NCBI GenBank assembly: GCA_000499405.2
Contig: HG738138.1
Location: forward strand, 20,809,753 to 20,873,752
DNA from: Onchocerca volvulus
Lineage: Eukaryota; Nematoda; Chromadorea; Rhabditida; Onchocercidae
Direction: 5' to 3'
DNA: 64,000 bases
Each line of letters begins with the position of its first letter. The first letter of the stretch is position 1. The notes under the pieces were generated by a model. It saw only the letters and a list, made by a program, of their open reading frames with translations, was not told where the DNA came from and did not search any database. This document shows positions 1 through 64,000 of the stretch, piece by piece. Both the position numbers and the translations under genes were made by a program.

Positions 1-128
1 GTGATAGGATAAAACAATATCGAGAACTTTGTATAACTCAATGAAATTAGTTTTATATTTTGGTTTCTATCCATTGAACAAAATATGCCTATCTATTCAT
101 TGATCATTGATCGCAAGCCATTTTGCAG

Positions 129-204
129 ATTGCTGGTGGATGTGTTAGCTTATCACACCTTTGGAAATGCTATGGAACAACTCGAGTACCGGGCGAGCTA
201 ATAG
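129..204 (+). other. Possible isolated internal exon of an unknown gene
   Basis: A stretch open on the plus strand is bounded by a good acceptor (TTTTGCAG ending at 128) and a possible donor (GTACTA at 205). It encodes about 25 residues beginning Ile-Ala-Gly-Gly-Cys and containing LWKCYGTTRVPGELIG. I do not recognise the family. Its gene would extend off the left edge of the window. No partner exon is visible to the right before the minus-strand glucosidase gene, so it could also be chance. Confidence 0.25.
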
Positions 205-283
205 GTACTATCTTATATTTATGACTGAATGGAGCCAGTCATGCGAGGCGGCTCCATCTAATCCAAAAGTGTCTAAACAGGCG

Positions 284-395
284 CTTCATCTGTATAAAAA
301 CACGTGCCTATCCGAATGCAACGTTGTTTCCAAATTTCAAATCGATCGGTGAAAAACTTGAAACGTTGTGTAAAAATGAACAATGAAGAAAGTAG
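284..395 (+). repeat. Solo Helitron-end-like repeat
   Basis: This copy contains the phrase 'ATCCGAATGCAACGTTGT' followed by a GAAAAACTTGAAACGTTGTG-like block. The same pair of blocks recurs at 62818-62940 (plus), 20975-21070 (plus), 18905-18975 (minus) and 33136-33262 (minus). The 18.9, 21.0 and 33.2 kb copies border Helitron helicase remnants, so this is read as a solo or non-autonomous element end. Confidence 0.5.
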
Positions 396-901
396 GCGTG
401 GCTTGAAAGTTCCATGTAAATTAGGAAAACAAATCTGAATTATAAAAAGTTAGATTTCCATTAAAACTAATTTCTGAGAAATTCACTAAATGATTCAGGC
501 TTATTCATCGGTAAATTATCATACAAGTGCTTCTCTCTAGCGTTTAAAAAAAAAAAACTTCAAAAAAATTTAAAAATAATTTAAACTTCACGTCTTATAT
601 TTTATGCTTACGGACGTGTTCGATTTGTATTTACGCTATAATGAGCATGAAACTGTGTAGAGTTATTTTTTTTTTTTTGATTCATTGATTTATCTTCTTC
701 TTTCCTCTTTTTTTTTTTTCTTTGAGATATAAAATTTGAACTTTTCAAAAATTAATTTTAATTAAAGTTTTTCAATCGTTTACAATTCAAGTTTGGATCC
801 ACAAGTAACACAGATACAGAATAAAAAAATTTTTGTAAAAGAGTTCTACTATATTTTAATCCACGTGGAAAAATTGAAATGTTATTAAAGGTCGTTCGCA
901 A
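396..901. other. AT-rich intergenic sequence, 3' side of GANAB
   Basis: No convincing exon was seen. Two T-rich tracts lie near 666-720. Being downstream of the minus-strand glucosidase stop at 902-904, this stretch should hold its 3' UTR. AATTTTA/AATAAA-like strings are too common here to name a single poly(A) signal. Confidence 0.4.
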
Positions 902-3900
902 TTACATGTGAATATCAATTCTGAATTCTTGCGTTAATAGGACATTTGGTTTTCGAATAATCAGAGTTTGAGCATCGCGATCATGAGTATAATCAGCAGT
1001 TTCTGGATTCCAATCTAAAAAATAAGGAAATGCAAAAAATAAAGAATGACAGTGAAAACAAATTATGCTTCAATCGATACTACTGTTGAATTTCGGGAAG
1101 CTGACATATTTAAAATTTAGTTATTTGAAATTTAGAAAAGTATTTAAGAATCAGAAAATTATGAATATAAAAATGATTACCATCTAAATAAATGTGAACG
1201 TTAGTAGGATAATATCGAACACCTCGTATTATAATCTTTTCTATAATAGCATCACTTTCTAATTTTCCCCTTTTATCCAAATTCTTCGATGAAATTGAAT
1301 GCAGCTGATCGCCTTCCTTCTTGTAGATGAAACCCCAATAGAAATACTGACCATTTTTGTATTCAAATGTCTCCCCATCATCCATATAAATTGTACCATT
1401 TGCATAATCACCCTAAAAAAATTTTTGCAACGCATCAAGATATAATATAATATAAAATGATATATATCATGATATAAAATATAAAATGATAACCACACTT
1501 GGAGAAGTTTTAGAACACTTAAGATATGTATGTGATTTTATATTTCAAAAATGAATGAATTGCTTCTCCTTTCAAAATTTCTGCACAATTTTACAGCGAT
1601 TTGGTGCTTCATTAAGACAAAAACTCTATTATAATTTGTCACTACTAAAGAACTTTCAAAAAGATAAGACAGGTTCTACAAAAAGGAAATCTTACACCAA
1701 AAGAATTCGCCTCTATGTTTATCACACAAATTTAATAAAAAAATTACATTAAAGTTGATTGCAATATACAAAGTAATGGGATCCTGAATCATCAGTGATG
1801 AAGCTCGTCGTACTCTCTCCCATGTTGGAATGATAGTACCACCTCGCTGGAATAGCGGTATTACATCGATTGGTGTATCCACGTAAACAGCACCAGGAGC
1901 TCCATGACCCTAAAGAAAAAAAGCCTTTCACTCTTAACATCACGATGGATTTTTCTGAAGGAAATATTGTAAATTCGAAACAATATTCTTTATTACTTAC
2001 ACCATCACTAAATTTAACGGATAAGAACTTTCCGATAAAAACTTTCATTCTTTGTTCCTTGCTATCCTTTATAGACCAGTAATTAAAAATAGCAGAAAAA
2101 AATATCATACCTTATGATCATTCCATCCATACCATATTACGTTTCTTTTACCTGGCAAATATAACGAAACGGATTGGACATCCGGATCCATTACTGGACG
2201 CACGAGTAAGCTGGGACCTATCAACCACTCACGTTCTTCATCAAATGCATCTTCATCATCCGGAAATTCGCTCCACAATGGTCTCATCGGTGGTTTTCCG
2301 GTTAGAGTATGTTCGTAAAACACCGTGTACCTAAGTAACATTAAAAGATTAGAACAAGCCTAAATAGATGTAGAGCAGATTTTACAATGCAACATATAAT
2401 CGAAAAGAATGGTTCAATGATATTTCAAGATAAAGAACACATGCCACGATTTTAAAAGTATTATGAGTAGCATTCGTGTAGTGCAGTAAAATAATGCTTT
2501 TAAAGCTAGAAAAAATTATTCAATAAAAATAGTAAAAAATCTCAATATTCTAAAAGTTTTAATTTACTGTCAAGAAAATAGATAATTCACGACGATACGT
2601 CACCTTCTTTAAAGCAATTTACAAAAAAGAAAGTTATTTTCAGCACCATCCAAAAACTTACCAGTAAGGCAGAAGAGAATAACGAGTTCGAATTGCTTTT
2701 CGAATTGCTAATTTTGTGCTATCTGAGAATAACCACGGTTCTCTACGCTTCGTGTCAATATGGGAATGAGATCTAAAAAATGGTTGGAAAGCGGCGACCT
2801 GAAAAAACAAGGTTTATAGATATTCTTGGCCACAATATATAATTTTAGTCTGTACGTACTTACATCAATTAATTCAAATAGAAATGTGAGATTTAATTAT
2901 GAATTTCTTCTTTAGATAAGCAGTTTCACAGCCAAATATAATTTAATAAAACCATTACCTGATACCAACGTATTAAAAGTTGTTCATCTGGATTACCAAA
3001 AAAACCACCAACATCAGCGCCAACATGTGGTATACCAGAAATGGACAATGACAGTAGCATTGGCACGGTTATTTTTAATTGTTGCCAACTTGCTGTATTA
3101 TCACCGGTCCATACAGCTGTTGTACGTTGGCTACCAGCAAAAAATGATCGTGTTAGTATAAACGGTCGTTTATGACCATTTGTACGCGCTAGATGACCGA
3201 GATAAGTTGACGAATGCTATAAAAATTATTAAAATTAAGTTGATTATTCTTATTATATTCAAAAGTTACTTACATTTCATCCTACATTAAAACCGAATTC
3301 CTCTGAATGTCATTAAAAATAATATAAATAAAATGATAAATATCCAAATAGATAAAAAAAAATCAAAGTTACAACGGTTTTTAAAATTTGTAACTAACAT
3401 GATAAAAACCATAAATATTGTGGATATCACGATGTTCCCAATCTCCAAAATGTCTGGCATCTTTGTCCATTGTTACTTCTGGACCACTGAATACTGATGG
3501 CTCATTCATATCATTCCATGTGAACAGATCTTGCGTTGAACCAACATACTGATCGAAAGCGAATTTATTTGCCCAAAAATTACGGACTGCTGGATTCAGA
3601 AAATCAAGATATGCTGATGCACCCGGCCAACAATGTCCTTCATACTCCTCACCATCCCTTTTCTAAATTGATGGCAACAATAAAAATAAGGATAAATAAA
3701 ATTCAGAATAAAACCTTGTGGAAACTGTAACACATAAAAGACACAATGCGATACAAGAAAATAACTAATAATATGAATGCATTTGAAGTTGCAAGCAAAT
3801 AAGAGAAGAATAGAATCAGTCAAGTCTCAATCCTTATGCAACTTTTATAATGTTGAAAAAAAAAAAAGACTTTGTGAAAAAAACATAGCATACCTTTATA

Positions 3901-6455
3901 AAGTAACCAAGTTCTTTTGCTTCTTTGTATACGTGGTAATTATCATCCTTTTTTATATGAGGATCAATGATTGTAGCCATTTTGCGTCCCTGGTAATATA
4001 TAAGAACAATTACAATTTGAGTAAAAATTAGAGTAAAAATCCAAAAAAAATTTTCAGTAATGAATCATTTCAAAAACTTACTTTCGATACCAAGCTATCG
4101 ATCATTTTTTCTGGTTTTGAAAATTTATTAGGATCCCATGTGAAATATCGTTTCCCATCAGTATGTTCAATATCAAGCCAAATTGAATCTACTGGTATAT
4201 CGTGTTTATCAAAATTCGCATGTACTTCACGAACATCTTCCTCGTCATTATAATTCCATCTGCACTGATGATAACCCAGTGCAAAAAGCTGGAGAATAAT
4301 TTATAAAGGTGAGGAATATTTGAAAAATATTTGCTTTCTGTAATTTGAGTTCGCACTTTCTCATTTCAACGAAATATGAATAATAATGTGAAAAGAACAA
4401 AATAATGAATACATACAGGTGGTAATGGATAAACACCAGTCAATTCAGAATTTTGCCTGAATATATCATCAGGTTTTGGACCCAACATTAAGAAAAAATC
4501 AATGAGACCAGATTCCGACATGAAATGAGCATCAATCTGTGGCACATCCACAGAATTTCTTCTGAATTTCTCAACAAGTGAGCGCAGAATGCCCTGAAAT
4601 CAATTGATGAAATTGTTTGAATCGATTGAATAATCCCCTGCACTGAAAATTTATAAAAAGAAATCTTTCATCTTTGAGTATAGAAAAAGGTTTTGCAAAA
4701 ATCAGAAATCTTTGTTGAATTACTACTTCATTTCTGATCTAACTGATCCATTCACAACAATTTGTTGATATTTCTAGTCAAAAAAAAAAAGTGAAAACGA
4801 GAATGAAACATGCCTTATCCGTGGTTGAAGAGTCAATATCCACCCATGTTTCGGCAGCATTCAACCACAGCAAGCCCAATGAATGCTCCTTATTATGGGC
4901 TAGCAAAAAAGGTACTGCACCGTAAAGGGACATAAGTTCATTAACTTCAAATTCAAAAACATCCAAGTTATATAATCGATAAGGATCCACAGATCTGAAA
5001 AATCTTTTTTGAAAGGACAGAGCCAAAAACTAAGAATCACAATCTGACTTTCTAGAGTTGTGATCGAAGAATTGCTATTGATACTGATAGCAGATAATTA
5101 ATGATATCTATTACTAAAGTTATGCCACTTCAATTAGCCAAAAGAGAGCTTATAAGGATGTTAATATTCATAAAACATCCAAATATGCTGAAACACTCAC
5201 GTTGTAGATCTTAATGCAAAACTGTCCGCGTGTTCGGGTAAACCATATATGAATTTATAACCAATAAAAGATAAATCAATACCAACAGAACTTGATCCTG
5301 AAGATTTAAATGGAATCAATACAACTAAACAGAATCTATGAAAAAAATAAAAATAGATCTCTAACTTAACCAACAAAGTGATAAAATAGAAATACCAAAA
5401 GGTTTAGAATCGTGATGATTTTTAAAATTCTCATCCCAGAAACCTTCTGCTGCTTTTGCTTCATCTCCATCTTCCTGAAAAAACAAACATGTATTATTAC
5501 ACATCCAAACCTTTATTCATTTGAATTAAGTAATATTTGATTAGTAGCTGAGCAACTGCAACTCAGAAATAATGATAAATTTCCGAAGTGGCAATAATTA
5601 CAAGATGACAGTGAAACTGAAAAATATACCTTTTTTCTAAATTGTTCAAATTTCAATGCATTGTTGGGATTAATACTGATAACTAATTCATCTTTAATGA
5701 ATAAGTCAATGCGGAATGGTTCATAATTCAGTAACACCTTTGCATTGTTTGCTGTAATTATAATAGTAGAATTGTCGTTAACTTCCACCGATTTAAAGCT
5801 ACAATAGAAAATTTTATAGGAAACTGACACTAATACAGTTATAAATGTCAACATCGAACAAAAGCTCAAACAAATAATGTAAAATTCAAATGAAAATTAT
5901 GCATTTAAATTTTCTAGTTATTATAGGATAATTCTGAAAGGGAAAATCAGCAGTATCCCGTATTAAAGATCTCCATATTTGGTTTTAATAATTCAACTGA
6001 GGATAACAAAACATATATAAAAGCGACGATGAGCGCCTAAAAATTTTATAAATTCGAAATTTCTTGGAATGAGAACAAATTTTCGTGCCGAATAATTGAT
6101 AAAGAATTAGAAAACTTACTCCAAAGTTTTCAAATTGCTTCCATCCTTTAAGGCATCTAAAGGTTGAAATCGTGGTCGTATCGATCCTTCTTTCTCATCA
6201 ATTAACAATCTTATTGTTGCATCATTCAACGATACGATACTCAATTTCAATTTATTAACCCTACTTTCTAAATCCGCAGTCAACGCTGAACTATTATGCG
6301 TAACGGTTCCTGCAGTTACTATATAATTCGCTTTCTCCGTTTGTGTTCTATGCCGCCTGCAACATCACATTTCTAATATTTTAAAATATTCTGAACAATT
6401 ATTTAATTGAAAATTCATAAACGAGAAAATAACGTTACCTCTTCACACGAAGCAT
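902..6455 (-). CDS. GANAB: Glucosidase II alpha subunit (neutral alpha-glucosidase AB, GH31)
   Basis: The enzyme trims the two inner alpha-1,3-glucoses from N-glycans in the ER and so drives the calnexin/calreticulin cycle. Sixteen exons (plus coordinates): 6439-6455, 6120-6356, 5630-5798, 5396-5474, 5201-5297, 4814-4994, 4417-4593, 4082-4288, 3894-3989, 3399-3662, 2959-3216, 2662-2798, 2111-2330, 1748-1909, 1181-1412 and 902-1014. They join in frame to about 881 residues; the vertebrate enzyme has about 944. The GH31 nucleophile motif [10 protein letters not shown] lies in exon 3399-3662, the acid/base segment AVWTGDN in 2959-3216, and [18 protein letters not shown] sequence in 4082-4288. 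The [11 protein letters not shown] block is in 4814-4994. The start chosen (ATG at 6453-6455) gives MLRVKR joined to RHRTQ, matching the region just after the signal peptide of relatives. No signal peptide is visible, so a further upstream exon is likely missing. The intron after exon 4814-4994 appears to use a GC donor. Confidence 0.93.
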
Positions 6456-7202
6456 TAGAGTTCAAATTTTTAATTTTTCCAAAAGTTGCAGGTTTCATGT
6501 CTATATGTACAGATTAGACAATCTGTAAATGAATTGTGGAAACCATCTACTTCCGCTATTCAACAGTATGCCACTTCTTTCTTATTTTGTTTCAAATATA
6601 ACAAACGATTTTATAAACAAAAAAAAGAAAAAACAAACTTGCAAAAACCCGACTGTTCACATTTCTTGAAATTACTTCTATCAACTGCTTGAATGATTGA
6701 TACATAGATGAAAAAGATAAGAATAATTCTAAGGGTCATAAATTTTAACACAACGTCCCACATCGATCCTACACTTCAACTCCAGTGTGCCTGAAAGTAA
6801 AACATACAATATAGTAGTTTTTCTTGTGACGAAAAAACTGCCGTCTATCGCCTCCAGGACTATTTCTTGGGAACAACACGGGTAAGAAAAAGTTAATGCC
6901 ATCCAGCAGCTAACTTTTGCTTAATTATGCGATGTTTAGTTTCATGTACTGAAGAAATGCTGGATATATTCCGATGAACAGGCAAGTACATTTGCACACG
7001 TCAAATTAATAGCCATATTAATTATTGCAACAGTAAAGTACAGCAAATTACTACGGAAAAATGAAACAGTACTACTGTTCACATCTCACGTGTCAATAGA
7101 ACAGGTAATTAAAAAAACGGAAAAAAAGCGACAAATGATGCAGAAAAATGATATAAATGATAATCAACGAATTGCGAAGGCCCGCAACTTATCATTGTGC
7201 AG
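6456..7202. promoter_or_regulatory. Divergent intergenic region between GANAB and SNM1
   Basis: The glucosidase gene runs leftward from here and the SNM1 gene runs rightward from 7988, so promoters of both probably lie between 6456 and 7987. I see no clear TATA box or other named site. The missing signal-peptide exon of the glucosidase gene would be expected on the minus strand in this stretch, but none could be identified. Confidence 0.35.
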
Positions 7203-7707
7203 CTCCGCAGCTCATCACTGTGCATAAACAGAGATGTCCGATGGATACATTTATCAGTAATCCTAGCACAAGTATCATCAGGTAATGAATTAACATAGTT
7301 CGGACAAGTGAATAAATTGAAGAAAAAGGTCAATATGTGTCGAAAACCAAATGAAAGTGCTATATCAAAAGAAAAGTTGAAAAAAGGACTTGCAGATCTC
7401 GGACTCCTCCAAGTCAATTTACAACAGATCTCGAGGGACTTATCAGTTTCCCAATACATGGATGATAACCGTTCACCCACACCCGCTCTTTGCTACGTGT
7501 CGTGTCACAGGTAGACCACCAAGTTATGTCAACCCCACTCTCTAGAGACCTTCCTTTATCAGATACTCCAATCAATCAATGACTGGAATGACCCCTTGTC
7601 ACAGATGATAATGAAGATAAGGAGAAACAAGCAGAACAAGGAGTTGATTGAAGGGAAAGACGACTTGGCGAATCTCTCTTCCAGCATTGACAGTTCAGTT
7701 TTTGACT
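7203..7707 (+). other. Candidate small coiled-coil gene or gene relic with one in-frame TAG
   Basis: The reading frame is open from 7203 if a 42-base intron (GTAATC...CATAG, 7257-7298) is removed, then from 7299 to a stop at 7705-7707, apart from a single TAG at 7512-7514. The product would be lysine-rich and helical in the middle (KKVNMCRKPNESAISKEKLK, then GLADLGLLQVNLQQISRDLS). After the TAG it continues as an acidic tail ending SSSIDSSVFD. Base composition is less AT-rich than the flanks. Alternatively, splicing from GTTTCC after 'RDLS' to the acceptor before 7511 gives a shorter product ending at 7579-7581. No family recognised; it may be a pseudogene. Confidence 0.3.
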
Positions 7708-7987
7708 AGAGCTGTAGAAAATGTGGAAAAGAAGGAAAGTAGAAAAAAAGAGTATCAAAAGTGTGGGGAATAGAAGAGAGTGATGAAGCATGCAGAAACC
7801 ATTTTGATTGATAGAAGTGAAAGAGAAAAACGAGAAAATTACAAAAATTAGCATGAGTTGGTGGTTAACAGAGAATCAGTTAGGTGATGGACAGGTTGCG
7901 AAAGAAGAAGTTTGGAACTGATTGTTTGATCTGATCAAGGAGTGGAAGATCAGAGTGTGATTCTATTATTTCTTCAGATTGCATTAG

Positions 7988-10900
7988 ATGCCACAATCAG
8001 GCGTATTGATCGATGGATTTATCGCGATCGATAAATTCCCGAGAGATTCTGCCATTGAGTATTATTTCCTAACTCATGCACACTCCGATCATTATGGTGC
8101 TATTGATGTAAGTTTTTGTAGTTGGCAGCTTCAACTGCTAAGGCATTTCAATGCTAATAAATTCGCTGCTTTTCGTTAATTTTTTGTATGCCGTAACTGG
8201 TTTTGTCGAAATTTTGCATAAAGATGGGAAAGGGACCTTTTAATTCGAAAAATAAGTTTGAATTATTTTCATAACTGATACTGACCTCGTATTAATGAAT
8301 CCGTATGCAACTATATACTCTTTGACCATTATTGATGGGTCATTAGGAATACAGCGCTGAAGTATTCTGATAAATGAATTATCATGTTAACAAATGAAGT
8401 ATAATAATAATTTTGTTAATATATATAGTGCTGAAATTATTGGAGATACTCTGTTTATAGTTTTCGTTTTCATTCGTTTTGACTGTCGGATTGCAGTTTG
8501 AATTTCAAATTTTGATTATTTCTAAAACGATTATCATTTACTAAGCTTAATAATACTGAATCTATACATTCATTCTTTATTACAGAATAAATGGAATAAT
8601 GGTACTATATACTGCTCACCTATAACAGCTCAGGTTCTCCCAATCGTTACTCATCATTCGAGATCAAAACGTGCTGGAATTAGAAGCCACTTAATTCATC
8701 CTCTGAACCTAAATGTTTGGCATCATATGAATGGCTTCTCAGTGATGCTGTTAGATGCAAATCATATCCCTGGTTCTGTTATGTTTCTCTTTGAAGGTGA
8801 TCGAATATCAGATAGTCGAATTCTTTTTACGGGTGATTTTCGAGCTGATATTCAACTTTATCAAAATATATTTGCGGTGTCAGTTTTGCAAGAGGTTAAT
8901 TTGCATTGAAATTTCTAAAGTTCTTTTGTTTTTCTTTTTGTATACACAGTGCATAGCAAAGTATATTAGTTTTATCATTTAATTGATAATAAAGCGAAAG
9001 ATGACAATTAAGTTTTATTTACATAGTAATATGTAGGGGCAAACAATTTTTTTAGAATTATATCTCCTATTCTGCTTTAAAATAAATTTATTTGAAGAGA
9101 AGTTATTGTGTTAATCTGCAAATAATTTATCTAGAGAAGTCTTAGCAAAATATATTTGGATACCACATATATTAATTGCACTCGAGAAGAATTTCCTAGT
9201 CGAGAAGCTTCAGCAGCTGAAATATGCCATCTTCTGCGTGAACTCTTTTTTAATGATTCTAAACCGGTAACGATTATGGTCCCGAAAGTTGGTCGTGAAC
9301 AATTACTTGTTGATATAGCGATGGAGTTCAAAGTAGGTGTATCAATTGCAAATATCAATTTTGTCTTTTTAATTAAAAGCATCTCAAAATTTATCTTGCT
9401 TTTTCAATTTTTTCAAAAGCATTCTGAAGCATATCGACAAAAAACAGAAAGGTTTGCTGACTTTTGCATGTTAATACTTTTTGCAGTGCAAGGTATGGGT
9501 TGATTATGTTCGCTTCCAAATAGCCGGAATTCTTGGATTAAATGAATATTTTACAACCGAGAAGGCAGAAACTTCTATTTGGACCTGTACAAGGCAGTAA
9601 GTAAAGTTAAATCCACTTATAGTAGAGGCTTCTGGCAGTATTTAGAATGAATAAATAAATAAAAAAATCTTTATATCTAGGAAATTAAATAATTTTTTTT
9701 TCTTTTTTTAATCTATATATCTAGAAAATTAGATTGATAAAAATTGCCACTTATGCCAAACTACCCATCAGGATAAAGTTGCTGACTGCTGAAATAATTT
9801 ATTGTATAAAGTTCGATTTGAGTTTCAAGATCATTTAATCCAGAAATATTCGTTCAATCCTGTACGATACGGATACTTATGTCATTGATGCCTCTATGTT
9901 ACGACATATCAAGTCGAATTCTGTCATTAAGTAAGAATAAATATATTTTTATTTTTGTGTATATGTATGCCCAATAACTGTATAATTCTGGAGAAAGCAT
10001 ATTGTTGTTTGTGGGAAATTCAACAGTGATAGAATGATATTAGCAGCTGGCTGATATCATTCTACAACCTGTCAATCAAATCAACATCAGCAAAACACTT
10101 GTCGAAAGAATTCTAGAAAGAAATTTAGAAATATTTTCAAAATTGGAATGTATTTGTCTTATGTTGAATTGCGTATTATGGTAATTAAACTTCCAGAAAT
10201 AAAAGGATGCGCTATATTGAATATTCGGATCACAGTAGCCCAAATGAAATACGTGATTTTCTTTCTCAGCTCTCATTTACCCAGATTATCGGACTGTCAG
10301 TGCAATTGTCAGAAAAACAGACTGAAGAACTTGAACGACTCAGTTTGACGGGTTTCAATGACGTATTAATAAGAACTGAAACTGATGAAGGCATCGATGA
10401 AAATGAATTATCTGCACTAGTTTCATCAGACATTCGGAGCAGGTTTTTTTTCTTTTTCTCTTTTTTGAAAGTTTTACTCTTTCTATTCACAAGTTTTTTC
10501 ATTTTGAAAATAAAAGAACAATAAATTGGATTTGACTTCAGAATTGGATTGGCTTGCGATCATGCACTGAGAAGTGTTTTTGATATTGAAATATTGCAAG
10601 GTCAGAAGGAAGAATCAAGTACTATTAACAAGTCTCAACTTGTAATAGATAAAGGAAATACAATTGTTTCTTCTGGTGTAACAATATTGGAAGTAGCTAT
10701 GCCAAGAAACATAGAAGATACTGGATTGTCGAATGAAATAGCTGCAAAATCAGATGAAAAGCTTCAAAGAGCTGGACAAGAAATTAAAAAAAACGCTGAA
10801 AATTTATTGAAAGCTATTGATAATGAGGATGATTATATTTTCAATTTGATAGTAAAAGAGATTACACGAACTGTTAATGTAGAAAATCTGGCAACACATA

Positions 10901-11497
10901 TTTGTATGGAATTGAATAATAGTGAAAATGAAGAAAAGGATAATTTGTTGCATGAATTTTTGAATGAAATGGATATTTCGAAAGAAGTGGAAAATTTGGA
11001 TAGTTTCGGTGAACAATATCGCGAGGCTGTGAATGCTGTGGCAAAAATGCGAACAGGTTTTTCGGTTTTTTTATTTTTTGATTTTTCAGTTTATTTTTTC
11101 GTTCATCTTTACTTTCTTAGATAATGTGAAAATTGGTGAGTTCTGGATTAATTATGTTTAATTTCTTCAAGGTGGAATTTTGTCACTTATGAGGTTTTTT
11201 TTCTGTTTATTTATTTAATAACTATGAATATTGACTTTTACGGACAGGCATTCAGAGCACTGAATGAGTTAAATAAGTTGAGGTTGAATTATAGAGATCA
11301 TTTGTAATTTATTATAGTAATACCTGCAGATTTCAGTTCATGATAAGAATTTACCCTATAATGCTCAAGAACATGTTGTTTATGACATTTCACGAGCACC
11401 AACCTCGATAAACATTCCTCTCGAGTGGCTGAATGAATCAGGTTTGCCGAAAATCCGTTGTCATAAAGAATCAAGGAAACCTAACATAAATTTTTAA
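7988..11497 (+). CDS. SNM1-family DNA nuclease, Artemis-like (metallo-beta-lactamase/beta-CASP)
   Basis: SNM1 proteins (SNM1A, Apollo, Artemis) are zinc-dependent DNA nucleases acting in crosslink repair, telomere processing and end joining. Nine exons: 7988-8107, 8586-8876, 9135-9332, 9487-9596, 9844-9930, 10206-10442, 10542-11056, 11121-11135 (15 bases) and 11337-11497. They join in frame to about 577 residues. Metal ligands seen: HAHSDH at residues 30-35, H100 in DANHIPGS, D124 in FTGDFR. The beta-CASP part has YLDTT (about 144-148) with PSRE soon after, and YSDHSS near 275-280. The N-terminus (IAIDKFPRD...YYFLTHAHSDH), LDTT/PSRE and the EIRDFL block resemble Artemis more than Apollo, although YSDHSS is Apollo-like. 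The C-terminal 250-300 residues are acidic and unrecognised. The start follows an ATTAG acceptor directly, suggesting spliced-leader addition. Confidence 0.85.
10031..10063 (+). other. Short hairpin in an SNM1 intron
   Basis: AGAATGATATTAGC (10031-10044) and GCTGATATCATTCT (10050-10063) form a 14-base stem with one mismatch and a 5-base loop, within the intron between exons 9844-9930 and 10206-10442. It may have no function. Confidence 0.4.
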
Positions 11498-14400
11498 TAT
11501 TTATCTTGCCTTTCTTCACTGTCTGAGAAGAGAATGACATCCCAGCATTCAAAAAATTCGCCTCGAATGTTTTGTCATAAATTAATGGCAAGAAGTGAAA
11601 ATTTTCGAGATATGGCTATATATATATACTGGGAGCTTTAAATAAATCACAGAAATAGTATAGCATGAAGTGGTTATTTAAGTCGTTAAAAACATAACCA
11701 GTCAATGGATTTCAAAAAATAATTTGGAGGATTATTGGACTAAGTCTATTACCGAAAATTTGTGCACGATGTTAGAAAATCTGGCAATATTTTGTCCAAG
11801 AATTTTAAAACATTTCATTCGCTCATCTTATATGAGTATAGTAATTGAATTCTGTTTTCATCGAAAAGAACGAATTCAAATAGTATCACTATGTTATGAA
11901 AAAAATTTCAGAAAAAACTGATGAACCTATCATAATTGAATCGGAATGAAATTCGATCTCAAAATTCGATCTCAAATTGTTCTTCCTTATACAAGAAGAT
12001 CTGATTCTCGTGCCTCGTTTAAATAATTCCCTCTTGTTTTTTTATCTTTATATGCCTAACCTTAGGTATTAAATTCTTTACCGCTTGGCTTTTCATCAAG
12101 GACCACTTCTTTATGTGTCTCTCGCTTAATTGGTCTCATCGTTGTTTTCAGTCTTCACAATTTCAGAAATTCTATAAATTTTCTCCATATGCTTTCTTTT
12201 TCTTTCATATTTTTATTATTTTCTTATGATGCAAATAGATTGTTGTTTTATAGATTTGTTACTCTAAGAGTACTTTTTTAACCCAATTGATTTTTGTTTA
12301 ATGCATCATCATTATGCTTTGGGCCATGATAGTTTTTCGTCGTTTGAGATTTTTGTTATCAGTCGCTTATGTATATGCAAAATTGAATGATATTATTGTA
12401 CTTGAAGTGTTTCTTTTTGAATTTATGTGCAAGGAAAATTAATTTAAGAGATTAGAGATATCACTTGAATAGTTTATTTTTAGAAGAACGTGCCAGAATA
12501 TTGAAATCTATAGAATCTTTTATTATAATAGAGGATATCGATTGAGTGACTGTCTACTGTAAATTAAAAGATTAAATAATAGTTTTTTTTTTATTCATTT
12601 AGGGAAATGAAGTAATTCTCCGGATGGCTTATATGGAAATTCTCTTATGGAGCTGGTATTTTTTTCGTGTCGTTTGCATCTGAACTTCATACATCTGAAT
12701 ATTGGTATTTCTTACAGTAGAGTGTATAGCATCACTTTCTTACTATTTCTGAAATAGCCTGTACATTTTTCTGACTTCTGAAGTTTTTATATATGAGTAT
12801 TTTGCAAAGGAAGTCTAATTTCGGTTCGGAAAATTTCTTTCCAAGATTAATCTGGAAAATTTCTAGTCGAGCTTATTTTAGAGTTTTGAGCCAGAAAGTC
12901 AGATAATTTTGAATTCTAGTACTTAACTAACTACACACTCTCTTTTCTTCATAACGCGACTTTCTTCCTTTGTTAATCTCAATTCTCACACTTGGAATAA
13001 AAACGATTTGTTTCAATTTATTGCTTTTTGATAGGGCAAATACATGGTTCACACACATTTTTGTATTCATAACAATTTTGAACACATAAACGAGACAATG
13101 CAAGTACAAAGAGAGACGAATGATGCCTAGGCTTTTAGCCTGCAATCTAGGAAATCGTTATGATGAATTATTGGGTAGTCTCGGTAGTATCAGCAAGATT
13201 ATGCGTCAGATATGACCTCAACTGAAACTCGTAGATGGGACTCCTTCTTGATTCAATGAATTCATTTCTTATTTATTGGCATATTTTGTAATGTATCTGT
13301 TTGTCTTCACGAGGGTTAATGCATTTAGCTTGTTGATGATTATTGGGCCCAACTGAGTGCAATGAATTGATAGCTAAATCATCACTGGGTATTGTTCTTG
13401 CAAGATCCATTTCTTCTTGTAGACTATGAGTGTTTGGATAACTGCATTTGCTATAATGATAGTTTAACTAAGGAATCAGCTCTTCGAATATCCCTTGGGT
13501 GTACAGAGTATGATCTATAAATTTCAAACAAATTTTCTAAATAAAGCTAAGATTTTGCTAACCAGATAATGTGCAGTCACATTAGGCAATCATGAAAGAA
13601 GTTATGTTCATGCCTAAAACAGGTTCCATAGAAAATTAAAAAAAAAGTCCAACTCCTGAAAAATCGGAAGTCGAGAAGATGCTATCCTGCTAAGCATTTC
13701 TGGAAAATATCCAGAGAAAGTTGCAGTGGGACGGTCTTCTACACAACGATCTGATCGTAATATCGTGTTCTGAAGGCAAAAAGGGATACCGATACCACTC
13801 CTTATCGATAAGATAAATTGATATTCGATGGGATTACGTAGTTGAGTTGATTTGGAAGTGATTAATATGTTGGTCAAGAGATCGTGAATGATTCAGTGAT
13901 AAATTTGAAGTGGAATGGAATGCCAAATGACAAAGCGCTAGAGCATTCCATGCTTCTTTTCTTCATTGAAATGAAATATATTGTGTCGCTAATAATTAGA
14001 TAGAGGAATGGAGTGAAATTTGATTGATTAAAAATAATTAGATGAGTGTTTTGAAAGAGTTAGGTTCTTTTTGTTTACGGATTGAAATTTTAAAGAATAT
14101 GGATAATCAGTTGGTGACATTGTGAAGATCTATTTTAGGTGCCGTAAATATGGTTATTACTGGAACGAATTCCGAAATTTGTTTTGAATGTTAGTTCACA
14201 TCATCAAATTTCTACTGGAATAAGATGAGTCGCCCGTGAGCAGCAATTGTAGAGCATCTAATTCTACGTTGTTTCATGCGTAACTTACAGCATGACGTTG
14301 TATCTTTTGAAGGATGATGTGACATCTTTCCTTTCACTGTCTGACAAATATGATTTGATCTCTATCTATAAGATACTAAATCAAAGAAATTATCAAAACT

Positions 14401-14517
14401 TTGGGTTGCTAAGAATTAGATATATTCTGAAATTAAATAGCTTATTTAATGAACATTGTTTGATAGTTATGCCCTTCTGGATCATCTTCATACTTTATTG
14501 AACAGTTTTGATTCTAG
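11498..14517. other. 3 kb intergenic region, SNM1 to ECM29
   Basis: No convincing exon was found on either strand. The missing first exon of ECM29, expected to encode only about ten residues, should lie in its right-hand part. ATGGATAATCAGTTG at about 14100 is tempting because GTGACA follows, but its phase does not fit the next exon. A minus-strand open stretch at 13614-13877 has no recognisable motif. Confidence 0.5.
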
Positions 14518-17500
14518 TGGAACGTCTCTTTCTTCATTTGGCTTTAATTAACGATGATTCGAAATTGGAAGCATTTGTTCGGAAAAACTTATTGGATATT
14601 ATAGAGTGCACTTCTACAGGCGAAGCTGAAATCCGAAATAAAGTAATTTTTGGTATCAATAAATAGCATCTGGTCAGAGTTTTTAACCGGACGAAAATTC
14701 TGATAACTGTTTCGTATTTTGGTTTTGAAATAGATCATTTTTTTTATATTTCTTGAATTCATCGAATTATATGCGAAAAACGTCTTCGTTCAAGGGAATG
14801 GAAATGTTGACACATTTAAATCGTCGAATCAAAAGCAATTTAACGATAACATTACCGTTGAAGGATATCTTGCATTATTTACTGTCCTCAACAGAAAGGA
14901 ATATCTTAGGAACGGTATCGATTACAATTTCTTTCGCAATGATGCAATAAAACTTGGATAGAAAGTATTTTAAAAAGCAATTTATCATAAAATTAAGATG
15001 AGGGATTATTATGAAAATAAAACATAGCACGGCAGTTTTATGGTGAGACAATCCTTTTTATCCTTTGTTTCCTCTTCTACCCCTGCTTACAATAACTGTA
15101 CGTACTTGGATATCTATTGCTGATATTAAACAACAAGAATGGCTATTATTGGAGCCATTGAAAAATAAAGTGATTTCCAGTCATTCTCCTCAATTTATGA
15201 CATGAGTATTTTCTGTACTTGAAGGAGAATCGGACTCGTGAACTACTAAACATGAAGTAAGAATTTGTATTTCTAATCATCTCTGAATTAAAAGAACTTC
15301 ACCTTTTTAATTGTAATAATTTGCAGAATTTTGCAATAGTTTACCTTAGAATAGCTCTGGATCGTGTCGATACTAAAGATCATTTTACTTTACTTCCAAA
15401 TTTCCTGGACATTTTGCTGAAATATATGAATAACAGAAAAATATTCGACGAGTGAGTTTCATTTCCTCCGTCAACAATAGTATTATTCAGTTTAATATCT
15501 GATTGCATACTGTATGTAATTATTTGAAAAGAGATTCAGAGTTATATTCTTTAGATTATTTCACCAGTTGTGGGCATTTATAATCCCAATTCTTTCGGAA
15601 TATGCATTACGCTGACTGTTGTCATTTGCACTCCGCGTGATCTTTACGAGTCATTTATCAGTTTATCAAGCTGAAAATATTCTTCCCCTAAATTCTGGTA
15701 GTATTTTTGGAAACAGTACAAGTTTCGGTCCGTATTTAATCGAAAAAAGAAAAAAAAAGGATTTACAGAATTATTATTCTAACTGCACGTGCTTGGATAT
15801 CTATTGCTGATATTAAACAACAAGAGTGGCCATCATTGGAGCCATTGAAAAATGAAGTGATCAGATCGGAAATATTGAGGTTTTTTTCGGATGTGCTATA
15901 TTTTCCGAATTCAAGGTTAATTATTGTTTGGCAATTTATATTTTAAAGTATTAAAATACTCGAAACTTATGCCAATATGTCAATCCTAGACGTAGCTATA
16001 AAAATTCTGTATATATCCTTTGCGATTTATTTATCTTTCGTAATTTTTATTTTTCGTTAACTATTTTCTTTGACAAATTTATATTAAATCTGTATTGGAT
16101 TTATTTTCCAGTACTGAAAAGAGAAATATGGCCATAATGTTAAATAATTTTTCTGGTCATCCATGTATGTCAAAAAGTAGATTTCTCCGAATTGCTAAAG
16201 ATGTTGTGGGCGATCTCAAAATTAGCATTACTGCAGTAAGTTCCCTTCCATATTTATATTTCACTGAGAAATTTCAGTTACCATGTCTTTTGGTTTTGCT
16301 TTCAAAAATTGCTCAGACAGAATTTTGGAAGTAGAGAAATTATGACTGCTGTTATTGGTACTTCAAACCTTAACTAAACAGCAGATAAATAATTCTCACT
16401 TATTATGTTGCTTTTTAATGCTTATTTTTCAGTTAAAACTATCCATAATAAAAGTATCATCAATAATTTTTACGGAAGCCGAAATTTTGCCATTACTGAT
16501 TGGAGCCATTGCGCTTGGTCCAAGCGAAGTTGAAACAGCTGGTGATGTTGCTATTAAAAAAATTGATTTGGAAAAAGTTTTGAGAAATAAGGACACTGTG
16601 AAGAGTTTGTTCAACCTATATCTCGGTTTATCTTTTCAGGTGACTTTCATGTTAATTAGTACCATTTATTCACGTTTTTCTGTGCTATTTCGAAATTATT
16701 CAGAAAGAAAACATTCAGTTCCAAAAATCTCGAATTAAAAATTAATCACTGCTTAAGAATTACATTAAAAAGCTTTTTTTAGAAGCTGGATGAAAACGAC
16801 AGAGTTTTGCCGGCTACAGTCCCTATTAAGTTGAAATTAATACCTCTACTAATGAGATCTCCTGTTGCGGTTCAAACTTTTCCATATAATATTAAGGTGA
16901 AATGTATTTTTATTTTCCTGAACTTTAAGAGATCCATTTTTCTGAACTTTCCAACCCCGATGGATTGAGTTTCACTTGAAAACTTGAAATTTTCTTTCTC
17001 AAATTTATTTTTTCCCTTATTGATCTGCTTCATATTGGAATCTATTCTGCATTTTAACATGTTTCATATTCTTTAGATAGCATTTGATGGCTTATTCGAC
17101 AAAGAAGATTCTGTTGAAAAGAACCCTCTCAAACTACAGCAAGCAAGCATCGATTTTTTATTGCTTATTACGAAAAATTTCCCGGTGAACGCTTTGTCAA
17201 CATTTGGTCCAATCATATTTTCTTCGATAAGGAAGCTAATTGATCAGAATGAGGTCTTTTAATTTTGAATTTTTCCAACCAGTTCTTATCGTTTAGATTT
17301 CATCTCAGTTGACAATTATTAAGTAATGGAAAGTTGCTAAAATCCTCTTTCCGAACTGGTTATTTTTGTCACAAATTCACATCGTAGAAAGCTGCTGATT
17401 GATTACTTTCGTTTCGCGAAGAATTGTTGCGAATAGCTTTGAATGTCGTCGGAGTGAAAAGGAATTGGTGTAGTTATGATGGAGATATGATTGTTTTCGA

Positions 17501-20500
17501 CTCTAAAAGTTTCTCGTTGACTATCATTAAACTATTTATATTTTACAGGCTTCGAGTGTTGTTGCTATAGCATATCAATGTTTTGGTATTATTGGTAATA
17601 AAGTTCCGCAATTGGTTGTAAATGATATGGCTCTGTTGCAGAAAACGTTTGATGCTATTCCATTGGTCATTTTCCACATTAGTTCAGATTTTTAGTTCTT
17701 TTCTCATCTCTCTATTTTTAAAGGCATTAGATATTTAGGCACCAGAAGAAGTTTCTTTTGCAATAGCAGATTGTTTAGTGAGCTGGTTACCTGCCTTTCA
17801 CACTGTAAATGATCTTGCTTTAAGTGGTGTTTTGGAAGCACTCATTTCTTCATATATTGTTCATGTAAGTTTTGTTTCATTTCTTATGGTTATTCGTTTT
17901 ATATAGAACAAAAATTTCATTACCTTATATTTTAATAGTTTAAATATGCAAATATCAAATTTTATTCGTGACATTAAAGTTGTTATTAAAAATGCCGTAG
18001 AAGTTTTAAAGCCTATAGTCATTTCTTGGGAAGCAGACTGTCATTATGGTTTTCTTTCTGTTAAATGCACTGCTTTGTTTCGTTATTTTAACGACCAGTA
18101 TTATTGAATAGAAATAATACAAACAAAAAAAGTGATTTTACAAATAAGTATTTGAATTTGGAATGAAAGTTTTTTTCTGTAACATATCTCCAGTGTGAAT
18201 TCATAAATAGTCTCCGATCATTCTCATTCCTTATCTGTAATATATGAAACCAATAGTTGCTTTACAGATAATTAAGATGATAAGTAAACGTCTTTATTTT
18301 ATTCGTTAAGGTAATTAGTAATGAAATGTATAGAGATTTATTTCTGTATTTAATAGTTAGTTAAATAATTTATAGTCCTAATTTTATGCTGACAGGTCAC
18401 TATTTCTTGAACATTTGGATTTTCAATTAAATTGTTTAATTAGATTGAATGATTTATTAAGTCTATTTTTAGGAATCGCCTAAATGCCGTCTTGTTGCTC
18501 TAAAGTTTGTTGAAACATTGGTGAAAACGCCGTCATTGGAATTTCGCTGGATGCTTTGTCGAACTTGTGGTGATCCGTAAGTATATCAATGTATTTAAGT
18601 TTCGTACACGAAAACGATGACCTATCACTGAGTTTCAGTTTTATGTCAAGATATTAGGGTTAAATAAGTGAAGTTACCTCATTTTGATTTTAGATTTAAT
18701 TCAAAAGTTATGTTATGATTTCTAGCATTATTGATTGCAACTTATAGTAATATGATTTGCTAGCCATATACGGCCACGCTTCACGTTTTCCGTTCAGCTA
18801 TTCTATATATATATAATAAAATTATAAATGTTCGTTTGTTCAAAATCTTAAATCTCCGAAATTTCTCAAATACGCCCCTTATCTATATTAGTTCAGAATC
18901 TGAGATCCCTAAAATTCTTACCTATTGTTTTGAAAATTTGAAACAACATTGCATTCGAATACACGCATTTTTTTGATATACTTTCTATAGATATGCGTTG
19001 TTGTAGCTCAGTCTGGTTAAGTTGTAAAGAAAGAATAGAAAAAGCGCATGTTTCTAATATGTTTAATTTTACAGTGCTTTGGGTATACAATATTTTTTGT
19101 TATTCCACTGTCTGTATAGATATAGAGATTGCTGGTTTTTGCCAATTCTAGAACACGCAACATATAATTGTCCATGTGAGCAATTATGTGCCGAGATCTA
19201 AACCGTACAGTTCTAAATATTGGCCCTGAGTTTTGCTGACGATGACTGCAAACGTCAGTCGAATTGCGAATTTCAATCTTTTAAATTGAAATAGCATATC
19301 TGTTGGAATCATAAGAATGAGGACATTTTCACTTTTGAAAGATTTAGACAAAATTGTTGCTTCTACGACTTGCTCATTAATTTTTTTTACTGCAAGCCGC
19401 ATATCGTTAAAAAGTTTTGGCTGACTAATATTTCGCCAAACGATAATTGGCACTCGATTTTCAAAAACAATATCAACGGACTTGTATGTAACTGCCTCGC
19501 TTTGAATGTTAGACTGAATAATATTGTTAAGTTCGTCGACGTCTTTGTTCTTGACCGCAAGAATAGCTCTTCACTCCGCAATTCTTATAATTGGTTTGAA
19601 TATTGAGAAATACTTTTCCAACCAGTTCTTCTTTTGACACTAAATTGCAGAAGTTATGAGACAATGAAATTCGTCCTGAGGTCAGATCAACTGGACCTTT
19701 CCGTTCCCAATTTTCCAGCAATTGATGTGAGAATATCCTAACTGATCGATCGATTTGCAGCTGGAAACGCGTAAACTATAAAAACTCTTTATACATATAT
19801 TTGATCTTCTTAGCATTTCTTTTAGTTCAGCTTAAAAGGTCCGTTGCCATTCTAGTGTATGATATATAGCTAATTTTAACATCTTTACGTGTCGCCACAA
19901 AATAGAGTATTTTAGGCAAGCATTTATTTCGTCTGCTGGTGTCGATCGAGGAATTATAGGTAATGTTTGTCTGAAATCTCTGCAAGCAATACTAATATGT
20001 TCCCAAATGGTTTGATGTTTCCACGCAAATCTTCCTATGATCAATCAAGAGCCTCGACCGATTTTTTATGCGCCATTGTACATTTATCCCAAACAATAAT
20101 TTTATATTTCTGAAATACTTTTTCCATGCCAGATGCTTTAGAAATGTTGCATGTAGGAGTTTCAATGCAAAAAAATTTCAAAGCGGAATGAGCAGATTTA
20201 TTTGGTAACAATGTTGCAGTTATTCCGGACTATGCAAGAGTTAAGGCTATTTCATTTTGGGATCGAATTGTTGCCAGAATCAATCCAATTAGGAACGTTT
20301 TACCAGTTTCTCCTGGCACATCTAAAACGAAGATTTCTCCAACCCGTTTATTGACAGTTTGCATTATTTAATCATAAATGCCTTTTTACTCAAGCGTTAA
20401 CTTAAGAATATTTGATGCAGACACTACAAAAGATCAGCTCTATAGTAGTTTTTTTCACGACGCAATTCTACATCGAACGAAGCAGCAGCAGATTGATTTG

Positions 20501-22159
20501 GTGATGGCATTCCCAATTAACTAAGAATTTCGTTCGCCATTTCTAAGCACAACTTCATTGCTGCTTATGTATCTTCCACTGCATTCCTATCACTTTTTTC
20601 TGGTTGCACATCAAAAATTGCCATGTCGCTGCCTTCATTCACGTACTTACAAATGTATAACGAAGTAGCAGTATTCCATGTTTATGTGCTCTTTGTATGT
20701 TTTTAATAGCAAAAGCGAATATGGAACAACCTGCCAGTTATCTACTTCGATGTCATCTTTCTGCATTTATATAGATGCTAATTTACCGCCATCTTCTGTA
20801 TAAAGTATATCCATCGTTGTTTTCTGTAACTGTGTTGAATACTAATGCTCGAAGATATCGGTTAGAGCGTTTTCCGTCTATCATGCATGGTGAATTTGGA
20901 TTCAGTATTAGAGATTAGTATTACAAGTGTGACAAGTAAAAAAAAAGTAGATATATCTAGATAAAAAAAAAAAAAAAAAAAAACGCATATCCGAATGCAA
21001 GGTTATATCAAAATTTGAAAGCAATCGATGAAGAGCTTACAAAATTACGTGCCAAAAAACAACAACGATAACATGATAAAAAAAAAAGGGTAGATATATA
21101 TAGATATCAGATCTGAAGAACGAATAATTTTGGGGTCTGGTTTTTTTAACCAAAGCATTTATTCAGGAGAGATGAAATGAAACACGAAGCTATACGTATA
21201 CTAGATTTATCAGTTGCAGATCCCACGAGGATACCTAAATTTGAAGTAAGATTGTTCATTTAGGTTTTTTGTTCATTTTGGTTTTTCATTGATTTGAAGC
21301 AGAAAGTGCAATTTATTCTTTCAAGGATTTGGTTGCATTTTTTCACCAAAAATTGAACTTACAAGATGCTACTGGAGGAGCAGTTGATTTTTTAACAGCT
21401 GAAGTGAAGAAGAAAAAAGAAGCATTTGCTGACGAAGTGTTTCACATTGTAAGTTGGAATATAATTCAGGAAAAATATTCGTAATTGCAATGCAAAATTA
21501 TGTTAACTTTAAGGGAAAAAAAATACTTGGAATACTAAATCGCATTTTATATTTTATTTAACTATGGTCTAGTTCCAAAGCACAAAAAAATTTTCCCTGG
21601 CTTTCTCGTATGAGTAAAGAGGAGGACTATTTTGTATAGAATTCAAAGAAGTTGATAAATTAGTTCTGTGATAAATATTGCTAAATCTAGTCTAAAATTG
21701 TTCATTATCAAACTGTTAAGGTTTATATCTATGTTTTTTTTTCTTTTGATTTTACTTTTTTCCTCTTTTGAAAAAATTAAGTCCATTTATTCTGACTTTT
21801 TTTGTCTCAACGTAACCATCTATATTTCTAGTCAGCACTTTATCTGTACGCCAATTTACAAGTTGCTTGTTCGCTACAGCCGCTATCGCTAACAGAAACG
21901 AATGTTTTTTCAAGAACATCAGATTATCCTGTAATCAGTAGATATTTACTGTCGAGCAGTGAAGAGCATCGAAAAATTTTAAATCTCTTTCTAGAAATAG
22001 TTTTAAAAGCAATTGAAGCGCAGCCAGGTATTTATAACTTGTTAAGATATTTAATGAAATTTATGAAAATAATATTACCATTGGGAAACTAAATAAAATC
22101 TATTGCTGACTAATTGTTGATTTATTTATTGATTTATTTGCTCCTTTTTATTTCGATTT

Positions 22160-22198
<39 letters not shown>

Positions 22199-25100
22199 AA
22201 ATAATCACACATTTCGTTTTGTTTTTAATTTTGAGTAATGTTCATTTATCGGCATCATTTTTCTTATAGCTGATTGGACTACTATTTATGTTATTTTTTA
22301 CCAGTACCAATACTAAAACGAAATAAATGATGGATCTAAATCGAAAATAAAATTTCAGCTAATTTTCTGATCGAAATGGCTTGTTTGTTCTTGCATAATG
22401 GAAGTGGAAATTTAAGTCATAATTATCGTGCAACAGTACGTCATTGTACTTTATCTTTTTTTTTTTTTTTATGTGTTTTCAGCATTCTTTAATAAATCTT
22501 TGAAATAGTATTTGTTTATTCATGTTTTAATATTCTTAGTTTCGATCATCCAAATTTTAAGTCTTCTCTTTTCAATTTCCAAGTCTCCATTTAATGACAA
22601 ACAAAGTTCTTCGAATTTTTCAAATATTTATAATAAATCAAATTATTTTCTAGCTTCATATACTACACGAGATTGTGACAGAAGAAAAATTTTTTGAAAA
22701 TCTTCGCAAGATACATTTTTTAATCACATAGTTTTACATTTTTTTTTATCGATCAATTCATTTGCTTAAACAACTAATAAAATTGGTGATCTATCCTTTT
22801 GTATTATTTCTTAAATCTGCAACTCCAGAAATATTCCAGACTGTGGCTTGGTTACAACGTCATCTGAATTCAAATTCGCATATAGCTATTTGTGCAAAAC
22901 TTTCTGAACTCTACAGTCTAATCTTGACTGATATGGAAAAAAAAAAATGTCTAGAACAATGCTTTAAACAGTTTGACAGTGATGTAAGTTTGTCATTTTT
23001 AGTGTCATTAAATGTGATGGAGCAGTACCGTTACATTGAAATATTAATTCAGTTAAAGAATAGTGCACTTTTAAATTTTATTTAGATATGATAGTTTTAA
23101 ATCACAGTTCACATATGCTCAGATTTGAAATATTTGTCAAGATATATGTTTCTATTTGATACTGATCAAAGACTGAAAAAAAAAAAATTTTTTTTTTAGA
23201 AGTTATCCGTTCAAATCCCATGGCTTTGTGCATATTTAGCAACTCAGCCATCGGTAAACTTCACTGCTGAAGAAATCAATGGAATTAAAGTTCGTTTGGT
23301 GAATATAATCGAAACATTGTCTGGACAACAATATTTTGAAGCGGCTTGTGGTTCATTGGCAGAATTGCTAAGAAGGTCCGTTTTCGGTCTCAATGAAACA
23401 GAAAAGGTAATCGCTCCCAATATTCTTGCTAATTTTAATATTAATCGAATTTTTGTTTAATTGGTTTTACTTCAAAAATTTTCCTTAATTTATAAATCAG
23501 TTTTTTAAAAATTCCATGTATTGAATTTCTTATAATATTTACTTCTTGGGTTCTTAAAATCACCGAGATGCATATCATCGTATTTCAATTTTTTGCTTTA
23601 GTTTTGTTTTTCAGACTATATTGGTGTCCTCAGTTTCGGATAATCAATTTTCTTCGCTCTGTGAATTGCTAGGAAAAATAGCGGCATCTCGAAAGGATAT
23701 TTTGACATCAAAAATGAAAGAGTTAGCTGTGAAATGCCTTGGTTTTCTTTCATTGCATAGCTCGTCAACTGTTTTATATGAAAAAATTTTGGTTCAATTA
23801 TTTGCTTGTGGTGAGGTAAATTTCCAGTTTTGTATCTCTTAATTACGGCTGTTTGTATGAAATAGAGATTTGGCGAATGGAAAGTTCAGTTTTTAAAAAT
23901 GATTTTCAAAATGTTTTCCAAAATTTCCTTTTTTTTTGGCTTGTACTTTTGTATTCATTCGAAAAATAACATTTGCTTAGATCGCATTGATTAAATTTAA
24001 CTTTTAAGCCTAACAGTCACTATTATTAGTACTCTAACAATGCTGTGTCTTAATGAAATAATTATTGACAGTAATGTAATAGAAAGTTAAAACATTTTTG
24101 TCTTCAAATATTTCTAAAAGTTCATTAGCCATAAGTCGTGTAATATTAAGACTTTAACTTGGAGTTTTATATAATTAGTCGCGTTGTTCATTGAATAAAT
24201 ATAGATTAAAATTCAAGCAGGTTTTTGTTTCTTCAGATAGCAGCCCAACCGGAAATACAATTTATAGTTGGCAATGCCCTTTTCGATGCTGCTTTCGGTG
24301 AAAGTTCCCCATCACGCAGAAATATATTCGTCGAGACAGAGGAATATTTTCTGGTAAATATGAGTATTTTTCGATGGATGCAGTAAAAGATGCGAAATTC
24401 ATAAATACAAAAAGTTTCATCAGTTTATTTTTTATTTTTGTTTTTCTAACAAATTAAGTTTTATGGGCAAATTCTCAGGAAAGAAACTTATCCATCACTA
24501 AACTGGACAGTATTGAAAAGAGAATAGCGAATTTATTGGAAATTCTGATGAATATTAAATTACGTCACGCAAATCGCCATTTGCGACAAGCTGCGCTCAT
24601 TTGGTTATTTACTTTGATGAAACGGTGTGTTGTCACGAAGCTTAACTGCATAATGGACAATTTAGGCTCAATTCAACATGCTTTTATCAATGGTTTAACC
24701 GAGACAAATGGTTTATTTGTTTGCTTTTTTTCAATATTTTTCGATCTCTTTTATGGCAATTATAAATTCCCATTGAAAGTACTTCGAAATCTGTCAGGTT
24801 GGGTGGAAATTTTAGTGATTGTCCAGAATAATTATTTAGATTGTATGGATTTGTTTGTTGTAAATTGCTTGTTTAGAACATTTAAATTCTCAAACTAAGT
24901 TGAAACTGATTTGAATTTTATTGGACAACATTTCTGCGATATCACTGAATTTAGATTCATGAATATTGCCTTATTTTAATAATAAATTGCAGAGTTCTCG
25001 CAAGAAGTAGCAAGTGAAGGCCTTGGTGTTATCTTTGAACTAGGCTCTGAAGAGCAGAAGAAAGTAATGGTCGAAGAATTGGTTAATACACTATCAACTG

Positions 25101-28100
25101 GCCGAAAACGACTTGATCCAATTGCACCAAATACTCGTTTATTTGCAAAAGATGAATTAGGCACTACACCAACGGGGTCTACCTAAATAATTTTCGTTTA
25201 AATTCAGTTTTTAGCTTGATTGTATGGTAGCTACTGTTGCAGCAATTAATCTTTTACTTTCTAATTTTTTTTATATAATTTTAAAAGATTCATGCTGCTC
25301 TATTTTAATTCTGAAACAAGAATTAAATTTCTTATAGAGAAAATTTAACAACTTATCAAGAACTTTGCAATTTGGCCACAGATTTGAATCAGCCAGATCT
25401 CATATACAAGTTTATGCAGCTTGCAAATCACAATATTTTGTGGAATTCCAAAAAAATAAGTTTTTCTTTATTTTGTTTTATGGATTCCAAAAAAAATTTT
25501 TGTTTTTAATTTATTTTCGTAAATTTCTCATAAGAAATTAAAAGTTTTTGAAGAATGACTTTTTGTTTTTAGGGTGCAGCTTTCGGTTTCAGTACTATAA
25601 TGCAACAGGCAGAAAGTTTAATGGAACCGTATTTGGCACAGTTGGTGCCTAAACTTTATAGGTATCGATACGATCCTGATTTGAAAGTCCAAGGCGCTAT
25701 GCGTTCAATTTGGCAAGCAGTCACAGTTTCTAAGAAAAGTGTAGTACGTTTCAGTTTCTAACGAAAGCGATATATTCTGTATCAGTCATGAAAATCAAAT
25801 TATTTTGAATTCTTTCTTATGACTTGAAAATCCAAGTTATCAGTTAATTGTTGTTCGATATATTTTGAAAAATTAGAAATACTTTCGTGATACATCATAA
25901 TAAAATTATAATTTGAATTTATAATTTTTTCAAAAGTAAGTACAGATTTCAACATATACAAGATCACTGTGACATTAGTAAACAGTTACTTTTTTCCGTA
26001 ATTTCAACTTTAAATTTTAAGTAGAACAAACGCTAGTTTCAACACAAATTATATGCGAAATATCAGTAATTTGCTAGAGCATCTTAATTTTAGACTGAAG
26101 AATATGCAAATGCTATTTTCGATGAATTTTTATCAACTCTTACAGATCCTCAGTGGCGAATTCGTGAGTCCAGGTCTGTTTATGACTAGTTTTTTGTTTC
26201 TCTTTATTGATCTTCCAAGTATTTTATGAAACAGTTTAATATATGCATTATTTGGGCATACTCAATTTTTTATTTATGATTGATAGACATATACTTAGTA
26301 TCGAATTTAACTCGGCTGCATGAATTCTTATTACTTTTCGCATATTTAATTATGAATACTCTGATTTTTCGTTTACTTTCTTTTGCTCCAGTTATACATG
26401 CTATTATACTAATTATTGCTTCATGCTATGACGTAGTAACTGAAGAAGTAAGCTATTAATTTTTCTTGTTTGTTCATTTAGAGCAAGAATCCCATAATTA
26501 TTTGCATTACTGAGATTTTTTGCAGTTGTCTGGCTTTAGCAGATTTACTGAGTGGATATTGTACTGATAAAATAACTGAACGTTTTGGTCAACTTTTCGA
26601 AATATTGTATCGAGTACAGGATGATGTAAAGGTGCTTAGTTTCATCAGAGTCGCATTCTATAACAAAAAAATATTTGAGGCATTATTATCTGTTCTATCA
26701 ATTCACATGAATCAAACATCTAATTTCTTGTTCAAACTTTCCAAGAAATTTTCGCTAAATATGGAACTTCTTTAATTGTGTGCCAGCGCTCAGGAATCAG
26801 TTCGAATAGCAGCAGGACGCGCTCTGTCAAGCCTCATTAAAATTACCGTGCGCAAATGTTCTTCAGTTAATGGCGCCAAAGCTACTCAACTGCTTGGAAT
26901 GGTACTTCCTATAATTATTGAGAAAGGAGTTGGATCAAGCATCAAAATTAATAAAATGTTGAGGTTTGCTTTTCTGGATAGTTTCCAAGTCCTTTAGATC
27001 CTTAATTCTTCATCGTGGACATTGTAAAGAAAAACAGTTTTCAATTTTCAATTATAAATCGACAGTTCATGAATTTTCAGCCTAAATATCATTATGGACA
27101 TTGTGAAGGAAGCTGGTTTGACATTACAAGAACATATAAATATAATAGTGCCATGCCTACTAGACTCATTGAGTGAAGAAGAGTCAACGTTTCTGAATTA
27201 TCTTGCTGCTAGATCAAGTTTAGATGAATTGGAAGTGGTAAATTTTTTTAGGGGTTTTTTTTTCTTTTTTTTTTTTTCGTATTTATAATTTCCAGTGAAT
27301 CGCAGCATTTAACAAGTACTTCCATTATATTGAATTGAAGTGTCGAAATGAAATTTTTAAGGATTTACCTGTTCATGCTGTAGCTTCTCTTAATACATTC
27401 CTTTCCAATCTTGTTTGTTTCGAAACTCTACCTTTTGCTTCATTTTGCGAAATATTTAATTCAAAAATTGTATTGATCAGTTTCGATAAATGTTGTAAAA
27501 AAATTATTTAAGCTGGACTCAGCTCGTATGTCAGTAGCACACAGTTCTCCAATGATGAGTACGCTTCGTTACATCGTCCCATGTATAAATGATTCTGTTT
27601 TCAACACTTTGGGCGATAAGTTGATAGAACAATTACGTTCCAGTGTTGGCGTAACGACACGTACTGGAGCTTGTCAGTTTATCATCGACTTATGTCTTCA
27701 ACGTCAGCAGCTGATGATGTCGTGTCGATCTTCCTGCAGTGCATTTTAAAGATTTTTAGATTCTGTTTTATAAACTCCATTATTTTTATATTAATATGAT
27801 GAAGTCTTGCCATCAAGAGAAGAGGAAAATTGATTTTCTGAATTTCTTTTGAAATAAAGTTTCATATTAAACATAACTTCAAATAAAAATGTACAGTTTT
27901 TTTGTTTTCGAATTGAATCGAAGTTGAAAAAGGCATGGTGTCTTAAAGTTTAATTTTTCTTAAGCGAATTCACTGTGTTTCAGATAAAATGGTACGAGTT
28001 CTTCTCAATGGCTTAAATGATCGTAATCCAGTAATTAAAAAACAATTTTCATCTTGCTTGTCGTATTTATTGCCTTTTTCCTCAAAAAGAGAAGCAAATC

Positions 28101-31100
28101 GGGTTCTAGATTACATAAAACAAAAACTGCGAAATGAACAAGGTAAATGAAAAAAGTTAACAGTCTCCTGGATACATTGATGAATAGAGAATGAATAAGT
28201 AATTTTTTAATTCAAGCTATATGTTTGAGATGTTTCAAACTTTATGCATCGAAACTTTCAAATTATTGGTCTTGTCTAATTTTTTCTCATATTTTAATGA
28301 ACTTTGAAAAGAAAATTTCAGATTTGATAAGAGAATGCTTAAGTAATGTCTTAATTTTCTTAGCTTGAATAAATTTGATCAGTTAAAAATTAAAATGTTA
28401 TTTTGGAATTCATAAGTTAATTGTGAATTCTAAAATCAATTCAATTTACAAGATTTAACAAGATTTGAATTTGATTTTCGGATTCGCAAGTACTAGATTG
28501 TTCATTTTTTCTTTATATTTTAAATTATTTTAAAAATTTGGTATTTGAATCATTGTGATTTTTTTTTAAGATAAGGAAAAAATGACAGTGTTGCATCTGA
28601 TGCGCGCTTTATCGAGAAATACTGAAATTCTTTCTGACTCACTATCTGCTGTTGTTCCATTTATATTTCTTTATAAATGCCAGGAAGGTGAGTTTTTAGC
28701 ATCTTTGATATCTTATCAATTTAATATTTATTGTTTGATTCTGGTTTAGCGCTTTACTCAGTTTCTTTTTTGAACTCTAGATGGAATTTTGGTATTCGTA
28801 TTAGATTTCTTTTCACCTTCCAATTTCGATGGGATGCTTTTTCAGTTTGAAATTTGAAACCCGATTTTATTAGCATTTTCCTATGGAAACTGGAAAGTGA
28901 AAAGAGAATAAAAATGAAATTTTTTATGATGAAATTCTTACTTAAGGAATTTTTTATGGGCGAAATTGTGATGATTTCTGAGCAGTAATTTTTTATGGAT
29001 ATTTATCTGTTTTTTATAACAATGCTGAAAGCCTTAAGACAAGTTTTTTTTCTTTTTTTATAATTTTTCAGTTGCAAAAAATGATGAGGCAGGAAAAAGG
29101 AACCTAGAAATGTGGGATGAATTATGGTCCGAGTTGGTTCCAGGTACCAATCTTTACATCTCCTTGCAGCAACTGTATCATGACTGATCATGTCTTTTTT
29201 TTTTATTTCATGGATTTTTAGGGCAAATTTAAGATCATTAAAGGGATAATGAAACGAGTAATAATGAAAAATAACCATTAGAATGATAATGAAGTCTAAG
29301 TACAATATAATTCGTTTTTAAATAAGTTTCAATCTGTTAAAACAGACCAGGAAATATTGTTTTTTATGTCAACGACTGGGAATAAAAATGTATAATTCCG
29401 TCAGATACTTCGTCTGCTATGCGTTTATATCGTAAGGAAATGATCGAGGTGGCTTTAGTTACACTAAACACAAGTTCTATTTTTGCAATCAAAGCACAAG
29501 CAGCAAAGGTACTTGCAACAGTTGCCGAATCTGGTGTTCTTAATGATGATGTTGACTATGCTGGTTTGTTTGTTTCTTCAGTTTTGGAAAAGAGCAATCA
29601 GTAATAATCAGTTCGGAGACTTTCCGGTTGATGATGTTAAATCATTGTAATGGCTCAGGTTGAAACAGTATGAAGTGGTTTTACGCTGAAAAATTTAGCC
29701 TTTCTGAAGCCCTCTATTGAAGTATTTTTTGAAGAAATCTAAATATAAATAATTTGAATTTAAAATTCTGTCATGCAATAATTTCACATTTCCCTCTTTA
29801 AACTAAAACAAGTAAGTTATGATCAAGCAACAAGATATAAGCAAAACTCAGAAATAAAAGTATGAACTTAAGATGATGATTAAAATGTGAGTGTAAACTA
29901 TTTAATGAGAATGGAAAATGTAAAACTTTTCATAACTGTACAATTTTCCAGAATTGCTGTATGATAATTTAACAAGCGCATTGCACGGCCGAATATGGGA
30001 TGGTAAAGAAAAATTAATCGAAGCAATCAGTGCATTATTACGTTCAGCAGGGAAAAATTTAGCCTTGAAATGGAACGAAGCTACTATTGAAACGGTATAT
30101 TTACATTCAAGTTTATCAGTATTCGCTTATCATTTAAAATTGATGGCCAGTATATGAAGCGAGACCCATTAAATTAATTTATTCACAAATATAGTTTTGC
30201 AAAGCAATTCACAAACGAACAAATTATTGGCAAATTTAAGAACCATTTATAGGTATTCAGGTGATTTATATCAATCTGCTTTTAACAACATGCTATAATA
30301 TGTTGAAGTAAATCGTGTACATGCATCTCTATGCTCGACACGATTGTGTATTCTATTTTTTTTTTTTGGAAAGAAGTAAAGAAAAGAACTGCAAAAAAAA
30401 AAGAGAATTGAACTACTGAGCTTTTTATTTGAAGTGAACTTTTTAAATTAGTTTCACAATTTCAAAAGTTGGGACTTAATTTCATCGAACATGCTGTAAT
30501 TTTAGCGATCGTTAGAGCCAGAAGATTATGCTTATAATAGCTGCTTTATTTGATAATGGAAAAATTTTTCTTTATAGAAATTCTTACCTTTATGGGAACA
30601 ATGTTCGAAAAAAAGTGAGAAATATAATGGAGAAGCGATTCTGTGTGCCGCAATGTTTTGCGAAATGACTGCTTATAATAAAATTGCTCAGCAAGTAATG
30701 TCGTATATCTATAATGTCATAAACTACAATCATTCAGAGTGGGGTTTTACGTTCTTTTTTAACTTTTTAAAGAATTTTACTACCAGTTCATAGAATATAG
30801 AACTTAAAGATGATTTTTTCCATTGTAATTATTTTTGAAGATTGGAATTGCTTTGTCAAACTTCTCATGAAACTGTAGATCGTAAAATATTTAGATCAAA
30901 TTCCGATGAAACTACCAGCGAAGTAAGTAGTGTAAATCATCCGAAAACTTATGATTATCTAATAAAGATTGTGCCGGCAATTGCTCATTTATTGTTATCT
31001 TTTGATGGAGGTTTGTTCTCTGTGCACTGATGCTTTTTCAGATCGCATATTCTACTTTTTTTTTTTTTTTTTCGAAATTACTTATGATCTGTATAGTAAG

Positions 31101-32272
31101 CATTATATGTTCCGATACTAATTCGTCGCGGAACTCATTTCCACATGCAGTAGTTTCCATTTTAATTTATATCAACTTACAATGAATTTGTTTAATGGTC
31201 GGGCTGGGTTCGTGAAATTTTTGAGATAAAAGGCGTATATTTTCTCTAGTTTCTATAATGCTTTCATTTGAGACACAAATTGTTGCAAATTTTTGTAAGA
31301 CTTTAATGGTTAATAAAGAGATGGGCATTGCCATGTAAGTAGGGTACGTGGTATGCATTAACAACCCGAAACAAAAAGAAAACAAGCGTAATTTATTAGT
31401 AAACCTATGACTACTAGATTAGAACTGCTTTAAATTTAGATCGAGCGAAATTAGAAATAAATCACCAGAAAACGATTTATTCTTAGCATCCGTTGTCTTT
31501 AACATTTTATTTATTCACTACTGAATTTTGACCTTAGAGTCCCTTTGGAATCTAATAGATCGTGAAATATTGCGAAATATTTATTTACATTTGCCAGTTT
31601 TCCTTTTAATAAATAATTTCACATTCTAGTTTTTCAGCCGAATTATTTGATCGCATTGAGCAGGTAGTCGCTTTATTAAAATCCAATATATTTTGGAAAG
31701 TGAAGCAAGCACTTATTATCGAGTTACCGTATTTCATACAAAAGTGAGTTAATGGATTTTTTGGTGTTGCTGAGAAATATAAGCATTAAATAAAGTATAA
31801 CTGCTCAAAAATTATGTCTTACAATTCTTTTCGACAAATTGGAAACAAAACTGCATCAATTTACAATGTCGTTGCACACAGTGCAGTTCTGATTTATTTT
31901 TCAGAATAGTGTTAAACATCGAAAAGAAAACAGATCATTGTCGGTGATATATTTTGCAACACTTTAGTCGTAAGTATCTAAAACAATGTCTATCACTGCA
32001 ATTTATAATTTAAATATTTTAGATGTGCGTCTCATGCTGATTTCACTACTCTGTTTCTGGCTGTTAGTTCGCTTCTCACTGAAAATGATATCTCTCAACG
32101 ATGTACGTTCGCACAACAATGTTGCTTTGTTTTGGAATATATCGTTAAGCGAGCACAGAACAATGAATGCATTCTGTCGCTGCATAAGCACACGAATATA
32201 ATGGAAACATTGAAGAAAGCGACAATCGTGAAATCATCCGCACTACTTGACAATTTATTGGAATGCGAATAG
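14518..32272 (+). CDS. ECM29: Proteasome adaptor and scaffold protein ECM29 (5' end incomplete)
   Basis: ECM29 is a very large HEAT-repeat protein that binds both the 19S and 20S parts of the 26S proteasome and tethers it to membranes and motors. More than 35 exons read in order and in phase along the family. The first visible exon is 14518-14642 ([12 protein letters not shown]...), then 14795-14914 (HLNRRIKSN), 15327-15451 and so on. Strongly family-like blocks are [16 protein letters not shown] (across 18576/21167), [10 protein letters not shown] (24.6 kb), [13 protein letters not shown] (25.0 kb), [20 protein letters not shown] (25.4 kb), GAAFGFS (25.6 kb), [17 protein letters not shown] sequence (26.1-26.6 kb) and [13 protein letters not shown] (28.0 kb). 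The last exon is 32023-32272. The initiator exon was not found. Oddities: in-frame TGA at 15613-15615, an ATAAGT in place of a GT donor at 25456, and a Helitron remnant in the 18577-21166 intron. Confidence 0.92.
15095..15180 (+). repeat. Degraded duplicate of an ECM29 exon segment
   Basis: This block closely matches 15782-15862, the part of ECM29 encoding [14 protein letters not shown] and LEPLKNEVI. It lies in the intron 14915-15326, upstream of its source and with two intervening exons between. The copy still reads [14 protein letters not shown] but runs to a stop soon after and has no matching donor. Confidence 0.8.
18801..21115 (-). mobile_element. Decayed Helitron in an ECM29 intron, antisense to the host gene
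   Basis: Minus-strand remnants of a Helitron-type PIF1 helicase are spread over this interval. A Walker A region ([20 protein letters not shown], near 20290-20350) has Glu where the second Gly of PGGTGKT is expected. A middle block ([20 protein letters not shown]) spans 19832-20044, and a C-terminal block with KTQGQ spans 19184-19453. Many stops and frame changes make it non-coding. Related end sequences sit inverted at the two sides: 18801-18975 (with an oligo-TA run then AAATGTTCGTTTG) and 20975-21115. No Rep nuclease domain was found. The whole insertion lies within the intron 18577-21166, whose splice sites join in phase. Confidence 0.8.
22166..22196 (+). repeat. Poly(A) homopolymer in an ECM29 intron
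   Basis: An uninterrupted run of about 31 A residues. It could be the tail of an old retroposed insertion or simple slippage; no flanking duplication was recognised. Confidence 0.8.
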
Positions 32273-33135
32273 AAAAAATTGAGGTTATAAATGTATTGAT
32301 AATAGTCGCTGCTTGTCGCCCATTAGGCGTCCGTAAAGATAAAGAAACTATTGCCAAGTTTGTGTGGCCAATAAAATTTCGGACTTGATCCAAGTGATTG
32401 CTGCGTAAGGGGACTATTTTTTTCTTAAAATTTGCAAATGTTAGATATCAAATCCGTTTGTAACGGATTCATCCAAAAATAAGCAGTCCATATTTTAGAG
32501 ACTTTTGGCGGAAGTTCAAGATGCTGCTAATATGTTTCCCTTTCATTTTAATTTACACCAAATAGGAAAGAATAAACAAAAATTGACTATGCATCCAAAT
32601 CAGGAGAAATATAAAACGTTGCATTTATTGTTGAAATCTGATTTGCTCGATGTTTGAATTACGCAAAGCTCTTTTTACGAAAAGAATGAGCGGTTCAAAT
32701 TAGAACTATGAATTTATAGGAAAATTGATCTCCAATCATTGCAAGACATTAAGAGTAACGATTATTGATGAAATCAATTGAGATAATATACTATATTTGT
32801 TGAAGTAAATCTCGAAAAGTAATGCGGACTCATTATATGGAACAATAATTAAGCTTGCTAGAAGGGATTCAGAACTTTTGGCATATAGTCTAATTGCTTT
32901 AAAGATGGGGACAGATCTCGAGTAAATATGAAGAAAGCAGAAATAAGGTTTCTTAGTTTTCTCATTAATCATGGAGTGTATTGGGAAAACGTTTAATATA
33001 CAACGAGAATGACAATTAAAAAATCATTTGCGATAAAAATTGAAAAGCAGTAAAAATTAAACAACGGAAGAAGTCTAAAATACCTATTATCTGAAAACGG
33101 AATGGGAAATGAAAATGGGATTTTTGTAATTAACT
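32273..33135. other. Intergenic region downstream of ECM29
   Basis: This should contain the ECM29 3' UTR. No further exon, RNA gene or repeat could be supported. Confidence 0.5.
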
Positions 33136-33262
33136 ATAAAAATAAAAATGTAAATGTTCGTTGTTACTTTTGACACAACTTTACAAGTTTCTCACCGATT
33201 GCTTTGAGTTTTGATACAACATTGCATTCGAATAAGCGCTTGTTTTTACATAGATACCTTTT
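33136..33262 (-). repeat. Helitron-end repeat, upstream side of the second Helitron remnant
   Basis: This is the reverse complement of the repeat at 284-395 and 62818-62940, including AAATGTTCGTTGTTAC and CATTGCATTCGAATAAGCG. It lies before a plus-strand Helitron helicase remnant in the same relative orientation as the 21.0 kb copy relative to the minus-strand remnant. Confidence 0.65.
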
Positions 33263-33304
33263 TTTTTTTACTTGTCATGCTTATGAATTGTGAGAACCTG
33301 TAAG

Positions 33305-33520
33305 GATAGATATGTTTACCGCCAAAACATTCCGATTCATAGATAAGCAAAGTGAGGTCAACCGGTCATAAGGCGATATGTTGGAGGAGGAGTCCCGAAA
33401 GAATTAAAAGGTCAGTACTTCGGAGCTTGAGTCAGTTTAGTCACACAGTTCGATGGCAGCAGAATTCAAGTTTTTACAACGACACAGATCAACGCAGCAT
33501 TAGCAGCAAATCGACAGTCA
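33305..33520 (+). repeat. LTR-like repeat, copy a
   Basis: ATGTTTACCGCCAAAA is followed by CCGATTCA, AAAGTGAGG, a CCCGAAAG block, TTAAAAGGTCAG and a GTTCGATGGCAGCAG block. The same ordered blocks recur at 36238-36800 (plus) and at 33780-34135 (minus). The TTTAAAAGG-type box followed by GTCAG resembles a promoter plus leader of a retroelement LTR, but no target duplication or terminal TG/CA pair was defined. Confidence 0.5.
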
Positions 33521-33779
33521 AGGAATTTTGTTCGTTGCAAGTGATAAAAGAAAGAATAATCCAATGACCAATTTGCTTGAACATTCTCAAATAATTTCGA
33601 GAACAGTTCGGATGCCATTGTCGGAAAAGTTGATTTTGAATTGGTGTGACAAAAACGAATCCTTTAGTAAAAAGGGTTTTATTGATAAATGGAGGAGTGT
33701 TTCTTTCTTTATAATACAAACAATTATCGAAGAATATTCAAGAAAATTGATCACGCAATTGTTCTTCCTTTGCTGCTAG

Positions 33780-34135
33780 TAGAGAAGAATATTTGGCCTC
33801 GATTGTCGTTTGTTGTAGAAACTGTCGCTGTATAGTCCTAGGTTGCTGTAGAAATTGATGTAGAAAATTGTTCTAGAGAACTTGAATTTTTTCCAAAATC
33901 CGAACCTTACATTCCTTACGGAGCTCCTCTTGCTTTTCCGATATCCAATTTGTACCCTATGATTTGTCGTCCTCACTTTGTTTATCTATTGAATGGAGCA
34001 TTTTGTCGGTAAACACTTTTATCCTTTCTTAATAAACATGTTTCTCCCCATGTTTATCATTTTGGCGGCAAACATGTTTACCCTTCTGTTTATTGTTTTG
34101 GCAGTAAACATATTTGTCCTTTTTGGTCCATTTGA
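33780..34135 (-). repeat. LTR-like repeat, copy c (inverted)
   Basis: Reverse-oriented copy of the repeat at 33305 and 36238. Read on the minus strand it has several ACATGTTTRCCGCCAAAA units, then GCTCCATTCAATAGATAAAC, AAAGTGAGGAC and a diverged CCGTAAGGA...GGTTCGG block. Together with copy b it flanks the Helitron remnant 34236-36100 as an inverted pair. Confidence 0.5.
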
Positions 34136-34235
34136 AACTGTTTTCGCGCTTCTTGAGTTTTAATATTCCTTATTTACATTAATTATATCTTCCGGACTTT
34201 CCGACAGCAATTGACTTGCTTTAGTTCATCTAAAT

Positions 34236-36100
34236 AATGCCTCGCAGAAGATCAAACTTAGGTCGTTGTACTCGAGCAACAAAAGTGATGCGATGATTAA
34301 TTGCAAATCAAACTGAGGAAAATTGGGCATCAGCAAACGAACAAAAAAGGCAAAGAATGGCTGAAATACGAGCAAAAACGTGCAGCCTGACTTGAGGATG
34401 CACGTGCACGCAACAACTTTAAATGAATCGATTTACTGAAGCTTCATTCGATGTAGAATTGCGTCGTGGACAAAAATTCAACACGGGTAATCTTTTGTCG
34501 TATCTGCAATCAAATATTCCTAAGCTAATGCTTGAACAAAAAGGCATTTACGATCAAATAATGCAAGCTGTGCGTAATTTTGTTCGCGGCATTTCTGCAA
34601 TACTTTTCTCATGCCGGATGTTTTGGAAATATTGCAGTGGGAGTTTCAATGAATTACATGTTCAATTGCAAAAAAAAATTTCAAAGCGGAATGAGCAGAT
34701 CTTCTATCTATAAACATTGTTGCAGCTTTTTGGACAGTGCAAGTGCGAAGACTACGTTAGTTCCTCCTGGGTTATATAAGATTTCTCGTTAGGTTGAAGA
34801 AATCTTCGTATATACGCCAGGAGGAACCGGTAAACGTACCTAACCAGATTGATTCTGGCAACAATTCGATCCCAAGATGATATGGTTTTAGCACTTGTAT
34901 CGTACGGAATAGCTGCAACATTGCTACCAAACAGATTTGCTCATTTTGCTTTGAAATTTTTTTATATGTAATTCATTGAAACTCTCACATGCAACATTTC
35001 CAAATCATCCGGCACGAAAAAATATTGCAAAAATGCAAACTTATTGTTTGAGATGAATGTACAATGGTGCATAAAAAATCGGTCGAGGCTTTTGATTGAT
35101 CATAGGAAGATTTGCGTGGAAATATCAGATCATTTGGGAACGTATTAGTATTGCTTGCAGAGATATCAGGCACACATTACCTATAATTCCTCGATCGACA
35201 CCAGCAGACGAAATAAATGCTTGCCTAAAATACTCTATTTTGTGGCGACACATAAAGATGTTGAAATCAGCTATAAATATGCGTTTCCAGCTGCAAAACG
35301 AGCGATCAGTTGGGATATTTTCACATCAATGGCCGGAAATTGGGAACGGAAAGGTCCGATTGATCTTCCTCAGGACGAATTTCATTGCCTCATAACTTCT
35401 GCAATTTAGTAAGGTGAAAAGGATTGGAAAAGTATTTCCCGATATTCAAACCAATTATAAGAATCACGATGACTGAGTGAATGAGCTATTCTTGCGGTCA
35501 AGAACAAAAGACGTCCACGAACTTGATAATATTATTCAGCTAACATTCAAAGCGAGGTAGTCATATTCAGGTCCGTTGACAATTTTATGGAAGCAGATGA
35601 AGCGGTTAATTATCCAACGGAATTTTTGAATTCACTCGGTCTGCTAAGAATGCCACCGCACGTATTGCAATTGACAATCAAAGTGCTGATTATCATATTG
35701 CGAAATATTAACCAGCCAAAATTTTGCAATGGCATGCGGCTTGCAGTAAAAAAAAATTAACGAGCGACGTCGTAGAAGCAACAATCTTGACAGGACCTTT
35801 CAAAGGTGAAGATGTCCTCATTCCTTGCATTCCCATGATTCCAACGAACATGCCATTTAAAAAGGGATTGCAGTTCCCATTTCGACTGGCTTGCAATTTC
35901 CATTTCGATTGGCGTTTGCAATCATCATAAAGTTTAGGGCCAATCTTTAAAATTGTGCGGTTTTGATCTAGACATGGATTGCTTCTCATATAGACAGTTA
36001 TATGTTGCGTGTTCTAGAATCGGCAAACTAATATCTATATCTACACAAATAATGGAACAACAAAAAATGTTGTATACTCACAAGCATTGTGAAATTAAAC
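34236..36100 (+). mobile_element. Second decayed Helitron (helicase remnant, plus strand)
   Basis: The left part reads MPRRRSNLGRCTRATKV, the typical arginine-rich start of nematode and arthropod Helitron RepHel proteins, then breaks down with stops. Helicase pieces follow: IYDQIMQAVRN (about 34540), a Walker A relic PGGTGK (about 34825) followed by a frame change, FAWKYQIIWERISIACRDI (35105-35170), WRHIKMLKSA (about 35260), and a C-terminal piece with [17 protein letters not shown] (about 35980-36030). This last piece is helicase motif VI. Numerous frameshifts and stops mean no protein is made. The Rep nuclease and most of the N-terminal half are missing. Order and orientation match the minus-strand remnant at 18.8-21.1 kb. 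Confidence 0.85.
34575..35040. repeat. Inverted duplication inside the Helitron remnant
   Basis: The sequence folds back on itself around 34795. GTTCCTCCTGGG...AAGATTTCT (34760-34790) is the reverse complement of AGAAATCTTCG...CAGGAGGAAC (about 34797-34830). Further out, TTTTGGAAATATTGCAGTGGGAGTTTCAATGAATTACAT-like sequence near 34620-34660 is mirrored near 34965-35010. Confidence 0.7.
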
Positions 36101-36237
36101 ATATTGGAAAAGTGAGCTTTCTCTTTTCTTTCTTTTGTGTCGACGAAAGCCGAAAGATGTCAAATAGCGCCACGACAATTTTTGCAAATAAGGAGTGCCA
36201 AAAGTCAACTGACGCGATACAGTTTCAAACGGATGAT

Positions 36238-36800
36238 AAACATGTTTGCCACCAAAAGGATAAATATATCTATTGCCAAAAGGTAAACATGTTTACCGCC
36301 AAAAGGGCAAACATATTGACTGCCAAAACGCTCCGATTCACAGATGAACAAAGTGAGGACCAATTGTGAAGTAGCATTTTAGAGATCAAATACGAGGGAA
36401 GAACCCCGAAAGGATTTAAAAGGTCAGGGTTTTGTAACAAAGGGTCAGTTCAAGTTCGACACAGTTCGGCGGTTCATTTGCAGCAGTTCCTACAATTTGA
36501 CAGTGGGAGCAGTTTCGAGGACAATTCAGTTGCAGCAAGAGCCACAGTTCAAATCTTATGAGTGACAATTCAACAGGAGCATTCCGCAGTGGTGGAGCAA
36601 GAAATACAGTTGCAAAGGGTAGATACGACAACGTAGTAAGCATTTAGATGACTGTTCGTACTCTGATTTTTTACTGTGTATTGTTCATTTAATCCTTACC
36701 TTACCACTGTATAAGCGCAATATTTCATATAATATCCTATAAACCAAATAAAGCCTATTGCTGACCTAATCGAATCACAATAGCAAGAAGGTCTTCAATC
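36238..36800 (+). repeat. LTR-like repeat, copy b, with minisatellite head
   Basis: The repeat begins with about four tandem 23-24 base units (36238-36333) built on AAACATGTTTACCGCCAAAAGG. CCGATTCACAGATGAACAAA, GTGAGGACC, CCCCGAAAGGATTTAAAAGG and GTCAG follow, then a leader with GTTCGGCGG and GCAGCAG, and a possible poly(A) signal AAATAAAGCC at about 36750. Promoter-like box, leader and poly(A) signal in this order suggest a solo LTR. No retroelement protein lies beside it. Confidence 0.45.
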
Positions 36801-37442
36801 TAACCGGACTACAATCTAGATACAATTCGACCAGATTTTTTCCCCAATTTTCATAGCTATCATCACAAACTAAGATGAAAAATTGGAATTTTAAATAATT
36901 CGAAAATTTCATCCATAGATTATTAAAAATTTATATTTTTCGATTCAGTTGAAAGTAAGCGTCGAAAATATTTGTCCTATATTGCTATTTCTTTTTTTTT
37001 TTTGAAAATTTATTTCAATTTTGTAAATAGAAATGAGGAACGCACAATGCAGTAAGCAATGAATCTTTCTTGCTTCTGGTCTCACTTAAAAGGAATCCAT
37101 TGAGAAGTCACGATAATTGCCTTCAAAATCTACTGGCCTTTTTATTTTCAGTTTAGTTATAAAGAATTGCTTCTTATAGACTAACTGAAAATGACCAAAA
37201 CAAAGATGATATTATTGGCACAGTTTGACTGAATGTCGAGACAGAATGCAACTCGAGAATACTTCACACTTTCTCATGCGTATCACTTGTTCGCCAGCTT
37301 TTTCATTTAGCAGCATGAGGTTACTGTAGGAACTCATTCTTGTGCAATTATTCAACAACCATTCAGCGAAGAAATATCCCAACAGGAGGAGCGTTTTCAC
37401 TTATCAAAAATTATCAAAAAAAAAAAAAAAAAATTAATAGTC
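36801..37442. other. Unassigned AT-rich sequence
   Basis: No exon, RNA gene or clear repeat was recognised. It ends in an A-rich run of about 18 bases (about 37415-37433) immediately before the duplicated TASOR-like segment. Confidence 0.4.
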
Positions 37443-38610
37443 TCAGGCCTAAGACGAAAGATTTCAGATTCGCGTTTTTTACGTGAACATTCGAATGCTA
37501 AGAAAGAAGTAACTTTATTTTGAGTCATTCTAGACTTTCATCTAAAACATTGAGTGCTGTTCATTTCGAAATACGAAAAATTATAGAATTTATATTATAT
37601 TTAAATCGAGATGTGTTATAGTAATCCTAAATCCATTTGCTTTCAAGTTTTTATTAAATTATTCAGTGGAATGAGATTCCGTCAGCTTTTTTTCATCGAT
37701 TAGCTTCATCATTTGATTCTTCTGCAATAGATTTTCAGGCTATTTATCATCAGAAACGATATCTAGTGCAGAATCTCACTTAGAGTTGTTTCATAATCCC
37801 AAAGATCTCCTTCGATCAGTTCTTCGAACCTCAAAGTGTATTCATTTTTCCCGAATTAAAATATTTCAAACGGTAATCAACATTTTAATTGTTCTTCAGC
37901 GGATGTAGATGTGCATATTTTGAATAATTTTTATGGATAATAAAGGTTTGAAATATTAAAACTGAACCATGGCTTTAATTATTTCTCAACATATGAAATT
38001 GTATACTTTGTTCTACAAAATTTTCCGGAGTAGCTACAGCAATAGTTATGCTATATTTTCAATGGAAAATAATTTAAAAACTTTCAGGATAACAACAGTA
38101 CGGTACTTGTTAGGAGTTTCTTGAGAAATGAGAGGTAAGTTTCTATTCTAAAACTATTTTAACTACAATACTTTTGAGTTGATATCATTTCAAAGCAAGA
38201 TGGATTACTATCTGCAAGAAATATTATGAAGAAATCTTGAAGTGCTTGATTTTTGCATTAAAAAAAATATCAGAAGACAATGAACTTTTTGTATTTAATC
38301 TTAAATTTTCCGAATTTCTTTAATACTTTTCAGTGAGTTTGATAATACTGAATCGCTTGCTAGTCCTTCCCATGAACCTGGTGTCTTCGTTGCTACTGCA
38401 CCAAAGATTATTTCTGATTATGATATGCGATCAGTTACTGATACATCAAACAATTCCTCGGCAGTATCAAATACTTCCAGTTCTCAGTATTTTAGAAATT
38501 CTGATTTCTGTGTCAAAAGAATAGGCAGTAAAGTGGTTTGATTACCTAGCATGAAATTTTTTTTTGTAAAACTCAAAATGTTAATATCACGAAAAATCAG
38601 CTTTATTTAA
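37443..38610 (+). pseudogene. Broken duplicate of four exons of the TASOR-like gene
   Basis: This 1.2 kb block matches 53639-54908 almost throughout, exons and introns alike, so it arose by DNA duplication rather than through mRNA. It covers the end of exon 53466-53705, all of exons 53902-54042 and 54296-54342, and exon 54542-54683. It is broken: the acceptor before the second exon has changed from TTTTCAG to TTTTCATCG, and that exon reads into TAG (CTCACTTAG near 37780). The third and fourth exons keep their acceptors (38089 and 38335). Near its right end it lacks about 80 bases present in the parent. It has the same strand as the parent, 16 kb away. Confidence 0.9.
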
Positions 38611-39489
38611 ATATTTCTCTCTATACTTTATTGCATATTTCTCTCTGTTTACTTTTTATTTTCATATTCTAATGCTATTTCATACCACTTTGTCATAGTA
38701 TTTTTTGAGCAATTTTAAGTTATTTTATTTTGCGGATCAATTCAGCATGCAGTATCTTTTCTGAATCAATAGGAATTTGTTTCCATCTTTCCTTTAAAAA
38801 ACTTGGCCTAAACAGCTAAAATATCTGACTCATAATCAAATTAGCATATCATAAGAATAAAATTTCTCGAATTATCATTTCGACTCCAATTTATCATTAA
38901 TTAAAGAATATTCACAGATGGGGTCATAACTTTATTTAGTTGTTTTATTATGCATAGATTAATTAATTAAGAGGCTGATTTCACTTGAATATGTAAAGCT
39001 TTTAGATTCATGATTTTTACAATGTATATTTTCTCACTTGATAATCAGTCAATACATTAGTATGCGGTACATCTTTCTCTAAATAAAGCTCTGAATTTAG
39101 TACTTTTTTATCGATATTTCAGAATGGTTTGGTCATTTACCTTTACTTATAACCTTACTAAATAATATCACCAATAGTTAGTATATGCGGCTAAATATTA
39201 ATTGATCAATATGTTCGGATGAATGTCACAAGCACGGCAAGACCTCACTCATTTGTTAAGAATATATTATGGGTAAAATTATGTGTTGAAGAAATGATGA
39301 CCTTTGAAGTCTTTTGATTGCTGAGTACGTATTCTAAGAATAGATACAGTTAGGTCATCATCTCTAGATTATCTTATGGAACTTTTCATCTTCGAACAGT
39401 TAACAAGCCGCGACCAGATGTACGCATCTTTATTATTTTTATATAGTCGCTGTGATCGACCATTTTTTTTCATCCTTACAAATTTTTTT
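38611..39489. other. Intergenic AT-rich sequence
   Basis: I see nothing I can name between the duplicated block and the possible exon at 39490. No promoter is clear. Confidence 0.4.
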
Positions 39490-39871
39490 CAGTATGCATT
39501 CAAGAACGAATTATACTGCAAGAATTTTGAAAATTTTGTTCCAATGAATTACAAATTCCCACCACCTGCAAAACTCCGCTTTCCTTCACAGTATCGATGG
39601 TTCTCTCCTTCCATCAAGAAAATGAGAAGTAATATCCCAGATTCGTCAGAAATTTCCAATCATACCAATTTGGAACAGAAACAAAAAAACGACAAACCTG
39701 AAAAATACGAAGAGAATTTCAATGTGAGCTTAGAAAATGAAAAAATTTTAAATTTTCCAATTGCAGATAATTCCGTAAATATTTCATTATCTTTCCATCT
39801 GATTGTGTCACCTATAACTTCATCAGTTACGAAATCAAATAGTTTCGAATGCCTCTCGTCAGTAAAAAAGT
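39490..39871 (+). CDS. Possible 5' exon of the poly(A) polymerase gene or of an unknown gene
   Basis: After the acceptor TTTTTTTCAG an open frame of about 125 codons (YAFKNELYCKNFENFVPMNY... to ...SFECLSSVKK) runs to a strong donor GTAAGC at 39872. It is rich in Asn, Ser, Lys and Phe, with a PPPAKLRFPSQYRWFSPS stretch. I recognise no domain. Its donor is phase 2, which fits the acceptor AAGCAG at 40605 and would fuse it in frame to the poly(A) polymerase N-terminus. Canonical PAPs have only a short leader before the catalytic core, so this would be an unusual extension. Confidence 0.35.
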
Positions 39872-40605
39872 AAGCAAAGATTGAGTTGGTATCACATCAT
39901 AATATCTTTAACGTATTTATTCGTCTGATTCATTTCCTCACTCTCATCCTATCTTTTTTTTTTCGCAATTTCTTGGATGAACTTTTCAAATCATTTATTT
40001 TTTCCATCCATTCCCCACGGCTCTTCCCGCAAACAATCACACTACAAATGAAAACAATCCTTTGCTTCTTCCCTTTCCAATTTCCTGGAAAAATAAAACA
40101 AAAGACATTTGTGAAGACAGGAGATGCGTGCGTTTTCATAGCGACCCATAACTCGCCAGGTTTGGGTGTTGCATGATACCAGTATTGTCTACGTCGGTGT
40201 GAGTGATATTAATCATGGGTTGGAGGGTAGGGGTGTCGATTTAAGGTTGCTTTTGTGGTGTACGGAGATTTCATCCGTAATTAATAAGCGTTGCTCGAGC
40301 TTGGTAAGGAATATGGCTTTAGAGGTAAAGCTTTCTAATAGGTAAGGTTGCAGTAGATAACTGTTCCATTCTCCTACCTCGAGTTTCTTATCAACATCGT
40401 ATATCGCAATGTTTATTAAGTTAAGGAAGCTTCAACGTCACGTTGTCATCCTGAACACGTTAGTCTGAATCTCAAACAAATTTCTTCAATGTAACAAACG
40501 GTTGCCTCGTTCGTTTTACAAATCTCGTGGAAAAATATTAACCATTTTAAAAAATACTTAGAATTCGAAAACAAATGGTTGTAATTCTACTTTAAATTTA
40601 AGCAG

Positions 40606-45835
<5,230 letters not shown>

Positions 45836-48394
45836 GCAGTACAAGTTTCTGAGAATTGTTGTGAAATTCATTTTTACATGTTCAAGAGAAAACATTACTG
45901 GCCGCTATGGAATGTGCTCCTCATTATTAAGTTTCATTGTCGAAATTCATATTATATTGTTCACAAATAATTTTCTATACCATTATTCGTCGCATATGAC
46001 TGATCAAAAATGTTTAGTTTATATATATATATATATAGTAACTTTTAGTTTAATTCAAATTCTAAAAATCCAAAAAAATATCAAGATATAAAAGTTTTAA
46101 AAATGTAGGAATTAGAAAATCATTCAGTGCACATTTCTGATATTAACTTCGATCCAAAGCAGCAAATTCACATTGTTTGTTTTAATTAGTCTTAAACTAA
46201 ATAGGCTATGTTGTTTGTTAGAAGTATAAAAGAATTCATAGAAAATAATATAATAATTTCCAGAAGACAATAAATTTTCAGTTCGCGCACTGAGTGGTAG
46301 AAACTTTTTTTTCAAAGTGATGATCTCGATATATTATGTATGTACTTTGTCTTTGTATAAATGCAATAATTTAAAATTACTGCTCTTTCAAATAATCACT
46401 TTTGCTATGAAATGCCCCACTGTTTGGACGATTTTATACCGTGAAAATGTCGCTGTAATTGTTTAGGATTTTTTACACTTTGTTTTTGCTCATTTAAAAT
46501 ATCTGCAACGTTAGGTACACTTTTCAATGCATTTTTCTGCGATATTGTGCATTAACTTCAATTTCAGCAGCTTGATTTATGTTTTTTGTATTCGGAAAGT
46601 TGTGCCAAACTGCTTCGATGTAATTTCAGAGATTTGTCTGGCATATGGTCTAACATTTTTATGAAATTACATGGAATTAATTTTTAATGTTATTTTTTTC
46701 TTTTAAATATTAGATGTACTTTTTTTATTAGTCGGGAGTGTTGCTTAACTCTTATGATTTCAAAGCTGATAGTTATTGCAGGAACCAAACTTTGCAGTGT
46801 GATAAAGTGTGATAAAGTTGAGTTGGGCAATTTAAATTGCTAATAGTTGAGATCAAGAATAAGTTTTATCAATTTGGATGTTGCCAAGATTTTCTTTTCA
46901 TTAAGTTAATTGATGCTTTTTCATGCATTTACACCTCATTGTTAGATATTTCTATCCGTTTTTGTTTTTTGCTATGTTTTTCATTTCACTTTGTTGTCAG
47001 ATATCACTAACCTGGAATTATTTAAATAATTCAGATTCATTCCCGAGGTTTGATTGTTTATTCATGACGAAATCATTTCAAAAAACTTTGGATCCAAATC
47101 GGGCTTTTGATTTTTTGGGAAATCAGTCGATGTATAACGCTTTTGGCAGCAGAAATTGCACTGTTTACTTGTTCGTTAAATATAGAAATTTTTGTCCCTG
47201 TACTTCATTGTATTTTGAAATACATAATTTGAAGTGAAAACTGTGGTTTCATCATATTATAGTGCGGAACAAAATTCAGTTATTTAAAAAAAAAGAATTC
47301 GTTTTTATGCAATGCGTAATTCCCTGTTTAGAGATAATATCACGAAAAAAAGATGTGATAAACAAGTAGTATAAAAGATGAATGATTTGCAAGGAAGATT
47401 CGGAAGCGTTAAGATATATGAGAGCATTTTTTCTTTTTTGCTAATACGTAAAATGCGAATTCCGAGACGTTCTTGGAAGTGAAGTTCGTCAGTTAAATTC
47501 CGCAGATAAGAATTAGTAACGCGTCTCAAGCTAAGGAATATTCAAACTGAAGTCCAGTTGGTAATATTGACGGTGTGCTAACTGACATATACTATTTTTA
47601 AGAATGTAGTCCTGTAGAGAGAATGTTGTTAATTTAAATATAACTAGAAAGAGAACAGTTGGCTGAGAAGTGAGATCAGGAGAGCGTTATATGAAATGAC
47701 CAATCTAATACGGGATGATCCTTTCGTTCTTGCAATTTTTTTGATCGTTTTACCGCTACTATATTTTGCCTTTCGCTGTTCGAGTCTCCTCGAAATGTGA
47801 CAGAAGTTGAAGGTAAGAAGATCAGCACAGGTAGAGACGATGGTATTTCAAGACGGGCAGATTTGTAGGTTGAGTTGGCTGTTGGCCACTGTCATTTGTC
47901 ACCGTTCATAGATGCCATTGTGGAAGAATGATTTACGCGTGGATATAGTTTGAGGCTTGTTGGTCGACTGGAAATTTTGTTTTGGGGATAAAGATGAGGA
48001 ATTAACTTGCTAGCAGTTCACTGGAATTTGTTCGTAATATTTCAAAAAAAAAGAAAAGAATTAGGAAGGCTAAAACTTCTCTTCATGGGTGAAAAGGTTT
48101 AAACCGGAATGATCTTGGGCGATTAAGTTAGAGTAACGCTTTCTTTCATGCATCATTGAGAAGGATTCTGACTTTCTGATATATTACTTTTAAAACAAAT
48201 CAAAACAAAGATATAGTCACTCACTTCATTTGAATGACAAAAATTTTGAATTAAAATCTTAATCATATGAGGATCATTCGCTGTGAGGAAAAGAGTCAGT
48301 GAGAAAAAATGAAGAATAAGTACTTTTGATTTTATTTTGTTAGATAGTCTATTTTCGATTGGAAAATTAAGTGAATTTAAGTTAACAGTGAGAG
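45836..48394. other. Intergenic region, PAP to TASOR-like gene
   Basis: About 2.6 kb without a convincing exon. It holds the PAP 3' UTR on the left and a (TA)n run at about 46021-46037. The part from 47.6 to 48.4 kb is slightly richer in G and may belong to the promoter of the next gene. Confidence 0.45.
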
Positions 48395-48402
48395 TATATA
48401 AG
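48395..48402 (+). promoter_or_regulatory. TATA-like box upstream of the TASOR-like gene
   Basis: TATATAAG (within GAGAGTATATAAGTAGAG) lies about 115 bases before the proposed start codon. Spacing and sequence suit a TATA box, but in such AT-rich DNA this could be chance. Confidence 0.35.
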
Positions 48403-48494
48403 TAGAGTACTTTTCTCTTGTATTCGAAATGACTTCAGTATTCGTTTGCAAATAATAGATATTACTGCTAATAAAATTTCCGGATCTGCAATCA

Positions 48495-48508
48495 TCTCAT
48501 TTTTGTAG
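48495..48508 (+). promoter_or_regulatory. Probable trans-splice acceptor before the TASOR-like start codon
   Basis: TCTCATTTTTGTAG ends four bases before the ATG at 48513. A pyrimidine-rich run ending in AG, with no upstream exon in view, is what a nematode spliced-leader acceptor looks like. Confidence 0.45.
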
Positions 48509-48512
48509 AGCA

Positions 48513-51500
48513 ATGCAACGAAATGATTTCTCTATCCCTCGAAAATTGCTAAACCAGACAAGTATGTTCCATTTCATCATTAATTTGTTATCATTCATTT
48601 GAGAGACTTAATCATGAATGTATTGAAAGGTCATAAATTGCCCAACTTTTGTCTAAGAGGATTAATTCTGCCATGAATTTTTGCGTATTATCATCCGGAA
48701 AAACTTCTTATGAAACAGTGTACGAATTTTACTGAAATCAAGCTAGGATTCATTTCAAAGCAGCAAAATTGAATTCAGTGGAAAGCGAATAATAAAACAT
48801 ATTTTTGTTTAATTAACCTGATGGAGAAATTGATGAAGTTTGCCATCTGAACAGGAACGGTCCATAAATAGTCTTTAATGAATTATCGTACTTAATCTTT
48901 TTGTTATTCCAGAAATGGATTTTTTTTTTTCATATATATATATATTTTTCCATATATATCCATATTAAAATGTTAAATTCACTTGAATTCTTTTCTAATA
49001 AGACTATTACTTATAACCAATTTATGCGCTTGAAGGCCTGTCTCAACATTACATAAGTGATATAGCCCTTAATTGCGAAGTGTTTCGAAATATATATCAA
49101 CAAGTTATTTTATCACATCTGTCAAACAGCCGTCAGGACCGAGAAGCGATTAGAATTGTCCGATGTAGAATAATATGCAATAAACAATTGGAAGCACGGG
49201 TAACAGTTATTTTTTCCATCGATCATGTATTTTGGTCCATTCTAGTTTCAATTACAATATTTTACAGCCTTCAGAAATATGATAAGTGTTCAGTAAAATT
49301 ACGATTATTTTCAAACAATTCATTTATCATATAAGAAAAGTATGATCCGAATGTGATACATTTCTGACCGTTTGAATTCTCTGATATTATACATGAAATT
49401 AATAAGAAAGAAGCATGAAAATCATATTGCGAAGTTATGGCAAATTCAGTTTTGCCATTCTTCAGTTTTCCAATTTTCAAAAGTCGCTGGAATCTCAATG
49501 GTTACCTTCTGATGTATCGTTTGGATACACTCTCCTCTCGGATAATCTACGAGAAGTAAGTTATCAAACTTTTATTTAATTATTTTTACGCTTTCTGGCC
49601 TGCAGAAGTGCTATTAATCGTCAGTATTTTCATTCCTTGCTCTTCGCTTTTCGGAAATTGAGCTAATCATATGAAATAGGCTACTTTTTGTTGTTGATGT
49701 AGAGATGAACATTTTTTCTTCTGTTTCATCTTATGCATTTGCAAGTTGCTTTAAAAGTATTGAAATTTAAAGAACCAATTTTTGAATAAACTAGACGGTG
49801 TAGTATTTTGTTATCATATCATTCATTATTTTCGATGACAAAACATTGACGAATTAATTTATTAACAAACAAATGGGTATTGTCAAAATCGAAACCCTCA
49901 CTTCAGGAATTAGTCGTTTAAGAATACTTAAATTTCCAACCTTTTCAGATGGAATTAATAGCACAATGGGGCCTATCTGTTAACAATAACTTCGTGGGGG
50001 ATTTGGGTGAACCAGCAAATGGTTAGTTTGTCCTTAGAATTCATAACATAATGATTAAAATAAATAATCTGGTTGAGAGTAAGTTTCTGCCCAACAATTC
50101 TGAGTATTTCCCAACTTTCTTACAGTTCTTTCTGACTAAATTTATTGTCTTTAACTGTAAAATCAAATCGATGAGAGTAAGTTGACAAAAAAAAACTCCC
50201 GAGTGTTCATTGGGCTATTGCTTTTTAACCACCAAGTATTATTACAAATTTTCTTCCTAGTATGACTTAAACAATACATATGCTAGGGAAACTTTGAACA
50301 AAGTGAAAACAGACTATAGTTATATAGCTTTTGTTAGAAAATCCCCCATACCGCATTATAATAAAACATTTTATATCAAAATATCTATTTGCAAATGTCA
50401 AATATTACATTACCAGTATTTTCATTATCAATTTTTTTTGTTTGCATTTAGGATTTATTTAGTTATATCTCATAATTTCTAGGTGTTTACTTGTCGGAAC
50501 ACCCCGATTTAGTTACGCCAGCACCATTTCTTGGACGAACCAAATTGAAGATCTTAGCTTGCAAAGTAAATACTACTATTTCGACTAATTTTTAACTCCT
50601 TTTGCTGTCTCCGTGCAGCAAATTTTCAAATACTTCAAGATCATTCATTTTATCATTTGGTATCTAAGCAAGGATATTATTCACATGCACCTGCGTAACT
50701 TGTGGATTGTCAATTGTTACGTTATGATAATTTTTTTAGATCTTAAAAGGCAAATGCAATATTGTTAGCTTGGGATCTTACCATTTGCTGCCTAAGCGAG
50801 GATATAATTCACATGCAGCTTTGCAACCAATGGACTGTAAATTATCACGACATGATAATTATCGGTGCGATCAGGTCGTGTTAAATTCTTCACTGTTTAT
50901 ATTTTGTGTAATAGATGAGTGGTCAAGAAAAATACTTTTCATTATCTTCTGCAAGACCAGTTCCCTTCATTTTTAAAATTTATCTGTAAATCGTCGTTCT
51001 CAATGATATATTTCATGCGATTTTTTTTTTTTTTTTTTTTTTTTTAGATTTTTTTATTCGAAGAGAAAGGAACTGGGTATTCCAAATCACCAGCAAATGT
51101 TTTACCTTTTGCCGTATACGATTTGGAATTCCCTCCGAATACGTAATTCTATTGATTCAATTTTTTTTTGTCTGACTAATTAATTTTTTTAATGCATTGT
51201 GCTAATACTACATTGCGCGATCAGTATGATTACGATTAAAACAGTATGTTTATTCAGAAATATGTAAACATAAACAATTTTTTAGACAATTCCCAATAGC
51301 ATACATATTTGTAAAGAAAGACTAAATCCTACTGGAACATAACTATGAACTATAGATATTCATAGAAAAACATTTCCATGAGTTTCAGCGTTTTATCATT
51401 CAAAGGAACGGATTCGGTTGTTTGGAGTGGTAATTTACTGATTGGAAATAAACGTTACAGTCGTGTCTCGCTGTGTTCATTAGCAGCAGCGACTAAGCCA

Positions 51501-52668
51501 CCATTACTGTTAGTTTATATTTCTACCAAATGATTTTGAGAAATTACTGAATGGATTGTATTCTTTTTATCCATGAATGCTTTCAGAAAAGTACTTTTTA
51601 GTTTAGAATTAGTTTTTTCATATATCTCTTACATAAATTCTCTGTATGAATGCATTTTTATCGTTCAGAGACACTTTCGAAATTACCGATCTTATTCACT
51701 GGACTGCATGCTTGGCTTTTCCACCAATTCTTGAACTGTTAAAACCGCCGGCTCTTGGAGAAATTGCTTTGAAAAAAGAGGTTGGAAAATTTAGCTAGAA
51801 TTTTGCAGAAGAAAATAGTATAAAATCATATAAGTTTTTTTAGGTACTTTTGACCGATTCTCAACGCTTGGTTTACTACTTTACATTGTTTTCTGAAGAT
51901 GATTCACATGATCTTGTTTTACTACACGAATCTATGAGAATAAAACAAGCGGTAGTGCTTCCTGATTTTTCTTATCTCGATTTTAATTATTCTTTTTTGT
52001 TTTACTCCTTCACTTAACAAAACTGAGACGAGTTCATTGGCATGATCAGCAAAATGGTCTCTTATAAATATATTTGTCAAAATGATCTGTTATAATAGAT
52101 CATTCTGATAAGTGATATTGTATTATAAAACACCTTAATTATTAAAATTGTGGTTTGATTTCTGTTGAACATCAAGCGATACGTGTTAAACTCTTCCTAC
52201 ATCATTGATTAGTTATTTCCAATCTCTTAGACTTAAGATTTAAATAATTTTGGTATATTGAAGCCGTAAGTTGAAATCTGGCTTGAAACCATCTCTATTT
52301 GATATTGATTCACATCTATTGATCAGTATGGCTTTTTTTCAGGCAGGTATAACGATCTTCCCATCTATTGGGATTTTCATTCTTTTGCCAAACGGGTTAT
52401 TCAGTGATTTATTAACGCTTCCTAAGACAACTGGCAGTATTTTCCATTGTTTGTATTTGACTTCCGATTTGAACTGTTCATTAATAAACGGTGCATTCGA
52501 AGCAATGTCGACGGACGAAAAGTTAGCTATTTTTTATCCAAATGTTGAATTTTAATTGTCAAAGATTGGAAGATTTTTAAGTGTTTAGTGTTTGATATAA
52601 AAATTTTGATCATCTTTTTTTTTAGAAGAAAATACACTTGCTACATGTGTGTAAAAGCAATGTAATAG

Positions 52669-52758
<90 letters not shown>

Positions 52759-55700
52759 TAGTGATGAGTTTATGAGGCCGTTGTTACTTCAAGAACGCAT
52801 CGATGGGTTGGATGTTCATGTTCAAGAACTGATACGAAATGTGGCTAGGAAAACTTCACTTTCTGAAGAAAATTCTGATAAATCAAGAATTCAAGGTGAA
52901 ATATCGAATGCAAGTTCCGGTAATTTTCATGTTACTCAGAAACATTAAAAGCTGTAGAAGAATGTAGAATTTTTTATTATCATGTCATTATTGTGCTTTT
53001 CTCCGTCCTTTTAAACTTCAAGAACTTAATGTGATAATTGTAAGAAAAAAAATGATCCATGTTGCATTACATTGAAGAAGCAATTGATATGGATATAGCG
53101 GACAGTGATGACGATGAAGAGAAGAGGGGATGGCATGATGAACATATGGACAAAATATTCGGGAAAGAAACACCCTCAAGAGAACATGTATGTTTGTATG
53201 AAATTTTATCATCGTATATCATCTTTTTATATATATTTCACTTTAATTTAATCGAACCTTCCGTTTTATTTTATTAATCATCAAAAAAAATTTCATACAA
53301 TTGACTTCCGCTGAAAACATGTTAATTTATTCACTTCTGAATAGATATGGTAAATGATTTACAAATTCACAAATATCATTTGAAAATGTTTAAATGAATG
53401 GGATGAATTACTAAATTGTGCGCAGAAAACTACATAATTTTTGGTAGTTTCATTTAATTTTTCAGCCAGTATCAACTCCAAGTTCAAAATTGAAGCTAAG
53501 TTCACCGCACTCAATTGGTGAAGCAGTTTCGAAAGATACACGGTTGCTTTCTTCTGATCCTCGACGTGAAAAGGTTTTCATCAATAGAGATCCAAGGAAA
53601 CGTCTCATTAACAGTCAAGATTTACCAATTCCATCATGTTCAGTCCTAAGACGAAAGATTTCAGATTCGAGTTCTTTACGTGAACACTCGGATGCTAAGA
53701 AAAAAGTAACTATTTTGAGTCCTTCTAGACATTCTTCTAAAACATTGAGTTATGTTTATTTCGAGTTCTAGAAAATCAGAGAATTTGATTTAATTTGAAT
53801 CGAGATGTGTTCTATTAAATCTAAATCCATTTGCTCAATAAAACATTTCAAGTTTTAATTAAGTCATTCAGTGGAATGAGATTTCACCAGCTTTTTTTCA
53901 GCCATCAGCTTCATCATCCGACTTACCTGCAACCGATTTTCATGGCTATTCACCATCAGATGCGATATCTAGCGGAGGGTCATCACCGAGAGGTGTATCA
54001 GAATCCCAAAGATCTCCTCCTAGCAGTTCTCCGAACTTCAAAGTATGTTCATCTTTCTTGAATTAAAATATCGAAACAGGAACCATCATTTTAATTATTC
54101 TTCAGCGGATTTACATCTATATATTTTGAATAAATTTTATGGATAATTAAAGTTTGGAATATTAAAATTGAATCATGGCTTTAATTATTTCTCAAAGAAT
54201 GAAATTGTATACTTTATTTTATAAATTTTCCGAAGGGAGTAATTACGGCAATAGCTATTTATATTTTCAATGGAAAATAATTTAAAAACTTTCAGGATAA
54301 CAACAGTACGGTACATGTTGGGAGTTTTTTGAGAAATGAGAGGTAAGTTTCTATTCTAAAACTATTTTAAATGTAGTGCTTTTGAGTTGATATCATTGCA
54401 AAGCAAGATGGATTACTATTCGCAAGCAATATTATGAAAAAATCTTGAAGTGCTTGGTTTTTGCATTAAAAAAAATATCAGAAGACAATGAACTTTTTGT
54501 ATTTAATTTTGAATTTTCCGAATTTCTTTAATACTTTTCAGTGAGTTTGATGATACTGAATCGCCTGCTAGTCCTCCCCATGAACCTGGTGTCTTCGTTG
54601 CTACTGCACCAAAGATTATTTCTGATTATGATATGCGGTCAACTACTGATGCTTCATTTCAAACGCCCGCTCGGCAGTATCGGGTACTTCCAGTTCTCAG
54701 TATTTTAGATATTTTGATTTGTATTTTAAAAGAATGGTCAGCAGAAAAATAAAAGTAAAGCATTTATTACCTAGCATAGAAAATTTTTGCTAGATTTGTG
54801 GTAGTTATTTATCTTCTATTTTTACATTATTTGTCATTAAGGAAGATTTTCTTCTTTTTTTGTAACAATCAAAATGTTAATACTACTAAAAATAATTCAG
54901 CTTTATTTAATAGCATCAAATCATGCAGCCATAAACCTAAAAAAATAATAAAATGAATATCTCAGATTTTTTACCAATCACTTATAATGGGTAGAACTAG
55001 TATTTTCAGCCTCCGGAAGTTACACCATTTACAGTTTTGGCATCAGTGGAAGCAATGAAGAATCCGGGACCATTGGTAGGGAATGTCAGTTTCCATTTAG
55101 ATTTCATTTCGGTCAAATCATGGACAGTTACGATTACAGCTGATTTTTGTCCTCAGTTAAATTTTCTGAAATTTCGACACACTATATCTTCTGGTTTCAG
55201 ATTGATAACAAGCATGAAAGTAAAACTGATTTTGAAGGAGCTCACTCACTATCAGTTCAGAGTAATGAGAATCTCATTATTAATGACGAACCTTCGTAAG
55301 AATATTTCGATTTATCTATTATTCCCTTCACATATGAATTTTTTTGCTATTCAAAGTCTTCGACACTTCGAAGTTTTTAACTTTTTCTGTGATTATTATG
55401 ATAAATTCATGCAGCTAATTGCAAATTATACTTGTCTGTTTAATTCATCGGCCATAGATTAAGGATTTGATTTATTTACCATAATTCTTTTGCTTTTTTC
55501 TTTTAAACACTGATTTCAAATTTGTCTCATCCTTTTTTATAAGACCGAGAATGATTAGGCCCATTAAGATTTTGTTTAGTTGTCATTTTCTGAAAAGCAG
55601 TATGAAATTTTTAGTTACATTTTGCCTGAACTGGTATCATTTTCACGTCATTCGATTCAAGAAAATCCAACTGAGAATAAAAAGGTTGATTTTCATTAGC

Positions 55701-58512
55701 AAAAAATATTTGTCTAAAAACTATTGTTTTGCTTAGCGGCAAAAATGTATGCTGAAAAGTCGTTTTATATTTACAAAAAGTATTAGTGTACAATAGGATA
55801 TGTGGAGCTTATTTCTTTATTTTGTTCCATGCTTTCAGAGTAATTCATCATTAAACCCTTCTCCACAACACTTGCAATGGGACATTCTTCCAAGCTCAAA
55901 AGTCGACAATCGAAACTTATCATTTTGGAAAACAAAAACTGAATCAGTAAGTAGCGGTGATGTGGACATGCGTACCATTCACACAGTCAGTTCTGTTCCA
56001 GACATTTCACGTGAAGTATAAGTTTTCATTTTTCAAGAGTAGATATAATTTAGATTGTGTCAAAACACTGGTAAGAAAATAGAAATTTAAATTTATCGAT
56101 ATATATATTTCGTCATTTGTTGCGGCTAGAACCTTTACAATTCTTTGATTTTTCAGCATGGAATAAAGTTGATATAATCATCTTCTTATAATGAAATGGT
56201 TAATTGGTACTAGAAAATGAAGGGAATAAATTAAATTTAGACGCCAAATTTGAGTTTGAGATCGTTACTTTTGTTTGAGTAACGGTGCTTGTGCGATGCT
56301 TGTTTTTTTGTTTGACAAACCAAAGAACGAAGTAGGCATATTTTATTACTGCTGTAATATTTTGAAGTATGGATTATTTTTATTTAATTTTATGGAATAA
56401 AATTCGTTAGAGACGTGGAATTAAATGAAATAAGTGGAAGAGTTATGCATGATGGAATATTATATGTGGAGTGAATTAATTTATTTTTAAAAAAAAAAAA
56501 AAAAGAAAGAAAGGAAAATAATTTGATTGCTAGGAAAAAGCTAACTAGTTAGTCGAGAAACTTTTTTTTTTTTTTTCATGCAATGGAGGAATACGAAAAA
56601 ATGAAATCTAACTGATAATATAACATAGACTTGAAAAGCCCTTTATAGGCAATAGCATCAACTACACATCATGTAACATCTGTTATGCAAGCACCGATTG
56701 TGTTCTCAAATGGCGATACTGATCATCGCATTATTTCATCAGCAGTTCGACCTTCAACTTCTGCACAGCCTCCTGAATGCTTTACAAATGAATCTAGTGG
56801 ACATTTCCACATACGTCCTTTTTCTTCATTTACTCCTCTTCCCTCCGCAGAAGCCCTTCAATATCATAATGCTTCTTCGACGTAGGTATTTTAATTTTTC
56901 GAAAAAATAATGTATTTGATATAATGCAGTTAAATTTCAAGCTATATGAATTGCTTCATCTTTCATTTTAGCAATTATACAACCGGATTTAAGCAGTCAC
57001 ACGTGTACGGTTTTTTCAATCGACCAACCATTCATCGCCAACCAAAACCGTATTATGCTCAAGATGTAAGAGTTTCACTGCTAGTTCGTCTAGAAAATTT
57101 TCATTAAATTTTTATGATAACTTAAGAGAGTTCAGATTATTTCCACCATTTATATTAAATAATGGCACTAGTTTTTTTTATTGTTTCTCAAAAATATTTC
57201 TTCAGACTATGGGTGGCAGTTCTTCAATAAACTTCCAAAAACGAGGGGTATTAATGATCGATGATGCTCAGTTTACAATTGGTGCTTTGTATGTATTTTA
57301 AAGACAGAAGTTGTTTGCTTTTGTTTTCTAAAAATATTTCTTCAGACTTGTAATCTTTCACAATTTTGATTATTTCCAATTCAATTTGAATATTTTATTG
57401 TATCATTGCTCAATTGTATAAGGCATTAATAGTTTCAGGGATCCAAAATTTTTCCGGATGATTCTAGAACGTTTTTCAAATTGGCGGAAGAATAGTTCTG
57501 TTTTATGGTGGGTCAAACTTCACGAACATCTTAGGCAAACTTTGACATCCGATAGGTAAGTTCTTGTTTCCAGCAAGCTGATAATATGAAGATTTTTTTT
57601 TCAACTGCAATTAATGATTGCATATTATTTTTTCATTCATCGATTTGTGGCTACAAGTTTCAGACATATCAGGAACTAGGAATGATCTTTTCTTACTTAT
57701 CTTATCCTCAATGATATAGTCTATCTTTTTAACTAGTAGCTACTGTGGTAAATGTTCTGCTGCATAATTGAAAAAAAAAACATAACATTGAGTTTGGCCA
57801 TGTGCTATATTTATTAAATTTGTTGTATTACTTCAAACTTTAGTATTCTTTATAAATAATATGCCGCCTCAATCTTCAAATTTAGCTTCCTTGTGGTTTT
57901 TTGAAATTTCGAAGTTTTCGAACTCTACTTCGCGCAAAAAAAAAAAAGGGAATCTTAGAAAGTAGGATAAAACTAAGTATTTAATTAAGTGTCTTAAATT
58001 TTCATTTAAGTGTCGCATCGAATTCAAATCCGAAAATAGTGGAAAAATATGCTCGTTATGAAGAAATAATAAAGGAATATGAAAATTTGAAAGTGATACA
58101 AACAATGAAATCACATGAATGTGACAGAAATAAGCATGATACGAATATACTGCTGAAATGTTTGAATCATACTGCAAATACGAATCGGAAGTGTTCTATG
58201 ATTTACTTAACTGGTAAGTTATATTTGGACATGGATTTTTTATTGAAATTATATTATTACATGCTTACGAATATGGATTGTAAAGATAATATTCTTTGTT
58301 TATTTGTATTTTGTTGCTTAATTTAAAAATTGCGTGCATTTCTTAGATTCTTTTTGGAAGAACTTAGACTTGTTCGAAATATTTTGTGGATATTGCATAT
58401 TTTTTTTCAAATTCCAGATATCGCAAAAGATTCTTTAATGGGCAAGCAAATATCAGACACAGGTTTTGAAATTTATTGCTGTGCGGAATTGTCGAAAAAA
58501 TTCGATATTTGA
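48513..58512 (+). CDS. TASOR-like protein (DUF3715/pseudo-PARP plus SPOC domains)
   Basis: TASOR is the core of the vertebrate HUSH complex, which silences transposons and intronless inserts through H3K9 methylation. Twenty-seven exons from 48513-48561 to 58418-58512 join in phase to about 1060 residues. Residues 1-230 (exons 1-7, to 51142) resemble the TASOR pseudo-PARP domain: FSIPRKLL at the start, then GEPANGVYLSEHPDLV, ILACKILKGKC and SPANVLPFAVYDLEF. Residues 231-410 (51389-52543) look like the SPOC domain: VVWSGNLLIGNKRYSRVSL and, at its end, GIFILLPNGLFSDLLTLP. An acidic DIADSDDDEE segment and a Ser/Pro/Arg-rich low-complexity middle follow. A short conserved-looking C-terminal block (RGVLMIDDAQFTIGAL...VLWWVKLHEHLRQ) spans 57206-57555. 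Least certain are the end of exon 52343-52543, the 23-base exon 52626-52648 and the last exon. Exons 53639-54908 have a broken duplicate at 37443-38610. Confidence 0.72.
50652..50735 (+). repeat. Degraded duplicate of an exon of the TASOR-like gene
   Basis: CTAAGCAAGGATATTATTCACATGC, then TTGTGGATTGTCAATTGTTACG and TATGATAATT, align with 50778-50862 inside exon 50740-50874. The copy lies in the intron immediately upstream (50566-50739), has an in-frame TAA and lacks splice sites. Confidence 0.85.
52672..52757 (+). repeat. Long poly(T) tract directly before an exon
   Basis: About 86 bases of T interrupted only by AAA, ending in GTAG, the acceptor of exon 52762-52919. The length may be unreliable in any assembly. 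A similar shorter T tract (about 51021-51045) precedes exon 51048-51142. Confidence 0.85.
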
Positions 58513-61500
58513 TGCTTTCCGTGTTTCTAGTAATATGGATATCTTAAGTTGTTAATTACTAGTGGGTGTTTTATCAATTTCGGAACTCCTTAAATTTTTA
58601 TGGGTATCATTATAAATGAGGATAACTCCTCATTTATGATCTATTTCCATAAAATTCATTTTTGATAATTTTTTACATCAGGGAATCCGAAATTAAAACG
58701 CCTTGTTTACTTTCTTTCCAGCGTACAGTTTTCTAATTTGTATATTTTCTCGTATCTTAATCAATAACGAATCGACAAAAAACTTATTCCATTACTATTA
58801 TTATTTATATGTCGACTGGTTATTTATTTTCCTTGTTTCAGTTCATATATAAATTCTGACTTAATAAATAAAGGTGATTAGATCTAAAAAATTCAGTAGA
58901 ATTCTTTTTCCTTTGAATTGTTTAAATTATGTAACAATTCGTCTTTGGCTTTTAACTTTGTTTTACGCTGTGTTCGAAAATGGCAGTAGTTTGTTTTATG
59001 TTTGAGCTACACTGTTTTCTCAAAATTTATGAAGGAAAATCCCAGCTGTTTAATGTCTTTCAAGTACTGTTACCCTAATTCATTATAAATGTTATCCAGA
59101 CCAAGCATTTCAACATACATTTCAGTTATAAATCCTATTATTAAATTTACAGATCTTGATACGATTTCCTAAACGTGAAATAGCATTATTCTCAACTCTT
59201 CAATACATATGTGTACAATATACGTTTGCGGTGAAAAAAACAACGTAAGCAGTTGAGTTTTAGATGAAAATATGCTACTACTTTTAAATCTCATGTAACT
59301 ACTTTTTATTGTCTAAGTTTTCTTTCTTATTTCAGTTATTCTTTTCTTGCTCATTTGCTTTTCTTTTTAGTTATCTTTACTTTTTTAAATTATTTGCTTT
59401 TTTTTCTTTTTTTTTTTTTTTAAAGATACGCCATTGGTCTTTAACAATTCCAATAATGAAGATTTTATTTAAAAATGGTTGCATTGCCTTTGATCTGTAC
59501 ATGAAGGTATCAATATTCAGTGACAAAAGATAAATAATGTAAACTACAAGTGGTACTGGAACTTATTTGTTATAGCGAAAATGCTTTCATCAGTCTCATT
59601 TTAAATGTTTATTAACGACTTAAAGTTTACAAGCATATTTGTTTCTAAATTCATCTCCTGAAATGTAGAATTTTGTTGAATATTATGTTCTTTTTAAATC
59701 ATTAAATGTCAGTTATTGGAAATGGAAAGCTGTGCAATTAATGGCTTCAGAAAATTTCCATTGTCCAATTTTCGTTATTGGGTTATTGAATATTTTAGTA
59801 AAGGTAATAATTGTTTTCAGCCATTCAAATGATGAGTGTCCCGGAGTGAAATGGGGCTTCTAAATATATTCTCAAACATCATTTGCTCTGATCCGTAGTT
59901 TAGATTTCCAGAAATTGAAAATAGAGAAAAGTATTCTGGAGCTGCATAATTGTGACATTTTTATGAGTTCAGTCTCATTGATGCTAATTCTACAATTTCC
60001 ATAACCTCCACAGTCTTAAGTTTAGAGAGCAAGTAGTAGTTCAAATTTAAAAATCCAGTGCCAAAGAAATATTTTCCTACATTGAGAATAAATCATCGGC
60101 ACATAATGCTTCACTGAATAAAATTTTTATGAAAAATTACAACCGCATTTGAATAACCTATTCATTTCGATTTGTTTGATTTAGAAAGTTTGGAAAAAGC
60201 AATTCTGAAAAAATCTAAAGGCTTCACACTGTTGAAAAGTATGAAAGGATAAAGTTTTATTGTGCAGAAAATCAGTGCTTTTTCTTGCTTTGAAGAATAC
60301 GATCAATTGGACTGTAGAAATTTTAGAGAGGTAATACTCGAAAAAGAAGTCCTGATAGTGATTATTTGGTGACGTTTTTTTAGCTGTATTTCCGATCATT
60401 CATGAAAAAGGATATCTCGAGCGATAATGTTTTACTCTTCGATTTTTCGTTGATCTGATAAATCTATTGTTGAAGCAAAGTCAAATTGTTGTCCGGAAAA
60501 GTTGAAGTGAAAGCTGTCATAAGCAACTGTTGAATGAGACACTGTTGTTAAAATGATTAATTCTCCCCTAAAACATAAACTGTATGAAGGTTTTGTATTT
60601 TCTTCAGTGTACGAAAAATAAGCTAATAATTCCTCAAAATTATTTTCGACATCGTTACTGAAATTTTTGAATAAAGTTGACAGGTGAAAGAAAAAGACAA
60701 GAAATAATCGGAGGATTGCCTAAGGAATGTAAACTTTCAATTGCACTTCTTTCGTGCAGGTAAATATCTTATAAATCAGAACAAGTAAAACAAACTTGAA
60801 ATGCCTATTTTCCTCTTTCCATACCGAAAAAAATGAATCTGATAGAACATGTCAACATCGGAATAGTCGTGCCGCAGTCTGGTGAGAAAGAATCAGAAGG
60901 CATCGTTGGTCATGGTTGCTCGATGATATTTATTCTAATTACTGAGTGTTAAGTGTGTCTTGAATATTGATCGGTTTTAGATTTCAGTCTTTTTCAGCAA
61001 GTCAAAGTTGTTTATTGAAAATTTTTGAATAGATTTTGTTGATTAATAAAAAATATAAAAAAATCGAAAAGTCCTCAAATATTTCTCATAATTTGGCTGT
61101 TAATTCATAGTTAACTAATTATTGAATTAGTTCGATTCAATTTAGATCTGATAAATTTAGATCTTTTCAGTTTTGTCGAACGTTGGTTAATTTAACTTTT
61201 TTTTTCTGTCAATGTAATTTAAAAAAGGCTTAATCCATTTGTCGTTAATTAAAACTAAGATAAGAACAAGTTTATAAATCTTGTTTTCTTACTTATATTT
61301 GGTATGAAATTCTTAACACGGAGCTTTCGAATAAAAAGATTGCAGTTTCGCCTCGTGTGAAGCGAAATTTTTAGATATTCGGTGTCATTTTAAATTAAAA
61401 ACCTGTTGTATTCTTTCCAACATAACAGGTTTTTAATTTAAAAAGAAAATCTGTATTTTAGGAAGTTTGTATCAACCCAAACACATTTACTGGAAGTTTA

Positions 61501-62817
61501 TTTTAAGCATTTTTAAATTGTACTTCTAATTTAAAGTTTTAGTCTGATTGTATGTATTACGAATAAGAGATTTATCATATTAGGCATTATCATTATTTTT
61601 TAAGCTTAATTCTACTGTTTTAAGCAAGGTTTTGCACAATAACACCTGGAAGAATCTTAACAAATATATGAAAAATAATATTTATCATAATTTGATATTG
61701 CTTTAGTTCTAAAACACAAATCTTGTCCTTCCGGTAGATAGGGAATGAAAAGCGTTGAAATTAGCCAAGTAATATATTAGTTAAGTTTATATAAAGAATT
61801 ACTTATATTAATTACTTTGTCTATCTCAGTATATAGATTAATTAAAGTAATGGCGTTTAATTAATGTATTAATCTATTCCTACTTTAATTATTTATGTGT
61901 TTAAATTAAGGACTAATTAAGATATATAAGTAATTAGATCAAGTAATACTCTATGCATTATACACATAATAAATACATAATTCCGCCAGAACTTGTCAAA
62001 TAAATCATGTTAATAATTTAGTAACAAATATACCACGTGAGATGCCAGTATAATTGATATGCTGAAAAAAGTGGCGAATTTTTCTCTGCAGGAATAGATA
62101 CTTGATACTTTAAAGAATCTAAGCATTGAAAAAGGACTAGTGTCGGTAATTACTCTTTTTCAATAGAATAACTCTAAACTGATCATAGGTAAGGTATCTA
62201 AAGATCTTATGCAATACAAGCTGATACAATAAACTTTAGAAGTTTATTGAAACAAATTTTGTCAAAGCAGATTTAGTTGAAATCAAAGTCAAATAACAAT
62301 TAAGAGCAGAATATTTTATTTTTCCAGTTGTACATTAAATCGAATTAAATATTCAAAATTATAATGTATATTTGAGAGTAATTAGATCTTGAAATAGATT
62401 TCACCGCTTATAATATCTTAAAAACTGAGTGACAAATGATGTCTGAAACCGACCATTTTTTTTATTTTAATACTTTGAATACCAAAAAGTTGAATGAATT
62501 AAAATTATTATTTGAATATAATCAATAGCTTCATTTCTTGATTCTTCATTTCTTTGTGATTTTTCTCCCAATTTACTTTCAAATCTCTTTAGTTATTTGA
62601 AAAAGTCAGAAATCAACATAAATCTTATCACTCAGGGATACTATTATTTCAGGACATCTATTACACGTAAGAGAAACTTTACTGATCGATAGACTTGCAT
62701 GAAGTGCATAACTGTATGCAGAAGTTTGATAATAAGCGTACTATTTGAATAACACAGTCCGAACCATCCAGATAGTCCGAAAGTTCTTATTATTCTAGAC
62801 CGAAAGTTAACACACAC
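58513..62817. other. 4.3 kb intergenic AT-rich region
   Basis: The left end should hold the 3' UTR of the TASOR-like gene. Open stretches here are short, low in complexity and without recognisable motifs. T-rich slippage tracts occur near 59395-59420. The only distinct structure is the hairpin at 61388-61443. Confidence 0.45.
61388..61443. repeat. Perfect 20-base inverted repeat with a 16-base loop
   Basis: TTTTAAATTAAAAACCTGTT (61388-61407) is followed after 16 bases by its exact reverse complement (61424-61443). It could be a structured RNA or terminator-like element, or the relic of a small foldback transposon. Confidence 0.75.
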
Positions 62818-62942
62818 TTATCTATATAAAAACACGCTCATATTCGAATGCAACGTTGTGTCAAAATTTCAAATCAGTCAGTGAAGAACCTGAAACGTTG
62901 TGGGGCAAATAACAACGTTTATATTTTTATTTATATAGACTA
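62818..62942 (+). repeat. Solo Helitron-end-like repeat with CTAG terminus
   Basis: It contains ATTCGAATGCAACGTTGTG, a GTGAAGAACCTGAAACGTTG block and ATTTATATAGACTAG at its end. This is the best-preserved copy of the end motif seen at 284, 18.9, 21.0 and 33.2 kb. A CTRR-type terminus (here CTAG) is what Helitron 3' ends show. Confidence 0.6.
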
Positions 62943-64000
62943 GATTTATTTGCTTTCGGTTAATGTTAGCTAGAATTCTATTTTTTTAATAGTTTCTCAT
63001 TATGGACCTCAGAAATAAAATATCAATCAATCAGTTGTTTCATTTCTGTATTAACACTTTATCAAAATGGCATGAAGTTGCGTTCATCATTATTTTTTGG
63101 CATTCATTCGTTGCCATTTTGAGCCTCTAATTTGAAACATGCAACTCACATTCTATATTTTTTGGAGTTAATTATCGTTTGGATTAATTGTGGCTTGTCC
63201 TTTTTGGTAAAAGTAGCAATCAAAACTTCGTGCCAATTTGGGAGATAAAACACAAAATCTATTTTTGAAATTGAAATTCTCCCGCAGTGTTTGAAGGAAT
63301 TCGAAATAACCTTCAAAACAACCAAATAAAATTTCTTTGTTAATTTCAAGCTAATAAGCTATCACAGCACTATCTGACAATCTTTTATCGGCAATGCATA
63401 TTTATAAGATATTCTTGTAGTATTGATAGTAATTTATAATAAAGTTTTTTGATATTCTTTGCTGATAACTTTTTTTTGGTGATATTTAAGAACTAATACT
63501 GTGAAAAGCAAATGATCAATTACATTAAAAAATTGCATAGCAGTCATTAAATCTTGATAATAGATCTATCTCATTAATTATATTTATCATCAGTTTAATT
63601 ATTTGTCCTTTTAAGTTAGTCCCAGATTTTAATTTATGAACATAGGTAAAGAAAATCTGCTAATTGTAGAATCTATCTTAAATCCAAAATATTTTAATGC
63701 AGAAGTCTTTTTCTCAAAAAATTCTTTGATGAAAGAATTTTTTTTTAAATTTTGATTGTTCATTGCTTTCAATTAGGCTTTTTAACGAAATCAATGACTA
63801 ATCTCAACAACTTCAAGAGGAATGTGGTGGAAATGCTTTTTTACATCAATTTGAATTTCTGAGTCGAAAGAACTGCCTCTAAATAATTGTTGGATGATAT
63901 TCTTATATTCTAAAAAGATTTAAAATATTGGTCGAAATCCTTAGTTCGAGCAGTATTTTGCTAATATTCGATCATCTCATTGTTGTATAATTTTTTTATG
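62943..64000. other. AT-rich sequence to the window edge
   Basis: No exon or RNA gene could be supported here on either strand. Confidence 0.4.

Follow-up and report, generated by a model that had tools for sequence, protein, structure and literature searches.

Most work on HUSH has been done in vertebrate cells, and the gene examined here, which lies in a 64,000-nucleotide stretch of Onchocerca volvulus DNA (the window), raises the question of whether a filarial nematode encodes a member of the TASOR family and, if so, whether that protein belongs to a HUSH-like complex. A preliminary description of the locus had proposed a TASOR-like protein, read from exons joined in phase, with a pseudo-PARP region followed by a SPOC-like domain. 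Our search of the open PMC literature, mostly by title and start of abstract and with subscription papers, preprints, figures and supplements outside it, found no paper that deals with a HUSH or TASOR system of nematodes; PMC7354471 and PMC12294990, among the papers listed, contain TASOR together with "elegans" or "nematode" in passing.

Gene model and reading frame

In-phase joining of the exons does yield one uninterrupted protein, of 27 exons and 1095 amino acids in the final model, which was refined against relatives; an earlier hand-built model had 26 exons and 1073 amino acids, and comparison with the relatives led to the final form. The ATG lies at 48513 and the stop codon ends at 58512 on the + strand, the frame is open throughout, all 26 introns are GT-AG, and the two words quoted in the preliminary description, FSIPRKLL (exon 1) and GIFILLPNGLFSDLLTLP (exon 11), both occur in the joined protein. 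The automated gene models of the nematode relatives disagree at several exon ends. The features of the gene are as follows.

48513..58512, + strand: whole TASOR-family coding span, 27 exons (GT-AG introns, open frame, A0A8R1TWV8 alignment)
48513..48561, + strand: exon 1, N-terminal motif MQRNDFSIPRK, common to fish TASOR (NFQIPRK)
49036..51142, + strand: exons 2-7, pseudo-PARP (DUF3715; below the Pfam cut-off, match to 6tl1_A)
49036-49199, 49466-49555, 49949-50021, + strand: exons 2-4, pseudo-PARP part
50483-50565, 50740-50874, 51048-51142, + strand: exons 5-7, pseudo-PARP part
50651..50734, + strand: decayed duplicate of exon 6 in intron 5, outside the mRNA model (tblastn)
51389..52521, + strand: exons 8-11, presumed SPOC, ending in GIFILLPNGLFSDLLTLP (hhalign match to the TASOR SPOC start)
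51389-51508, 51669-51780, 51844-51951, 52343-52521, + strand: limits of exons 8-11
52762..52919, + strand: exon 12, conserved, predicted-helical segment DEFMRPLLLQERIDGLDVHVQELIRNVA (nematode conservation, low-confidence models)
53078..57065, + strand: exons 13-23, serine-rich central linker with conserved islands
53078-53187, 53466-53705, 53902-54042, 54296-54342, 54542-54683, + strand: exons 13-17, linker
55010-55084, 55201-55295, 55615-55684, 55839-56015, 56649-56881, 56972-57065, + strand: exons 18-23, linker
57206..58512, + strand: exons 24-27, C-terminal PIN_TASOR domain
57206-57288, 57439-57555, 58011-58213, 58418-58512, + strand: limits of exons 24-27

The annotated O. volvulus protein A0A8R1TWV8, an annotation independent of the exon-joined model, shows 0 mismatches and 43 gap positions when aligned to the near-final model of 26 exons, and alignments to 10 more nematode proteins cover 85-100% of the query; because of these alignments, the joined reading frame is, as judged from sequence, not a product of chance. 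The reading as a pseudogene in decay, retained close to transposons, would fit the duplicate of exon 6, which shares 57% identity with O. flexuosa residues 167-194 and carries one in-frame stop mid-way, but the 27 exons themselves run without stop or frameshift and many columns are invariant across 11 nematode proteins, and we find this reading barely credible.

Domain architecture and TASOR identity

The strongest single evidence for TASOR identity is a C-terminal PIN_TASOR domain that the preliminary description had missed, matched by Pfam on the joined protein with an E value of 6.1e-30. When five open reading frames were scanned singly with Pfam, the exon of this domain gave the sole TASOR match (PIN_TASOR, E 8.2e-5, 22.8 bits, below the cut-off), and neither DUF3715 nor SPOC was matched in the pseudo-PARP and SPOC-like frames. 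One of the five also returned an irrelevant weak match (E 0.12). For comparison we used six TASORs (five from fish and one further, 1702-1875 amino acids); in hhalign against these, the PIN region aligned weakly at full length (78 columns, E 0.12) and, as PIN slices alone, over 138 columns with E 0.0062.

The pseudo-PARP assignment was borne out on the joined protein, where the proposed DUF3715 profile search gave E 9e-6, at 26.2 bits against a Pfam cut-off of 28.5 (2.3 bits under). The sequence of the solved TASOR PARP domain, 6tl1_A, matches amino acids 59-235 of the 1073-amino-acid model with E 1.5e-7, and the match strengthens to 8.2e-12 with a nematode profile. According to the available part of PMC7532188, the pseudo-PARP of human TASOR has lost its NAD+-binding and catalytic residues, and from the alignment to 6tl1 the filarial domain is assumed, as a prediction, to be catalytically dead as well.

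Might two adjacent genes, one for the pseudo-PARP (and SPOC) and one for the PIN domain, have been fused in the model? The variation among automated models of the relatives at several exon ends would allow it, as would the precomputed Pfam assignments of the 11 nematode relatives, in which both domains are recorded in five, PIN alone in five and neither in one. Upon rescanning at E up to 10, however, DUF3715 was present in 11/11 relatives (best E 1.9e-6) and PIN_TASOR in 10/11, the likely exception being P0010, a gene model without the PIN region; moreover, one frame runs through all 27 exons, and pseudo-PARP and PIN stand together in one protein in all six comparison TASORs. A fusion is thus highly improbable.

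The non-nematode relatives listed are an Alosa TASOR, three more TASOR or TASOR-like fish proteins, one hypothetical fish protein and one further protein, all carrying the TASOR domain set, and one database entry already bears the name "Protein TASOR [Dirofilaria immitis]". Each protein search scored the 7,989-7,995 candidates sharing most words, and because only these best word-sharing candidates were scored, the missing of Caenorhabditis, Ascaris and other nematodes from the TASOR lists is uninformative. A TEX15-type protein would likewise carry DUF3715, a domain common to TEX15, TASOR and TASORB (PMC10578480, available part), where chimeras carrying TEX15 domains were also used to complement TASOR-knockout reporter cells. 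We judge this alternative extremely improbable, given that the filarial protein, unlike TEX15, has the TASOR-type PIN (E 6.1e-30) and shows no TEX15 domain at E up to 10, that outside nematodes the listed relatives are either TASORs or else hypothetical or unnamed proteins with the TASOR domain set, and that TEX15 is described as vertebrate-specific in the same source. With one 27-exon gene holding both the pseudo-PARP and a PIN domain of TASOR type, and with relatives among fish TASORs, the proposed nematode member of the TASOR family is, at the level of sequence, firmly supported.

Between these two domains, likeness to TASOR thins out. At the SPOC start, 40 of 215 columns ("VWSG-L...") align with TASOR SPOC in hhalign local mode with E 0.0013, against E 0.48 for the reversed sequence, and the global mode failed (E 0.67); an hhalign comparison extending beyond SPOC found no alignment past this start to TASOR DomI. 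The proposed Pfam SPOC search matched 0/11 nematode proteins but also 0/6 comparison TASORs, so that the profile is blind for TASORs. Position and first strand ("VWSG-L") fit the SPOC claim, and exons 8-11 are a presumed SPOC domain; together with the place of DomI, this part covers about residues 235-460 of the 1095-amino-acid protein. The exon 12 segment DEFMRPLLLQERIDGLDVHVQELIRNVA, strongly conserved among the 11 aligned nematode relatives and predicted as a helix in low-confidence AlphaFold2 models, sits where DomI is expected and is a candidate DomI remnant or partner-binding helix; human TASOR needs both SPOC and DomI (PMC7532188, available part).

The linker of exons 13-23 is presumably disordered and contains three matches to the pattern D-x-D-[LMHY]-R:

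54624..54638, + strand: linker motif DYDMR
55959..55973, + strand: linker motif DVDMR
56715..56729, + strand: linker motif DTDHR

The motif was counted in all six comparison TASORs and in 8/11 nematode proteins (P0006, P0009 and P0010 left out); the pattern was picked post hoc, so that the shuffled expectation of 0.03-0.05 per protein overstates its significance. Comparing the nematode and comparison TASOR linkers, hhalign gave a single 18-column match, at the DxDxR motif, with E 0.42, and in profile and linker comparisons the nematode proteins showed no equivalent of TASOR 1014-1095, the Periphilin-binding helices of the human protein.

DomII (TASOR_alpha-beta) was detected in 0/11 nematode proteins versus 6/6 comparison TASORs (Pfam, E up to 10), and because it is undetected before the PIN domain, the filarial protein is, on its domain sequence, filed as TASOR-like, apart from vertebrate-type TASOR. 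It shares with vertebrate TASOR the N-terminal F-IPRK, DUF3715, the SPOC-start VWSG-L, a long linker and the C-terminal PIN_TASOR, and differs in its length of about 1095 amino acids (versus 1702-1875 in the comparison set and 1670 in human, as given in the available part of PMC7532188), in the undetected DomII and in the unrecognized DomI and Periphilin-binding helices. The accessible text of PMC10578480 defines TASOR-like proteins by DUF3715-SPOC-DomI and treats DomII plus PIN as the vertebrate architecture; the nematode proteins are alike in being TASOR-type DUF3715 proteins outside vertebrates, and they keep PIN, with SPOC-DomI presumed. TASOR-like proteins throughout metazoa are already stated there, and the older origin suggested for the family is not new; nematodes are unnamed in that text, and its Figure 2 may include them.

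The proposed structure prediction was informative for part of the PIN region. AlphaFold2, run on the O. volvulus relative and 11 nematode sequences, gave a mean pLDDT of 29.3, and 33.8 after adding the six comparison TASORs, with usable values in part of the PIN region only, about 30 for the presumed SPOC part and low confidence at the N-terminus. Foldseek returned no match below E 0.001; 6tl1 and SPOC structures were absent among the matches listed, which the low-confidence N-terminus may explain.

Candidate HUSH partners in the same genome

The search for MPP8 and periphilin partners, also proposed in the preliminary description, located one candidate for each:

C8:102430-107192: MPP8-like gene, 12 exons, 700 amino acids (Chromo 51.4 bits, Ank_2 29.3 / Ank 28 bits)
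C2:20973590-20973745: Periphilin_C domain (43 and 44.8 bits in two scans, Pfam cut-off 27)

The genome chromodomain search gave 10 matches; the surroundings of five loci were examined and the open reading frames of two read, which revealed the ankyrin exons at C8. A strict ankyrin pattern, by comparison, found nothing at the five loci, even at C8 with its real repeats, and was too strict. The gene combines a chromodomain with C-terminal ankyrin repeats, as in MPP8. Two relatives are named "M-phase phosphoprotein 8" (Dirofilaria and Toxocara) and another from Dirofilaria "Chromobox protein", and the chromodomain scores equally to MPP8 and CBX5 chains from the PDB; because no vertebrate MPP8 is among the 17 matches listed, MPP8 orthology rests on architecture. 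The Periphilin_C exon is matched by PDB Periphilin-1 (6swg_A) with E 1.1e-6, the next-best match having 0.13, and one of five open reading frames upstream scores 15.2 bits for RRM_1 (below the cut-off of 20.7) and may belong to the same gene.

For SETDB1 and MORC, an exon-wise genome search found no Tudor_5, Morc6_S5 or Pre-SET match; the same search found no DUF3715 despite the presence of the gene, and these negatives say little because an exon-by-exon search is blind to short exons. Three HATPase_c_3 matches were rejected as MORC, their sequences reading as what we take to be Hsp90, MutL and an Hsp90-like protein, and a single MBD match was set aside as SETDB1, presumably being closer to a BAZ2-type MBD.

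Proposed function and implications

The proposal of a HUSH component is supported indirectly, by MPP8-like and Periphilin_C genes in the same genome. We consider that the gene probably encodes a filarial TASOR orthologue acting as scaffold in a HUSH-like complex, with which filarial worms may silence mobile DNA. By analogy with the human complex, in which the roles of the TASOR parts are described (PMC7532188, available part), a periphilin-like protein would sense nascent RNA, TASOR would link it to an MPP8-like protein whose chromodomain would read H3K9 methylation, and the complex would recruit an H3K9 methyltransferase and so bring about silencing of DNA that is transcribed, rich in repeats or free of introns. 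The pseudo-PARP, catalytically dead, would be needed for targeted methylation, and the PIN domain would serve as an accessory module, as it does in Chp1.

It is unlikely, though worth weighing, that the TASOR orthologue acts outside HUSH, as a RITS-like adaptor of a WAGO/22G small-RNA route or as an RNA-decay factor via PIN. The retained PIN domain resembles that of Chp1 in the Schizosaccharomyces pombe RITS complex, and in the nematode proteins DomII is undetected and no Periphilin-binding helices turned up; in human, TASOR lacking DomII/PIN still silences a reporter (PMC7532188, available part). Furthermore, 22G-RNAs are reported in the clade III nematode Brugia, and RRF-3-like RdRPs throughout nematodes (PMC6468775, available part). 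Against this stands the presence of MPP8-like and Periphilin_C genes in the same genome, unexpected had the complex dissolved.

Taking the HUSH-like complex as the preferred reading, the protein raises the question of which TASOR parts are dispensable, DomII being undetected and PIN kept, and with all three core subunits recognizable in one nematode, the age of HUSH becomes testable. Onchocerca is a clade III nematode. Clade III nematodes are reported to be without PRG-1 homologues (PMC6468775, available part), and it is possible, though doubtful, that clade III filariae run a complete HUSH (TASOR, MPP8-like and periphilin-like) alongside RdRP-made 22G small RNAs, HUSH being one transposon-restraining system where piRNAs are gone. 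Whether HUSH and RdRP-based silencing coexist in one animal is thereby raised, and the HUSH literature touches on it with the remark that vertebrate genomes have no RdRP gene (PMC11754731, available part). If true, worms with HUSH and 22G-RNAs would hold a naturally intermediate position between yeast RITS, with its PIN scaffold and RdRP, and vertebrate HUSH, which has no RdRP.

Structure of the gene and its surroundings

The span 48513-58512 (+), attributed in the preliminary description to a TASOR-like gene, coincides exactly with one gene from ATG to stop. Hand-joining of the exons in phase gave 26 exons encoding 1073 aa, the only stop being the terminal one; tblastn against relatives added an exon at 55615-55684 and shifted a few exon ends, yielding a final model of 27 exons and 1095 aa with GT-AG at 26 of 26 introns. 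The annotated Onchocerca volvulus protein A0A8R1TWV8 differed from the near-final model by 0 mismatches and 43 gap positions, which suggests that the window comes from O. volvulus or a nearly identical sister species. Further features, in window positions, are the following.

8526-8909 (+): ORF containing LLDANHIPGSVMFLFEG...ILFTGDFRAD, which we take to resemble an SNM1/Artemis-type nuclease
35938-36369 (+): ORF whose product resembles a Helitron/PIF1-type helicase C-terminus, presumably a decayed transposon
47089-47226 (+): stretch 5' of the TASOR gene with 62.5% identity (E 2.5e-8) to residues 28-75 of a Dirofilaria 'Protein TASOR'
48500-48513 (+): TTTTTGTAG immediately 5' of AGCAATG, ahead of TASOR exon 1
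50651-50734 (+): decayed copy of exon 6 with a stop codon, in intron 5
52672-52757: T-rich run of 86 bases, interrupted by AAA, adjoining the exon 12 acceptor, in intron 11
54624, 55959 and 56715: D-x-D-[LMHY]-R motifs in the TASOR linker

The match at 47089-47226 may be a conserved upstream exon, part of another gene or a sign of a mis-joined model, and TTTTTGTAG could be a spliced-leader acceptor for exon 1. The exon 6 copy, which matches O. flexuosa residues 167-194 at 57% (tblastn), is, judged from its sequence, a remnant of an old tandem exon duplication.

Assignment to the TASOR family

In the 1073-aa model, Pfam matched PIN_TASOR (aa 922-1071; E 6.1e-30, 104 bits against a cut-off of 27) and the pseudo-PARP domain DUF3715 (aa 100-178; E 9e-6, 26.2 bits, slightly below the cut-off of 28.5). 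When the N-terminal 414 residues were searched as sequence alone, the solved TASOR PARP domain 6tl1_A was the sole PDB match at E<=1 (E 1.5e-7 across aa 59-235), strengthening to 8.2e-12 with a profile from 11 nematode proteins. Both the pseudo-PARP region originally proposed and the TASOR-family name are borne out.

The protein search listed 12 matches, comprising the TASOR of the fish Alosa (E 5.5e-4) and 11 nematode proteins at 51-94% identity (two Onchocerca, Loa, Dirofilaria, Brugia, Elaeophora, Wuchereria, Setaria, Acanthocheilonema, Cercopithifilaria and Thelazia), which are named 'Protein TASOR' (one), 'TASOR PIN domain-containing' (four), 'DUF3715 domain-containing' (five) or hypothetical (one). 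Among the 16 matches listed for the nematode profile, five were non-nematode: three fish TASOR or TASOR-like proteins (best E 1.5e-9), one fish hypothetical protein and one further protein (E 8.9e-10). All five carry DUF3715, TASOR_alpha-beta (DomII) and PIN_TASOR, and together with Alosa TASOR they formed the comparison set. Profile-profile alignment with this set joined residues 2-282 in one alignment of 271 columns (E 9.2e-14), opening at the N-terminal motif of the preliminary description (NDFSIPRK vs NFQIPRK) and stopping within the presumed SPOC domain, beyond its first strand (VWSG-L).

The linker between the presumed SPOC part and PIN_TASOR contains D-x-D-[LMHY]-R three times in seven of the eight nematode proteins counted and twice in the eighth (Thelazia), and twice in five of the six comparison TASORs and once in the sixth, with 0.03-0.05 expected after shuffling. 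Because the pattern was chosen after inspection, this apparently shared motif is a small new observation that serves as a lead only.

Likely HUSH partners in the same genome

A search of the genome (94.7 Mb, 115 contigs) for the other HUSH core subunits recovered a Periphilin_C exon and an MPP8-like gene. Periphilin_C gave a single match (43 bits, 44.8 on rescoring of the exon) at 20973590-20973745 of contig C2, and the top PDB match of this exon was Periphilin-1 6swg_A (E 1.1e-6; the next, unrelated, 0.13). A sub-threshold RRM-like exon and RS-rich exons lie 5' of it on the same strand (C2:20966254-20970165), and it is possible that RRM and periphilin C-terminus belong to one gene.

One of 10 chromodomain matches, at 102862 of contig C8, begins an MPP8-like gene (C8:102430-107192; 12 exons in phase, GT-AG introns, 700 aa) with a chromodomain (Chromo, 31-81) followed by ankyrin repeats (578-664), the order described for human MPP8 in PMC7532188. 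Of its listed relatives, the best comes from O. ochengi (100% over 85%); 14 of the 17 listed are named nematode proteins, extending to Gnathostoma and Syphacia, with database names including M-phase phosphoprotein 8 (Dirofilaria, Toxocara) and Chromobox protein (one). Since these 17 include no vertebrate MPP8 and the chromodomain by itself scores equally for CBX5 and MPP8, the MPP8 identity is drawn from architecture, and TASOR and Periphilin are identified more firmly. The effectors SETDB1 and MORC2 were not found by a genome search blind to short exons. A lone relic would not be expected to retain partners, but likely counterparts of the other two HUSH core subunits are present.

Possible role in nematode silencing

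According to PMC7532188, DomI of human TASOR binds MPP8, the central linker binds Periphilin, and silencing requires DUF3715, SPOC and DomI, with DomII/PIN dispensable in a reporter assay. By homology, we infer that filarial TASOR would be the scaffold on which a periphilin-like sensor of RNA and an MPP8-like reader of H3K9me assemble, and that it might steer H3K9 methylation onto transcribed foreign or repetitive DNA. The sequences establish that these genes and domains are present; assembly, RNA sensing, methylation and targets are predictions. A rival explanation is that a PIN-bearing TASOR scaffold was rewired into the worm small-RNA system.

TASOR outside vertebrates is already known, since PMC10578480 describes TASOR-like proteins throughout metazoa, defined by DUF3715-SPOC-DomI; the text available assigns DomII and PIN to the vertebrate architecture and makes no mention of nematodes. 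Among the matches listed from the open PMC literature, no paper treated HUSH, TASOR or periphilin as a means of silencing in nematodes. Outside clade V, PRG-1-like Piwi and 21U-RNAs are reported to be largely missing, and 22G-RNAs are reported to be aimed at transposons in Brugia (PMC6468775). For a filarial TASOR that would act as a HUSH scaffold, this clade setting is an interesting backdrop, and the partner set raises the interest above that of the TASOR gene taken singly.
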